Shown piece after piece: positions 1 through 44,027 of a stretch of 44,027 nucleotides of DNA (position 1 is its first letter; the number at the start of each line of letters is the position of its first letter). Source of the DNA: Actinomycetes bacterium (GTDB taxonomy: Bacteria > Actinomycetota > Thermoleophilia > Gaiellales > Gaiellaceae); contig JAOPYY010000037.1 in the NCBI GenBank assembly GCA_025964395.1, positions 1 to 44,027 on the forward strand. Direction: 5' to 3'. A model generated the notes under the pieces. It did not search any database. It was not told where the DNA came from and saw only the letters and a list, made by a program, of their open reading frames with translations. The position numbers and the translations under genes are program-made.

Positions 1-951
1 TCAGGCGAGGAAGTCGATGAGCAGTTCGTTGACGCGTCCAGCCTCGTCGTGATGGACCCAGTGCGACGCGTCGGCTAGGCGCTCGACGCGCTCGAGATTG
101 GGCACATCGTTCCGGTCGGGCTCGGCGAGTTCGGAGCCGAGGTAGGAGTCGCGCTCCCCCCAGATGACCAGTGTCGGCGCCGAGATCGGGCGAAGCTTCG
201 CTGTAGCTTCCTTCTGGGACTGTCTGACCGAGGCGCGGTAGTAGTTGATCATCCCGGCCGCTGCTCCCGGCTGCGACCATGCCTCGACGTAGCGTTCGAT
301 TTCCTGTGGAGTGTAAGGCGGGTTCGCGTCGTGCAGGAAGTGCCGGAAGAAGTGCCAGTCTCTGGCGTGCACCACGTCCTCGGGCAGTCCCGGTGCCGCG
401 AAGAAGAAGAAGTACCAGGACTTCCGGAGCTGGTTCGGGTTGTGCAGTCCCTCCTGGAGCCGCCGCGGATGCGCCGCGTTGAGGATGACGAGTTGGTCGA
501 CCACCTCGGGGTGGTTCATCGCGGTGGTCCAGGCGATGCTTCCGCCCCAATCGTGACCGACCAACATCGCGGACTCGGCGCCGAGCTCCCGGATGAGATC
601 GCGAATGTCATCGGCCAGTCGGTCGACGGCGTAGGCCTCGAAGCCCTCTGGCTTCGATGACAGGTTGTAGCCGCGCGTGTCGGGCGCGACGACCCGGAAA
701 CCTGCCGCCGCGAGCGGCGCGATTTGCAGCCGCCAACCGAACCAGAACTCCGGGAAGCCGTGCAGCAGAACGATCAGCGGCCCATCGCCGGCCTCGACGT
801 AATGCAAGCTCTGATCGCCGACCTTGGCGTAGCCCTCCCGAATCTCGATCCGGTCGTGCGACATGAGGCTGCTGAACGTGCTGGCGAGCAGATTTGGTGC
901 CACGGCGACCGAGGCGCCCTCCGACGTGTGCTTTCCCAACGGCGTGCTCAT
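1..951 (-). CDS. alpha/beta hydrolase, epoxide hydrolase-like
   Basis: 316-residue alpha/beta-hydrolase, complete: the TGA stop is the first three bases of the window. Visible motifs are the oxyanion motif HGFPEFWFGWR (about residue 64), the nucleophile elbow GHDWGG with Asp as nucleophile (about 133), an acid-region motif WGERDSY (about 266) and the catalytic His in ASHWVHHDE near the C-terminus. HDWGG and an aromatic cap segment (SWYFFFF) favour soluble epoxide hydrolase, which opens epoxides to diols by an Asp-ester intermediate, over haloalkane dehalogenase; the two cannot be separated with certainty by eye. The start is supported by AAAGGAG just upstream of ATG. No signal peptide, so cytoplasmic. 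It stands alone, about 630 bases from the TetR gene on the same strand. Confidence 0.85.
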   Translation of the reverse strand: MSTPLGKHTSEGASVAVAPNLLASTFSSLMSHDRIEIREGYAKVGDQSLHYVEAGDGPLIVLLHGFPEFWFGWRLQIAPLAAAGFRVVAPDTRGYNLSSKPEGFEAYAVDRLADDIRDLIRELGAESAMLVGHDWGGSIAWTTAMNHPEVVDQLVILNAAHPRRLQEGLHNPNQLRKSWYFFFFAAPGLPEDVVHARDWHFFRHFLHDANPPYTPQEIERYVEAWSQPGAAAGMINYYRASVRQSQKEATAKLRPISAPTLVIWGERDSYLGSELAEPDRNDVPNLERVERLADASHWVHHDEAGRVNELLIDFLA

Positions 952-1346
952 GAGATCTCCTTTCCCTAGAACACCGCTCAGTCTCGGGGGCCGGGCGATT
1001 GGTCGCGCCAGTGGAAGACACTGGTGCGATCACGGGTCGAGCACAGGCACGCTCGGGTCGGCGCGCCGCCACAGGAATCGAGGCCCGGCCCTCACCGCGG
1101 GTCGAGGGTTGCCAGAGTTCGTTACGGGTTGTTGATCTCGTCGAGGGCTGGAACAGCGCTTGCGCCGAAATCGAGGACGAAGAAGCCGATCAGAGAGAAT
1201 GATTCCGACGGCGTCGTCGGTCGTGCGTTCTGGGGATGACGGAGGCCGCCGTCACGCCGGCAGCCGTGTCGGCGGACGCTCGCCGAGGGCGGGGATGGGC
1301 GGCGGCTGCTTGGCCACGGGACATCCGGACCGGAGGAGAGAGTGAG

Positions 1347-1366
1347 TGGGCGCACCTGGGATCGAA
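1347..1366 (-). repeat. tRNA 3'-end-like fragment
   Basis: Read on the minus strand this is TTCGATCCCAGGTGCGCCCA, which fits a tRNA T-loop (TTCGATC), T-stem 3' arm (CCAGG), acceptor 3' arm (TGCGCCC) and discriminator A. The matching 5' T-stem is absent, so it is at most a fragment. It directly abuts the 125-bp repeat that looks like the end of an integrase gene, which is where an attachment site would sit. The amino-acid identity cannot be told. Confidence 0.35.
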
Positions 1367-1492
1367 TCAGCTCGGTCGTTGCGACCTAGTCGGACCGTAC
1401 AGGACCTGAGCCAAATCCGTCGTCGGCGGGATGCCTGCGGACGACTCCGTACGACCTCGTTCCCGTCTTGAATCTGACACAGAATCTGACAC
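1367..1492 (-). pseudogene. relic of a gene 3' end, possibly integrase (copy A)
   Basis: Positions 1368-1492 align without gaps to 19911-20035 (about 100 of 125 bases by hand count; 47 of 50 at the low-coordinate end). On the minus strand both copies read as a protein tail sharing VSDSVSDS, then DLAQVLYGP, followed by a stop. Differences concentrate in the middle while the peptide ends are kept, as in a coding sequence. The tandem GAATCTGACAC units at 1470-1480 and 1482-1492 encode the VSDS repeat. Identity as a tyrosine-integrase tail is an inference from its position beside a tRNA-like fragment and from the other integration scars; no catalytic residues lie in the preserved part. Confidence 0.4.
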
Positions 1493-1583
1493 GGGAGTGC
1501 CGCACGACCGCAATGAGCGGACCAGTGAGCCCTGATCGCCGGTTGACGAGGAGGCGGCCACGTCCAGGCGAACTCGACGACCG

Positions 1584-2168
1584 CTAAATCGAGCGCACGA
1601 GGCCGACCATCAGGTCAGCAGCGGCAAGGTCGTCGAGGCCCTGCTGCCGCGCAAGGGACCGCCAGGTCTCGAACTCGACCGCGTGGCCGATCGCGGCCCG
1701 CGTCAGCTGTCGGCGGTGGCCGCGTGCCGTCCAGCCGCGGTCGAGGGTCAGCCGAACTGCGTCCCAGTACTCCAGAAAGGGCTGCGCGATCTCTTGCAAC
1801 GTTGGCGAGTCGGGCAGATCGCGCAGCAGGTTCGCGGTCATCCCTTCGGTGGTGCGGAAGAATGCGTAGATCTCCCGAAGCGCGACCTTCAGCCGTTCGA
1901 TTGGATCGGCCACCGTCGCCCACGCGGTGGGGTCGGGCAGTGGGTTCGCCGCAGCCCAATGCGCGGAGCAGGCGCGGAACAGCGCGCGGTCGTCCGCGAA
2001 GTGGCGATACACGGTCAGGCGCTGGACTTGGGCGCTCTGTGCGATCGCGCTGATCGTCGTCCGCGCGGGCCCGACTGTTTCGTGGAGTTCGACGGTTGCC
2101 TCGACGATCCGTCGCCGAGTCTCGGCTTGGCTCTCGGCCCGTTGTCCTTGCTCGTATTTCCGCGCCAT
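1584..2168 (-). CDS. TetR/AcrR family transcriptional regulator
   Basis: 194 residues. The N-terminal TetR helix-turn-helix is clear (TRRRIVEATVELHETVGPARTTISAIAQ..VQRLTVYRHF, about residues 18-65); the C-terminal ligand domain is not assignable by eye. ATG is preceded by AGGAAAG. It is divergent from the cupin gene at 2261, with 92 bases between them and an inverted repeat at 2224-2244, so it probably represses itself and the cupin gene. Ligand unknown. Confidence 0.88.
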   Translation of the reverse strand: MARKYEQGQRAESQAETRRRIVEATVELHETVGPARTTISAIAQSAQVQRLTVYRHFADDRALFRACSAHWAAANPLPDPTAWATVADPIERLKVALREIYAFFRTTEGMTANLLRDLPDSPTLQEIAQPFLEYWDAVRLTLDRGWTARGHRRQLTRAAIGHAVEFETWRSLARQQGLDDLAAADLMVGLVRSI

Positions 2169-2223
2169 TGCTTTCCTGTCCCTCGGGCAGCGTTGACTTC
2201 GCCCGACCTCGCTGTTAGCTTCT

Positions 2224-2244
2224 ATTCAGTGAACACAACTGTAT
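2224..2244. promoter_or_regulatory. TetR operator candidate
   Basis: Inverted repeat ATTCAGT-N7-ACTGTAT: six of seven positions in each arm pair. It lies in the divergent gap between the TetR gene and the cupin gene, and ends 6 bases before the AGGAGG ribosome binding site (2251-2256), the place expected for a TetR dimer site controlling both genes. Confidence 0.55.
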
Positions 2245-2260
2245 ATCTAAAGGAGGAGCT

Positions 2261-2779
2261 GTGAGCGTGCAACTGGGCAGAGTGACGATTCCGCCGGAAG
2301 GCAGCGAAGAAGTGGAGATCGGCGGCCTCGGGATCGTGTGGAAGATCGAAGGCGCCGAGGGCGAAGGACGGTTCTCCGTCGTGCACCATCCACTCGCGCC
2401 AAGAGCGCTCGCGGCACCTCTGCACCGGCACAGCCGGGAGGACGAGTACTCGTACGTGCTCGAAGGGACGCTCGGCGCTCTGCTCGGCGAAGAGGTCGTG
2501 ACCGCGGGGCCCGGCACGTGGGTGTTCAAGCGGCGCAACCAGTGGCACACGTTCTGGAACGCCGGCGACACACCCTGCGAGATCATCGAGATCATCTCGC
2601 CCTCCGGCTTCGAGAGCTTCTTTCGCGACTTGGCTGAGGTTTATGCGACGGGCGAGCCGGATCTCGCGCACTTCGGCGAGCTCTGCGGTCGCTACGGGTT
2701 GGAGATGGACCCGACGAGCGTTCCCGACCTCTGCGCGCGCTTCGGCGTCACGCATCCACTTCAGAACGCGCCGGCGTAG
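2261..2779 (+). CDS. cupin domain protein
   Basis: 172 residues, single-domain cupin. Motif 1 is HRHSREDEYSYVLEG (about residues 48-62), giving two His and one Glu as metal ligands; motif 2 is PGTWVFKRRNQWHTFWN, supplying the last His. The domain is typical of small dioxygenases, isomerases or binding proteins; no substrate can be assigned. The GTG at 2261 follows a strong AGGAGG with only 4 bases between; a second in-frame GTG at 2267 would give a spacing of 10, so the start is uncertain by two codons. Its promoter region contains the TetR operator candidate. Confidence 0.85.
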   Translation: MSVQLGRVTIPPEGSEEVEIGGLGIVWKIEGAEGEGRFSVVHHPLAPRALAAPLHRHSREDEYSYVLEGTLGALLGEEVVTAGPGTWVFKRRNQWHTFWNAGDTPCEIIEIISPSGFESFFRDLAEVYATGEPDLAHFGELCGRYGLEMDPTSVPDLCARFGVTHPLQNAPA

Positions 2780-3006
2780 GCGTCAGTGCCGGTCGCAATC
2801 ACTTGCCGTCTTTGGCACCCGGGAGAGCGTGAAGCCATGCAGAAGCCGGCAATCCCTGATCCAACTCGGTCTTGAGATGATGTTGTCGGCCATTGGTCGG
2901 AGGGCCACGAACGATGCTGTGCCTGACCGACTGGGCAGCGCGAGGGCGAACGGCCAGTCTGGCTGAACATGGTTTACAGATACCTCCGCGGCACCGGAGA
3001 GCGGCG

Positions 3007-4809
3007 ATGGCCGTGAATCACGGGCTAAAGGAATCGAACGCGGGACCCGATACCGCCGAGATGGCGGCTCAAGAGGATCTGGCCTCGAAACCCGGAGTGC
3101 GATCGCTTGGCCATGAGGAGGTCTCTCGCCGCTATCGCACCCTGGTTGAGCAGTTGCCGCTCGTCATCTATATCGACGAACTCGACGCCTCGAGTTCGAA
3201 CATCTTCACGAGCAAGCAGATCGAGCCACTGCTTGGGTACTCCGTCGAGGAATGGGCGTCTGACAAGGATCTGTTCGTCCGCACTCTGCATCCGGATGAC
3301 CGAGACCGTGTTCTTGCGGCGCATGCGGACTCCCACGCAATGCTCACGCCGCTCAGTCTCGAGTACCGACTGGTCGCCCGGGACGGCCGGGTCGTCTCGG
3401 TGCGGGACGAGGCCGTCGTCGTGCACGACGATTCAGGCTCGCCGCTGTACCTCCACGGCTATCTACTCGACGTCACGGTGGAGCGGGAAACGCAAGAGCA
3501 GTTGCGCAGCCTGGCGCTGTTCGACCCGCTGACCCAACTCGCCAACCGTGCCTTCTTTCAAGAGCAGTTTCATCAAGCGGTAGCGACGCGCAAGGAGGGT
3601 CAATCCAGGACCGTCCTGATGTTCATCGACCTAAACGAATTCAAGACGATCAACGATCGCTGGGGACACGATGCCGGCGATCGAGTCTTGCAAACGCTCG
3701 GCAGGCGAATACAAGAGACCGTCCGCGCAGGCGACGCAGCAGCGCGCATGGGCGGCGATGAGTTCGCCGTCGTCTTGCCGGCCGTGGATGACCCGGCGGA
3801 GGCGGCCCGGGCGGCAGAACGATTGCTCGAACGGATCAGACAGCCGATCGAGATCGACGGAGAACATCTCTGCGTAACCGCGAGTATCGGGATCTCACTC
3901 GGCGACGATGTTGACGCGATGCTCAAGGAAGCGGACGCCGCGATGTATCGCTCGAAGACACAGCAGGACGTCGGCTACGCCTTTTACGACGCAGCCGTCG
4001 ACTCCGCCGCGGTTCAGCGCTCCCGCCGCGTCGCAGAGCTCCGCGACGCGCTCACACGTTCTGAGTTCCGCGTCGACTACCAGCCGATCGTCGCCCTGCA
4101 GGAACACAAGATCACAACGTACGAGGCGCTTCTGCGATGGGAACACCCACGGGAAGGCCTTGTCGCCCCTCTCGATTTCATTCCTCTCGCCGAGGAGTCC
4201 GGCCTGATCGTGCAGATCGGGACGTGGGTACTCGAGCAGGCGTGTGCCTTCGGCGCGCAGCTCATCTCGGAGGGCCGCGAAGGGATCCGAGTCGCGGTCA
4301 ACGTCTCCGCCCGACAACTTCAAGACGACGAGTTCGCACACCGCGTGGCCGAATGCCTCGATGCGCACGACCTTCCTCCAGATCGGCTGACGCTCGAAAT
4401 CACCGAGAGCGTCCTGCTCGCCGCCGGCGACCACGTCCAGCGACAACTCGAATCACTGAAGACACTCGGCGTAATGTTGGCACTCGACGACTTCGGCACC
4501 GGGTACGCATCGCTCGCATACCTCCAGCGCTTCCCCGTCGACATCCTCAAGATCGATCGGACGTTCACCGCCCAAATCGCCTCGACCGCGGAGCCGGTTC
4601 TGCTGAAAGGAATCATCGAACTCGGATCGGCACTCGGCCTCACGCTCATCGCCGAAGGAATCGAAACGATCGAGCAGCATCAAATCGTGCAACAACTCGG
4701 CTGCCACGGCGCACAAGGCTTCTACTTTGGATACCCCGAACGCATCCCCGTGACCGATCTTCTCGTGCCGGCCATCGTGGCGTCACCAGCCCACGACGCC
4801 GGTAAGTAG
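3007..4809 (+). CDS. PAS-GGDEF-EAL cyclic-di-GMP turnover protein
   Basis: 600 residues from the chosen ATG, preceded by GGAG with 7-base spacing; the frame is open further upstream to a TTG at 2893 but has no domain there. Order: PAS sensor domain (about 40-160), GGDEF diguanylate cyclase (about 168-325) with intact GGDEF and an RxxD inhibitory site (RAGD) five residues before it, and an EAL phosphodiesterase (about 345-590) with YEALLRW, NVSARQL, ITES, DDFGTG, and AEGIET. Both catalytic halves look intact, so it could make and degrade c-di-GMP, with PAS input choosing the direction. No membrane helix is seen, so it is probably cytosolic. It stands alone and is followed by a strong hairpin terminator. 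Confidence 0.92.
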   Translation: MAVNHGLKESNAGPDTAEMAAQEDLASKPGVRSLGHEEVSRRYRTLVEQLPLVIYIDELDASSSNIFTSKQIEPLLGYSVEEWASDKDLFVRTLHPDDRDRVLAAHADSHAMLTPLSLEYRLVARDGRVVSVRDEAVVVHDDSGSPLYLHGYLLDVTVERETQEQLRSLALFDPLTQLANRAFFQEQFHQAVATRKEGQSRTVLMFIDLNEFKTINDRWGHDAGDRVLQTLGRRIQETVRAGDAAARMGGDEFAVVLPAVDDPAEAARAAERLLERIRQPIEIDGEHLCVTASIGISLGDDVDAMLKEADAAMYRSKTQQDVGYAFYDAAVDSAAVQRSRRVAELRDALTRSEFRVDYQPIVALQEHKITTYEALLRWEHPREGLVAPLDFIPLAEESGLIVQIGTWVLEQACAFGAQLISEGREGIRVAVNVSARQLQDDEFAHRVAECLDAHDLPPDRLTLEITESVLLAAGDHVQRQLESLKTLGVMLALDDFGTGYASLAYLQRFPVDILKIDRTFTAQIASTAEPVLLKGIIELGSALGLTLIAEGIETIEQHQIVQQLGCHGAQGFYFGYPERIPVTDLLVPAIVASPAHDAGK

Positions 4810-4830
4810 ACGAACGCAACCCCGGTTCGA

Positions 4831-4853
4831 TCGCGATCTGCTCCAGATCGCGA
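4831..4853 (+). terminator. hairpin terminator
   Basis: Perfect 10-bp stem TCGCGATCTG / CAGATCGCGA with a 3-base loop (CTC), starting 22 bases after the GGDEF-EAL stop. There is no T-tract, as is common for actinobacterial terminators. Confidence 0.6.
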
Positions 4854-4955
4854 CCGCCGTCTGTGGCTTGCCCGCGTGCTTACTCTGACGGGCCGAGCAG
4901 ATCGCCACCCGGGTTCTCTCCAGCGCATCGGCTCTGTGGAGGACAGCGGACGGAA

Positions 4956-4996
4956 TGCCCCCGACAAGAATCGAACTTGTGCACGCGGTTTAGGAA
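4956..4996 (-). repeat. tRNA-Arg(CCT) 3' fragment, left copy (att-like)
   Basis: Identical over 41 bases to 10334-10374. On the minus strand it reads from the anticodon loop (TTCCTAA) through the 3' anticodon stem, a T-arm (ACAAG-TTCGATT-CTTGT) and acceptor strand CGGGGGC plus discriminator A. The 5' half of the tRNA is missing and identity stops exactly in the anticodon loop, a common crossover point for tyrosine integrases. Best read as an attachment-site scar. Confidence 0.75.
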
Positions 4997-5189
4997 GCTT
5001 CTTGCACGCTCCGGGAATTGCCTGTAAACGACGTGGCTCTCAGTGATCTGGGTGGGGTGTGCGCCAGTGATTGCGCCGGTCTCGCTCTCGAGATCTTTGC
5101 GGCCCCGGTGGAAGGACAACTGCCGCGTCGGGAGGTTCCCGCCTCGGCGCTCGCGCAGCACCTCGGGCCGCGTTACGCTCACGGCAGGG

Positions 5190-8100
5190 ATGACCTGCTC
5201 TGCGTGTGGAACCGAGAACAGGCCGACGGCAAAGTTCTGCGGCGGCTGCGGTGCAGCTCTGGCCGCGAGCTGCCCCGCATGCGGCGCGGCGAACGACCCG
5301 GGCCTTCGGTTCTGCAACGAGTGCGGGGGCGCACTCGGTGAGACTGCAGCCTCGGCCGTTTCGGTTCCTGCGCCTGTCGCCGAGCGAAGGCTCGTCTCCG
5401 TGCTCTTCGCCGACCTCGTCGGGTTCACGACGCTGTCGGAGAACCGCGACAGCGAGGACGTGCGTGAGCTGCTCTCGCGCTACTTCGAGACGGCTCGCCG
5501 CTTGATCGAGCTGTACGGCGGAACCGTCGAGAAGTTCATCGGCGACGCCGTTATGGCCGTGTGGGGGACGCCCGCCGCGACCGAAGACGACGCCGAGCGA
5601 GCCGTCCGCGCCGCCCTCGACCTCCTCGCCGCGGTTTCTGCCCTCGGACAGGAGGTCGGTGCCGAGGGCCTGCGAGCCCGGGCAGGCGTGCTGACCGGGG
5701 AGGCTGCGGTGACGCTCGGGGCGGAGGGCCAGGGGATGGTCGCCGGCGATCTCGTCAACACGGCCTCGCGCATCCAGTCGTCCGCCGAGCCCGGCCAGGT
5801 GCTCGTCGGCGAGGCCACGCGCCGCGCCACCGAGCAGGCGATCGTCTATGCCGAGGCTGGAGCCCACGAACTGAAGGGCAAGCTCGAGCCGATTGAGCTC
5901 TGGCGCGCCGTCCGGATCATCTCCGGGCGCCAAGGCGCGCAGCGCTCGGTCGGACTGGAAGCACCCTTTGTCGGGCGCGACCGCGAGTTGCGCCTCGTCA
6001 AGGAGCTCTTTCACGCGTCGGCAGAGGAGCACAAGGCGCACCTCGCCTCGGTTACCGGCATCGCGGGCATCGGCAAGTCGCGCCTCGTCTGGGAGTTCTA
6101 CAAGTACTTCGACGGGCTGGCCGACACCGTCTACTGGCACCGCGGCCGCTGTCTCGCCTACGGCGACGGTGTCACCTACTGGGCCCTCGCGGACATGGTG
6201 CGCATGCGGGCTCGGATCGCCGAGGACGAGGAGCCGGCCTCGGCGCTCGCGAAACTGGATGCGACGCTGTCGGAGACGATTCTCGACGGCGATGAGCGGA
6301 GCTTCGTCGAGCCGCGGATAGCGCAGTTGTTGGGGCTCGCGGACGCTGCACCGGGTGATCGGGCCGATCTTTTCGCCGCCTGGAGGCTCTTCTTCGAGCG
6401 GCTTGCCGACACCTATCCCACGGTGCTCGTCTTCGAGGATTTGCAGTGGGCCGATGCCAGCCTGCTCGACTTCATCGAGTACCTGCTCGAGTGGTCACGC
6501 TCCTCGCCGCTCCTCGTCCTCACGCTCGCCCGTCCCGAGCTCGCGGACCGGCGCGCGGGGTGGGGCACCGGCCTCCGCAACTTCACGTCGCTCTACCTCG
6601 AGCCGCTCGGCGACGCCGCGATGTCCGAGCTACTTGCGGGCCTCGTCCCGGGGCTGCCTGCCGCCCTGCGCGACCAGATCCTGGCACGGGCCGAGGGCGT
6701 GCCGCTCTACGCGGTCGAGACGGTGCGCATGCTGCTCGACCGTGGGTTGCTCGCCGAGCAAGGCACCGCGTACGTGCTCACCGGCGAAGTCGCGTCGCTC
6801 GAGGTGCCCGCGACGCTGCACGGTTTGATCGCAGCGCGCCTCGACGGGCTTCCGGTCGAGGAGCGGCGCTTGCTGCAGGACGCGGCGGTCGTCGGCAAGA
6901 CGTTCACGCGTGCCGCCGTGGTCGCCGTGACGGGGCTCGGTGAGGACGAGCTCGAACGGCTGCTCGCGTCGCTCGTCCGCAAGGAAGTGCTCTCGCTGCA
7001 GGCCGACCCGCGCTCGCCGGAGCACGGCCAGTACGGCTTCCTGCAGGACCTCGTCCGCCACGTGGCGCTGGAGACGCTCTCGAAGAGAGAGCGGCGGGCC
7101 CGCCATCTCGCTGCTGCGGCGCACCTGGAGAGCGCCTATCCGGACGACGACGAGGTCGTCGAGGTGCTCGCCTCCCACTACCTCGATGCGTACACCGCGC
7201 TGCCGGATGCCGACGACGCCGGTGAGATCCGCACGAAGGCGCGGGCGGCGCTCGAGCGTGCCGGCGACCGCGCGGAGTCCCTCGGTGCCCCCGGCGAAGC
7301 ACGTCGTTACCTCGAACAGGCTGCAGGGCTCACCGACGCCGCACAGAAGCGAGCCGAGCTGCTCGAGCGTGCCGGCATGCTCGCGTTCGACGCGACCGAT
7401 CTCGAGAGCGCAGCTCAGCTGCTCGCCGAGGCGATCGCGCTCTATGAAGCGGAGGGGGGCACCCACGCGGCGGCTCGCGTCTCGGGCCGGCTCGCCATGG
7501 TCGAGCGTTTCCAGGGGCTCTATGACGCAGCGAACGCACGAGCCGAGGCCGCATTCGCGGCCGTCGCGTCGGACGAGCCGGATGCCGACGTCGCCGAGAT
7601 CGCGCTTGGGGTTGCGGCGGGGCGCCTCTTCCGCGGAGATCTCGAGCGCGCGGCGGAGCGGCTCGAACTGGGTCTCGGCGTCGCCGAGGCGCTCGGTTCC
7701 GCCGCTCTGATGTCACGCGGGTTCGTGCTCCGGTCGCAACTTGCCATGGCCCGGTCGCGTCCGCAGGAGGCCCTCGCATTCCTCGAGCGGGGCCTCTCGA
7801 TCGCCCTCGAGCACGACCAGTTCGACCATGCGGCACGGATCTACTTCCACCTCTCCGACCGGGCCTTCCATCGGGACCGTTACGAGGACGCGCACGGCTA
7901 CCTCCTCCAGGCGCTGAAGTTGGCGCAACGCCGTGGCGACCGCCGCGGTCAGATCGCCACCCTGGCCGAGTTGACGTGGCCGCTCAACATGCTGGGCCGG
8001 TGGGACGAGGCGCTCGAGCTATACGGGCAGATCGCGGAGGAGCACATGCTGGCCACGACGACACTGAGCGTGCTCGACGGTGTGGTCGCGATCCATATCC

Positions 8101-8696
8101 AGCGCAGCAATCTCCCCGAGGCAAAACGGATCTTGTCCTTGTTCGCGTCGCTCGAGACGGTGGCCGACGTCCAGGACCGTTCGTCGTATCTCGCCGGTGC
8201 GTCGGCGGTGCGTCTTGCGGAGGGCCGTTACGACGAGGCACTCCGTCTGGGCATCGAAGCCGACACCGTCGCCAGGACCGGCTTCGCGGCGAGCAGCCAG
8301 CAGTCGAAGCAGGGCCTCGTGGTCGCGCTCGAGGCGGCACTGGCTCTCGGGGAGCGGGGGAAGGTCGAGGAAATCGTCGCCGAGATCCTGGCAAGGCAGC
8401 CCGGTCTTCGGCCCCCCTATCTCGAGGCGCATGCGCTCCGCTTCAAGGCACGGCTCGAGGCCTCAGAGGCAGGCTTCGCAGACGCTACGGCGGCGTTCCG
8501 CACCCTCCGGACGCCGTTCTGGGTCGCCGTCGTGTTGCTCGAGCATGCCGAGCTGGTTGCGCAGGAAGGGCGCGCGAGCGAGGCGGAGCCACTCATAGCG
8601 GAGGCACGCGAGACGTTCGAGCGCCTGCGGGCGACACCCTGGCTCGAGCGGGCCGAGGCGATGTCGAGTCTCGGGCTCGTCGCGCGGCCCCAATAG
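5190..8696 (+). CDS. zinc-ribbon/class III nucleotidyl cyclase/AAA ATPase fusion protein
   Basis: 1168 residues from the chosen ATG, preceded by GGCAGGG; the frame is open to a GTG at 5043 but the extra 49 residues look non-coding. The N-terminus is a double zinc ribbon (four CxxC knuckles within residues 3-45). Residues about 67-245 are a class III adenylate/guanylate cyclase with both metal Asp motifs (FADLVGFT and KFIGDAVMAVWG). An AAA/STAND ATPase follows, with Walker A GIAGIGKS and Walker B TVLVFEDLQWAD, then a long Ala/Leu/Glu-rich helical C-terminus of the TPR type. This layout is common in actinobacteria and is thought to couple a signal to cyclic nucleotide synthesis; nucleotide specificity cannot be fixed by eye. 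It lies inside the segment bounded by the 41-bp tRNA-end repeats, so may be part of an acquired module. Confidence 0.9.
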   Translation: MTCSACGTENRPTAKFCGGCGAALAASCPACGAANDPGLRFCNECGGALGETAASAVSVPAPVAERRLVSVLFADLVGFTTLSENRDSEDVRELLSRYFETARRLIELYGGTVEKFIGDAVMAVWGTPAATEDDAERAVRAALDLLAAVSALGQEVGAEGLRARAGVLTGEAAVTLGAEGQGMVAGDLVNTASRIQSSAEPGQVLVGEATRRATEQAIVYAEAGAHELKGKLEPIELWRAVRIISGRQGAQRSVGLEAPFVGRDRELRLVKELFHASAEEHKAHLASVTGIAGIGKSRLVWEFYKYFDGLADTVYWHRGRCLAYGDGVTYWALADMVRMRARIAEDEEPASALAKLDATLSETILDGDERSFVEPRIAQLLGLADAAPGDRADLFAAWRLFFERLADTYPTVLVFEDLQWADASLLDFIEYLLEWSRSSPLLVLTLARPELADRRAGWGTGLRNFTSLYLEPLGDAAMSELLAGLVPGLPAALRDQILARAEGVPLYAVETVRMLLDRGLLAEQGTAYVLTGEVASLEVPATLHGLIAARLDGLPVEERRLLQDAAVVGKTFTRAAVVAVTGLGEDELERLLASLVRKEVLSLQADPRSPEHGQYGFLQDLVRHVALETLSKRERRARHLAAAAHLESAYPDDDEVVEVLASHYLDAYTALPDADDAGEIRTKARAALERAGDRAESLGAPGEARRYLEQAAGLTDAAQKRAELLERAGMLAFDATDLESAAQLLAEAIALYEAEGGTHAAARVSGRLAMVERFQGLYDAANARAEAAFAAVASDEPDADVAEIALGVAAGRLFRGDLERAAERLELGLGVAEALGSAALMSRGFVLRSQLAMARSRPQEALAFLERGLSIALEHDQFDHAARIYFHLSDRAFHRDRYEDAHGYLLQALKLAQRRGDRRGQIATLAELTWPLNMLGRWDEALELYGQIAEEHMLATTTLSVLDGVVAIHIQRSNLPEAKRILSLFASLETVADVQDRSSYLAGASAVRLAEGRYDEALRLGIEADTVARTGFAASSQQSKQGLVVALEAALALGERGKVEEIVAEILARQPGLRPPYLEAHALRFKARLEASEAGFADATAAFRTLRTPFWVAVVLLEHAELVAQEGRASEAEPLIAEARETFERLRATPWLERAEAMSSLGLVARPQ

Positions 8697-8822
8697 ACCC
8701 CCGTCGGGTCGTTTAGCGCTTGCTGCGCTCGACTCAATCCCGGCGACCACCCACGACGATCACGATGCTCCCAGTCGGTCACCCGAACCACGACGCAATC
8801 ATGTTCGGAGACCGGATCGAGC
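8697..8822. other. short non-coding gap
   Basis: Nothing recognised between the cyclase stop and the gene fragment that starts at 8823. Confidence 0.4.
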
Positions 8823-9010
8823 TTAGCCGAGCGCAGCGGCGCGGCCAGTCGCGGTGATGAACTTCTGCCGGTTCGTGTGGTTAGACATCGGCGCTGCGAG
8901 CTCGCTGCTCGCGGCGCCGATGTCCCGCAAGAACGGCTCGTACGAAAGTCCGAACCTAACGGCGTGCAGGTCGGGTTCCGCGTGAGTCGAGTTGACGGCG
9001 CCGAACGGGG
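8823..9010 (-). pseudogene. 3' gene fragment of unknown family
   Basis: A minus-strand frame about 60 codons long without a start codon reads like a genuine protein tail: LHAVRFGLSYEPFLRDIGAA, then SELAAPMSNHTNRQKFITATG, ending at TAA. It begins where the SRPBCC gene ends, so its 5' part has probably been lost. The family was not recognised, and chance cannot be excluded. Confidence 0.3.
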
Positions 9011-9454
9011 TTAGCGTTCGCGCTCGAGGAGCTCTTTGAGGCGCTGGTGGCTCATCGGGATCTCCTTACGGGCGTTGGCGCGGGCGAGCGGCGCGAAGAG
9101 CACGCCGACACCGTGGCCCTTGAGTTCGAATTCGAGGGTCAGCTTGGACCGTTTGCCGCCGTCGAGCGGCTCGACGGTGATGGTCCCAAGCGGGCGAATC
9201 GGGCCGTTGACACCTCGAAACGAGCTCTTGTGCGGCGCGTCGTGCTCGGTGATCTCGTAGCTGATATCGCGAGTGCCTCCCGGCAGCCGCCGTTTGTCCG
9301 TTGCGCGGCTGCCGACCTGCGTTGGTCCGTCGGTCTCGACGTGGACGCTCACTATTTGCTGCTGCCACTCGCCGTGCTTGGCCAGGTCCTCGTAATACCC
9401 GAAGACGTCTTCGGGTTTGCGGTTGATCTCGATGCTGTCGATGATCGGCGCCAT
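9011..9454 (-). CDS. SRPBCC family protein
   Basis: 147 residues. The opening IIDSIEINRKPEDVFGYYED and the later YEITEHD and LEFELKGHG strands match the START-like SRPBCC fold (polyketide cyclase/dehydrase-like, hydrophobic ligand cavity); the exact ligand or reaction is unknown. ATG at 9454 is chosen because CAGGAG sits 8 bases upstream; an in-frame longer version to 9499 lacks this. It is divergent from the TetR gene at 9521 with 66 bases between, so the pair probably forms a regulator-target unit inside the att-flanked segment. Confidence 0.82.
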   Translation of the reverse strand: MAPIIDSIEINRKPEDVFGYYEDLAKHGEWQQQIVSVHVETDGPTQVGSRATDKRRLPGGTRDISYEITEHDAPHKSSFRGVNGPIRPLGTITVEPLDGGKRSKLTLEFELKGHGVGVLFAPLARANARKEIPMSHQRLKELLERER

Positions 9455-9507
9455 CTGCGGGCTCTCCTGACGGGTGCCGGTGGCGCAAGTGGCGACCACC
9501 GTATTGG

Positions 9508-9518
9508 TTAGACTCTAA
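9508..9518. promoter_or_regulatory. operator-like palindrome
   Basis: Perfect TTAGA-C-TCTAA palindrome two bases before the TetR ATG and within the gap to the divergent SRPBCC gene. Likely self-regulation site, though short for a full TetR operator. Confidence 0.4.
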
Positions 9519-9520
9519 GT

Positions 9521-10198
9521 ATGGCTAATAAGGGTGATCGAGTCAAACGTGCCTACGATTCCCGGCTCCGACTCGAGCGAGCGGATGCGACTCGGCTCGC
9601 GATCGCGGCTGCTGCCGGCCGCTTGTTCGCCGAACGCGGCTACGCCGCAACATCGATCGAGGAGATCGCCGCCGCCGCAGGTGTCGGCCGCGCCACCGTC
9701 TTCACCTCCGTCGGCGGCAAGCCGGAGCTGCTGAAAGAGGCCTACCGGCTCGCTGTCCGCGGCCCGGCCAACGCGAACACACCGCTCGGTCAGCAGGCGC
9801 GTAGCCGCAGAATCTCGGCCGAGCCCAACGCGCACAAGCTGCTCGCCGGCTACGCCGGCGTGATGGTCGAGGTCGGCCGCCGGCTCGCCCCGCTCTACGA
9901 AGCCGTCCGGGCGGCCGCGCACGCCAACCCCGACGCCCGCGAGTTCTGGCACCTCATCACCGAGGAACGACGCACCGCGGCGACCGGAATCGTCCGCCGA
10001 CTCGCGGAACGCGACGCCCTGCTCCACGGCCTCGACCGCCAAAGCGCCAGCGACATCCTCTGGGTCCTCAACGACCCAGGCCTCTACCAACTGCTCGTCA
10101 CACAACGGCGCTGGACACAACGCCGCTTCCGCAGCTGGCTCACCAACAGCATGCAAGCGCAACTCCTTGAACCACCGGACCGCACAGTCGGCAGATGA
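9521..10198 (+). CDS. TetR/AcrR family transcriptional regulator
   Basis: 225 residues with a classic N-terminal helix-turn-helix: AAAAGRLFAERGYAATSIEE, then IAAAAGVGRATVFTSVGGK (about residues 28-70). The C-terminal ligand domain is not assignable. No Shine-Dalgarno sequence precedes the ATG, so the message may be leaderless, which is common in actinobacteria. Divergent from the SRPBCC gene, its probable target. Confidence 0.88.
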   Translation: MANKGDRVKRAYDSRLRLERADATRLAIAAAAGRLFAERGYAATSIEEIAAAAGVGRATVFTSVGGKPELLKEAYRLAVRGPANANTPLGQQARSRRISAEPNAHKLLAGYAGVMVEVGRRLAPLYEAVRAAAHANPDAREFWHLITEERRTAATGIVRRLAERDALLHGLDRQSASDILWVLNDPGLYQLLVTQRRWTQRRFRSWLTNSMQAQLLEPPDRTVGR

Positions 10199-10333
10199 CA
10201 TCACGTTCTTGAGGTGGGCCGCGAAGTCGTGCGCTCCGGCTCCTACGGTCGACCGCACCAGGAGCGAGCGTCGCGTCGACGTAGTGGAGGTCGCCGTGGT
10301 TGAACATGCGCTCGAAGCCTTCGAGCGGATCAG

Positions 10334-10374
10334 TGCCCCCGACAAGAATCGAACTTGTGCACGCGGTTTAGGAA
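10334..10374 (-). repeat. tRNA-Arg(CCT) 3' fragment, right copy (att-like)
   Basis: Second copy of the 41-bp repeat at 4956-4996. Here the bases just beyond the repeat also supply the 5' anticodon stem (GCGGT pairing with ACCGC around loop TTCCTAA, anticodon CCT), but no D-arm or 5' acceptor strand (expected GCCCCCG) follows, so it is not a working tRNA gene. The two copies bound a 5.4-kb segment holding the cyclase, the SRPBCC gene and its TetR gene. Confidence 0.75.
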
Positions 10375-10651
10375 ACCGCCGGCGCCTCCCGCGAGAGAAT
10401 CGGGTCACGCATTCACGGGAATAGGTGACGAATCGACGTCCTTGCTCGGGCAGTGACCGTTTGGATTCCCCCGGTACTCGGACTAGATTCATGCGTGTGA
10501 CGTCAGGTGCGACAACGACAAGGGCTATAGCGGGAGACCATCTCGACAGGCTGAACATGGTCGCGAGCTGGCACACCCACCTGAACACAATCAGCGCCGC
10601 TGGAATTGCCGCAACGGCGGCCATCGCAACCCACGCGAAGCACCGTCGGGC

Positions 10652-10867
10652 GGCATCTTCGCAGCCGCCGCACTCGTCTTCTTTGTCGTCTCGATTGCAG
10701 CAGGCCTAATGTCCTACTTTTCGACCATAGGAATCGTCGGTGAGGGTGACGCAACTCTCCTCAACCTCTGGAGCGGCTTCGCGGCCTGGGGCACGATCGC
10801 CGCCGCCGCGGGGTTCCTCTTCGCGATGATCGCGCTCGCGGCGTTCGGTGTGGCGAACGTCGCCTGA
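10652..10867 (+). pseudogene. small membrane protein remnant
   Basis: A plus-strand frame ending in TGA at 10867 encodes two plausible membrane helices: IFAAAALVFFVVSIAAGLM and, after a short loop, AAWGTIAAAAGFLFAMIALA. No start codon precedes the first helix in this frame; the first ATG (10709) would lose half of it. An adjacent frame upstream carries a hydrophobic run (LNTISAAGIAATAAIA near 10583), so a frameshifted membrane protein gene is the simplest reading. Not recognised as a named family. Confidence 0.4.
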
Positions 10868-10977
10868 ACCCTCGTGCTCCTTGCGACTAGGAGGTCAAAT
10901 CAGTCGCGCTTTCATGACAAACCGTGACTTTGAACGCGAGCTCGCGATCGAATCGTGACGCGCGCAGAGGCGCAAGG

Positions 10978-13434
10978 TCAGCCGTGGAGGTCGCGGGTTG
11001 GGAGGTTGCGTCCGTCGGTGCCGGTGATTTCTTGAAGGGTGTCGGTGGTGTCGGTGACGGTGCCGTTTTCGGTGAGTTTTATGACGAGTCGGTTGACGTG
11101 CATCGATGCTGTCGTGCTGCTTGGTGTGAAGGCGGGTGTTGGTGTGGCTTCGACGCGGTAGTCGCCGTAGCCGGTGCTGTGGACGTTGCCGCTGGCGATC
11201 AGCGTGCCGTTTGTGTTGTAGGCCTCGACGCTGACGGTGACGACGACGGTTGTGGTTGGTGGTGTTGCGGGTGGGAGGACGCGTCCGCTGACGACGAACG
11301 AGTGGGGGTCGGGGACGATCGCGAGGTCTTGGACGGCGATGCCGGGGTTGCCCCAGTCGTGGGGCACGAGCAAGACGCCGCGGATGTAGTTGCTTTGGCC
11401 GAGGAGGGTTCCGGCGTTGTTGGTGACGTAGACGCTGTCCGGCTTGAAGCTGGTCGGCAGTTGCGTGCGTTGGTAGAGGCCGCCGCTGGTGGTGGTGGTG
11501 GGAGTGAATGTTGTTGAGCCGGCTGCGAATCGGACCTGCAGTCCGGCGGGTGCGGGCAGTCCCGGGTCGGGCTCGCCCGGCCCGAACGGGGAGAGCAACG
11601 TCACCCGCCCACCGAACACACGGCCCGGCCCTGACGGGGTCGAGCCCGCCACGATCACGGATGCCTGCGTTGTGCCGGTAGTCCCGGAGGATGTCGTCGC
11701 AGTCAGCGTGACGAGATAGGTGCCGGCTTCGCGGTAGGCGTGGCGCACCCTCGGCCCCTCGGCCCGGCTGCCGTCGTCGAAGTTCCAGCTGTAGACCGCG
11801 CCGCCTCCGTCGGTCATCGCCGCCGAGAACTGGACAGATTCCCGGGTGATGGGCGCGGCAGGCGTCACCGTGATCTGTGGTGTCGGCTTCTCAGCCGCCG
11901 GGAGCGTGGTCGCGGGACCCGATGGCGTTGAAGAGGGAGGCTCAGCTGTGAAGTGAGCGGCAACGGCGGTCGCCGCCGTGATCGAAACTGCGCAGCCACC
12001 GGTGCCGGAGCATGCGCCCGACCAACCGGAGAAGTTGGAGCCGGCAGCCGGGGTCGCGGTCAGCGTCACGCTCGTGCCGCTCGTGAATCCCGCCGAGCAA
12101 GTCGAGGGGCACGAGATCCCGGCGGGATTGGAGGACGCGGTGCCGCTGCCGTCAACCGTCACCGTGAGAGCCAGCGTCGGAGGGGGTGGCACGGCTTCGA
12201 AGGCGCCGATGTCGCAAGCGGGGCCTTGGGGGCGCGCAACGCCGCGCGCGTCCGTTGCCGCGCACCCGGCGCCGGCGTCGATCGCCGGGCTGCCAGCCTG
12301 GAGCGCAGCGGTCTGAACCGGCCCCCCGTTGTCGGCGAGCGCAGCGGCGAGCGGATCGGTCGAAGAGACGTCACCGGCGCTCGTGAGAGTGCAGTCTGCG
12401 AGGTCCGCGATGTTGTGGCCGAGCGATGTGGGCGTTCCGTTTCTGCAGTTTCCGCCCGAGTTGTAGGCGAGGACGGTGTTCTTCACGGTTGCCGTCCCAC
12501 CGTCGAAGCGCAATGCACCGCCGCCGCCTGATCCGCCCGCTCCGTTGGAGACGATCGTGACGTCCTGAAGCGCGGCCGAGCCGCCGATGAGCTTCAGTGC
12601 GCCCCCGTTCGACGAGGTGGCCCCGTTGCCGGAGAGTGTGACGTCGGTAAGCGTCAGCGAGCCTGCGTTCGTGATCCCGCCGCCCCCGCCGAAGACCACG
12701 CTGTTGCTGGAGAAGGTCGCTGCGGAGAACGTCGCGATACCCGCGTTGAAGATGCCCCCGCCGCTGTTCGACACGCCGTTCCCATCGATCGTCGTCGCGT
12801 TCGCGGTGAGCGTGCCCGCGTTGTAGATGCCGCCGCCGGTACCGCACGAGCCCACGTTCGAGAACACGTCGACCCGCTCGAGATCGAGGGTGCCGCCGTT
12901 GTAGACGCCGACGCCGCCGGCGCAATCGAACGGCTGGCCGTGTTGGATCGTGAGTCCCTGCAGGACGACGTTCGCACCGGCCACGATCTGGAAGACACGG
13001 TCGAGATACTCGGCGGAGACGACGGACTGGCCGACGCCAGCGCCGGCGATGGTGACCTGTCCTGAGACGTCAAGGTCGCCCGTTGCCGGCTCGTTCGCGA
13101 TCGTCGGGATGACGCCGAACGGCGTGCTCGGGTTCGCGATGGTGAGCGAATAGGTGCCGGCCGGCACTGTGATCTGAACCGCGCCGGCGGTTGCATCTGC
13201 TTCCTGAATCGCGGCACGGAGCGTGCACGCGCCGACGGCGTCGGCGCACATGCCGTTCCCGGGGGCCACGTCCACGGTGTCGTCGGTGCTGTCGACAGTG
13301 AAGACCGTCGACAGCGAGCGGGCGAGCCCGGCCGAGCTGGTACCGCCGAGACCGAATGTCGCGAGGAAGAGGAGCAGCCCGAACGCAAGCGACTTCCCCA
13401 CCGAGCGTGCCTGCAATTGCCTTTGTGTCCCCAT
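10978..13434 (-). CDS. secreted CSLREA / right-handed beta-helix / PKD protein
   Basis: 818 residues. A signal sequence (LAFGLLLFLATFGLGG) is followed by a CSLREA-type motif CTLRAAIQEADA (about residue 70), then a long Gly/Asn-rich repeat region with GGGIYN, GGGIFN and GGGITN turns, typical of a parallel beta-helix (about 110-385). Next come an InlB-type/Flg_new-like repeat with a Cys-rich loop (about 405-490) and a PKD domain (YSWNFDDGS...HAYREAGTYLVTLTA). The last 200 residues are beta-rich and Thr-rich and unassigned. No LPXTG or membrane anchor is evident at the C-terminus. Probably exported; adhesin or carbohydrate-binding surface role is inference. The start has GAGGGG upstream. Confidence 0.85.
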   Translation of the reverse strand: MGTQRQLQARSVGKSLAFGLLLFLATFGLGGTSSAGLARSLSTVFTVDSTDDTVDVAPGNGMCADAVGACTLRAAIQEADATAGAVQITVPAGTYSLTIANPSTPFGVIPTIANEPATGDLDVSGQVTIAGAGVGQSVVSAEYLDRVFQIVAGANVVLQGLTIQHGQPFDCAGGVGVYNGGTLDLERVDVFSNVGSCGTGGGIYNAGTLTANATTIDGNGVSNSGGGIFNAGIATFSAATFSSNSVVFGGGGGITNAGSLTLTDVTLSGNGATSSNGGALKLIGGSAALQDVTIVSNGAGGSGGGGALRFDGGTATVKNTVLAYNSGGNCRNGTPTSLGHNIADLADCTLTSAGDVSSTDPLAAALADNGGPVQTAALQAGSPAIDAGAGCAATDARGVARPQGPACDIGAFEAVPPPPTLALTVTVDGSGTASSNPAGISCPSTCSAGFTSGTSVTLTATPAAGSNFSGWSGACSGTGGCAVSITAATAVAAHFTAEPPSSTPSGPATTLPAAEKPTPQITVTPAAPITRESVQFSAAMTDGGGAVYSWNFDDGSRAEGPRVRHAYREAGTYLVTLTATTSSGTTGTTQASVIVAGSTPSGPGRVFGGRVTLLSPFGPGEPDPGLPAPAGLQVRFAAGSTTFTPTTTTSGGLYQRTQLPTSFKPDSVYVTNNAGTLLGQSNYIRGVLLVPHDWGNPGIAVQDLAIVPDPHSFVVSGRVLPPATPPTTTVVVTVSVEAYNTNGTLIASGNVHSTGYGDYRVEATPTPAFTPSSTTASMHVNRLVIKLTENGTVTDTTDTLQEITGTDGRNLPTRDLHG

Positions 13435-13582
13435 GATTTCCCCTCGGATCGACGGTGCGTGGCCCGGCGCGCCGCACCTGAGTGAGCACGCGCCATCTCC
13501 GGAGGCCGACCGTACGGCTCCTGGGTGCGGCTCGCGCCGGTGGAATCCCTAGGTTTCTCGACGGGGTTGATAGAACCCGCGA

Positions 13583-16297
13583 GTGATGCTGATCGGCCGC
13601 GACGCCGAATGTGCGGCGCTGGCGGCAGTGCTGGCCGCTGCGTGCGACGGCTCCGGCGGCACGCAGGTGATCGTTGGTGAGCCGGGGATCGGCAAGAGCG
13701 CAATGCTCCAGTGGGTTGCCGAGCGGGCCGATCCCGCACTTGTCGTCGTCGCCCGCGGGATCGAGTCGGAGGCGGACCTTCCGTACGCAGCCCTCCGCGA
13801 CCTGCTGACACCGTTTTTCGATCAGCTCGGGCGGTTGCCGGCCGCCCAGGCCGGTGTGATCTCGGGGGCGATCGGTCTCGGGCCGCCGAGCGGTGTCGAT
13901 CGGTTCGCAGTCGGAGTGGCCACGCTGGCCCTTCTGACAGCCGCGGCGGAGAGCAGGCCGCTCCTGCTCGTCGTCGACGACCTGCAGTGGATCGATTCGG
14001 CGTCGGGCGGCGCGCTCGCGTTCGCAGGCCGTCGGCTGGAGGCGTTGCCGGTGCTGATCCTCGCGTCGGAGCGCACCACCGCCGGTGCGCAGACCTCGCG
14101 GCTCGTGGAGGCAGACGTGCTGTCGCTCGGGCCCCTCGCCCCGGCAGACGCGGCGTCACTGCTCGCTGAGGGGATTCCTCCTGCTGTGGCCACGCGCATT
14201 CTCGATACCGCGCGTGGGAATCCGCTGGCGTTGCTGGAATTGCCGCAGTTCCTCACCGACGGCCAACTCGCGGGAGTCGAGCTGTTGCTCGACCCGATCC
14301 CGACCGGCAACGGCCTCGCGCGCGCATTCGCCGCGCAGCTCGGGCCTCTTTCGGACGCGGGACGACAGGCGATCCTGCTCGCCGCCGCCGACAGCTCCGG
14401 CGCGACGGGCGTCGTGCTCGGGGCGCTCGCCGCGCTCGGCCTCGACGAACGCGCTCTTCGCGAGGTCGAGGCCCTCGGCTTGGTCGCGCTCGACGCCGAC
14501 CGGCTCGAGTTTCGCCATCCACTCGTGCGCTCCGCCGCGTATCAGGCGGATGGCGCCTCGCAGCGGCGCGCTGCTCACGCTGCCCTCGCAGACGCCGAGA
14601 CCGACGCCGATCGCGCCGTCTGGCACGCCGCAGCTGCAGCTCTTGGCCCGGATCGCGAGCTGGTTGAGCAGCTCAGCCGGGCTGGAGAGCGAGCACTTCA
14701 GCGCGGAGCGCCCGGCGCGGGCGCGGCGGCATTCGAGCGCGCGGCAGCGTTCGCTGCGGATCGGACGGTCCGGGGGGAGCAGCTGTTGTCGGCTGCGCTC
14801 GCGCTCGGCGAGCTGGGAAGTCTCGTCCGGTCGCTGGAGCTCGCACGCGAAGCAGCGGCGGCGCTCGATGACTCCGTTCGGCATGCCCACGCGGTGACCC
14901 AGGTCGCCGGAGCGCAGATGGCGCTCGGCGACGTCGAACGGGCAGCCGCGGCGATCGTCGAAGAGGCAGAGCGGATCGCCGGCGTCGACCCAACCTTCGC
15001 GGCCGCGATGAGCGTGCTCGCACTCAATCTCCCGCTGCACCGGCTCCAGGCCGCCGCTGCATTGGGACTCGCAGAACAGGCGTGGGCATTCGGCGCAGCG
15101 GATCGCCCACGGATGCTCGTCGAGCACGTGGGCCTCGCTCTCAGCAAGGTGCTCGTCGGCGATCCAGAGGGGCGGGCAGCGCTCATCCGCCTCGCTCGTG
15201 ACGTCCCGTCGGCCGGCGCGCGCGGGGCAGCGCAGGTCTCGGCGCTCGGTTGGGGCCTCGTGTGGGTCGAGGAGTATGACGAGGCGCGCAAGCTCCTCGG
15301 CTGGGCCACAGACCTGCACCGGCGCTCCGGCTCGCTTCGCTATCTCGGGGAGGCGCTCCACGCGCTCGCGGAGCTCGACGTTCGTGTCGGACGCTGGACG
15401 CAGGCCTACGCGCATGCGTACGAGAGCATCGATCTCTACATGGAGACCGGGCAGCGGGCCGAGCTGGGATTCGCTCGCGGCACGGTGGCTCGCCTCGATG
15501 CAGCATGCGGGAAGGACGACGAGTGCCGCGCCCAGTCGACGGCGGCATTTGATTCAGACGCAGTGTCCGGCCTGTCGATCGCGGGCGCCTACGCGAACGC
15601 CGCCCTCGGGTTGCTGGAGCTCGGACGCGGCAATCCGGAAGGGGCGATCGCACATCTCGAGATGGTCGAGCAGTTGGCGACTAGCGGTGGGCTCGTCGAG
15701 CCCTGGGTCGTTCACTGGGCACCGGATCTCGTCGAGGCAACGTCGCGTGTCGGAGATCTCGATCGTGCACACGAGGTTCTCGCAGCCTTCGAGGCTCGGG
15801 CGCGCGCGACGGATCGCCGTTCGGCGCTGGCGGCGGCGGCTCGGTGCCGCGGCATCCTCGCCGAAGGTTCCAGCTATCAAATCGAATTCGAGAGTGCGCT
15901 CGCATTGCACGAGCACGTCGATGCACCCTTCGAGCGTGCGCGGACGGAGCTCGCCTACGGCGAGCGTCTACGCCGTGCCGGACGCCGAACCGAGGCACGC
16001 TCGAAGCTCCAGAGAGCGCTTGCACGATTCGAACGCCTCGGTGCGCGGCCGTGGGCGGCGCGTGCGCGCGCAGAGCTGCGCGCGTCCGGTCAGACCGTGC
16101 GCACTCCGGAGCAGCGATCTCAGAACGACCTGACACCCCAGGAGATTCAGGTCGCAGCGATTGTCGCGGCTGGTGCCACCAACCGAGAGGCGGCCGCTGC
16201 GTTGTTCCTCAGCGGGAAGACGATCGAGTTCCACCTCGGAAACGTTTATCGCAAACTCGGCGTTCGCTCTCGGACAGAGCTGGCGCGCCGCCTCTGA
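13583..16297 (+). CDS. LAL-type LuxR transcriptional regulator with AAA domain
   Basis: 904 residues. N-terminal ATPase with Walker A GEPGIGKS (about residue 33) and Walker B LLLVVDDLQWID (about 130), a long helical TPR-like middle, and a C-terminal LuxR/GerE helix-turn-helix (LTPQEIQVAAIVAAGATNRE, then KTIEFHLGNVYRKLGVRSR). This is the LAL (MalT-like) class, activators switched by ligand and ATP. The start is GTG at 13583 or the ATG directly after it; no clear Shine-Dalgarno. It is divergent from the secreted beta-helix protein across 148 bases and may control it, which is inference. Confidence 0.9.
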   Translation: MMLIGRDAECAALAAVLAAACDGSGGTQVIVGEPGIGKSAMLQWVAERADPALVVVARGIESEADLPYAALRDLLTPFFDQLGRLPAAQAGVISGAIGLGPPSGVDRFAVGVATLALLTAAAESRPLLLVVDDLQWIDSASGGALAFAGRRLEALPVLILASERTTAGAQTSRLVEADVLSLGPLAPADAASLLAEGIPPAVATRILDTARGNPLALLELPQFLTDGQLAGVELLLDPIPTGNGLARAFAAQLGPLSDAGRQAILLAAADSSGATGVVLGALAALGLDERALREVEALGLVALDADRLEFRHPLVRSAAYQADGASQRRAAHAALADAETDADRAVWHAAAAALGPDRELVEQLSRAGERALQRGAPGAGAAAFERAAAFAADRTVRGEQLLSAALALGELGSLVRSLELAREAAAALDDSVRHAHAVTQVAGAQMALGDVERAAAAIVEEAERIAGVDPTFAAAMSVLALNLPLHRLQAAAALGLAEQAWAFGAADRPRMLVEHVGLALSKVLVGDPEGRAALIRLARDVPSAGARGAAQVSALGWGLVWVEEYDEARKLLGWATDLHRRSGSLRYLGEALHALAELDVRVGRWTQAYAHAYESIDLYMETGQRAELGFARGTVARLDAACGKDDECRAQSTAAFDSDAVSGLSIAGAYANAALGLLELGRGNPEGAIAHLEMVEQLATSGGLVEPWVVHWAPDLVEATSRVGDLDRAHEVLAAFEARARATDRRSALAAAARCRGILAEGSSYQIEFESALALHEHVDAPFERARTELAYGERLRRAGRRTEARSKLQRALARFERLGARPWAARARAELRASGQTVRTPEQRSQNDLTPQEIQVAAIVAAGATNREAAAALFLSGKTIEFHLGNVYRKLGVRSRTELARRL

Positions 16298-16585
16298 GCC
16301 TGCCGTCCTCGCGGTAGCGGCATGACTCGACTTTGACCTTGGAAGGACTCCGGCACTGGGAGAGCGAGGGAGAAGTTAGCCACACCCGGATTGGATGAAC
16401 CGGCCGGACGGGTGGCATCGCGGATGCGGGATGAGGCCGATGCCTGACTTGTCAGGCACTTTGAGCCGCGGTGGCATCAGTGCACCTGCGGTCGATGGCT
16501 GCCTGAGAAGGCGCGGCGGTGCTCTGCGCGTACGTGTCCGGAGTACGCACCGACCTGGGCGCGGGACACGCGGCGGCGGCTGTTC

Positions 16586-17287
16586 GTGAACCTGGAGCAG
16601 CTGAAGCTCTCGGTCATGTTCTCGGTGACGGCTCCGGGGGCCGACCTGTATCCGTTCGACCCTCAGTTCTGTTCGCATTCGCCCAGTAAAAGATGCAGTG
16701 GCGCGATCGGGTGCCGGGTCGCTGCCGACGAAGCGGAGGCGTTCAACCGCCATGCGGGAAAGTGGTGGAGCGAGCTACACCGCACCGCCAAGACGCGGGC
16801 AGACCGCGCGACCGGGTTCAAAGGGAAGCTGGCTACGCGAGTCTGGGAGAAGCAGAAGCGCGGGCTGGCGCATCTGCATGGCGTTATCTCCGTGGAGTCG
16901 CCCGCGCATGAGCGTTGGGCTGAGGCGTACATCAACGCGCTGCGCGAGCTCGCTCCGCGCTACGGGTTCGGTTTCGTCGACGGCTGGCACAAGGTGGGTC
17001 GGAAGTTCTGGCCGGGCGTGCAAGCGGCGGCTTACCTGTCGAGCTATTTTGCTGGCGGCCGCGGCCGAAAGATGGCCATCACCGAAAATGTCCTAGCGGG
17101 CGATCTTCCTCGGTTGGTTGTGTTCGTTGCGAGGGATCTCACGTTGATGACCGGTTGCACTATGCGGAGTCTCCGGAATGCCCGCCGGCTGTGGGCGTCG
17201 CGCGAAGGGCTGATCGAGCGGCCGCGCTTCAGTCTTGATGAATGCCTCATGGCCGCTGCGATGCTGAATCCCCGGCGGCTCGAGTGA
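16586..17287 (+). CDS. HUH-type replication initiator-like protein, 5' end disrupted
   Basis: 233 residues from GTG. RGLAHLHGVI carries the HxH of a HUH nickase/replication initiator, and AAYLSSYFAGGRGRK downstream contains candidate catalytic Tyr residues. This matches the general plan of the Rep proteins of actinomycete integrative elements and plasmids, which start rolling-circle-type replication. The frame stays open upstream to a TGA at 16445 and encodes a zinc-knuckle-like stretch (CTCGRW...RRCSARTCPEYAPTW), but that region has no ATG, GTG or TTG. The true N-terminus has therefore probably been lost or frameshifted, and the gene may be non-functional. It converges on the AAA-DUF4435 gene with an 18-base gap. 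Confidence 0.6.
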   Translation: MNLEQLKLSVMFSVTAPGADLYPFDPQFCSHSPSKRCSGAIGCRVAADEAEAFNRHAGKWWSELHRTAKTRADRATGFKGKLATRVWEKQKRGLAHLHGVISVESPAHERWAEAYINALRELAPRYGFGFVDGWHKVGRKFWPGVQAAAYLSSYFAGGRGRKMAITENVLAGDLPRLVVFVARDLTLMTGCTMRSLRNARRLWASREGLIERPRFSLDECLMAAAMLNPRRLE

Positions 17288-17305
17288 GGGACAGGGTTGC
17301 GACGC

Positions 17306-19393
17306 TTATGCAGCCAGGATCTGGTCGAGGATCGACTTCATGGACTCAGGACGATGCTCGGACATTGCAAGCTTGTCGAGGACGACATTCCGGAACGGCT
17401 CGTAAGCGACTCCGCCGAGATGCGCACCGACAAAGCGCTTAAGGATGAGTCGGCCTGGAAACGCTCGGGTCCATTCGTCAGTATCAAGAGCAGTCGCTAG
17501 CTCGCTGCGAACTTCGGCCGCCCGCTGGGTGAGCGCTTCCTCCGTAGAAGCAGCGACCACGGCTGCGATGCGGCCGGCTGAAGCCGTGATCGACGGTAGA
17601 AGGCTCTGCGCGACCCCGTTAGTGTCGGGCGAGCCTTTAACGTTGATGGCCGTAACGATCTGCTCGTTGACTTCCGCCTGGATGCGCTCCAGCGTGAGTC
17701 TGTCCAATAGTTCGGCCGCCTGAGTCTTTAACGCAACCATCACCTCATCGTCGGACGAGAAGAGCTCGCTGCCCGACAGGGTCGCGCACGCCTCGCGGAT
17801 CGCTGAAGGAACCAGCAAGAAGTTTTCAACGTGGTAGACGTCCCACGTGAACTCTTGCGTGTGACCCTCTGGTGGTACGTAGATTTCGGCGTCCTTGTCC
17901 ACGATGGCGAAGAAGCGGTTAGCAATGCCAACCTGGCTGACGGTCTCGTTGAGCGCGGCGTACAAGCTGCGTACGCGCCTCTTAGATCCCGCGCTGACTA
18001 AGTTGACGCGCTTTGAGAAGTCTGGGAAGAGGCGACGGATGAACTTCTCGTCGAACGCGTCCTCACTAGCACCCTCTAGGATGACGAGCTTCGCGTGGGG
18101 CCGATATGCGGCAAGGTCGCCTACAAGGTCGACGACGACGCGCTCAACATCGTCGTCGAGCACTACTTCAGATGCTTGATTGCCGGTTGAAGTCGTAGCA
18201 GTCAGCATGTGGTAAACGCGATAGTTGGAGTTGCCGATTGCCTGGCGGAGCAGGGTGTCGGAGTGCGTCACGAGCCAAAGCTGGTTGCCTTGAGCGACTC
18301 CGAGATGGCGATAGTAAAAGTCGGCAAAGCCTTGGAGCAGGCTCGGATTAAGGTGCAGTTCGGGCTCGTCCAATAGGATCACTGAGCCGCGCGGAATGGA
18401 GTTCCTGAGTCGCAGGTACCCGTAAAGGATTTCCTTTTCGCCGGAACTCAGGTCGTCGATGTCATGAACAGCACCGTCCCCCACGCGAACGGGGAAGGCG
18501 AGACTTCCGCCGCGTTCAGGTCGCACGCCTTCATACTCTTTGTCTGGGAAGAACGTCCGGAAGAGCTCCTTTAGAGTCTCGTTGAGATCCTCGCTCGCTT
18601 CGGGTGCATCACCCGATTCAGCAGAGATGAGGGTCCGTAGGTAGCCGGACGCTAGCTCGGTCTTGACGTTCTGATACTTGGCTTGCCAGTTATAGAGAGA
18701 CTGTGTCCTGCGCTGATTTTCGAATTCGCGTGCGTCGAGATTGATGCCCTGAAGCGCCTGCCGGGGGTAGGCGCGTTGCGCGCTGTGGTACTCGATCACG
18801 CCCAAGTGCTGCGGCTCGTACGCCTGGAACGAGACTTCGGCCGGCACGCATTCCTGGATGTCTAGATTGGAATCCGGTGTGATGGCGACGAGTAGCTGAT
18901 GTTCTTCGTTGTTGTTGAGGGCGGCAACAAGCTTGTTGGTGATCTCGTCGATTAGCGCCTGGACTGCGTCGCGATGTTGTGCGAGTTGTGTCGCGATCGC
19001 CATGCGGTTGAAGCTCCAGTGATCCATGCGCTGCCCCGTCGCGCGCTGCCAGGCCAGCGGCCATACAAGGTCGGCCGCGTTGGCAATCAGAAACTCCCGC
19101 TCTGTCTGGCTGAATTCGATGGTTGCCGCGATCTCAACGGGCTCGTTGAGATCCCGAAACATCGCTCGGATCGCGGTGCGATCCTGCGGGTTGATGGCGA
19201 ACTCGCCGAACCATTGCATGTACTCGTCGGCCTGATAGCCCCCGTAGACGGATTTGAGCAGTCTGATCGCGTCAAAGACGCAGGACTTTCCTGAACCGTT
19301 AGGCCCCGCGATGACGATGAAGTCCTTGAGATCGTCGACCTCAAATAGCCGCACGGCGCGGAGGTTCGCCACCCGCAGAGAACGAAATTTCAA
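17306..19393 (-). CDS. AAA-DUF4435 (TOPRIM-like) protein, fused PARIS-type defence candidate
   Basis: 695 residues. N-terminal ABC/AAA_15 ATPase: MKFRSLRVANLRAVRLFEV, Walker A GPNGSGKS (30-37), signature LSSGEKE (about 315), Walker B VILLDEPELHLNP (about 338), H-switch THSD (about 376). C-terminal DUF4435/TOPRIM-like domain (about 434-536) with VILEG, AIVDKDAE and YHVENFLL. In the known PARIS system, AriA is the AAA_15 ATPase and AriB the DUF4435 effector, a tRNA nuclease triggered by phage anti-restriction proteins; single-chain fusions are known. Start: TTG at 19393 follows GAGGGA and puts KFRSLR at the usual N-terminus; another TTG lies 27 bases upstream. Flanked by a Rep-like gene and a ribbon-helix-helix gene beside integration scars. 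Lower, more even GC than neighbours supports transfer. An OLD-like nuclease is the alternative. Confidence 0.85.
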   Translation of the reverse strand: MKFRSLRVANLRAVRLFEVDDLKDFIVIAGPNGSGKSCVFDAIRLLKSVYGGYQADEYMQWFGEFAINPQDRTAIRAMFRDLNEPVEIAATIEFSQTEREFLIANAADLVWPLAWQRATGQRMDHWSFNRMAIATQLAQHRDAVQALIDEITNKLVAALNNNEEHQLLVAITPDSNLDIQECVPAEVSFQAYEPQHLGVIEYHSAQRAYPRQALQGINLDAREFENQRRTQSLYNWQAKYQNVKTELASGYLRTLISAESGDAPEASEDLNETLKELFRTFFPDKEYEGVRPERGGSLAFPVRVGDGAVHDIDDLSSGEKEILYGYLRLRNSIPRGSVILLDEPELHLNPSLLQGFADFYYRHLGVAQGNQLWLVTHSDTLLRQAIGNSNYRVYHMLTATTSTGNQASEVVLDDDVERVVVDLVGDLAAYRPHAKLVILEGASEDAFDEKFIRRLFPDFSKRVNLVSAGSKRRVRSLYAALNETVSQVGIANRFFAIVDKDAEIYVPPEGHTQEFTWDVYHVENFLLVPSAIREACATLSGSELFSSDDEVMVALKTQAAELLDRLTLERIQAEVNEQIVTAINVKGSPDTNGVAQSLLPSITASAGRIAAVVAASTEEALTQRAAEVRSELATALDTDEWTRAFPGRLILKRFVGAHLGGVAYEPFRNVVLDKLAMSEHRPESMKSILDQILAA

Positions 19394-19461
19394 AGGCTCT
19401 CCCTCACTTTCTAGCGGCAACCATAGTCAACGATTCGGCTGCTAACCCTCAAGGCGTTCTA

Positions 19462-19522
19462 CAAGACTTGATCCTGTACACCACCCCGGTAACACAAGCA
19501 CTTGACGTTTCGTATTACTTGA
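19462..19522 (+). promoter_or_regulatory. spaced CTTGA repeats upstream of RHH gene
   Basis: CTTGA occurs at 19467, 19501 and 19518, spaced 34 and 17 bases; the first two lie in small palindromes (CAAG-A-CTTG and CAAG-CA-CTTG). They sit in the divergent gap between the AAA-DUF4435 gene and the ribbon-helix-helix gene. RHH proteins often bind such spaced repeats, so this may be its operator; no convincing -10/-35 pair was found. Confidence 0.3.
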
Positions 19523-19536
19523 TTCATGCTGCGCGT

Positions 19537-19860
19537 ATGACAGAGAAGAAGCAGCAGCTCAGCGGGGTTCTCAACCTTCGCATCGACGACGCGCTCGCGC
19601 GTGAGGTCGATCGCATTGCCGGGGTGGAGGCGACTTCGGCTAGCGAGGCGGCCAGGAAGCTACTCGGATACGGCGTGGAGGTCCAGCGTCAAATCGAGGC
19701 GAGCTACCTGCGTCTCCCTTACAACCTGGATCGCGAGACGGTCGAGGGGCGCCTCGTTATCGAAGCAGCGTGGAAGCCATATACCCAGCGCGAGCTGTGG
19801 GACAGGGAGGACGCTTTCGAAGCGCAGCTCTCCGATGCGGAGGACAGGGCGTCGCGGTGA
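19537..19860 (+). CDS. ribbon-helix-helix DNA-binding protein
   Basis: 107 residues from ATG; the frame extends upstream to a TTG but the preceding residues look non-coding. Residues about 9-50 fit a CopG/Arc-type ribbon-helix-helix: GVLNLRIDDALAREVDRIAG, then SASEAARKLLGYGVE. The remaining half is charged and helical. It is divergent from the AAA-DUF4435 gene (143 bases between starts) and overlaps the truncated excisionase-like gene by GTGA, which suggests it was the first gene of an integrative-element control operon. It could also control the defence gene. Confidence 0.7.
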   Translation: MTEKKQQLSGVLNLRIDDALAREVDRIAGVEATSASEAARKLLGYGVEVQRQIEASYLRLPYNLDRETVEGRLVIEAAWKPYTQRELWDREDAFEAQLSDAEDRASR

Positions 19861-19952
19861 TCGAACCGCATTACAAGGGTCAGCAGTTGGCTGACCTCCT
19901 GAACGTGAACCAGCTCGGTCGTTACGACTTAGCCGGACCGTACAGGACCTGA
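19857..19952 (+). pseudogene. truncated excisionase-like gene
   Basis: GTG overlaps the stop of the RHH gene (GTGA) and reads MIEPHYKGQQLADLLNVN before the frame enters the 125-bp repeat at 19911 and stops at 19952. The first 18 residues resemble the opening of MerR-like/Xis helix-turn-helix proteins (...LADLLNVN, first helix of the HTH). The rest was apparently replaced when the repeat was joined here. Too short for a firm family call. Confidence 0.4.
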
Positions 19953-20035
19953 GCCAAATCTGCTGGCGTCGGTAAGACACTGAACGACGTGGCACGACTG
20001 CGTTCGCGTGTCGAATCTGACACGGAATCTGACAC
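19922..20035 (-). pseudogene. relic of a gene 3' end, possibly integrase (copy B)
   Basis: Counterpart of 1367-1492. The minus strand reads GVSDSVSDSTRERSR and ends DLAQVLYGPAKS before TAA (19922-19924). DNA similarity to copy A begins abruptly at 19911, where the excisionase-like coding sequence stops, marking a recombination junction. Another minus-strand frame further on ends LSVLLGRLPSGTPAD at a stop near 20052; it was not recognised. Confidence 0.4.
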
Positions 20036-20409
20036 GCCTGGATGCGCGGGGTTAGTCCGCGGGCGTGCCGCTTGGCAGCCGGCCGAGTAGCACCGAGAGC
20101 GTCCACCTTAGAGCGAGCTGAACTCGCACATGCGTAGAGAGCCTCGGGGCTAGCTGTCCCTTTCTAGACGGCTCCACTCTGATTGATGAAATCCTGCATC
20201 ACGGACAGCTCTTCGTTGAGAGACACTCGCTGCTCGCGAAGTGCCCTAACTCGCCGCGATAAGCGCTGGGCGGCAACGACGGATAACCAAAGAACGTCTT
20301 GCGCAGAAGGTGGAGAACCAAGAACCTCCCGTTCGGATCCCGCGACCACGGCAGTGCGGGTCACCGGGTGTGGCGGTGGCCAGCACGCCCAGACCGGGAC
20401 GCAGGAACG
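20036..20409. other. gene-poor stretch, one doubtful small ORF
   Basis: No recognised gene. A minus-strand frame at 20164-20364 (66 residues, GTG start) encodes a charged helical peptide (AQRLSRRVRALREQRVSLNE) that could form a coiled coil, but has no recognised family or clear ribosome binding site; it is probably spurious. Confidence 0.3.
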
Positions 20410-21534
20410 TCAGTCGACGACACGGATGGCGTGGCTGGAGGTATTGAGGCGCTCGGCGCCATCGTCGGTGACGAGGAAGACATCCTCCACACGGACACCG
20501 AAGCTCCCTTCGAAGTAGACGCCAGGCTCGATCGTGAACGCCATCCCGGGCTCGAGCGCTGTTGTATTGCCGGCGACGATGTACGGCGGCTCGTGCACGT
20601 CGAGGCCGATGCCGTGTCCGGTCCGGTGTGTGAAGTGCTCGCCGAGGCCGGAGTCGTCGATGTGCCGGCGCGCCACGGCGTCGATCTCAGCCGCCGTCAC
20701 GCCGGGGCGGACGGCCTCGAACGCGAGCTGGTTTGCCTCGTCGACGATGGCGTGCACCCGGCGAACCTCGGGGTCGGGCTCTCCGAACTGGAACATGCGC
20801 GTGAGGTCGGCGCGGTACCCGTCCGAGGCGCCGCCGAAGTCGAGGATGACGGTGTCGCCCGCGGCGAGAATTCGTTCGGACGGGTGGTGGTGCGGCGAAG
20901 CGCTGTTCTCGCCGAACGCCGCTAGCCCGCTGCCGACGGGCTCGTTGCCGTGCGCGGCGAGGAGCTCCTGGATCGTCCGCACCACGTCGCGCTCGCTCGC
21001 ACCCCGGAATCCGTGCGCGGCCAACTCCTCCACGACACGGTCGGCGACGCCGCTGGCGCGGCGGAGAGCGTCGAGCTCGAACGGTGACTTGCGGACGCGG
21101 ACGGGAGCGAGCACGACATCGCCGTCGACGAGCTCGGCGCGCAAGCCGGCGTCGAGCAGCCCGACGAGGAAGCGCGCGTGGAGTTGCGCGCTGAAGGCCA
21201 CCCTGGGCGGACGTCCTTCGCCGGTGGCGAAGAGACCGCACGCGACTGCGGACGCATCCTCGCCGTCCTTCCAGCCCACCCGTTCGACGAGATCTGGGAG
21301 GTGGGCGGCGGTCGGAAGCTCGAACTCGGGCATGACCAGGCGGGGCGCGCCGTCACGAGGAAGTACGAGCACGGTCAGCCGCTCGGAAGGCTTGACGTCG
21401 AAGCCGGTCAGGTAGCGCAGATCGGTCGAGGGGCCGACTACGAGCGTGTCCACGTCCTGACGCTCCATCTCGGTTCGCGTGGCGGCGAGGCGCCGGGCGT
21501 GCTCTCCCGCAGCCAGAGGCTCGACGGGCGTCAT
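20410..21534 (-). CDS. M24 family Xaa-Pro peptidase (copy 1)
   Basis: 374 residues. N-terminal creatinase/prolidase-N domain (TLVVGPSTDLRYLTGFDVKP), then the pita-bread metallopeptidase domain with all five expected metal ligands: Asp in VILDFGG, Asp in YRADLTR, His in HRTGHGIGLDVHE, Glu in IEPGVYF and Glu in GVRVEDVFLV. Intact dinuclear ligands point to a proline-specific peptidase (Xaa-Pro aminopeptidase or dipeptidase) and against a creatinase. Cytoplasmic. Divergent from copy 2 at 21601; the GntR-type palindrome at 21597-21613 lies in the shared promoter region. Confidence 0.9.
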   Translation of the reverse strand: MTPVEPLAAGEHARRLAATRTEMERQDVDTLVVGPSTDLRYLTGFDVKPSERLTVLVLPRDGAPRLVMPEFELPTAAHLPDLVERVGWKDGEDASAVACGLFATGEGRPPRVAFSAQLHARFLVGLLDAGLRAELVDGDVVLAPVRVRKSPFELDALRRASGVADRVVEELAAHGFRGASERDVVRTIQELLAAHGNEPVGSGLAAFGENSASPHHHPSERILAAGDTVILDFGGASDGYRADLTRMFQFGEPDPEVRRVHAIVDEANQLAFEAVRPGVTAAEIDAVARRHIDDSGLGEHFTHRTGHGIGLDVHEPPYIVAGNTTALEPGMAFTIEPGVYFEGSFGVRVEDVFLVTDDGAERLNTSSHAIRVVD

Positions 21535-21596
21535 GCCGGTTTGGGGTGGGCGACCCAGGCGAATGTCATGATCAGGCGCTTGCTGTCCACAGTTAG

Positions 21597-21613
21597 TGCT
21601 ATGTTACATAGCA
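21597..21613. promoter_or_regulatory. GntR operator candidate O1
   Basis: Perfect 17-bp palindrome TGCTATGTTACATAGCA. It lies between the divergent M24 genes, one of which is followed by the GntR gene. A related sequence occurs at 25288-25304 in the second divergent promoter region. FCD-type GntR proteins bind palindromes of this size. Confidence 0.65.
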
Positions 21614-22791
21614 TCGTGAGCGCCTCTGCGGATGCGGCCGGGAGTCGCGGCCTCGTTGATCGCGCCCGTCGGACCCGCGGCCATCTCACCAACCAGCCGC
21701 GCCTGACAGCTGCAATGGAAAGCGCGGGGCTCGACGCGGTGATCGCCTCGTCGCCGGCAAATGTTACGTACACCGCCGGTGCCTGGCTCTCGCTGCCGCT
21801 GCTGTACTCGTTCGTCGTCACCGACGGATTGGGCCGGCGCGCAATCGTGATCAACGAGGCCGACACCTACTTCTTGCGGGATGTCTCCACCGTCGACGAC
21901 ATCCGGCCGTTTGCCTTCGGCCCCGACGCTGCGCAGGACGCGATTGCGCTGCTCAGGGACGTCCTCGCCGACTTCGGGCTCCTCGAAGGCAGGATCGGCA
22001 TCGAGCTCGACTACCTGCCCTCGGCTGCGTGTACCGCGCTGCGGGAAGGCCTTCCGACCGTCGACTGGCAGGACGGGAGCGCCGCATTCGACTACGCACG
22101 GCTCGTCAAGACGGACGACGAGATTGAGCTCTTCCGGGCCGTCGTGCGTGCGACGGAGCAGGCGATCGAGGACGGGTTCGCGGCCGTTCAGGCAGGCGCG
22201 ACGGAGAAGGAGCTTGCGACCGAGATGCAGGCGCGCGTCCTCTCGTACGGTGCCGACAGTCTCCTGCACGCCCACGTTCACGCGGGTGTGCACTCCACGG
22301 TCGTTCACGCGCTCTCGCTCGAAGAACCGATCCGGCCGGGCGAGGTGATCCACGTCGACTTCGGCGCGTGCTTCGCCGGCTACTCCACGGATCTCTCGCG
22401 GAACGCCGTTGTCGGCGAGCCGTCCCGTCGGCAGGCGGAGATCTACGGGCTGCTCTGGGAGATCCACCAGATCGCGCTTGCATCGGTCAAGCCGGGCATC
22501 ACCGCGGCGGCCGTCTTCGAGGGACTGCAGCCCGAGTTCGCGGCGCGCGGCCTGGTGCATCCCTGGGGAACGATCGGCCACAGCACGGGTCTCGACGTCC
22601 ACGAGGGTTTCGAGCTCGCTGTCGGAAGTGATGCTCTGCTCGAGCCGGGAATGATCGTGCAAGTCGAGCCGTCGCACATCGAGGCGGGAGACGCCCGCTA
22701 TCACCTTGAAGACAGTGTCCTCATCACCGAAGATGGCTGTGAGATCCTCTCCAACGTGTCGACGACGGAGCAGCTCTTTGAGATCCGCTAG
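21601..22791 (+). CDS. M24 family metallopeptidase (copy 2)
   Basis: 396 residues from ATG 21601; a GTG at 21616 just past the palindrome is an equal candidate, and neither has a ribosome binding site. N-terminal creatinase-N domain (AMESAGLDAVIASSPANVTY) and M24 domain with Asp in VIHVDFGA, Asp in YSTDLSR, His in IGHSTGLDVHEG, Glu in VEPSHI and Glu in YHLEDSVLI. Ligands are kept, but IEPG is replaced by VEPS and the metal-site surroundings differ from copy 1, so substrate preference may differ. Followed 27 bases later by the GntR gene, so probably co-transcribed. Confidence 0.85.
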   Translation: MLHSIVSASADAAGSRGLVDRARRTRGHLTNQPRLTAAMESAGLDAVIASSPANVTYTAGAWLSLPLLYSFVVTDGLGRRAIVINEADTYFLRDVSTVDDIRPFAFGPDAAQDAIALLRDVLADFGLLEGRIGIELDYLPSAACTALREGLPTVDWQDGSAAFDYARLVKTDDEIELFRAVVRATEQAIEDGFAAVQAGATEKELATEMQARVLSYGADSLLHAHVHAGVHSTVVHALSLEEPIRPGEVIHVDFGACFAGYSTDLSRNAVVGEPSRRQAEIYGLLWEIHQIALASVKPGITAAAVFEGLQPEFAARGLVHPWGTIGHSTGLDVHEGFELAVGSDALLEPGMIVQVEPSHIEAGDARYHLEDSVLITEDGCEILSNVSTTEQLFEIR

Positions 22792-22818
22792 CAAGCGTAC
22801 GAGCGTAGGAGGGCGACG

Positions 22819-23547
22819 GTGTTGAAGCCGATGGCGCGGGCCTCGAGCCTGAGGGAGCGAGCGACGGTCGCGATCCGCGCGGGGATCATCACCGGCGAGA
22901 TCAAGTCGGGCGAGATCTACTCGGCCCCGGCGTTGGCGCAGCGGTTGGGCGTCTCGGCGACGCCTGTGCGCGAGGCGATGCTGGACTTGGCGAACGAAGG
23001 CCTCGTCGAGCCCGTCCGTAATCGAGGCTTCCGGGTCATCCCGTTGGTGGATCGCGACCTGGAGGAGATCTTCGAGCTGCGCCTCTACCTCGAGGTCCCG
23101 CCGGTGGTCGAGCTGGCGGGAAACCCGGCTCGGTTGACGGACGCCGTGCTCAAGCGCCTGAACGGACTCATCGACGAGCTCGAAGCGCAGGCCGCCGAGG
23201 GCGACCTCGCAGGCCTGATCGACACCGACCGCAAGTTCCATGGCGAGCTGCTCCAGCTCTCCGGGAACCGACGGCTCGTCGAGCTCGTCGACCGCCTGCG
23301 CGTCTACACCCGGCGGTACGGCCTGCCTCGCCTCGATCCCGAGACGCTGTTGGCAGTCGCCGTCGACCACCGGCGCATCCTCGAGGCGCTCCTCGCCGGC
23401 GACAAGGAGCGCGCGCGTGTCGTCATGGAAGAGCACCTCGAGGCGAACCGGGGCGTGCTTTCGTGGAGCGAAGAAGACGGTCCCTCGTCCAACACGCTCG
23501 ATCCCGCCGTCGCTGCCGCCGCCGCGTCTAGACCAGCGGCAGCGTGA
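22819..23547 (+). CDS. GntR family regulator, FCD type
   Basis: 242 residues; GTG start with TAGGAGGG 6 bases upstream. N-terminal winged helix (ALAQRLGVSATPVREAMLDL, then EGLVEPVRNRGFRVIPL) and C-terminal FCD domain with the usual acidic/His metal or ligand residues (DRKFHGELL, VDHRRILEAL, EEHLEAN). FCD regulators usually bind carboxylic or amino acids. It sits within the catabolic cluster and two matching palindromic sites lie in the divergent promoter regions on either side, so local control is likely. Its last 20 bases overlap the end of the convergent CocE-like gene. Confidence 0.92.
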   Translation: MLKPMARASSLRERATVAIRAGIITGEIKSGEIYSAPALAQRLGVSATPVREAMLDLANEGLVEPVRNRGFRVIPLVDRDLEEIFELRLYLEVPPVVELAGNPARLTDAVLKRLNGLIDELEAQAAEGDLAGLIDTDRKFHGELLQLSGNRRLVELVDRLRVYTRRYGLPRLDPETLLAVAVDHRRILEALLAGDKERARVVMEEHLEANRGVLSWSEEDGPSSNTLDPAVAAAAASRPAAA

Positions 23548-25249
23548 CGTAGGACGGCCGTTCGCGGTCGTGAAAGATCGTCTGCTCGGCGATCGTCGCT
23601 GCGGATTCCAGGAAGTTGTTGTCGGCGCCCGTGTTCAGGTTCCGCTCGTAGCGGGGGAACCAGCTGCTCGTGATCTCGACGCGCACGCGGTGTCCGGGCA
23701 GGAAGCGGTTGGCTGTTCCGCCGAGGTCGATCTCGTAGCGCTCGACTTGGCGCGGGGTCAGGAGCGTCGGCGTCTCGAACGATTCGCGGAAGCGTCCGCG
23801 CAGCAGCCCGTGCGCGAGGAAGCGGGCATAGCCGTCCGGGTGCACGTCGACGAGCCGGACATGCCAGTCGGTGTCGCGCGCCGATGAACTCGCGTGCAGG
23901 ACCACCGACAAGGGGCCGGCCACGTCGAGCGCCTGCTCGAGCGGCTCGCTGACATAGACGAGGACGTCGGGACGGTCGTCGACCACACGGTCGTCGATGG
24001 GGCCGTTGTGCATGCTCCACGCGCCCTCGACCGGATCGTCCGGGTCGTAGCGGAAGCCGTCGGGCTCTTCGTCGCGCGGTTCTTCCCGCGTGAGCTGTCC
24101 GTCGGCGCGCAGGTGGAAGCGTGCGAAGTCCGTGTCGGGGAACGGCCAGTCGTTTGCCGACCACCACTCGTTGGCGCCCATCGCGAACACCTGGACGCGG
24201 GCGTCGTCGGCCAGTTCCTCCGCCTCACCCTTGAGCCAGTGGTCGAAGAACCGGGTGACGTACGGCCCCAGCCCGCCGACGGCGCTCGGGCCGAAGTCGA
24301 CCGCCTCGTTGCCTGCGCTGACGTCCGCCCAGTGCGCCCACGGTCCCATGACGAGCCGCTGCCGCTCGCGGCCCTCGGTGCTACCCCGTTCGCGGACGGC
24401 GCGGAAGTTCTCCAGCGCACCGTGCAGCGTCAGGTCGTACCAGCCGCTGATGTTCATGGCCGGGACGGAGAAACCGTCGAGCTTCTCCCGGTACGAGCCC
24501 TGGAGCCAGTATGCGTCGCGGTTCGGGTGGCTCATCATCTCGTCCCACCACGCGGGCACCGGCGCACCCGACGCCTCCGGGATCGCAGCGATCGGCAGGG
24601 TGCGGAAGTAGTCCTTCGTCTCGTGAAGGACGTTGGACATGAAGTCGCGGATCTGGAACGACCGACGCCCCATCGCGAGGAGGAGCTCGGCCATCGGCAG
24701 GTTGAACACGCCGTTGAAGATCGGGAAGCCCGACGCGAAGAGATCGGGTTGTGCTCCGATCGGCACGATTGCCTTCAGGCCGCGGGGGCGGTCCGCGGCG
24801 GCCGCCCACTGCGTGTAGCCGACGTATGAGCGGCCGATCATGCCGATGTTGCCGTCGCACCAGGGCTGATCGACGATCCACTCCACTGTGTCGAATCCGT
24901 CCGTCAGTTCGTAGATGTACGGATGCCACTCGCCGTCCGAGTTGAAGCGCCCGCGCACGTCCTGGATCGCCACGATGTAGCCGCGCCGTACGAGCGAGTG
25001 CATGAACTCGTGGTCGTAGGGCAGGCCGTCCTTGGCGCCGGGAGCGAGCTCGCGCAGGACGACTTTGTCGTACGGCGTCCGAAGGAGGACGACCGGAAAG
25101 GCGTCGTCGCCCGGCGGCCGCAGCAGGTCCAGGCAAAGAACCGTTCCGTCGCGCGCCTCGAACGTGAGGCCGTGACTCACGCGGCTCTCGTCGAACCGAA
25201 GCGGCGACTGAGGCTGCGTGGGGAGATCAGAACCGACTGCGTAGGACAC
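23528..25249 (-). CDS. CocE/NonD family hydrolase (peptidase S15)
   Basis: 573 residues; GTG start with GAGGG 9 bases upstream. Alpha/beta-hydrolase with nucleophile Ser141 in GRSYVGYTQ, acid Asp in ISGWYDLTLHG and catalytic His in GPWAHW, then a C-terminal jelly-roll (about 350-573) with GHRVRVEITSSWFPRY. The family holds X-Pro dipeptidyl-peptidases, cocaine esterase and acyl-amino-acid hydrolases. Its position among Xaa-Pro peptidases and proline dehydrogenase favours peptide or amide cleavage, but that is inference. No signal peptide seen. It is divergent from the hyuA operon; the promoter-operator at 25275-25304 lies between them. Confidence 0.9.
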   Translation of the reverse strand: MSYAVGSDLPTQPQSPLRFDESRVSHGLTFEARDGTVLCLDLLRPPGDDAFPVVLLRTPYDKVVLRELAPGAKDGLPYDHEFMHSLVRRGYIVAIQDVRGRFNSDGEWHPYIYELTDGFDTVEWIVDQPWCDGNIGMIGRSYVGYTQWAAAADRPRGLKAIVPIGAQPDLFASGFPIFNGVFNLPMAELLLAMGRRSFQIRDFMSNVLHETKDYFRTLPIAAIPEASGAPVPAWWDEMMSHPNRDAYWLQGSYREKLDGFSVPAMNISGWYDLTLHGALENFRAVRERGSTEGRERQRLVMGPWAHWADVSAGNEAVDFGPSAVGGLGPYVTRFFDHWLKGEAEELADDARVQVFAMGANEWWSANDWPFPDTDFARFHLRADGQLTREEPRDEEPDGFRYDPDDPVEGAWSMHNGPIDDRVVDDRPDVLVYVSEPLEQALDVAGPLSVVLHASSSARDTDWHVRLVDVHPDGYARFLAHGLLRGRFRESFETPTLLTPRQVERYEIDLGGTANRFLPGHRVRVEITSSWFPRYERNLNTGADNNFLESAATIAEQTIFHDRERPSYVTLPLV

Positions 25250-25274
25250 GGAGGTACCCTCGCTTCCATTGGGC

Positions 25275-25304
25275 TTGACAAGCTATGTGGCACGTAACAT
25301 AGTA
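25275..25304 (+). promoter_or_regulatory. promoter with overlapping GntR operator candidate O2
   Basis: Consensus -35 TTGACA (25275-25280), 17-base spacer and -10-like CATAGT (25298-25303) point toward the hyuA operon. Positions 25288-25304 match the O1 palindrome at 12 of 17 bases, sharing ACATAG; CTATGT at 25283 and ACATAG at 25297 also form an inverted repeat with 8 bases between. A bound repressor would cover the spacer and -10. Confidence 0.6.
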
Positions 25305-25356
25305 CTCTGCCTCGGGCCGGGAAAGCCGGTGAAGCACGATCGAGCGGGAGGTCGCG

Positions 25357-27399
25357 TTGGGTCATTTGCGGGTCGCGATGGACATCGGTGGGACGTTCAC
25401 AGACCTCGTCGCCTTCGACGAGCGGGACGGCTCGTACGTCACCCGGAAGGTCTCGACGACGCCGGCCGATCTGACCGAGGGCGTCCTCGAGGGTCTCGAC
25501 CAGCTCCTCGACTCGGCCGACGACATCTCGTTCATCGTCCACGGGACGACCCAGGGACTGAACGCCTTCCTGCAGCGCCGGGGCGAGCGCGTCCTGCTGC
25601 TCGCGACCCGCGGCGCGCGCGACGTCTACCACATCGCCCGCGGAGCCCGTCACGAGCTCTACGACTTGCACTATCGGAAGCCGCAGCCGCTCGTTCGGCG
25701 CCGCGACACGATCGCGATCACCGGCCGGCTCGACTACCGCGGCGAAGAAGTCGAGCCGTTGAGCGAGGCTGAGCTCCGCGCGGCCGCCGGGCAAGCGCGC
25801 GACGAGGGCATCAAGGCCTTCGCCGTCGCCTTTCTCTTCAGCTATCTCAACCCGGTGCATGAGCTCGAGGCCGAGCGGATCATCCTCGAGGAGTTTCCGG
25901 AAGCATCGGTTTCCCTCTCGCATCGCGCCGCCCGTGAATGGCGCGAGTACGAGCGGACATCATCGACCGTTCTGAACGCGTACATCGCTCCGGTCGTCGA
26001 GCGCTACCTCGACCGGCTACAGCGCTCGATGACCGAGCGCGGCCTGACCGTGCCGCTGCACGTGATGCAGTCGAGTGGCGGGATCCTCACCGCCCAGACC
26101 GCGAGGGAGCAGCCGATTCAGACGCTGCTGTCGGGGCCTGCCGGCGGAGCGATGGGCGGCGCCGCGGTGGCGGAGATCCTCAGCAGACCGAATCTGCTCT
26201 GCGTCGACATGGGTGGCACGAGCTTCGACATGAGCCTGATCGTGGATGGCCAGCCGGACACAGTTCAAGAGACGGAGCTGGAGGGTCTGCCGCTGCTGAT
26301 GCCGATCGTCAAGATCCACACGATCGGGGCCGGCGGCGGCTCGCTCGCCTACCTCGAGGCGGGTGGCCTGCGGGTCGGGCCTGAAAGCGCCGGGGCACAG
26401 CCGGGGCCGGCCTGTTATCGACGCGGCGGTACCCAGCCGACCGTGACCGACGCGAACCTGGTGCTAGGGCGCATCGACCCCGCTTTCTTCCTGGGCGGTG
26501 CCATGCAGCTCGACGTGGAGGCTGCGCACGCAGCGGTCGCATCGCTCGCAGCGAAGCTCGGCATGGAACCGCTCGAGCTCGCCGAGGGCATCCTCGACGT
26601 CGTCAACGCCAAGATGGCGCAGGCGATCCGCACGATCACCGTCGAGCAGGGGATCGCGCCGGCCGACTTCGCGATCGTCGCATTCGGGGGCGCGGGCGCG
26701 ATGCACGCGGCCTTCCTCGCCGAGGAGCTCGAGATCCCCGAGGTCATCGTCCCGGTCTTCCCCGGCTCGTTCTCGGCGTGGGGGATGCTGCGCACGAAGC
26801 TGCGCCACGATTTCACGACGCCGTATTACAAGGCGGCGACCGAAGCTGATCGCGCGGAGATGAAGAGGCTGCTCGACGAGCTCGCAGACGAGGGCCGCCG
26901 AGCGCTCCGCAGCGAGGGAGTCGCAGAGGACAAGGTCGAGGTGACCTCGCTCGTGGACATGCGCTACGTGGCGCAGGAGTTCTCGCTCCCGGTGCCTCTC
27001 GATTCGTCCGAGCTCGACGACCCCAACTTCGCAGCCATCGTGGCCGAGCGATTCCACCAGGCCTACGACGCGCGCTACGGGCACGCGAATCCGTCCGCCC
27101 CGGTCGAGTTCGTCAGCGTGCGCGCGACGACCTACGGCGATCTCGGCCGCGCGGAGGCCAAGCGGCTGAACGGCGCGCAGCCCGACAGCCACGACGCGTC
27201 GTCCCGCAAGGTGATCTTTGCTCGTGCCGAGCACGAGGCAGCGGTGGCGGTGCGCGACAGCCTCGCCCCGGGCGCGAGTCTCGCCGGCCCGGCGATCGTC
27301 GAAGAGCCGACCGCCACGACAGTGGTGCCGCCCGGTTGGGTCGCCACCGTCGACGAGCACGGATTCCTCGTCCTCCGCAACCAGAAGGACCGCAGATGA
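25357..27399 (+). CDS. hyuA: hydantoinase/5-oxoprolinase subunit A (copy 1)
   Basis: 680 residues; TTG start with GGGAGG 5 bases upstream. Actin-like ATPase fold: phosphate loops DIGGTFTD (about 10-17) and CVDMGGTSFDMS, plus EWREYERTSSTVLNAY, LSGPAGG and IGAGGGS, the standard HyuA/OplA motifs. With HyuB it performs ATP-dependent opening of cyclic amides such as 5-oxoproline, N-methylhydantoin or related lactams; which one cannot be read from the sequence. The stop overlaps the hyuB start by four bases (ATGA), so a complex made in equal amounts is expected. First gene of a 16.7-kb plus-strand run. Confidence 0.93.
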   Translation: MGHLRVAMDIGGTFTDLVAFDERDGSYVTRKVSTTPADLTEGVLEGLDQLLDSADDISFIVHGTTQGLNAFLQRRGERVLLLATRGARDVYHIARGARHELYDLHYRKPQPLVRRRDTIAITGRLDYRGEEVEPLSEAELRAAAGQARDEGIKAFAVAFLFSYLNPVHELEAERIILEEFPEASVSLSHRAAREWREYERTSSTVLNAYIAPVVERYLDRLQRSMTERGLTVPLHVMQSSGGILTAQTAREQPIQTLLSGPAGGAMGGAAVAEILSRPNLLCVDMGGTSFDMSLIVDGQPDTVQETELEGLPLLMPIVKIHTIGAGGGSLAYLEAGGLRVGPESAGAQPGPACYRRGGTQPTVTDANLVLGRIDPAFFLGGAMQLDVEAAHAAVASLAAKLGMEPLELAEGILDVVNAKMAQAIRTITVEQGIAPADFAIVAFGGAGAMHAAFLAEELEIPEVIVPVFPGSFSAWGMLRTKLRHDFTTPYYKAATEADRAEMKRLLDELADEGRRALRSEGVAEDKVEVTSLVDMRYVAQEFSLPVPLDSSELDDPNFAAIVAERFHQAYDARYGHANPSAPVEFVSVRATTYGDLGRAEAKRLNGAQPDSHDASSRKVIFARAEHEAAVAVRDSLAPGASLAGPAIVEEPTATTVVPPGWVATVDEHGFLVLRNQKDRR

Positions 27400-29090
27400 C
27401 CGTCACGCACGATCCCGCCTCCACGCAGGTCGACCCGATCACGACGGAGATCATCAGAAATGCCTTTCTCTCCGCCGCCGAGGAGATGAACGCGACGCTG
27501 ATCCGGTCGGCGTACAACGCGATCATCTACGAGGCCAAGGACTGCTCGGTCGCGTTGCTCGACGAGAACAAGCGCGCGCTCGGCCAGTCGGCCGGCCTTC
27601 CGATCTTCCTCGGCAACCTGGAGATCTGCATCCAGCTGACCGAGGACGCCTTCGGCGCCGAGGTCTGGGCTCCGGGAGACGTCTGGATCATGAACGACTC
27701 GTACATGACCGGCACCCACCTGGGCGACGTCACCATCTTCGCGCCGATCTACTACGGCGAGGAGCTTGTCGGCTTCTCGGCCTCGCGCGCGCACTGGCTC
27801 GACATCGGCGCGAAGGACCTGCCCGCACCGACGGACTCGACCGAGATCTACCAGGAGGGCATCCGCCTCGGGCCGACGAAGGTCATGGAGGGCTGGAAGC
27901 TCCGCGACGACATCGTCGACATCCTGCAGCGGAACTCCCGCTTCCCGTACACGCTCGTCGGGGACCTGCACGCTCAGATTGCGGTCGCCCGCACCGGCGA
28001 GCGCCGCCTCAGCGCGATCATCGACCGTTACGGCCTCGAGACGATGCGTCAGGCCCGCGACGAGATCTTTGCGCAGAGCGAGGCGCTCGACCGCGCGGCG
28101 GTCGCCGCGATCGCCGACGGCGTCTACGAGGCTGAGGGCTCCCTCGACAACGACGGCGTCACCGACGACGAGTTCTGGGTGCGCATGAAGATCACCGTCG
28201 ACGGCGACCGCATGCTCGTCGACCTGAGCGAGTCGAGCGGTCCGGCCCGGGGCGCGATCAATTGCGGCGAAGCCCAGGCGATCTCCGCCTGCCGCGTCGC
28301 GTTCAAGCGGCTCGTCAACCCCGACCGGCCGGTCACGGGCGGCACGTTCGTCCCGCTGGACGTGAAGGTGCGGAAAGGCTCCTTGCTCGCGGCCGAGGAG
28401 CCGGCCGCCTGCCAGTGGTACTTCAGCCCGCTCGGCCTCCTGATCGACCTGTTCGCCAAAGCACTCGCTCCGGTCATGCCCGAGGTGGTCGCCGCGGCGC
28501 ACCACGGCGACTCGATGGTCAACTACATCACCGGGCTGCGCGACCGCAACGGAAACCTGTTCGTCAACGTCGACTGCCTGGTCGGCGGGTGGGGCGGCTG
28601 GCAAGGCTCCGACGGCGAGAGCTGCCTGATCAACAACGTCAACGGGTCGATCAACGACTTCCCGATCGAGATCGTCGAGTCGCGGTATCCGTTGCGCGTC
28701 CGCGAGTACGCCGTTCGTACGGACTCGGCAGGCGCGGGCAAGTGGCGCGGCGGGTGCGGAACGATCCGCGAGTTCGAGATCGAATCCGAGGACGTCTGGA
28801 TCAGCCTCTGGTATGAGCGGTCGAAGACGCCGGCTTGGGGTCTGTTCGGCGGCGAGTCCGGAAAGCCGCCGGTGGTCGAGATCAACCCAGGCAGCGCGGA
28901 TGTACGGCAGATGCTGAAGGTGAACCGTCTGCCGCTCAAGTCCGGCGACATCGTCCGCTGCCAGTCGGGCGGCGGAGGGGGGTACGGCGACGCGCGGGAG
29001 CGAGACCACGACTTGGTCGCGCTCGACATCGAAGAGGGGTTCATCACGCTTGACCAGGCCCGAGCCAGCTACGGCTACGAGCCGTCGTGA
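27396..29090 (+). CDS. hyuB: hydantoinase/5-oxoprolinase subunit B (copy 1)
   Basis: 564 residues from the ATG that overlaps the hyuA stop. Family motifs: ITTEIIRNAFLSAAEEMNAT near the start, NDSYMTGTHLGDVTIF (about 110), ASRAHWLDIG (about 130), and a Gly-rich end SGGGGGYGDARERD typical of HyuB, which ends near the usual length. It is the catalytic partner that carries out hydrolysis of the phosphorylated lactam. A perfect hairpin follows before the binding-protein gene. Confidence 0.93.
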   Translation: MTVTHDPASTQVDPITTEIIRNAFLSAAEEMNATLIRSAYNAIIYEAKDCSVALLDENKRALGQSAGLPIFLGNLEICIQLTEDAFGAEVWAPGDVWIMNDSYMTGTHLGDVTIFAPIYYGEELVGFSASRAHWLDIGAKDLPAPTDSTEIYQEGIRLGPTKVMEGWKLRDDIVDILQRNSRFPYTLVGDLHAQIAVARTGERRLSAIIDRYGLETMRQARDEIFAQSEALDRAAVAAIADGVYEAEGSLDNDGVTDDEFWVRMKITVDGDRMLVDLSESSGPARGAINCGEAQAISACRVAFKRLVNPDRPVTGGTFVPLDVKVRKGSLLAAEEPAACQWYFSPLGLLIDLFAKALAPVMPEVVAAAHHGDSMVNYITGLRDRNGNLFVNVDCLVGGWGGWQGSDGESCLINNVNGSINDFPIEIVESRYPLRVREYAVRTDSAGAGKWRGGCGTIREFEIESEDVWISLWYERSKTPAWGLFGGESGKPPVVEINPGSADVRQMLKVNRLPLKSGDIVRCQSGGGGGYGDARERDHDLVALDIEEGFITLDQARASYGYEPS

Positions 29091-29108
29091 ACGCACGGTC
29101 TCGTCCAG

Positions 29109-29128
29109 TGCCGCACGGTCGTGCGGCA
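29109..29128 (+). terminator. intra-operon hairpin
   Basis: Perfect 8-bp stem TGCCGCAC / GTGCGGCA with GGTC loop, 18 bases after the hyuB stop and 45 before the next start. No T-tract. It may be a partial terminator or an mRNA-processing/stability element that sets hyuB and binding-protein levels apart. Confidence 0.45.
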
Positions 29129-29173
29129 GGAAGTGCAATGTCATATCTGACCAAAAAGAGGACAGGTGAGAAC

Positions 29174-30178
29174 ATGAGTAGGACGCTGAGGCTCTCCGCC
29201 GCTGCGCTCGCCGTGATCGCGCTCGGATCTATAACCGTTGCCGCCACGGCCGCCCCCGACAAGAAGGCTGCGACCTACAACGTCGCCTTCGTCAGCAGCA
29301 TCTCGAACACGTTCACAGCCGCGATCTACAACGGCTTCAAGGATGCAGCGAAGGGCAAGCCCGTCAAGGTGACGATGTTCGACGTGGGCGTCGACCCGCA
29401 GAAGGAATACAGCACGATCCAGGACATCGTCGCCCAGAAGCAGTATCAGGGCATCGCGATGCTGCCGCTCGATCCGGTCTCCGTGATCCCGGCGGTGAAG
29501 GCAGCGATCAAGGCGGGCGTCAAGGTCGTCACCTTCAACAACCCGCTCGGCCCGGACCTGAACACGCTCCGGCCGCAGGTGCCCGGCCAGACAGCCGTCG
29601 TGATGGACGCGACGCAGTTCCAGCGTGGGATCTGGATGGGGCAGATGGCAGTGGATGCCTGCAAGGGCATCAACCCCTGCCAGGTCAGCTACATGCAGGG
29701 CCTCGCCGGCATCGCGGGCGAGACGGCGCTGCGCAACGGGTTCCGCAAGGGCATCGCGGGTCACAGCAGCGTGAAGTACGTCGGCAACCGCGCTGCGGGT
29801 GGTTACACGCCGCAGCAGGGCCAGACGGCAACCCAGGACCTGCTCCAGGCGATCCCGGGCCTCAACGTCCTGGCATCGAGCGACCAGATCGTCCGGGGCG
29901 CCTACCTTGCCTCGCAGTCCGCCGGCAAGACGAAGCAGCTGAAGCTGATCGGGCTCGGCGGAAGCTCGTCGGGCGTGGCTGCGACGCGTAGCGGTCAGTG
30001 GTACGGAACCGTCGTCACGCTCCCGTACGACATCGGGGTGCAGTCGCTCAACGTGCTGGTTCGCGGGATCAAGACCGGCGTGAAGGGCCTTGCGATCAAC
30101 GTGACCACAGCTACCGGCACGAACCCGAAGCTCACCAAGAAGAACGCGGCGTCGTTCAAGCCGCAGTGGACAGGCTAG
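29174..30178 (+). CDS. ABC transporter substrate-binding protein (RbsB-type)
   Basis: 334 residues from the ATG with AGGTGAG upstream. Signal peptide MSRTLRLSAAALAVIALGSI ending near AATAA-PDKK, with no lipobox Cys, so secreted rather than a lipoprotein by this reading. The mature part is a periplasmic-binding fold type I (YNVAFVSSISNTFTAAIYNG; AMLPLDPVSVIPAVKAAIKA). This class usually binds sugars but also other small polar molecules; the neighbours suggest a lactam, amino-acid or peptide-derived ligand. Works with the permease and double-NBD ATPase downstream. Confidence 0.9.
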   Translation: MSRTLRLSAAALAVIALGSITVAATAAPDKKAATYNVAFVSSISNTFTAAIYNGFKDAAKGKPVKVTMFDVGVDPQKEYSTIQDIVAQKQYQGIAMLPLDPVSVIPAVKAAIKAGVKVVTFNNPLGPDLNTLRPQVPGQTAVVMDATQFQRGIWMGQMAVDACKGINPCQVSYMQGLAGIAGETALRNGFRKGIAGHSSVKYVGNRAAGGYTPQQGQTATQDLLQAIPGLNVLASSDQIVRGAYLASQSAGKTKQLKLIGLGGSSSGVAATRSGQWYGTVVTLPYDIGVQSLNVLVRGIKTGVKGLAINVTTATGTNPKLTKKNAASFKPQWTG

Positions 30179-30228
30179 AGGACGTCTCGATCCGATCGCT
30201 CGGCTGAAAGCCGACTGATCAACGAGCC

Positions 30229-30260
30229 CCACACGCTCGCCTGGGGGCGGGCGTGTGTGG
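30229..30260 (+). terminator. hairpin after binding-protein gene
   Basis: Arms CCACACGC and GCGTGTGTGG pair over 8 bp (one G-T) around a GC-rich loop, about 50 bases after the binding-protein stop and 59 before the permease. Such hairpins commonly let binding-protein mRNA accumulate above permease mRNA. Confidence 0.45.
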
Positions 30261-30318
30261 TTCGTGTTCGACCAACGCAAACCGAAATCGCACGTGTCGC
30301 CTTGGGGGTAATCGCAGA

Positions 30319-31326
30319 GTGAACGAGGTTACGCAGAGTCCGCAAGGAGAGCTCGCGCTTGCGCCTCAGGGACGCCTGGCGGGATTGTTCCCCCGCAAGC
30401 TCGGGATCTCCGTCGTGCGTGAGTACGGCATCGTCGCGAGCTTCATCGCGGTCTTCCTGATCCTCGCCTTCTCGAGCAACGTCTTCCTGACGAAGACGAA
30501 CGTGTTGAACATGCTCGATCAGACCGCGCCGACGGGAATCATGGCCGTCGGCGGGACGCTCGTCTTCATCGCCGGCGGCTTCGACCTTTCGATCGGCGCC
30601 GTCTTCGCGATCTCGGGTGTGCTCGCGGCGAAAGCGGCGCCGTCGCTCGGACCGTCCCTGTCCTTGGCTCTCGGCGCTCTCGTCGGACTCGGTTTCGGGG
30701 TCTTGAACGGCCTGCTCGTGACGATCGGCCGCATCAATGCGTTCATCGCCACGCTCAGCACGCAGCTCGTCATCCGCGGGCTCGCCGTCGCGATCACCAG
30801 CGGCTACCTGATCGTCGTCACCAACCCGGGCTTCTCTCACTTCGGCCAGGGCCGGGCGCTCGGAGTCACCTACGGGCCGTGGGTCTGGTTGATCTTCGCC
30901 CTCTGCGCCGGTGTGATGCTCTCGCGCACGAGCCTTGGCCGCTTCATCTACGCGAGCGGTGGAAACCAGGAGGCTGCGCGCCTCTCGGGCGTGCGCGTCC
31001 CACTTGTCCGCGCTATCACCTTTGCCATCTCCGGCTTTTCGGCGTCGCTCGCCGGCGTGTTGATCGCCTCTCGGGTGTCGACGGGCCAGGCCGACGCCGG
31101 GACCGGAATCGAGTTCACGGTCATCGCCGGCATCGTCATCGGCGGCGTGAGCATCTTCGGCGGCGAAGGCGCAATCTGGCGCAGTGTTCTCGGCGTCCTG
31201 TTGCTCACGATGATCGGCAACGGCTTCAACCTGCTGGGGATCAACCCCATCTACTCGCAGGTCTTTCAGGGGGGAATCATCCTGCTCGCAGTCGCGGTCG
31301 ACTCGTGGTCACGGCGTTCCACCTGA
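30319..31326 (+). CDS. ABC transporter permease (RbsC-type)
   Basis: 335 residues; GTG start chosen over an in-frame upstream GTG because the family begins here. BPD_transp_2 family with about nine hydrophobic segments, FDLSIGAVFAISG near residue 97 and the cytoplasmic coupling loop GGNQEAARLSGVRV. Forms the membrane pore with the ATPase at 32343. A single permease gene implies a homodimer, as in Rbs-type importers. No ribosome binding site better than a GGGGG run 10 bases upstream. Confidence 0.9.
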   Translation: MNEVTQSPQGELALAPQGRLAGLFPRKLGISVVREYGIVASFIAVFLILAFSSNVFLTKTNVLNMLDQTAPTGIMAVGGTLVFIAGGFDLSIGAVFAISGVLAAKAAPSLGPSLSLALGALVGLGFGVLNGLLVTIGRINAFIATLSTQLVIRGLAVAITSGYLIVVTNPGFSHFGQGRALGVTYGPWVWLIFALCAGVMLSRTSLGRFIYASGGNQEAARLSGVRVPLVRAITFAISGFSASLAGVLIASRVSTGQADAGTGIEFTVIAGIVIGGVSIFGGEGAIWRSVLGVLLLTMIGNGFNLLGINPIYSQVFQGGIILLAVAVDSWSRRST

Positions 31327-31371
31327 TCTTTCGCATCGTCCACTTTTCCCAACACTGGAGTTCATAGCGAC

Positions 31372-32346
31372 ATGACTACGCAGACCTCGGAGCCGAGCAC
31401 GCCGACCCTTGCGGACTGGAACCGCGAGCTCGAGCCATTCGAGAACCTCGACCGTCTCACCACCGTCGAGATGCGAACACAGGGCATCCCCAAGGGGATC
31501 GTCCGCCACCTTTACGCGGCGGCACGCGGCAACGAGCCGCTGTCGTACGTCCTTGCCGAGGCGTTGCTCGCGCGTTCCGGCGGCAGAGTCGCGGTGTTCA
31601 CCGGGATCGTCATCCCTCAGCATCTGCCCAAGGGCGAGATCGACGGGCCGATCGGATCGTGTGTGCTTGCCCAGACGCTCGAGAAGCTCGGCTCCCCGGT
31701 CGACGTGATCGTCCCGGTCGAGATGGTCGACGTTGTCGAGGCGATCAAGCGCGCGCTCGACGGGTCGTTCGAGGTCCGGCACGAGGCGCGGGCGGTCGAC
31801 GAGTACGAGGCGGTCATCACGATCGAGAAGCTCGGCCGCAACCGGGCCGGCGCAACCCACACCATCCTCGGCTCGCCCGTCGAGCAGGACTTCAACGCCG
31901 ACGACTTCGTCGATCAGCTCAACGCCTCCGGGCGCCTGACCGTCGGCATCGGTGACGGCGGCAACGAGGTCGGCTTCGGGGGAATCTACGACCAGGCCCG
32001 TGAGCTCGTGCCGCGCGGGCGCGATTGTGGCTGCCCCTGCGGCGACGGCATCATCACCGCGACGGCCACGCAGCTTCTCTTCCCGGCTGCCGTCTCGAAC
32101 TTCGGCGCGTACGCGGTCGTCGCCGCGCTGGCGCTGCTCGCGGAACGGCCGGAGCTCGCGCCTTCGCCGGACGCTGTCAGCAGCGCGATCGACGCGGCTG
32201 TGCGCAAGGGCTGCATCGACGGCGGCACGTTCGTCCCGCATGTGCTGGCCGACGACGGGATCCCGCTCGAGGGCATCAAGGCCGTGGTCGGTGTGATGCG
32301 CACGATCGTTGAACAGTCCTTCCGGACCACGCCGCGCAGCGAGTGA
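31372..32346 (+). CDS. DUF4392, D-glutamate cyclase-like protein
   Basis: 324 residues. Resembles the DUF4392 domain, the family of the mammalian mitochondrial enzyme that converts D-glutamate to 5-oxo-D-proline. Conserved features seen are EKLGRNRAGATHT (about 152), VGIGDGGNEVGFG (about 190) and a Cys-rich CGCPCGD (about 217). Sitting between two transporter genes and near two 5-oxoprolinase-type pairs, it would supply or share the same 5-oxoproline pool; this is inference. The start is ATG with GGAG 11 bases upstream, and the stop overlaps the ATPase gene (GTGA). Confidence 0.75.
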   Translation: MTTQTSEPSTPTLADWNRELEPFENLDRLTTVEMRTQGIPKGIVRHLYAAARGNEPLSYVLAEALLARSGGRVAVFTGIVIPQHLPKGEIDGPIGSCVLAQTLEKLGSPVDVIVPVEMVDVVEAIKRALDGSFEVRHEARAVDEYEAVITIEKLGRNRAGATHTILGSPVEQDFNADDFVDQLNASGRLTVGIGDGGNEVGFGGIYDQARELVPRGRDCGCPCGDGIITATATQLLFPAAVSNFGAYAVVAALALLAERPELAPSPDAVSSAIDAAVRKGCIDGGTFVPHVLADDGIPLEGIKAVVGVMRTIVEQSFRTTPRSE

Positions 32347-33887
32347 GCCCGGGGGCCCCAGTGTCCGCTCGTCCGCGTCGGATCGAGCTCGACGAGATCG
32401 CCAAGCGCTTCGGTGGTGTGCAGGCCGTGCGCGGCGTCACTCTCGGGTTCGACGAGGCCTCGATCGTCGGCCTCGTCGGCGAGAACGGGGCGGGCAAGTC
32501 GACGCTCGGGAAGATGCTCGCCGGCGTCGTCCACCCCGACTCCGGGCGAATCCTGATCAAGGGCGAGGAGGTGCGGTTCCGCTCGCCGCGGGACGCCCTC
32601 CGCCAGGGCATCGCGGTGATCACGCAGGAGCTGTCGATCATTCCGAAGCGAAGCGCCGTCGAGAACGTCTTCCTCGGCGCCGAGCAGCCGTCGCTCGGCT
32701 TCGTCTCCAAGTCGGCGCTCGCCAAGCGGTACGCCGCCCTGGCCGAGCTGACCGGCTTTGCGATCGAACCGGACACGCTGGCCGGCGAGTTGCGGATCGC
32801 GGAACAGATCCGCATCGAGATCATGCGTGCGCTAGCCCGGGACGCGAGGGTGATCGTGATGGACGAGGTGACAGCCTCGCTGACGTTCGACGAGTCCGAG
32901 CGGCTGTTCGAGATCGTTCGGGCGTTGCGCGAGCGCGGGACGACGGTCATCTACATCTCTCACTTCCTCGACGAAGTCCTTGCGCTCGTCGACGACGTGC
33001 ACGTAATGCGCGACGGCGCTCTCGTGAAGAGCTCGACTGCGAGTGCGGAGACGCCGCAGAGCCTGGTCAACGCCATGGTCGGCCGCTCCTTCGACATGAC
33101 ATTGCCTCCCAAGCAGCTGCCGCCCGCCGACGCACCGGTGGTGTTCGCGGCGCGCAACATCACTCGGCGCGGGATCGTCAACGACGTCTCGGTCTCTGTC
33201 CGGGCGGGGGAGATCGTCGGCATCGCCGGCCTGATCGGGAGCGGCCGCAGCGAGTTCGTGCGGGCCGTCTTCGGCGCCGACAAGCGCGACGCCGGCATCA
33301 TCGAGCTGCTCGGGAAGCCCGTCAAGGTGAAGTCGCCGGGCGATGCCGTGCGCGCCGGGATCGCGATGGTCCCGGAGTCGCGCAAGGACGACGGACTGAT
33401 GATGCGACGGTCGATCGTCGAGAACGTGACGCTGCCGCACATCGGCAGCTTCACCCGCGCCGGGTTCCTGGACAAGCGCGACGAGGGAACCAAAGTCGCC
33501 GAGATCACCGAGAGGCTGGATCTCCGCGCGTCATCGGTTCGCGCGCCGGTGGGTGCGCTGTCGGGCGGCAACCAGCAGAAGGTCCTGTTCGCCAAGTGGC
33601 TTCTGCGCGCTCCGAAGGTGCTGATCGCAGACGAGCCGACCCGCGGAGTCGACGTGGCCGCGAAGCTGCAGATCTACGAGCTCATCGCCGACCTTGCGCA
33701 GCAGGGCCTCGGCGTCCTGCTGATCTCTTCCGAGCTCGAGGAGGTGATCGGCTTGTCGCACCGCGTGCTCGTGATGCGCGACGGTCGCATCGTTGCCGAG
33801 TTCGCCGGCGACCAGCTCGACCGCCAACACGTCATGCAGGCCGCGTTCGGTGCTCAGGTAGAGCCCGCGCCGGAGCTCGTCGCCTAG
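32343..33887 (+). CDS. sugar-type ABC transporter ATPase with two nucleotide-binding domains
   Basis: 514 residues, RbsA/MglA layout. NBD1 has Walker A GENGAGKST (about 46), Q-loop VITQELS and Walker B VIVMDEVTAS. NBD2 has the family's usual altered Walker A GLIGSGRSE (about 296), signature LSGGNQQK (about 405) and ADEPTRGVD. NBD1 is unusual: its signature region reads LRIAEQIRIE in place of LSGGQQQ-like, and VMDEVTAS has Val where Pro is normal. GTG overlaps the DUF4392 stop; another GTG at 32361 is possible. Powers the importer of 29174 and 30319. Confidence 0.92.
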   Translation: MSPGAPVSARPRRIELDEIAKRFGGVQAVRGVTLGFDEASIVGLVGENGAGKSTLGKMLAGVVHPDSGRILIKGEEVRFRSPRDALRQGIAVITQELSIIPKRSAVENVFLGAEQPSLGFVSKSALAKRYAALAELTGFAIEPDTLAGELRIAEQIRIEIMRALARDARVIVMDEVTASLTFDESERLFEIVRALRERGTTVIYISHFLDEVLALVDDVHVMRDGALVKSSTASAETPQSLVNAMVGRSFDMTLPPKQLPPADAPVVFAARNITRRGIVNDVSVSVRAGEIVGIAGLIGSGRSEFVRAVFGADKRDAGIIELLGKPVKVKSPGDAVRAGIAMVPESRKDDGLMMRRSIVENVTLPHIGSFTRAGFLDKRDEGTKVAEITERLDLRASSVRAPVGALSGGNQQKVLFAKWLLRAPKVLIADEPTRGVDVAAKLQIYELIADLAQQGLGVLLISSELEEVIGLSHRVLVMRDGRIVAEFAGDQLDRQHVMQAAFGAQVEPAPELVA

Positions 33888-33894
33888 CCGGCCG

Positions 33895-34818
33895 ATGGTG
33901 CTCTCGCGTGCGCTGATAGCTCTCTCGGAGAGTGAGAAGGCCGAGCGGCTCGTCCGCCGCGAGTTCTTCGCGCGGTCGGTCGTCAGCCGATTCGTCGCCG
34001 GCGACGGGCTTGCTGATGCGATCGCAGCCGGTGAAGGGCTCCGCCGGGAGGGAATCGGCGCGATCCTCGACCTGCTCGGCGAAGGGACGACCGACGCTGT
34101 CGGCGCCGAGGGCGCGGCCGACGAGTACTGCCGCGCACTCAGGGAGCTCCACACCCGCGGCCTCGACGCGACGATCTCCGTGAAGCTCAGCCAGCTCGGG
34201 CTCAACGTCGACCGCGGGGTCTGCGTGGAGAACCTGCTGCGCGTCTGTGGCCAGGCCCGCGAGAGCGGCAGCTCGGTCGAGCTCGACATGGAGGGCTCCG
34301 CCGACGTCGACGCCTCGTTGGACGTCTACCGGCAGGTGCAGCGCCAGCACCCGGACGTGCGCATTGCGCTGCAGGCCTACCTGCGGCGCACGCCGCAGGA
34401 CGTCGAATCGATCCGGGGCCTGTCGCCGCGCGTGCGCCTCGTCAAAGGAGCTTACGCGGAGGATCCGGCCGTGGCCTTGCAGCATCGCGACGAGATCGAC
34501 GAGCAGTTCGTCTTCCTCGCCGAGTGGCTCGCTCGCTACGGCTCGGCCCCGGCGTTCGGCACCCACGACGAGCGGCTGATCGATCGGATCGTCCCGCTCC
34601 TGCAGCGCGCCGGAGCCGAGGACTACGAGTTCCAGCTGCTCTACGGCGTCCGGTCCGACCTGCAACTGCGCCTCGCGCGTGAGGGCACGAAGGTGCGGGT
34701 CTACATCCCGTACGGCGACGCGTGGTTCCCGTATCTCACTCGTCGACTCGCCGAGCGGCCGTCGAACCTTCGCTTCTTCCTGCGCGCTGCGCTCTCGGCC
34801 CGACGGAACCGCGGATGA
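33895..34818 (+). CDS. proline dehydrogenase
   Basis: 307 residues, the length of single-function ProDH enzymes. The beta/alpha barrel motifs are clear: KLSQLGLNVD (about 97), ELDMEGS, RVRLVKGAYAEDP (about 180), FGTHDERLID, LLYGVRSD (about 248) and YIPYGDAWFPYLTRRLAERP (about 270). It oxidises L-proline (or a related imino acid) to pyrroline-5-carboxylate with FAD, delivering electrons to the membrane. No P5C dehydrogenase is seen in the window. ATG at 33895, with GTG 33898 next to it; the stop overlaps the next start (ATGA). Confidence 0.92.
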   Translation: MVLSRALIALSESEKAERLVRREFFARSVVSRFVAGDGLADAIAAGEGLRREGIGAILDLLGEGTTDAVGAEGAADEYCRALRELHTRGLDATISVKLSQLGLNVDRGVCVENLLRVCGQARESGSSVELDMEGSADVDASLDVYRQVQRQHPDVRIALQAYLRRTPQDVESIRGLSPRVRLVKGAYAEDPAVALQHRDEIDEQFVFLAEWLARYGSAPAFGTHDERLIDRIVPLLQRAGAEDYEFQLLYGVRSDLQLRLAREGTKVRVYIPYGDAWFPYLTRRLAERPSNLRFFLRAALSARRNRG

Positions 34819-35303
34819 GCTTCCGCGTCGTCCCGATCGACCCGGAGCTGGTCGCCGAGGTACGCGCGACGCTGCAGACGCCCGGCTGGAATTACCCCGC
34901 CGCGGTCGAGACCGCGACCGGTTACGGGCCGTGCCGTTCGTGCATGCAGGTGTTCGAGCTCGGCGTCGACCGACGCATCTTCTTCACCCACGACGCCTTC
35001 GAGGGTCGCGAGCCCTTGCCGCTCCCCGGCCCCGTCTACATCCACGAGGATCACTGCGAGCCCTACGCGGCGCTCGACGCGGTGCCGGCATCCGTTCGCG
35101 CGCTCGACCTGACGCTGAACGCCTACGGCGCCGGGCGCCGGCTCCACGCCCAGGAGCGCGTCGAGGGCACCGCGGTCGAAGCTGCTGTCGAGCAGCTCTT
35201 CGTGGACGAGCGCGTCGACTACGTCCACGTACACAACACCGACGTCGGCTGCTTTCTGCTGCGGCTCGACCGATCACACGCGAACGACGAACGGAGGCCT
35301 TGA
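34815..35303 (+). CDS. DUF1203 domain protein
   Basis: 162 residues. Matches the DUF1203 layout: GYGPCRSCMQ near residue 36, GPVYIHEDHCEPY (about 73), LNAYGAGRRLHA and VHVHNTDVGCFLLRLD at the end. Function unknown; the Cys pair and His residues could bind metal. Translationally coupled to proline dehydrogenase, and its stop overlaps a 13-residue micro-ORF. Confidence 0.8.
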   Translation: MSFRVVPIDPELVAEVRATLQTPGWNYPAAVETATGYGPCRSCMQVFELGVDRRIFFTHDAFEGREPLPLPGPVYIHEDHCEPYAALDAVPASVRALDLTLNAYGAGRRLHAQERVEGTAVEAAVEQLFVDERVDYVHVHNTDVGCFLLRLDRSHANDERRP

Positions 35304-35344
35304 TGACGACACTCGCGAATTCACCTTACGGTGACACGACATGA
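35303..35344 (+). CDS. 13-residue micro-ORF between DUF1203 and hyuA copy 2
   Basis: ATG preceded by GGAGG (8 bases), reading MTTLANSPYGDTT and ending in TGA that overlaps the hyuA copy 2 start (ATGA). Its own start overlaps the DUF1203 stop (TGATG). hyuA copy 2 lacks a good ribosome binding site, so ribosomes ending the micro-ORF may start hyuA. Could be a leader peptide or chance; too short for codon-use tests. Confidence 0.4.
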   Translation: MTTLANSPYGDTT

Positions 35345-37398
35345 CGGAACTACCCTCCCTGAGGGTAGCCGTCGATATCGGCGGCACGTTCACGGACTTC
35401 GTCGTCTTCGACGCCAAGACCGGCTCCGTTCGCGTCGGCAAGGTGCTCAGCAGTCCCGACGACTCCGTTCGGGCGGTCCTGCTCGGGCTCGAGCGGCTGA
35501 ACGTCGACCTGGCCAACGTGGACTTCTTTGTGCACGGCACGACGGTCGGGCTGAACCTGATCGTCCAGGGCAAGGGGGCCAACGTCGCGCTCATCACCAC
35601 GAAGGGCTTCCGGGACGTGCTCGAGATCGGGCTGATGGAGAAGAAAGAGATGTACAACCTCTTCTACGAGCGCCCGCGGCCGCTCGTCGAGCGCCAGAAC
35701 CGGTTCGAGATCGACGAGCGCGTGGACGGGTTCGGGCAGGTCCTGCGACCGGTCGACGACGCCGAGCTTGCGCAGGTCGCCGAGGCGATTCGAGCGTCAG
35801 GCGCCCAGACGGTCGCGGTCGCCACGCTGAACGCGTACGTGGAGCCCGCCAACGAAGCCTCGATCGGTCGAGCGCTTGCCAACGAGCTCGGAGACGACGT
35901 CTTCGTCTCGGTCTCCCACGAGATCGCCAACGAATGGCGCGAGTTCGAGCGCACGAGCACCACCGTGCTGAACGCGTACGTGCTTCCCGTCTTCAAGAAG
36001 TACCTGAGCGAGATTCGCACGCGGCTCTCCGAGCGCGGCCTGCGGAGCGAGGTCAACATCATGAAGTCGAGCGGCGGGATCATGAGTGCCGAGGCGGCGG
36101 CCGTGCGCCCGATCCACTCGTTGCTTTCGGGGCCGGTCGGCGGCGCGGTCGGCGCGCAAGCCCTCGCACGGCTCGCCCGCGCGGGCGACGCCAGCCACCT
36201 GGCGAACCTCGTCACCGCCGACATGGGCGGCACGAGCTTCGACGCCAGCCTCGTCGTCGAAGGCGAGATCGAGGTCGACACCCGTGCCGACGCGCATGGC
36301 TATCCGATGCTCGTGCCGACCGTCCGCGTGAACGCGATCGGTGCCGGCGGCGGCTCGATCGCCCGCGTCGAGGGCTCGAGCGGATTGCGCGTCGGGCCGG
36401 AGAGCGCCGGCGCGAGCCCCGGGCCGGTCTGTTACGGGCAAGGTGGAGTCGAGCCGACCGTGACGGACGCGAACCTGGTACTGGGCAGGCTCGACCCGAA
36501 CGGGGTGCTGGGCGACGAGATCGCGCTCGACCTCGACGCCGCGACGAACGCGATCGAAGAGCGCGTCGCGCGACCGCTCGGCCTGTCCGTCCACGAGGCC
36601 GCTGAAGGGATCCTCCGGGTGATCAACAGCAAGATGGCGCTCGCGATCCGCGAGTTGACCGTCGCGCAGGGCCTCGACCCCGCTGATTTCGCGCTCGTCG
36701 CGTTCGGCGGCGCCGGACCGATGCACGCCGCGGAGATCTGCGCCGAGCTGGGCATCCGGACGGCAGTGATCCCGCCCGTGCCGGGAATGTTCTCCGCCTG
36801 GGGGATGCTGGCGGCCGACGTCCGCCACGACTTGTCGGCCACCGCCGTCGTGCAGGCGGCGCACCTGGAGAAGCAGGTGGTGGGCAAACGCTTCGCGGAG
36901 CTCGAGCGGGAGGGGAGAGAAGCCCTGGGCGCGCAAGGGGTCGGCGAAGCGGCGATGTCGTTCACGCACTTCCTCGACCTGCGGTACGTCGGCCAGGAGC
37001 ACACGCTGACCGTTCCCGTCGACATCGACGTCGACCCGGCCGACTTGAAGCGGGTCTTCGACGAGGCACACCGGCGCAAGTACGGTCACCACAGCGAAGA
37101 GGACGCCGCCGAAGTGGTGAACTTCCGGGTCGCCGCCGTTGGCGCGGTCGCGAAGCCCGAGCTTGCGCGGGTCGACGTGCAGGCGCGAAGCGGCTCGCGC
37201 GTGGGCGAGCGGGATGTGTTCTTCGGGGGCGCCTTCCACACGACGCCCGTCTATCGCCGGGCCGATCTCGGCTCCGAGACGCTCCGAGGCCCCCTCGTCG
37301 TCGACGAGGACGGCTCCACGACCATCGTTCCGCCCGGCTTCGACCTGCGGGTGGACAGCTACGGCAACCTCGTGCTCGCCGCGGGTGCCGCCCAGTGA
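35341..37398 (+). CDS. hyuA: hydantoinase/5-oxoprolinase subunit A (copy 2)
   Basis: 685 residues, ATG start. Same motifs as copy 1: DIGGTFTD near the N-terminus, EWREFERTSTTVLNAY, IMKSSGG, ADMGGTSFDAS, NAIGAGGGS. The similarity is family-level and the two copies differ throughout (e.g. LMEKKEMYNLFYERP versus ARHELYDLHYRKP in the substrate-side region), so they probably take different lactams. Overlaps hyuB copy 2 by GTGA. Confidence 0.93.
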   Translation: MTELPSLRVAVDIGGTFTDFVVFDAKTGSVRVGKVLSSPDDSVRAVLLGLERLNVDLANVDFFVHGTTVGLNLIVQGKGANVALITTKGFRDVLEIGLMEKKEMYNLFYERPRPLVERQNRFEIDERVDGFGQVLRPVDDAELAQVAEAIRASGAQTVAVATLNAYVEPANEASIGRALANELGDDVFVSVSHEIANEWREFERTSTTVLNAYVLPVFKKYLSEIRTRLSERGLRSEVNIMKSSGGIMSAEAAAVRPIHSLLSGPVGGAVGAQALARLARAGDASHLANLVTADMGGTSFDASLVVEGEIEVDTRADAHGYPMLVPTVRVNAIGAGGGSIARVEGSSGLRVGPESAGASPGPVCYGQGGVEPTVTDANLVLGRLDPNGVLGDEIALDLDAATNAIEERVARPLGLSVHEAAEGILRVINSKMALAIRELTVAQGLDPADFALVAFGGAGPMHAAEICAELGIRTAVIPPVPGMFSAWGMLAADVRHDLSATAVVQAAHLEKQVVGKRFAELEREGREALGAQGVGEAAMSFTHFLDLRYVGQEHTLTVPVDIDVDPADLKRVFDEAHRRKYGHHSEEDAAEVVNFRVAAVGAVAKPELARVDVQARSGSRVGERDVFFGGAFHTTPVYRRADLGSETLRGPLVVDEDGSTTIVPPGFDLRVDSYGNLVLAAGAAQ

Positions 37399-39158
37399 AG
37401 GAGGACACGATCACCAGCTCCGTAACGCAGCGGCAGATTCCGATCGTCGCCGAGATCATCCGGAATGCGCTCGTGTCGGTCTCGAACGAGATGAAGATCG
37501 ACCTGATGCGCTCGTCCTATAACCCGATCATCTACGAGATGCTCGACTTCAGCGTCGGGCTGTTCAGCGAAAAGGCAGAGACGCTTGCCCAGGCAGCGGG
37601 CCTGCCGCAGTTTCTCTGCGACATGCCGAACGCGGTGCGGTCGATCCTCGAGGACATCGGCGGAGTCGACAACGTGTGCGAAGGCGACATCTATCTCACC
37701 AACGACCCGTACACGAGCAGCTTTCACCTCAACGATGTGACGGTGGTCGAGCCGGTCTTCTATGACGGGCGCGTCGTCGCTTTCGCGGGCGCCCGCGCGC
37801 ATTGGCACGACATGGGCGGCAAGTCGGCCGGCGGGTCGAGCGACGCGACGAACGTGTACCAGGAGGGGCTGTTCCTCCGGTCGATCAAGCTCTTCTCCGC
37901 GGGCGAGCGTGACGAGAACGTGATCCGCATCATCCAGGAGAACTCGCGGCTCCCGAACGCCGTCGTCGGTGACCTCAACGCTCAGGTCGCCTCCTGTCAC
38001 ACGGGCGTCGCGCGCCTGACGGCGCTCATCGACCGCTACGGTCTCGACGTCTTCTCCCGGTCGGTCGACCTGATGATCGCCAACGGCGAGGAGCTTGCCC
38101 GCGCAGCCGTGCGCGACATTCCCGACGGCGATTACTTCGCGGAGGGATTCCTCGACAACGACGGGGTCGAGCTCGACCGGCGTCTGAACGTGGCCGTAAC
38201 GGTGAAGGTGCGCGGCGACGAGATCGAGTTCGACCTGACGGGAACCGACGGGCCTTGCAAAGGGCCGTTGAACGCGAACCGACACATCACCCGCAGTGAG
38301 CTCAGCCTCGTCTTCAAGACCCTCACCACCCCGACGGAGCCTGCCAACGACGGCCACTTTCGACCGCTCAAGGTGACCCTTCCCGACGGGTGCCTGCTCG
38401 ATGCCCAGCGGCCCAGTCCGACGCTGCTCGCCTTCGTGCCACTCGAGCTGTTGATCGATCTCGTCCGGAAGGCGCTCGCGGATGCAATTCCGGAGAAGGT
38501 CACCGCTGCCGACTACGGGCGCTGCTGCGTCATGCACGCCGCGGGCCGCAGCCCGCGCGACGGCTCGTTCATCATCATCGCCGACACCGAAGGAGGCGGG
38601 TGGGGCGCGAAGCCCTTCGGCGACGGCGAGAACGCACTGCTGTTCGGCGATATCCGCGTCATCCCGGTGGAGGTGCTCGAGCACAAGTACCCGGTCGTCC
38701 TCGACCGCTTCGCGCTGCGCGAGGACTCCGGCGGGCCAGGCACCTTCCGGGGAGGCCTCGGAGTGGTCAAGGACTACCGCCTCACCGATGAGCTCGAGTT
38801 GCTGACCGGCTACGACCGGCACGACTGTCCCCCGTGGGGGCTGTTCGGCGGCCAGGCCGGAGCGCCGAACACGATTGTCGTCACGCGGGCAGACGGCAGC
38901 ACCGACGAGTTCCGTAAGGCCACCGAATACCGGCTCGCCGCCGGCGACGTCGTCAGCTTTCGCACCGGCGGTGGCGGCGGCTACGGCGAACCGATGGACC
39001 GCGATCCCGCACGCGTCCTTCGTGACGTGGTCGGTGGCTACGTGTCGGTGGAATCGGCCAGGGACGACTACGGCGTCGTCCTTACTGACGGAGGGCTCGG
39101 CGTCGACCGAGATGCGACCAGCGCCGCGCGCGCCGAGAGGCTGGTTGGCGGCAGATGA
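37395..39158 (+). CDS. hyuB: hydantoinase/5-oxoprolinase subunit B (copy 2)
   Basis: 587 residues; GTG overlapping the hyuA stop. Motifs IVAEIIRNALVSVSNEMKID, NDPYTSSFHLNDVTVV, ARAHWHDMGG and the end FRTGGGGGYGEPMDRD identify HyuB. About 20 residues longer than copy 1, mainly at the C-terminus. An AAGGAGG lies just inside the frame without a start following it, so the GTG is kept. Overlaps the next gene by ATGA. Confidence 0.92.
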   Translation: MKEDTITSSVTQRQIPIVAEIIRNALVSVSNEMKIDLMRSSYNPIIYEMLDFSVGLFSEKAETLAQAAGLPQFLCDMPNAVRSILEDIGGVDNVCEGDIYLTNDPYTSSFHLNDVTVVEPVFYDGRVVAFAGARAHWHDMGGKSAGGSSDATNVYQEGLFLRSIKLFSAGERDENVIRIIQENSRLPNAVVGDLNAQVASCHTGVARLTALIDRYGLDVFSRSVDLMIANGEELARAAVRDIPDGDYFAEGFLDNDGVELDRRLNVAVTVKVRGDEIEFDLTGTDGPCKGPLNANRHITRSELSLVFKTLTTPTEPANDGHFRPLKVTLPDGCLLDAQRPSPTLLAFVPLELLIDLVRKALADAIPEKVTAADYGRCCVMHAAGRSPRDGSFIIIADTEGGGWGAKPFGDGENALLFGDIRVIPVEVLEHKYPVVLDRFALREDSGGPGTFRGGLGVVKDYRLTDELELLTGYDRHDCPPWGLFGGQAGAPNTIVVTRADGSTDEFRKATEYRLAAGDVVSFRTGGGGGYGEPMDRDPARVLRDVVGGYVSVESARDDYGVVLTDGGLGVDRDATSAARAERLVGGR

Positions 39159-39490
39159 GCGGCGCCTCCGACACACGCGTGGTGACGGTCCAGGAGATCC
39201 AGGTGTTGGCGGGACGCGAAGCCGAGTTCGTGGCTCGCTTCCGCGACCTGGACATCTTCGGGGCGGTCGCCGCTGCAGCGGGCGATGAGCTGGAAGACGC
39301 CATCGTCCTGCAGGCGGGCGACCGGTTCCGCGTCGTGACGACGTGGGCGTCGCGGGCCGGAATCGAGGCCTGGCTCGAATCCGACGCGCGCGTGTGGGTG
39401 TTCCGCGAGCTGGGCCCGTTCTACGCGGAGGAGCCCCACGCGGACGAGTTCTCGATCTGCGAGACCTATCAGGCCCGGGAGGTTGCATGA
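39155..39490 (+). CDS. antibiotic biosynthesis monooxygenase-like (ABM) protein
   Basis: 111 residues with the beta-alpha-beta pattern of dimeric alpha/beta-barrel proteins (VVTVQEIQVLAGREAEFVAR, then RFRVVTTWASRAGIEAWLES). No catalytic residues can be pointed out; such proteins act as small monooxygenases, isomerases or binding proteins. Coupled by overlap to hyuB copy 2 and to the cupin that follows. Confidence 0.6.
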   Translation: MSGASDTRVVTVQEIQVLAGREAEFVARFRDLDIFGAVAAAAGDELEDAIVLQAGDRFRVVTTWASRAGIEAWLESDARVWVFRELGPFYAEEPHADEFSICETYQAREVA

Positions 39491-39942
39491 GACGTGTAGT
39501 GACAGGCTGGAGCGCCGACGGCAAGCCCATCCTGCTCTTCGACGGCGAGCCGGCGCATTTCGACTTCGGGATGGTCAGCTCGGACGAAATCTGGAGCACG
39601 ACCGCCGTCCCCGCCGACTCGAGGCGCTCGGACGACCCGACCTCCGCCGGGTTCGTGCTCGAGCCGCCGCATGGCGGCACCGTCTGCCGCATCGCCAGCT
39701 ACAGGCCCGGTGCGAGCGTCGAGCTGCACGCCACGCAGACGGTCGACTACGTCATCGTCCTCGCGGGCGAGCTGACAATGCTCTACGGCGACGACGAGAT
39801 CGTGCTTCGGCCCGGCGACATCGTGGTGCAGCAGGGCACGCCGCACGGCTGGGCCAACCGCGCCAACACGGACTGCGTCGTCGCGGCGATCCTGCTCACC
39901 GCCGAAGGCGCCGCGGAACGCGAGGGGCTCGAGTGGCCGTAG
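39487..39942 (+). CDS. cupin domain protein
   Basis: 151 residues; ATG overlaps the previous stop. Single cupin barrel at about residues 78-130: VELHATQTVDYVIVLAGE (first motif, with only one His of the usual pair) and LRPGDIVVQQGTPHGWANR (second motif, His kept). The partly lost metal set suggests a binding or isomerase role rather than an oxygenase. Substrate unknown; same operon as the hyu genes. Confidence 0.8.
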   Translation: MRRVVTGWSADGKPILLFDGEPAHFDFGMVSSDEIWSTTAVPADSRRSDDPTSAGFVLEPPHGGTVCRIASYRPGASVELHATQTVDYVIVLAGELTMLYGDDEIVLRPGDIVVQQGTPHGWANRANTDCVVAAILLTAEGAAEREGLEWP

Positions 39943-39961
39943 CCGGACGGAGCGCCGGCTC

Positions 39962-41011
39962 GTGACCGCGGCACGCATCGCCCGGCTCCGGGAGAGTCTC
40001 GACGAGCCGCTCCTCGTCACAGGAGCCAAGAACGTCGCGTACCTCACCGGCTTCGAGAGCTCGAACGCGGCCGTCCTCGTCGAGCCGGAACGGGTTCGGC
40101 TCTTTGCGGACGCGCGCTACAGCGAGGCGGGCCGCGGCGTCGACGGCGTCGAGTTCGTCGAGACCGGGCGCATCCTCCTGGCGGATCTCGCGACGCGGCT
40201 GGAAGGGGCGATCGCGTTCGAGGAGGAGCACATCAGCCACGCGGGCTACCGGACCCTGGCAGCCGGTCGCCTCGAGCTCGTGCCGCGCAGGGGGACGGTC
40301 GAGGCCCTGCGGGCACTGAAGGACGAAGTCGAGCTCGCCCGCATCGCCGCAGCGTCGGCGATCGCGGACGCTGCGCTCAGCGCCCTGCTCGAGGAGAGCT
40401 GGATCGGACGAACGGAGCGCGAGCTCGCAGCGAGGCTGCAGGTTCTCCTGCTGGACGGCGGCGGCGACGGGGCGGCGTTTGACGTGATCGTCGGATCGGG
40501 ACCGAACGCGGCCAAGCCCCATGCGCGCCCGGGCGACCGGATCGTGAGTTCCGGCGAGCTCGTGATCGTCGACTTCGGCTGTTTGCTCGACGGCTATCGC
40601 TCCGATTGCGCCCGCACCGTTGCCGTTGGCGAGCCGACCGGAGAGCTCGCCGCCATCTTCGAGGTCTGCCTCGAAGCACACGAGGCCGCCGTCGCAGGCG
40701 TCCGCCCGGGGATGAGCGGCGTCGAGGCGGATCGGATCGCACGGGACGTGATCGCGCAGGCGGGCTACGGCGATCGCTTCGGACATGGGCTCGGGCACGG
40801 CATCGGGCTCGACGTGCACGAGGCGCCGTTCCTCTCTCCGGCGTTCGATGGGACGATGGAGGCCGGGCAGGTCGTGACGATCGAGCCGGGGATCTATGTG
40901 CCCGACGTCGGCGGAGTACGAATCGAGGATCTGTGCGTCGTCCGCGCGGAGGGGCTCGAGTCCGTGACGAGACTGCCGAAGAGGATCGTGCTCGACGCGA
41001 GCGTGCGGTGA
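39962..41011 (+). CDS. M24 family Xaa-Pro peptidase (copy 3)
   Basis: 349 residues; GTG start with GGAG 9 bases upstream. Short creatinase-N domain (LLVTGAKNVAYLTGFESSNA) and M24 domain with ligands Asp in VIVDFGC, Asp in YRSDCAR, His in GHGIGLDVHEAP, Glu in TIEPGIYV and Glu in GVRIEDLCVV. PepQ/Xaa-Pro dipeptidase-like length and motifs. Third member of this family in the cluster. The stop overlaps the next start (TGATG). Confidence 0.9.
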   Translation: MTAARIARLRESLDEPLLVTGAKNVAYLTGFESSNAAVLVEPERVRLFADARYSEAGRGVDGVEFVETGRILLADLATRLEGAIAFEEEHISHAGYRTLAAGRLELVPRRGTVEALRALKDEVELARIAAASAIADAALSALLEESWIGRTERELAARLQVLLLDGGGDGAAFDVIVGSGPNAAKPHARPGDRIVSSGELVIVDFGCLLDGYRSDCARTVAVGEPTGELAAIFEVCLEAHEAAVAGVRPGMSGVEADRIARDVIAQAGYGDRFGHGLGHGIGLDVHEAPFLSPAFDGTMEAGQVVTIEPGIYVPDVGGVRIEDLCVVRAEGLESVTRLPKRIVLDASVR

Positions 41012-42045
41012 TGCGCCTCGCCGGGCTGCCGGAAGAGTGCCTCTACATTGGGCGGCCCGCGCCGACGCGGGACTTCGTCCTCGCGATCGATCCCCAAGCC
41101 GCGACGTACTCCGAGGCCGAATGGTTGCTCGCGGGTGCGCTCGCCGTGCACACGGTGGTGGACCGGCCGACTCCCGCGGACGCCGAGGCGATCGATGCGC
41201 TGGTGTTGCTGACGGGCGCGACCCGCGTTGTCTCGCTGGGATCCGGCCTGGTGATCGACGCCGCGAAGCTCTGCGTCCATACCCGGCACGCCCGGGTCGG
41301 CACGGTCCTGCGGCACGTCACCGTGCCGTGCGGGCCTGAGCCCTACCGCGCAGTCACGCCCTTCACGATGTACGACGCGGTGCCGGGCGCTCGGGGGGTC
41401 GAGTGGGAGGACTGGCTGATCCCGGCGGAGGTCGCCATCGTCCCGGAGTTGCTCGCTCGTCTCGACCCGTCCGTCGTCGCGCTCTTCGCGGGCGACTCGG
41501 CGGTGCACGCGGTTGAATCGCTCCTCAGCACCCGGAGCAACGCGGAGTCGGAGCCGCGCGCAATCGCCGCTGCCCAGGCGTTCGTCGAGGAGGCCGCTTC
41601 AAACGAACCCAATCGTGTGCGTCTCGTCGTTGCATCCCTCGAAGCGGCCCTCGCGTTCGACACCACGAAGCTCGGTCTCGCGCATGCCCTCTCGCGTCCC
41701 CTGGGAATCGCGACCGGTATCTCCCACGACGGGTACAACCTCGCGCTCGGCGCTCCCATGGTCCGCTTCTGGGGCGACGAGGTGATCAGACGATCCCCTC
41801 TCGCACGTGTCACGTCGTCGACGCCGAGTGCCGAGTGGTGGGCGTGCCTGCTCGACGGCTATCGGGCGCGCGCCGGACTGCCTGCGAACTTGAAAGGGGT
41901 TGGGCTCGACGACTCGGCGGTCGCAGCGGCAATCGAATGGGCGCCGAACAGCTCCGGCATCCCCGGCTTGCCGCGGCCACTCGCGGACGGCGACCTCGAG
42001 CGGCTGATGGATGACGCTTGGAGTGGCACCCGCCCGGCGTTATGA
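41011..42045 (+). CDS. iron-containing alcohol dehydrogenase family protein
   Basis: 344 residues. Rossmann-like N-terminal half with GSGLVIDAAKL (variant of the GGGS-xx-D-xxK nucleotide motif, about residue 72) and helical metal domain with AGDSAVHAVES, LAHALSRPLG and ISHDGYN, supplying the Asp/His ligands. The usual GTGSE loop is replaced by VPCGPEPYRAVT, so it is a divergent member, nearer to the maleylacetate-reductase or glycerol-dehydrogenase side; substrate unknown. Last gene of the run; might handle an aldehyde or semialdehyde made upstream. Confidence 0.75.
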   Translation: MRLAGLPEECLYIGRPAPTRDFVLAIDPQAATYSEAEWLLAGALAVHTVVDRPTPADAEAIDALVLLTGATRVVSLGSGLVIDAAKLCVHTRHARVGTVLRHVTVPCGPEPYRAVTPFTMYDAVPGARGVEWEDWLIPAEVAIVPELLARLDPSVVALFAGDSAVHAVESLLSTRSNAESEPRAIAAAQAFVEEAASNEPNRVRLVVASLEAALAFDTTKLGLAHALSRPLGIATGISHDGYNLALGAPMVRFWGDEVIRRSPLARVTSSTPSAEWWACLLDGYRARAGLPANLKGVGLDDSAVAAAIEWAPNSSGIPGLPRPLADGDLERLMDDAWSGTRPAL

Positions 42046-42441
42046 GACTCGCGTCGTGCGGAGCGGACGTTCGAAATGATCGCTCTTTGATGGCGGGAGC
42101 ACGGCCAGTGTGAACCAGTGTGACGATCTCGCCGGCGGCGCGCGTGGTTGCAGTCACCGAAACAGTTACTTCGTAGAAGCTGAGACCGCCTCATCGAGGC
42201 AGAGCGGGCAAAAGCGCGCGCCGGCGAGCGTCAAACGCAGGCATCAGCCGTCTACGGATGGATCCATATCGTCCGATTGCTGGAGGCCACCAGACCCGTA
42301 TCGGCGTCGGCCCGCTGGAAAGCCATTAGCAGGCTGGCGAGTCACGCTTTCGTAGAAAAGCGTGACCACACAGGCAGTCGGCGTCATCCACCGAAGCGCC
42401 GGCTTCACGAGTCAGCCGTCCCAGCGTTTACGGCCAGATAT
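42046..42441. other. non-coding stretch with strong hairpin
   Basis: No gene recognised before the small membrane protein. It contains a perfect inverted repeat listed separately, and repeated TTCGTAGAA words (42169 and 42350) of unknown meaning. Confidence 0.4.
42341..42366 (+). terminator. perfect 10-bp hairpin
   Basis: GTCACGCTTT / AAAGCGTGAC with loop CGTAGA. About 300 bases beyond the last operon gene, without a T-tract; it may be a distal terminator or a recombination-related structure. Confidence 0.45.
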
Positions 42442-42912
42442 GTGAAACGTTGGTGGGTCGCTAACGGTGGCGCGGTTGCGCTTGTGCTCCTCGGCATCTC
42501 AGTCGGGGGCTTTACGAATGTATGGGCTGGACTCGCGCTAATAGTCGTCGGTCTCATCCTCTGGGTTGCCGGGCTGCGTCGGAACCATCAGCCCATCGAT
42601 TCACCCGCAGTCGTTGCTCGGGAGCTTCGCCCTGACCTGAGAATCTTTGACGTGCACTCGACAGGCGGTGGATCCGGTTACGTCGACTTCAGCTTCTACG
42701 TCTCGAACTATGGAGACGTCAAGCAGCGGACAATACTGCTGGCAATCCTTCTAGAGCAGACGGGACTCCAACCGTTGCGGGATGCCGGCATCGGCCCTCG
42801 AAGAGATGGCACTGAGTGCCCGCTTGCAAGGGTCGTGCTGCTTCCCGATGAACTACGCCGCCTACGGCAAGCAATGTCACGTGCCACCGGTTGCGCCCGC
42901 TGGGCTCCATAA
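42442..42912 (+). CDS. small membrane protein, 3' end disrupted
   Basis: 156 residues from GTG. Two membrane helices near the start: VANGGAVALVLLGISVGG and VWAGLALIVVGLILWVAGLR, then a soluble, beta-rich tail (YVDFSFYVSNYGDVKQRTIL). The final residues RATGCARWAP are encoded by the first copy of the 40-bp direct repeat, so the native C-terminus has probably been replaced. No ribosome binding site was found and the start is uncertain. Family not recognised. Confidence 0.5.
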   Translation: MKRWWVANGGAVALVLLGISVGGFTNVWAGLALIVVGLILWVAGLRRNHQPIDSPAVVARELRPDLRIFDVHSTGGGSGYVDFSFYVSNYGDVKQRTILLAILLEQTGLQPLRDAGIGPRRDGTECPLARVVLLPDELRRLRQAMSRATGCARWAP

Positions 42913-42921
42913 ATGCTCCAT
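42882..42921. repeat. 40-bp direct repeat, copy 1
   Basis: Matches 43086-43125 at 38 of 40 bases; the copies are 204 bases apart, same orientation. On the minus strand both read MEHLWS(P/Q)AGAT. Overlaps the end of the membrane protein gene. Confidence 0.7.
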
Positions 42922-43224
42922 CCCTTGGCTGGAGATCGCCGATGGCCAAAGGCTTCGGACGTCCGCTTTGCGCGTGTCGAATGTTGAGTACTTCTCTGTA
43001 TCTCCGAAACCGTTGCCGTGGGTTGCCACCGGTTGCCGATCGGCTTGTTTGAGCCGTTTTCGGGGCCTTCCCATTTGCGATCGGTTGCCACTGGTTGCGC
43101 CCGCTTGGCTCCATAAATGCTCCATGCCGGCCCGAGCCGTCCTGGACAGACGGATCAGTGAAGGGGCTGGTGGTGAGACCCACTACGAAGCTGGCCTCGC
43201 GGCCGGGCTGGGTTACGTGGAGGC
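42913..43224. other. scarred non-coding stretch
   Basis: Contains the second 40-bp repeat and an internal partial copy (TGCCACCGGTTGC near 43024). Open minus-strand frames cross it but none has a recognised domain. Possibly the remains of an integrated element's end. Confidence 0.4.
43086..43125. repeat. 40-bp direct repeat, copy 2
   Basis: Second copy of 42882-42921 with two mismatches. Minus strand reads MEHLWSQAGATSGNRSQM. Confidence 0.7.
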
Positions 43225-43998
43225 TCAGAGGGCATAGCCGCCGTCGACGTTCCAGGTCGTGCCGGTGACGAACCGTGTCTCGGCCCACGCCAGGAATGCC
43301 ACGGCATCGGCGATGTCGTGGGGTTGGCCGTAGTGGCCGACCGCCGTCGCCGACCGCACGGCATCGGCGAACTCTCCGGTGTCGGGATTCGCGTCGGTGG
43401 CCACCGGCCCCGGCTGGACGGTGTTGACGGTGATCCCTCGGGGTCCGAGTTCGCGGGCGAGACTGCGGGACAGTCCAGCGACCGCGGCCTTGGTGAGCGA
43501 GTAGACGCTGATACCGCTGATCGGGGCCCGGTCGGCCAGCACGCTGCCGATGGTGATGATTCGCCCACCGGCGCCGAGGTGCGGCAAGGCGGCCTGGATC
43601 GCCACGAAGATGGCCCGGACGTTGACGGCCAGAAGCCGGTCGTATTCGGCCATCGGGAACTCCTCGATCGGGGCGTGATGAGAGGTGCCTGCGTTGTTCG
43701 CTAGAACCTCGAGGCCGCCGAACCGGCCGACGGTGTCGGCTATCGCCGCGCGAAGCGCTTCAGGGTCGGCGCTGTCGGCCTGGATCGCCAAGGCGATGCC
43801 GCCGGAGCCGACGATCTCCTGCTCGAGGTCGTTTGCTAGGCCCTTGGCCTCTCGGTACGTGAACGCCACGGCGGCACCATCGGCCGCGAGCCGCCGGACG
43901 ATGCCGGCGCCGATCCCCCGCGAACCCCCGGTGACCAGCGCTCGCCGGCCCGCGAGCGGGGCCCTGGCGACGTCGTCGAGTTGTGCTGTTTCAGTCAT
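43225..43998 (-). CDS. SDR family oxidoreductase (FabG-like)
   Basis: 257 residues, classical short-chain dehydrogenase: cofactor motif TGGSRGIGAGI (about 24-34), NNAG (about 100), catalytic Ser in TIGSV, YSLTK (Tyr and Lys of the active site) and VQPGPVATD. NAD(P)-dependent reduction or oxidation of a carbonyl/alcohol; TYREA after beta-2 without an acidic residue favours NADP. Start ATG with AAGGAG 5 bases upstream. Its promoter region holds a palindrome at the window edge, so a TetR-type regulator probably lies beyond it. Confidence 0.9.
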   Translation of the reverse strand: MTETAQLDDVARAPLAGRRALVTGGSRGIGAGIVRRLAADGAAVAFTYREAKGLANDLEQEIVGSGGIALAIQADSADPEALRAAIADTVGRFGGLEVLANNAGTSHHAPIEEFPMAEYDRLLAVNVRAIFVAIQAALPHLGAGGRIITIGSVLADRAPISGISVYSLTKAAVAGLSRSLARELGPRGITVNTVQPGPVATDANPDTGEFADAVRSATAVGHYGQPHDIADAVAFLAWAETRFVTGTTWNVDGGYAL

Positions 43999-44015
43999 GA
44001 CTGCTCCTTACGTAT

Positions 44016-44026
44016 CGAACGGTTCG
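44016..44026. promoter_or_regulatory. operator-like palindrome upstream of SDR gene
   Basis: CGAAC-G-GTTCG, perfect arms, 18 bases upstream of the SDR start and just beyond its ribosome binding site. The window ends one base later, so its full extent is unknown. Confidence 0.5.
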
Positions 44027-44027
44027 G

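Follow-up and report, generated by a model that had tools for sequence, protein, structure and literature searches.

Probable remains of a genomic island between two tRNA-Arg(CCT) 3' halves in an actinobacterial assembly, and an integration hotspot among its relatives

Three genes are located between two copies of the 3' half of a tRNA-Arg(CCT) in the 44,027-bp window analysed here, which is the entire contig C246 of a 3.17-Mb, 281-contig assembly (G000) that is about 89% complete (Table 1). Domain searches of the open reading frames of this segment bear out the first-pass annotation, which had described the cargo as a cyclase/AAA protein and an SRPBCC/TetR pair. The TetR-family regulator has a best match of 37% identity among 60 relatives. 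A homologue of the cyclase (74% amino acid identity over 428 aa) is encoded within the tRNA-Arg(CCT) island of relative G004, which weakly points to a possible exchange of cargo at this tRNA gene, and the sharing could be coincidental, since cyclase paralogues are numerous in the genus.

Comparison of sequences within the window reveals that the two tRNA halves form a perfect direct repeat of 41 bp on the minus strand (4956-4996 and 10334-10374), so that the earlier report of two identical 41-bp tRNA-Arg(CCT) 3' halves holds both for their identity and for their positions. The minus-strand 41-mer, TTCCTAAACCGCGTGCACAAGTTCGATTCTTGTCGGGGGCA, comprises the anticodon loop, the 3' strand of the anticodon stem, the T arm, the 3' strand of the acceptor stem and the discriminator base. 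Aligned with the intact gene, both copies span the tRNA from position 32, where the anticodon loop begins, to the discriminator A. The match to the intact gene extends over 41 bp in the left copy and 46 bp in the right copy, which also carries GCGGT, the 5' strand of the anticodon stem, and a complete anticodon stem-loop can therefore be folded from it. The claim that neither repeat has the tRNA 5' half needs correction to this extent, and it is right for the D arm and the 5' strand of the acceptor stem, which are missing from both copies. A 17-base sub-word of the repeat is present in the window in two exact copies, against 0.08 matches (with up to three mismatches) expected from a dinucleotide shuffle.

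Table 1. Positions of the genes, tRNA halves and arm sequences of the segment within the window
Feature	Position	Strand	Evidence
Left 3' half of tRNA-Arg(CCT), att core of 41 bp, from anticodon-loop base 32	4956..4996	-	Perfect repeat; exact match to the intact tRNA on C94/C196
Island-side arm beside the left core, collinear with the G011:C11 island end	4997..5080	-	84-bp ungapped match, E 1.5e-9, at equal distance from the core
Arm-type repeat ACTGGCGCA in the left arm	5060-5068		
Arm-type repeat ACCGGCGCA in the left arm	5072-5080		
Zinc-ribbon / class III adenylate-guanylate cyclase / AAA_16 / TPR protein, 1217 aa, likely start ATG 5190	5043..8696	+	Pfam DZR, Guanylate_cyc, AAA_16, TPR
SRPBCC (Polyketide_cyc2) protein	9011..9499	-	Domain annotation
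TetR-family regulator, divergent from the SRPBCC gene	9521..10198	+	Domain annotation
Right 3' half of tRNA-Arg(CCT), 46 bp, with the 5' strand of the anticodon stem	10334..10379	-	Repeat and alignment to the intact tRNA

The exact 41-mer occurs at four places in the assembly, two of them in the window. The other two belong to intact 72-nt copies of tRNA-Arg(CCT) with the same 3' half (C94:1-72, minus strand, and C196:56-127, plus strand), located at overlapping contig ends and representing the same tRNA. Thus, the tRNA gene lies outside the window, as had been suggested, and the repeat is not scattered through the genome. The overlap between C94 and C196 is exactly 127 bp long and ends at the last base of the tRNA, and the contigs were left unmerged, as would be expected of a branch of the assembly graph at the 3' base of the tRNA. 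The natural reading is that both copies represent one tRNA gene at this branch and that, in the population sampled, the tRNA would be continued at its 3' end by at least two different sequences; the bin lacks the second branch. A search for contig-end overlaps joining C246 to C94 or C196 found none, and neither an intact tRNA nor a third half of tRNA-Arg is present in the 33.6 kb from the right copy to the end of the window.

The 3' half (with up to three mismatches) was found in 14 genomes among the 60 relatives searched. Orphan 3' halves without the tRNA 5' half are present in G002, G008, G011 (two copies), G012 and G024, which belong to the genus and the family, and an additional one was found in JAICWC among the GTDB contigs; the orphan halves mostly start at loop base 32 or a few bases upstream. 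The distance from the intact gene to the half is 3.9 kb in G002, 4.4 kb in G008 and 8.2 kb in G011. The G002 island encodes a 401-aa tyrosine integrase adjoining the tRNA and a Fic protein, and the G011 island encodes a XamI-type restriction enzyme, an N6 methylase, a helix-turn-helix protein and a 413-aa tyrosine integrase adjoining the half. In the G008 island, as in the window, no integrase was detected. A homologue of the G002 integrase (77% identical) is located immediately after the tRNA in JANDLU ('Candidatus Gaiellasilicea maunaloa'). These islands, in which 4 to 8 kb separate the tRNA from the half and two of which carry tyrosine integrases, agree with the proposal of repeated integrations at the tRNA gene, and tRNA-Arg(CCT) is, judging by the sequences compared, a repeatedly used integration hotspot in the genus.

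The genes upstream of the tRNA are conserved in G000, G002, G004, G008 and G011, whereas the downstream genes differ; as the downstream region differs in most relatives, the native downstream neighbour of the tRNA cannot be fixed. A Fic gene near tRNA-Arg(CCT) or its half is common to G002, G024 and JACDCN, which supports a putative exchange of cargo at this tRNA. The segment of the window did not turn up as a unit in the 12 other genomes of the genus, where the good matches are limited to cyclase paralogues and the tRNA sequence, and no empty (joined) site for it was found. Among the GTDB contigs, the exact 41-mer is present only in actinobacterial assemblies, several of which are labelled Thermoleophilia. 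A phage origin was considered and rejected; a search of IMG/VR did not find the exact 41-mer. The intact tRNA-Arg(CCT) of G012 and two of its 3' halves (C166, C129 and C30) are each followed by the same sequence of 113-121 bp; one of these halves has an altered loop (TTTCCCAA), and a further half is truncated at its 3' end. Such an arrangement would be expected of a tandem array.

The two ends of the segment differ in what remains of the arms. The island end of G011:C11, with which the sequence beside the left core is collinear, in turn aligns with the island end of G024:C49 (E 2e-4). The left arm contains tandem ACYGGCGCA repeats. In 61 genomes, the doubled motif ACTGGCGCR-N(0-4)-ACTGGCGCR was found 13 times and the reversed control 2 times. 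It recurs about 100-116 bp downstream of tRNA-Ser, tRNA-SeC and tRNA-Arg(CCT) genes of relatives (L135, L138, L139, L142, L145 and L146), a distribution that fits a candidate arm-type binding site of an integrase. Its assignment to integrases of the G002 type was rejected, as a recognisable fragment of such an integrase was found near one copy only (G021:C134); the genes scanned beside the tRNA-Ser copies do not encode integrases. The right end, whose core is kept and whose arm was not recognised, shares only 8 bp (CTGATCCG) with the stretch that follows tRNA-Arg(CCT) in G004.

That no integrase is left in the segment, as the first-pass annotation had claimed, agrees with the open reading frames, a profile search and tblastn with the integrases of relatives, none of which revealed one. 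The tyrosine integrases of G002 and G011 gave chance matches only, so that no remnant of this class was accepted. A possible serine-recombinase remnant before the right half was also rejected: about 13 identical residues of this tblastn match (10240-10368) come from the tRNA core and the rest is at chance level. In the G000 assembly as a whole, from which an integrase could be missing given its completeness, PF00589 identified only a XerC/XerD-like pair on C144, and no PF07508 recombinase was found.

Another tRNA gene has left traces in the same window. The last 21 nt of a tRNA-Val(CAC) at 1346-1366 are followed by a 130-bp sequence (1364-1493), which is repeated with 80% identity 18.5 kb away (19907-20036), and each copy ends in tandem AATCTGACAC repeats. 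The stretches 1346-1493 and 19907-20036 look like the ends of a second type of tRNA island, and these remnants make the left 20 kb of the window a mosaic of island ends. No other match to the tRNA-Val(CAC) 3' sequence was found in the assembly. The only tRNA predicted by ARAGORN in the window, a 'tRNA-Val(aac)' at 19100-19196, is located inside an AAA-ATPase reading frame, has no Rfam support and is most likely a false positive.

Positions 4997-10333 are very probably the remains of a small genomic island that entered by site-specific recombination at tRNA-Arg(CCT) with the crossover in the anticodon loop. In such an event, recombination between the tRNA gene and an element that brings its own copy of the 3' half would restore the intact gene on one side and displace the original half to the other; a series of events at one gene would leave similarly oriented 3' halves separated by cargo. 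In the window, two halves would be left from such a series, with the intact tRNA, presumably linked to them, off the contig. The island's own integrase may have been lost or never present, in which case the segment would move only when the integrase of another island acts on its ends. The most plausible reading of the segment is a decayed member of a tandem array of tRNA islands, perhaps one that can be mobilized in cis (CIME-like). The insertion of islands at tRNA genes is a well-known type of event, and the lineage is little studied.

In a survey of tRNA and tmRNA islands, 2083 of 3919 were located at anticodon-centred sites, and 125 tandem arrays were reported (PMC4383910). As in the anticodon-loop islands (the 'A' sites of Islander, PMC4383910; the sublocations of Williams 2002), an island end is marked in the window by a displaced, gene-oriented 3' fragment that starts in the anticodon loop; the cognate intact tRNA is present in the genome (C94/C196), and such islands at the tRNA-Arg(CCT) of relatives carry tyrosine integrases. 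The window segment differs from them in having a 3' half at both ends, where G002, G008 and G011 have the intact tRNA at the other end of the same molecule, and in having no integrase gene within the island, which G002 and G011 possess. A standard search, which relies on a tRNA, its fragment and an integrase, would therefore miss it, and tandem island remnants without integrases in general escape the standard island finders. CIMEs, in turn, have lost integration and transfer genes, keep their attachment sites and often lie beside other islands (Pavlovic 2004 and Bellanger 2011, as described in PMC5704250). The segment resembles them in the lack of integration genes, in the attachment-site cores at both ends and in the use of one tRNA gene by several islands in the lineage, and it may work like a CIME; unlike in CIMEs, a full attachment site with core and arm was recognised at the left end only, and neither a mobilizing element nor transfer was seen. 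The analysis assigns a hotspot of repeated integration to an actinobacterial lineage that is known almost only from metagenome assemblies.

The same two halves might instead be the ends of separate, unrelated integrations, so that the sequence between them would consist of leftover pieces of at least two islands and rearranged chromosome. This is conceivable though on the whole doubtful. The unequal length of the copies (41 versus 46 bp), their unrelated flanks, the recognisable arm at one end only and the tRNA-Val-type ends on either side, which make the region a mosaic, would all be accommodated by it. Against it, the two halves point the same way and their cores are identical, an arrangement also found in G002, G008 and G011 islands, and the length of the core varies between the island ends of relatives as well. 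A join made by the assembler over the 41-bp repeat is highly improbable. The assembly is fragmented and its contigs do break at tRNA-Arg(CCT), but the overlap of C94 and C196 suggests a k-mer above 41 bp (about 127), and unique sequence would have been needed to bridge the repeat; moreover, another assembly contains an independent island end that is homologous to the left one.

Whether the remains of the island retain some mobility is a separate matter. An integrase from a co-resident island, or one encoded at another locus of the cell, might still excise a circle of 5378 bp between the 41-bp halves: the cores are intact and identical, the left arm retains arm-type repeats, and the contig break at the intact tRNA suggests that the sequences after it vary in the sampled population. 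We consider present mobility unlikely, given that the segment's own, incomplete assembly holds no PF00589 proteins beyond the XerC/XerD-like pair and no PF07508 recombinase, and that arm sites were not recognised at the right end.

A different class of enzymes may act at the same tRNA gene in a relative. In G004, a gene encoding a large serine recombinase of 500 aa (L058:4976-6478) adjoins tRNA-Arg(CCT), its reading frame ends antisense inside the tRNA, and a 19-bp T-arm fragment in the same orientation is located 12.0 kb from the tRNA. Homologues in the family (L158, L179, L163, L169 and L160) end likewise in or at tRNA-Val (CAC), tRNA-Ala (TGC, GGC), tRNA-Lys (TTT) and tmRNA genes, and these antisense ends give the recombinases C-termini such as VPPTRIELVHTV or GIEPATPRV. 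Within the stretches read, a displaced fragment was found for the G004 recombinase only. Integration of serine recombinases in tRNA genes is reported to be rare, with examples in mycobacterial AICEs (tRNA-Leu) and in phage phiRSM1 (tRNA-Ser) (PMC3218068). The relatives hint at the use of a single tRNA gene by integrases of both classes, and G004, with its recombinase and 19-bp fragment at tRNA-Arg(CCT), provides the likeness to serine-recombinase islands. The window segment differs from these in that its cores start in the anticodon loop, as in the tyrosine-integrase islands of relatives, and it contains neither a recombinase gene nor a convincing remnant of one. As a speculation that we regard as rather improbable, tRNA-Arg(CCT) might serve in the family as a dock both for tyrosine integrases, acting at the anticodon loop, and for large serine recombinases, acting at the T arm and encoded by genes that end antisense in the target tRNA, so that segments without an integrase would persist and be movable by either class.

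Near the opposite end of the window, two 43-bp repeats that are 93% identical and 204 bp apart (42882-43130) translate to a repeated GMEHLWS peptide. Part of this region (43008-43130) has three matches of about 90% identity in G004 and G008, two of them near contig ends.
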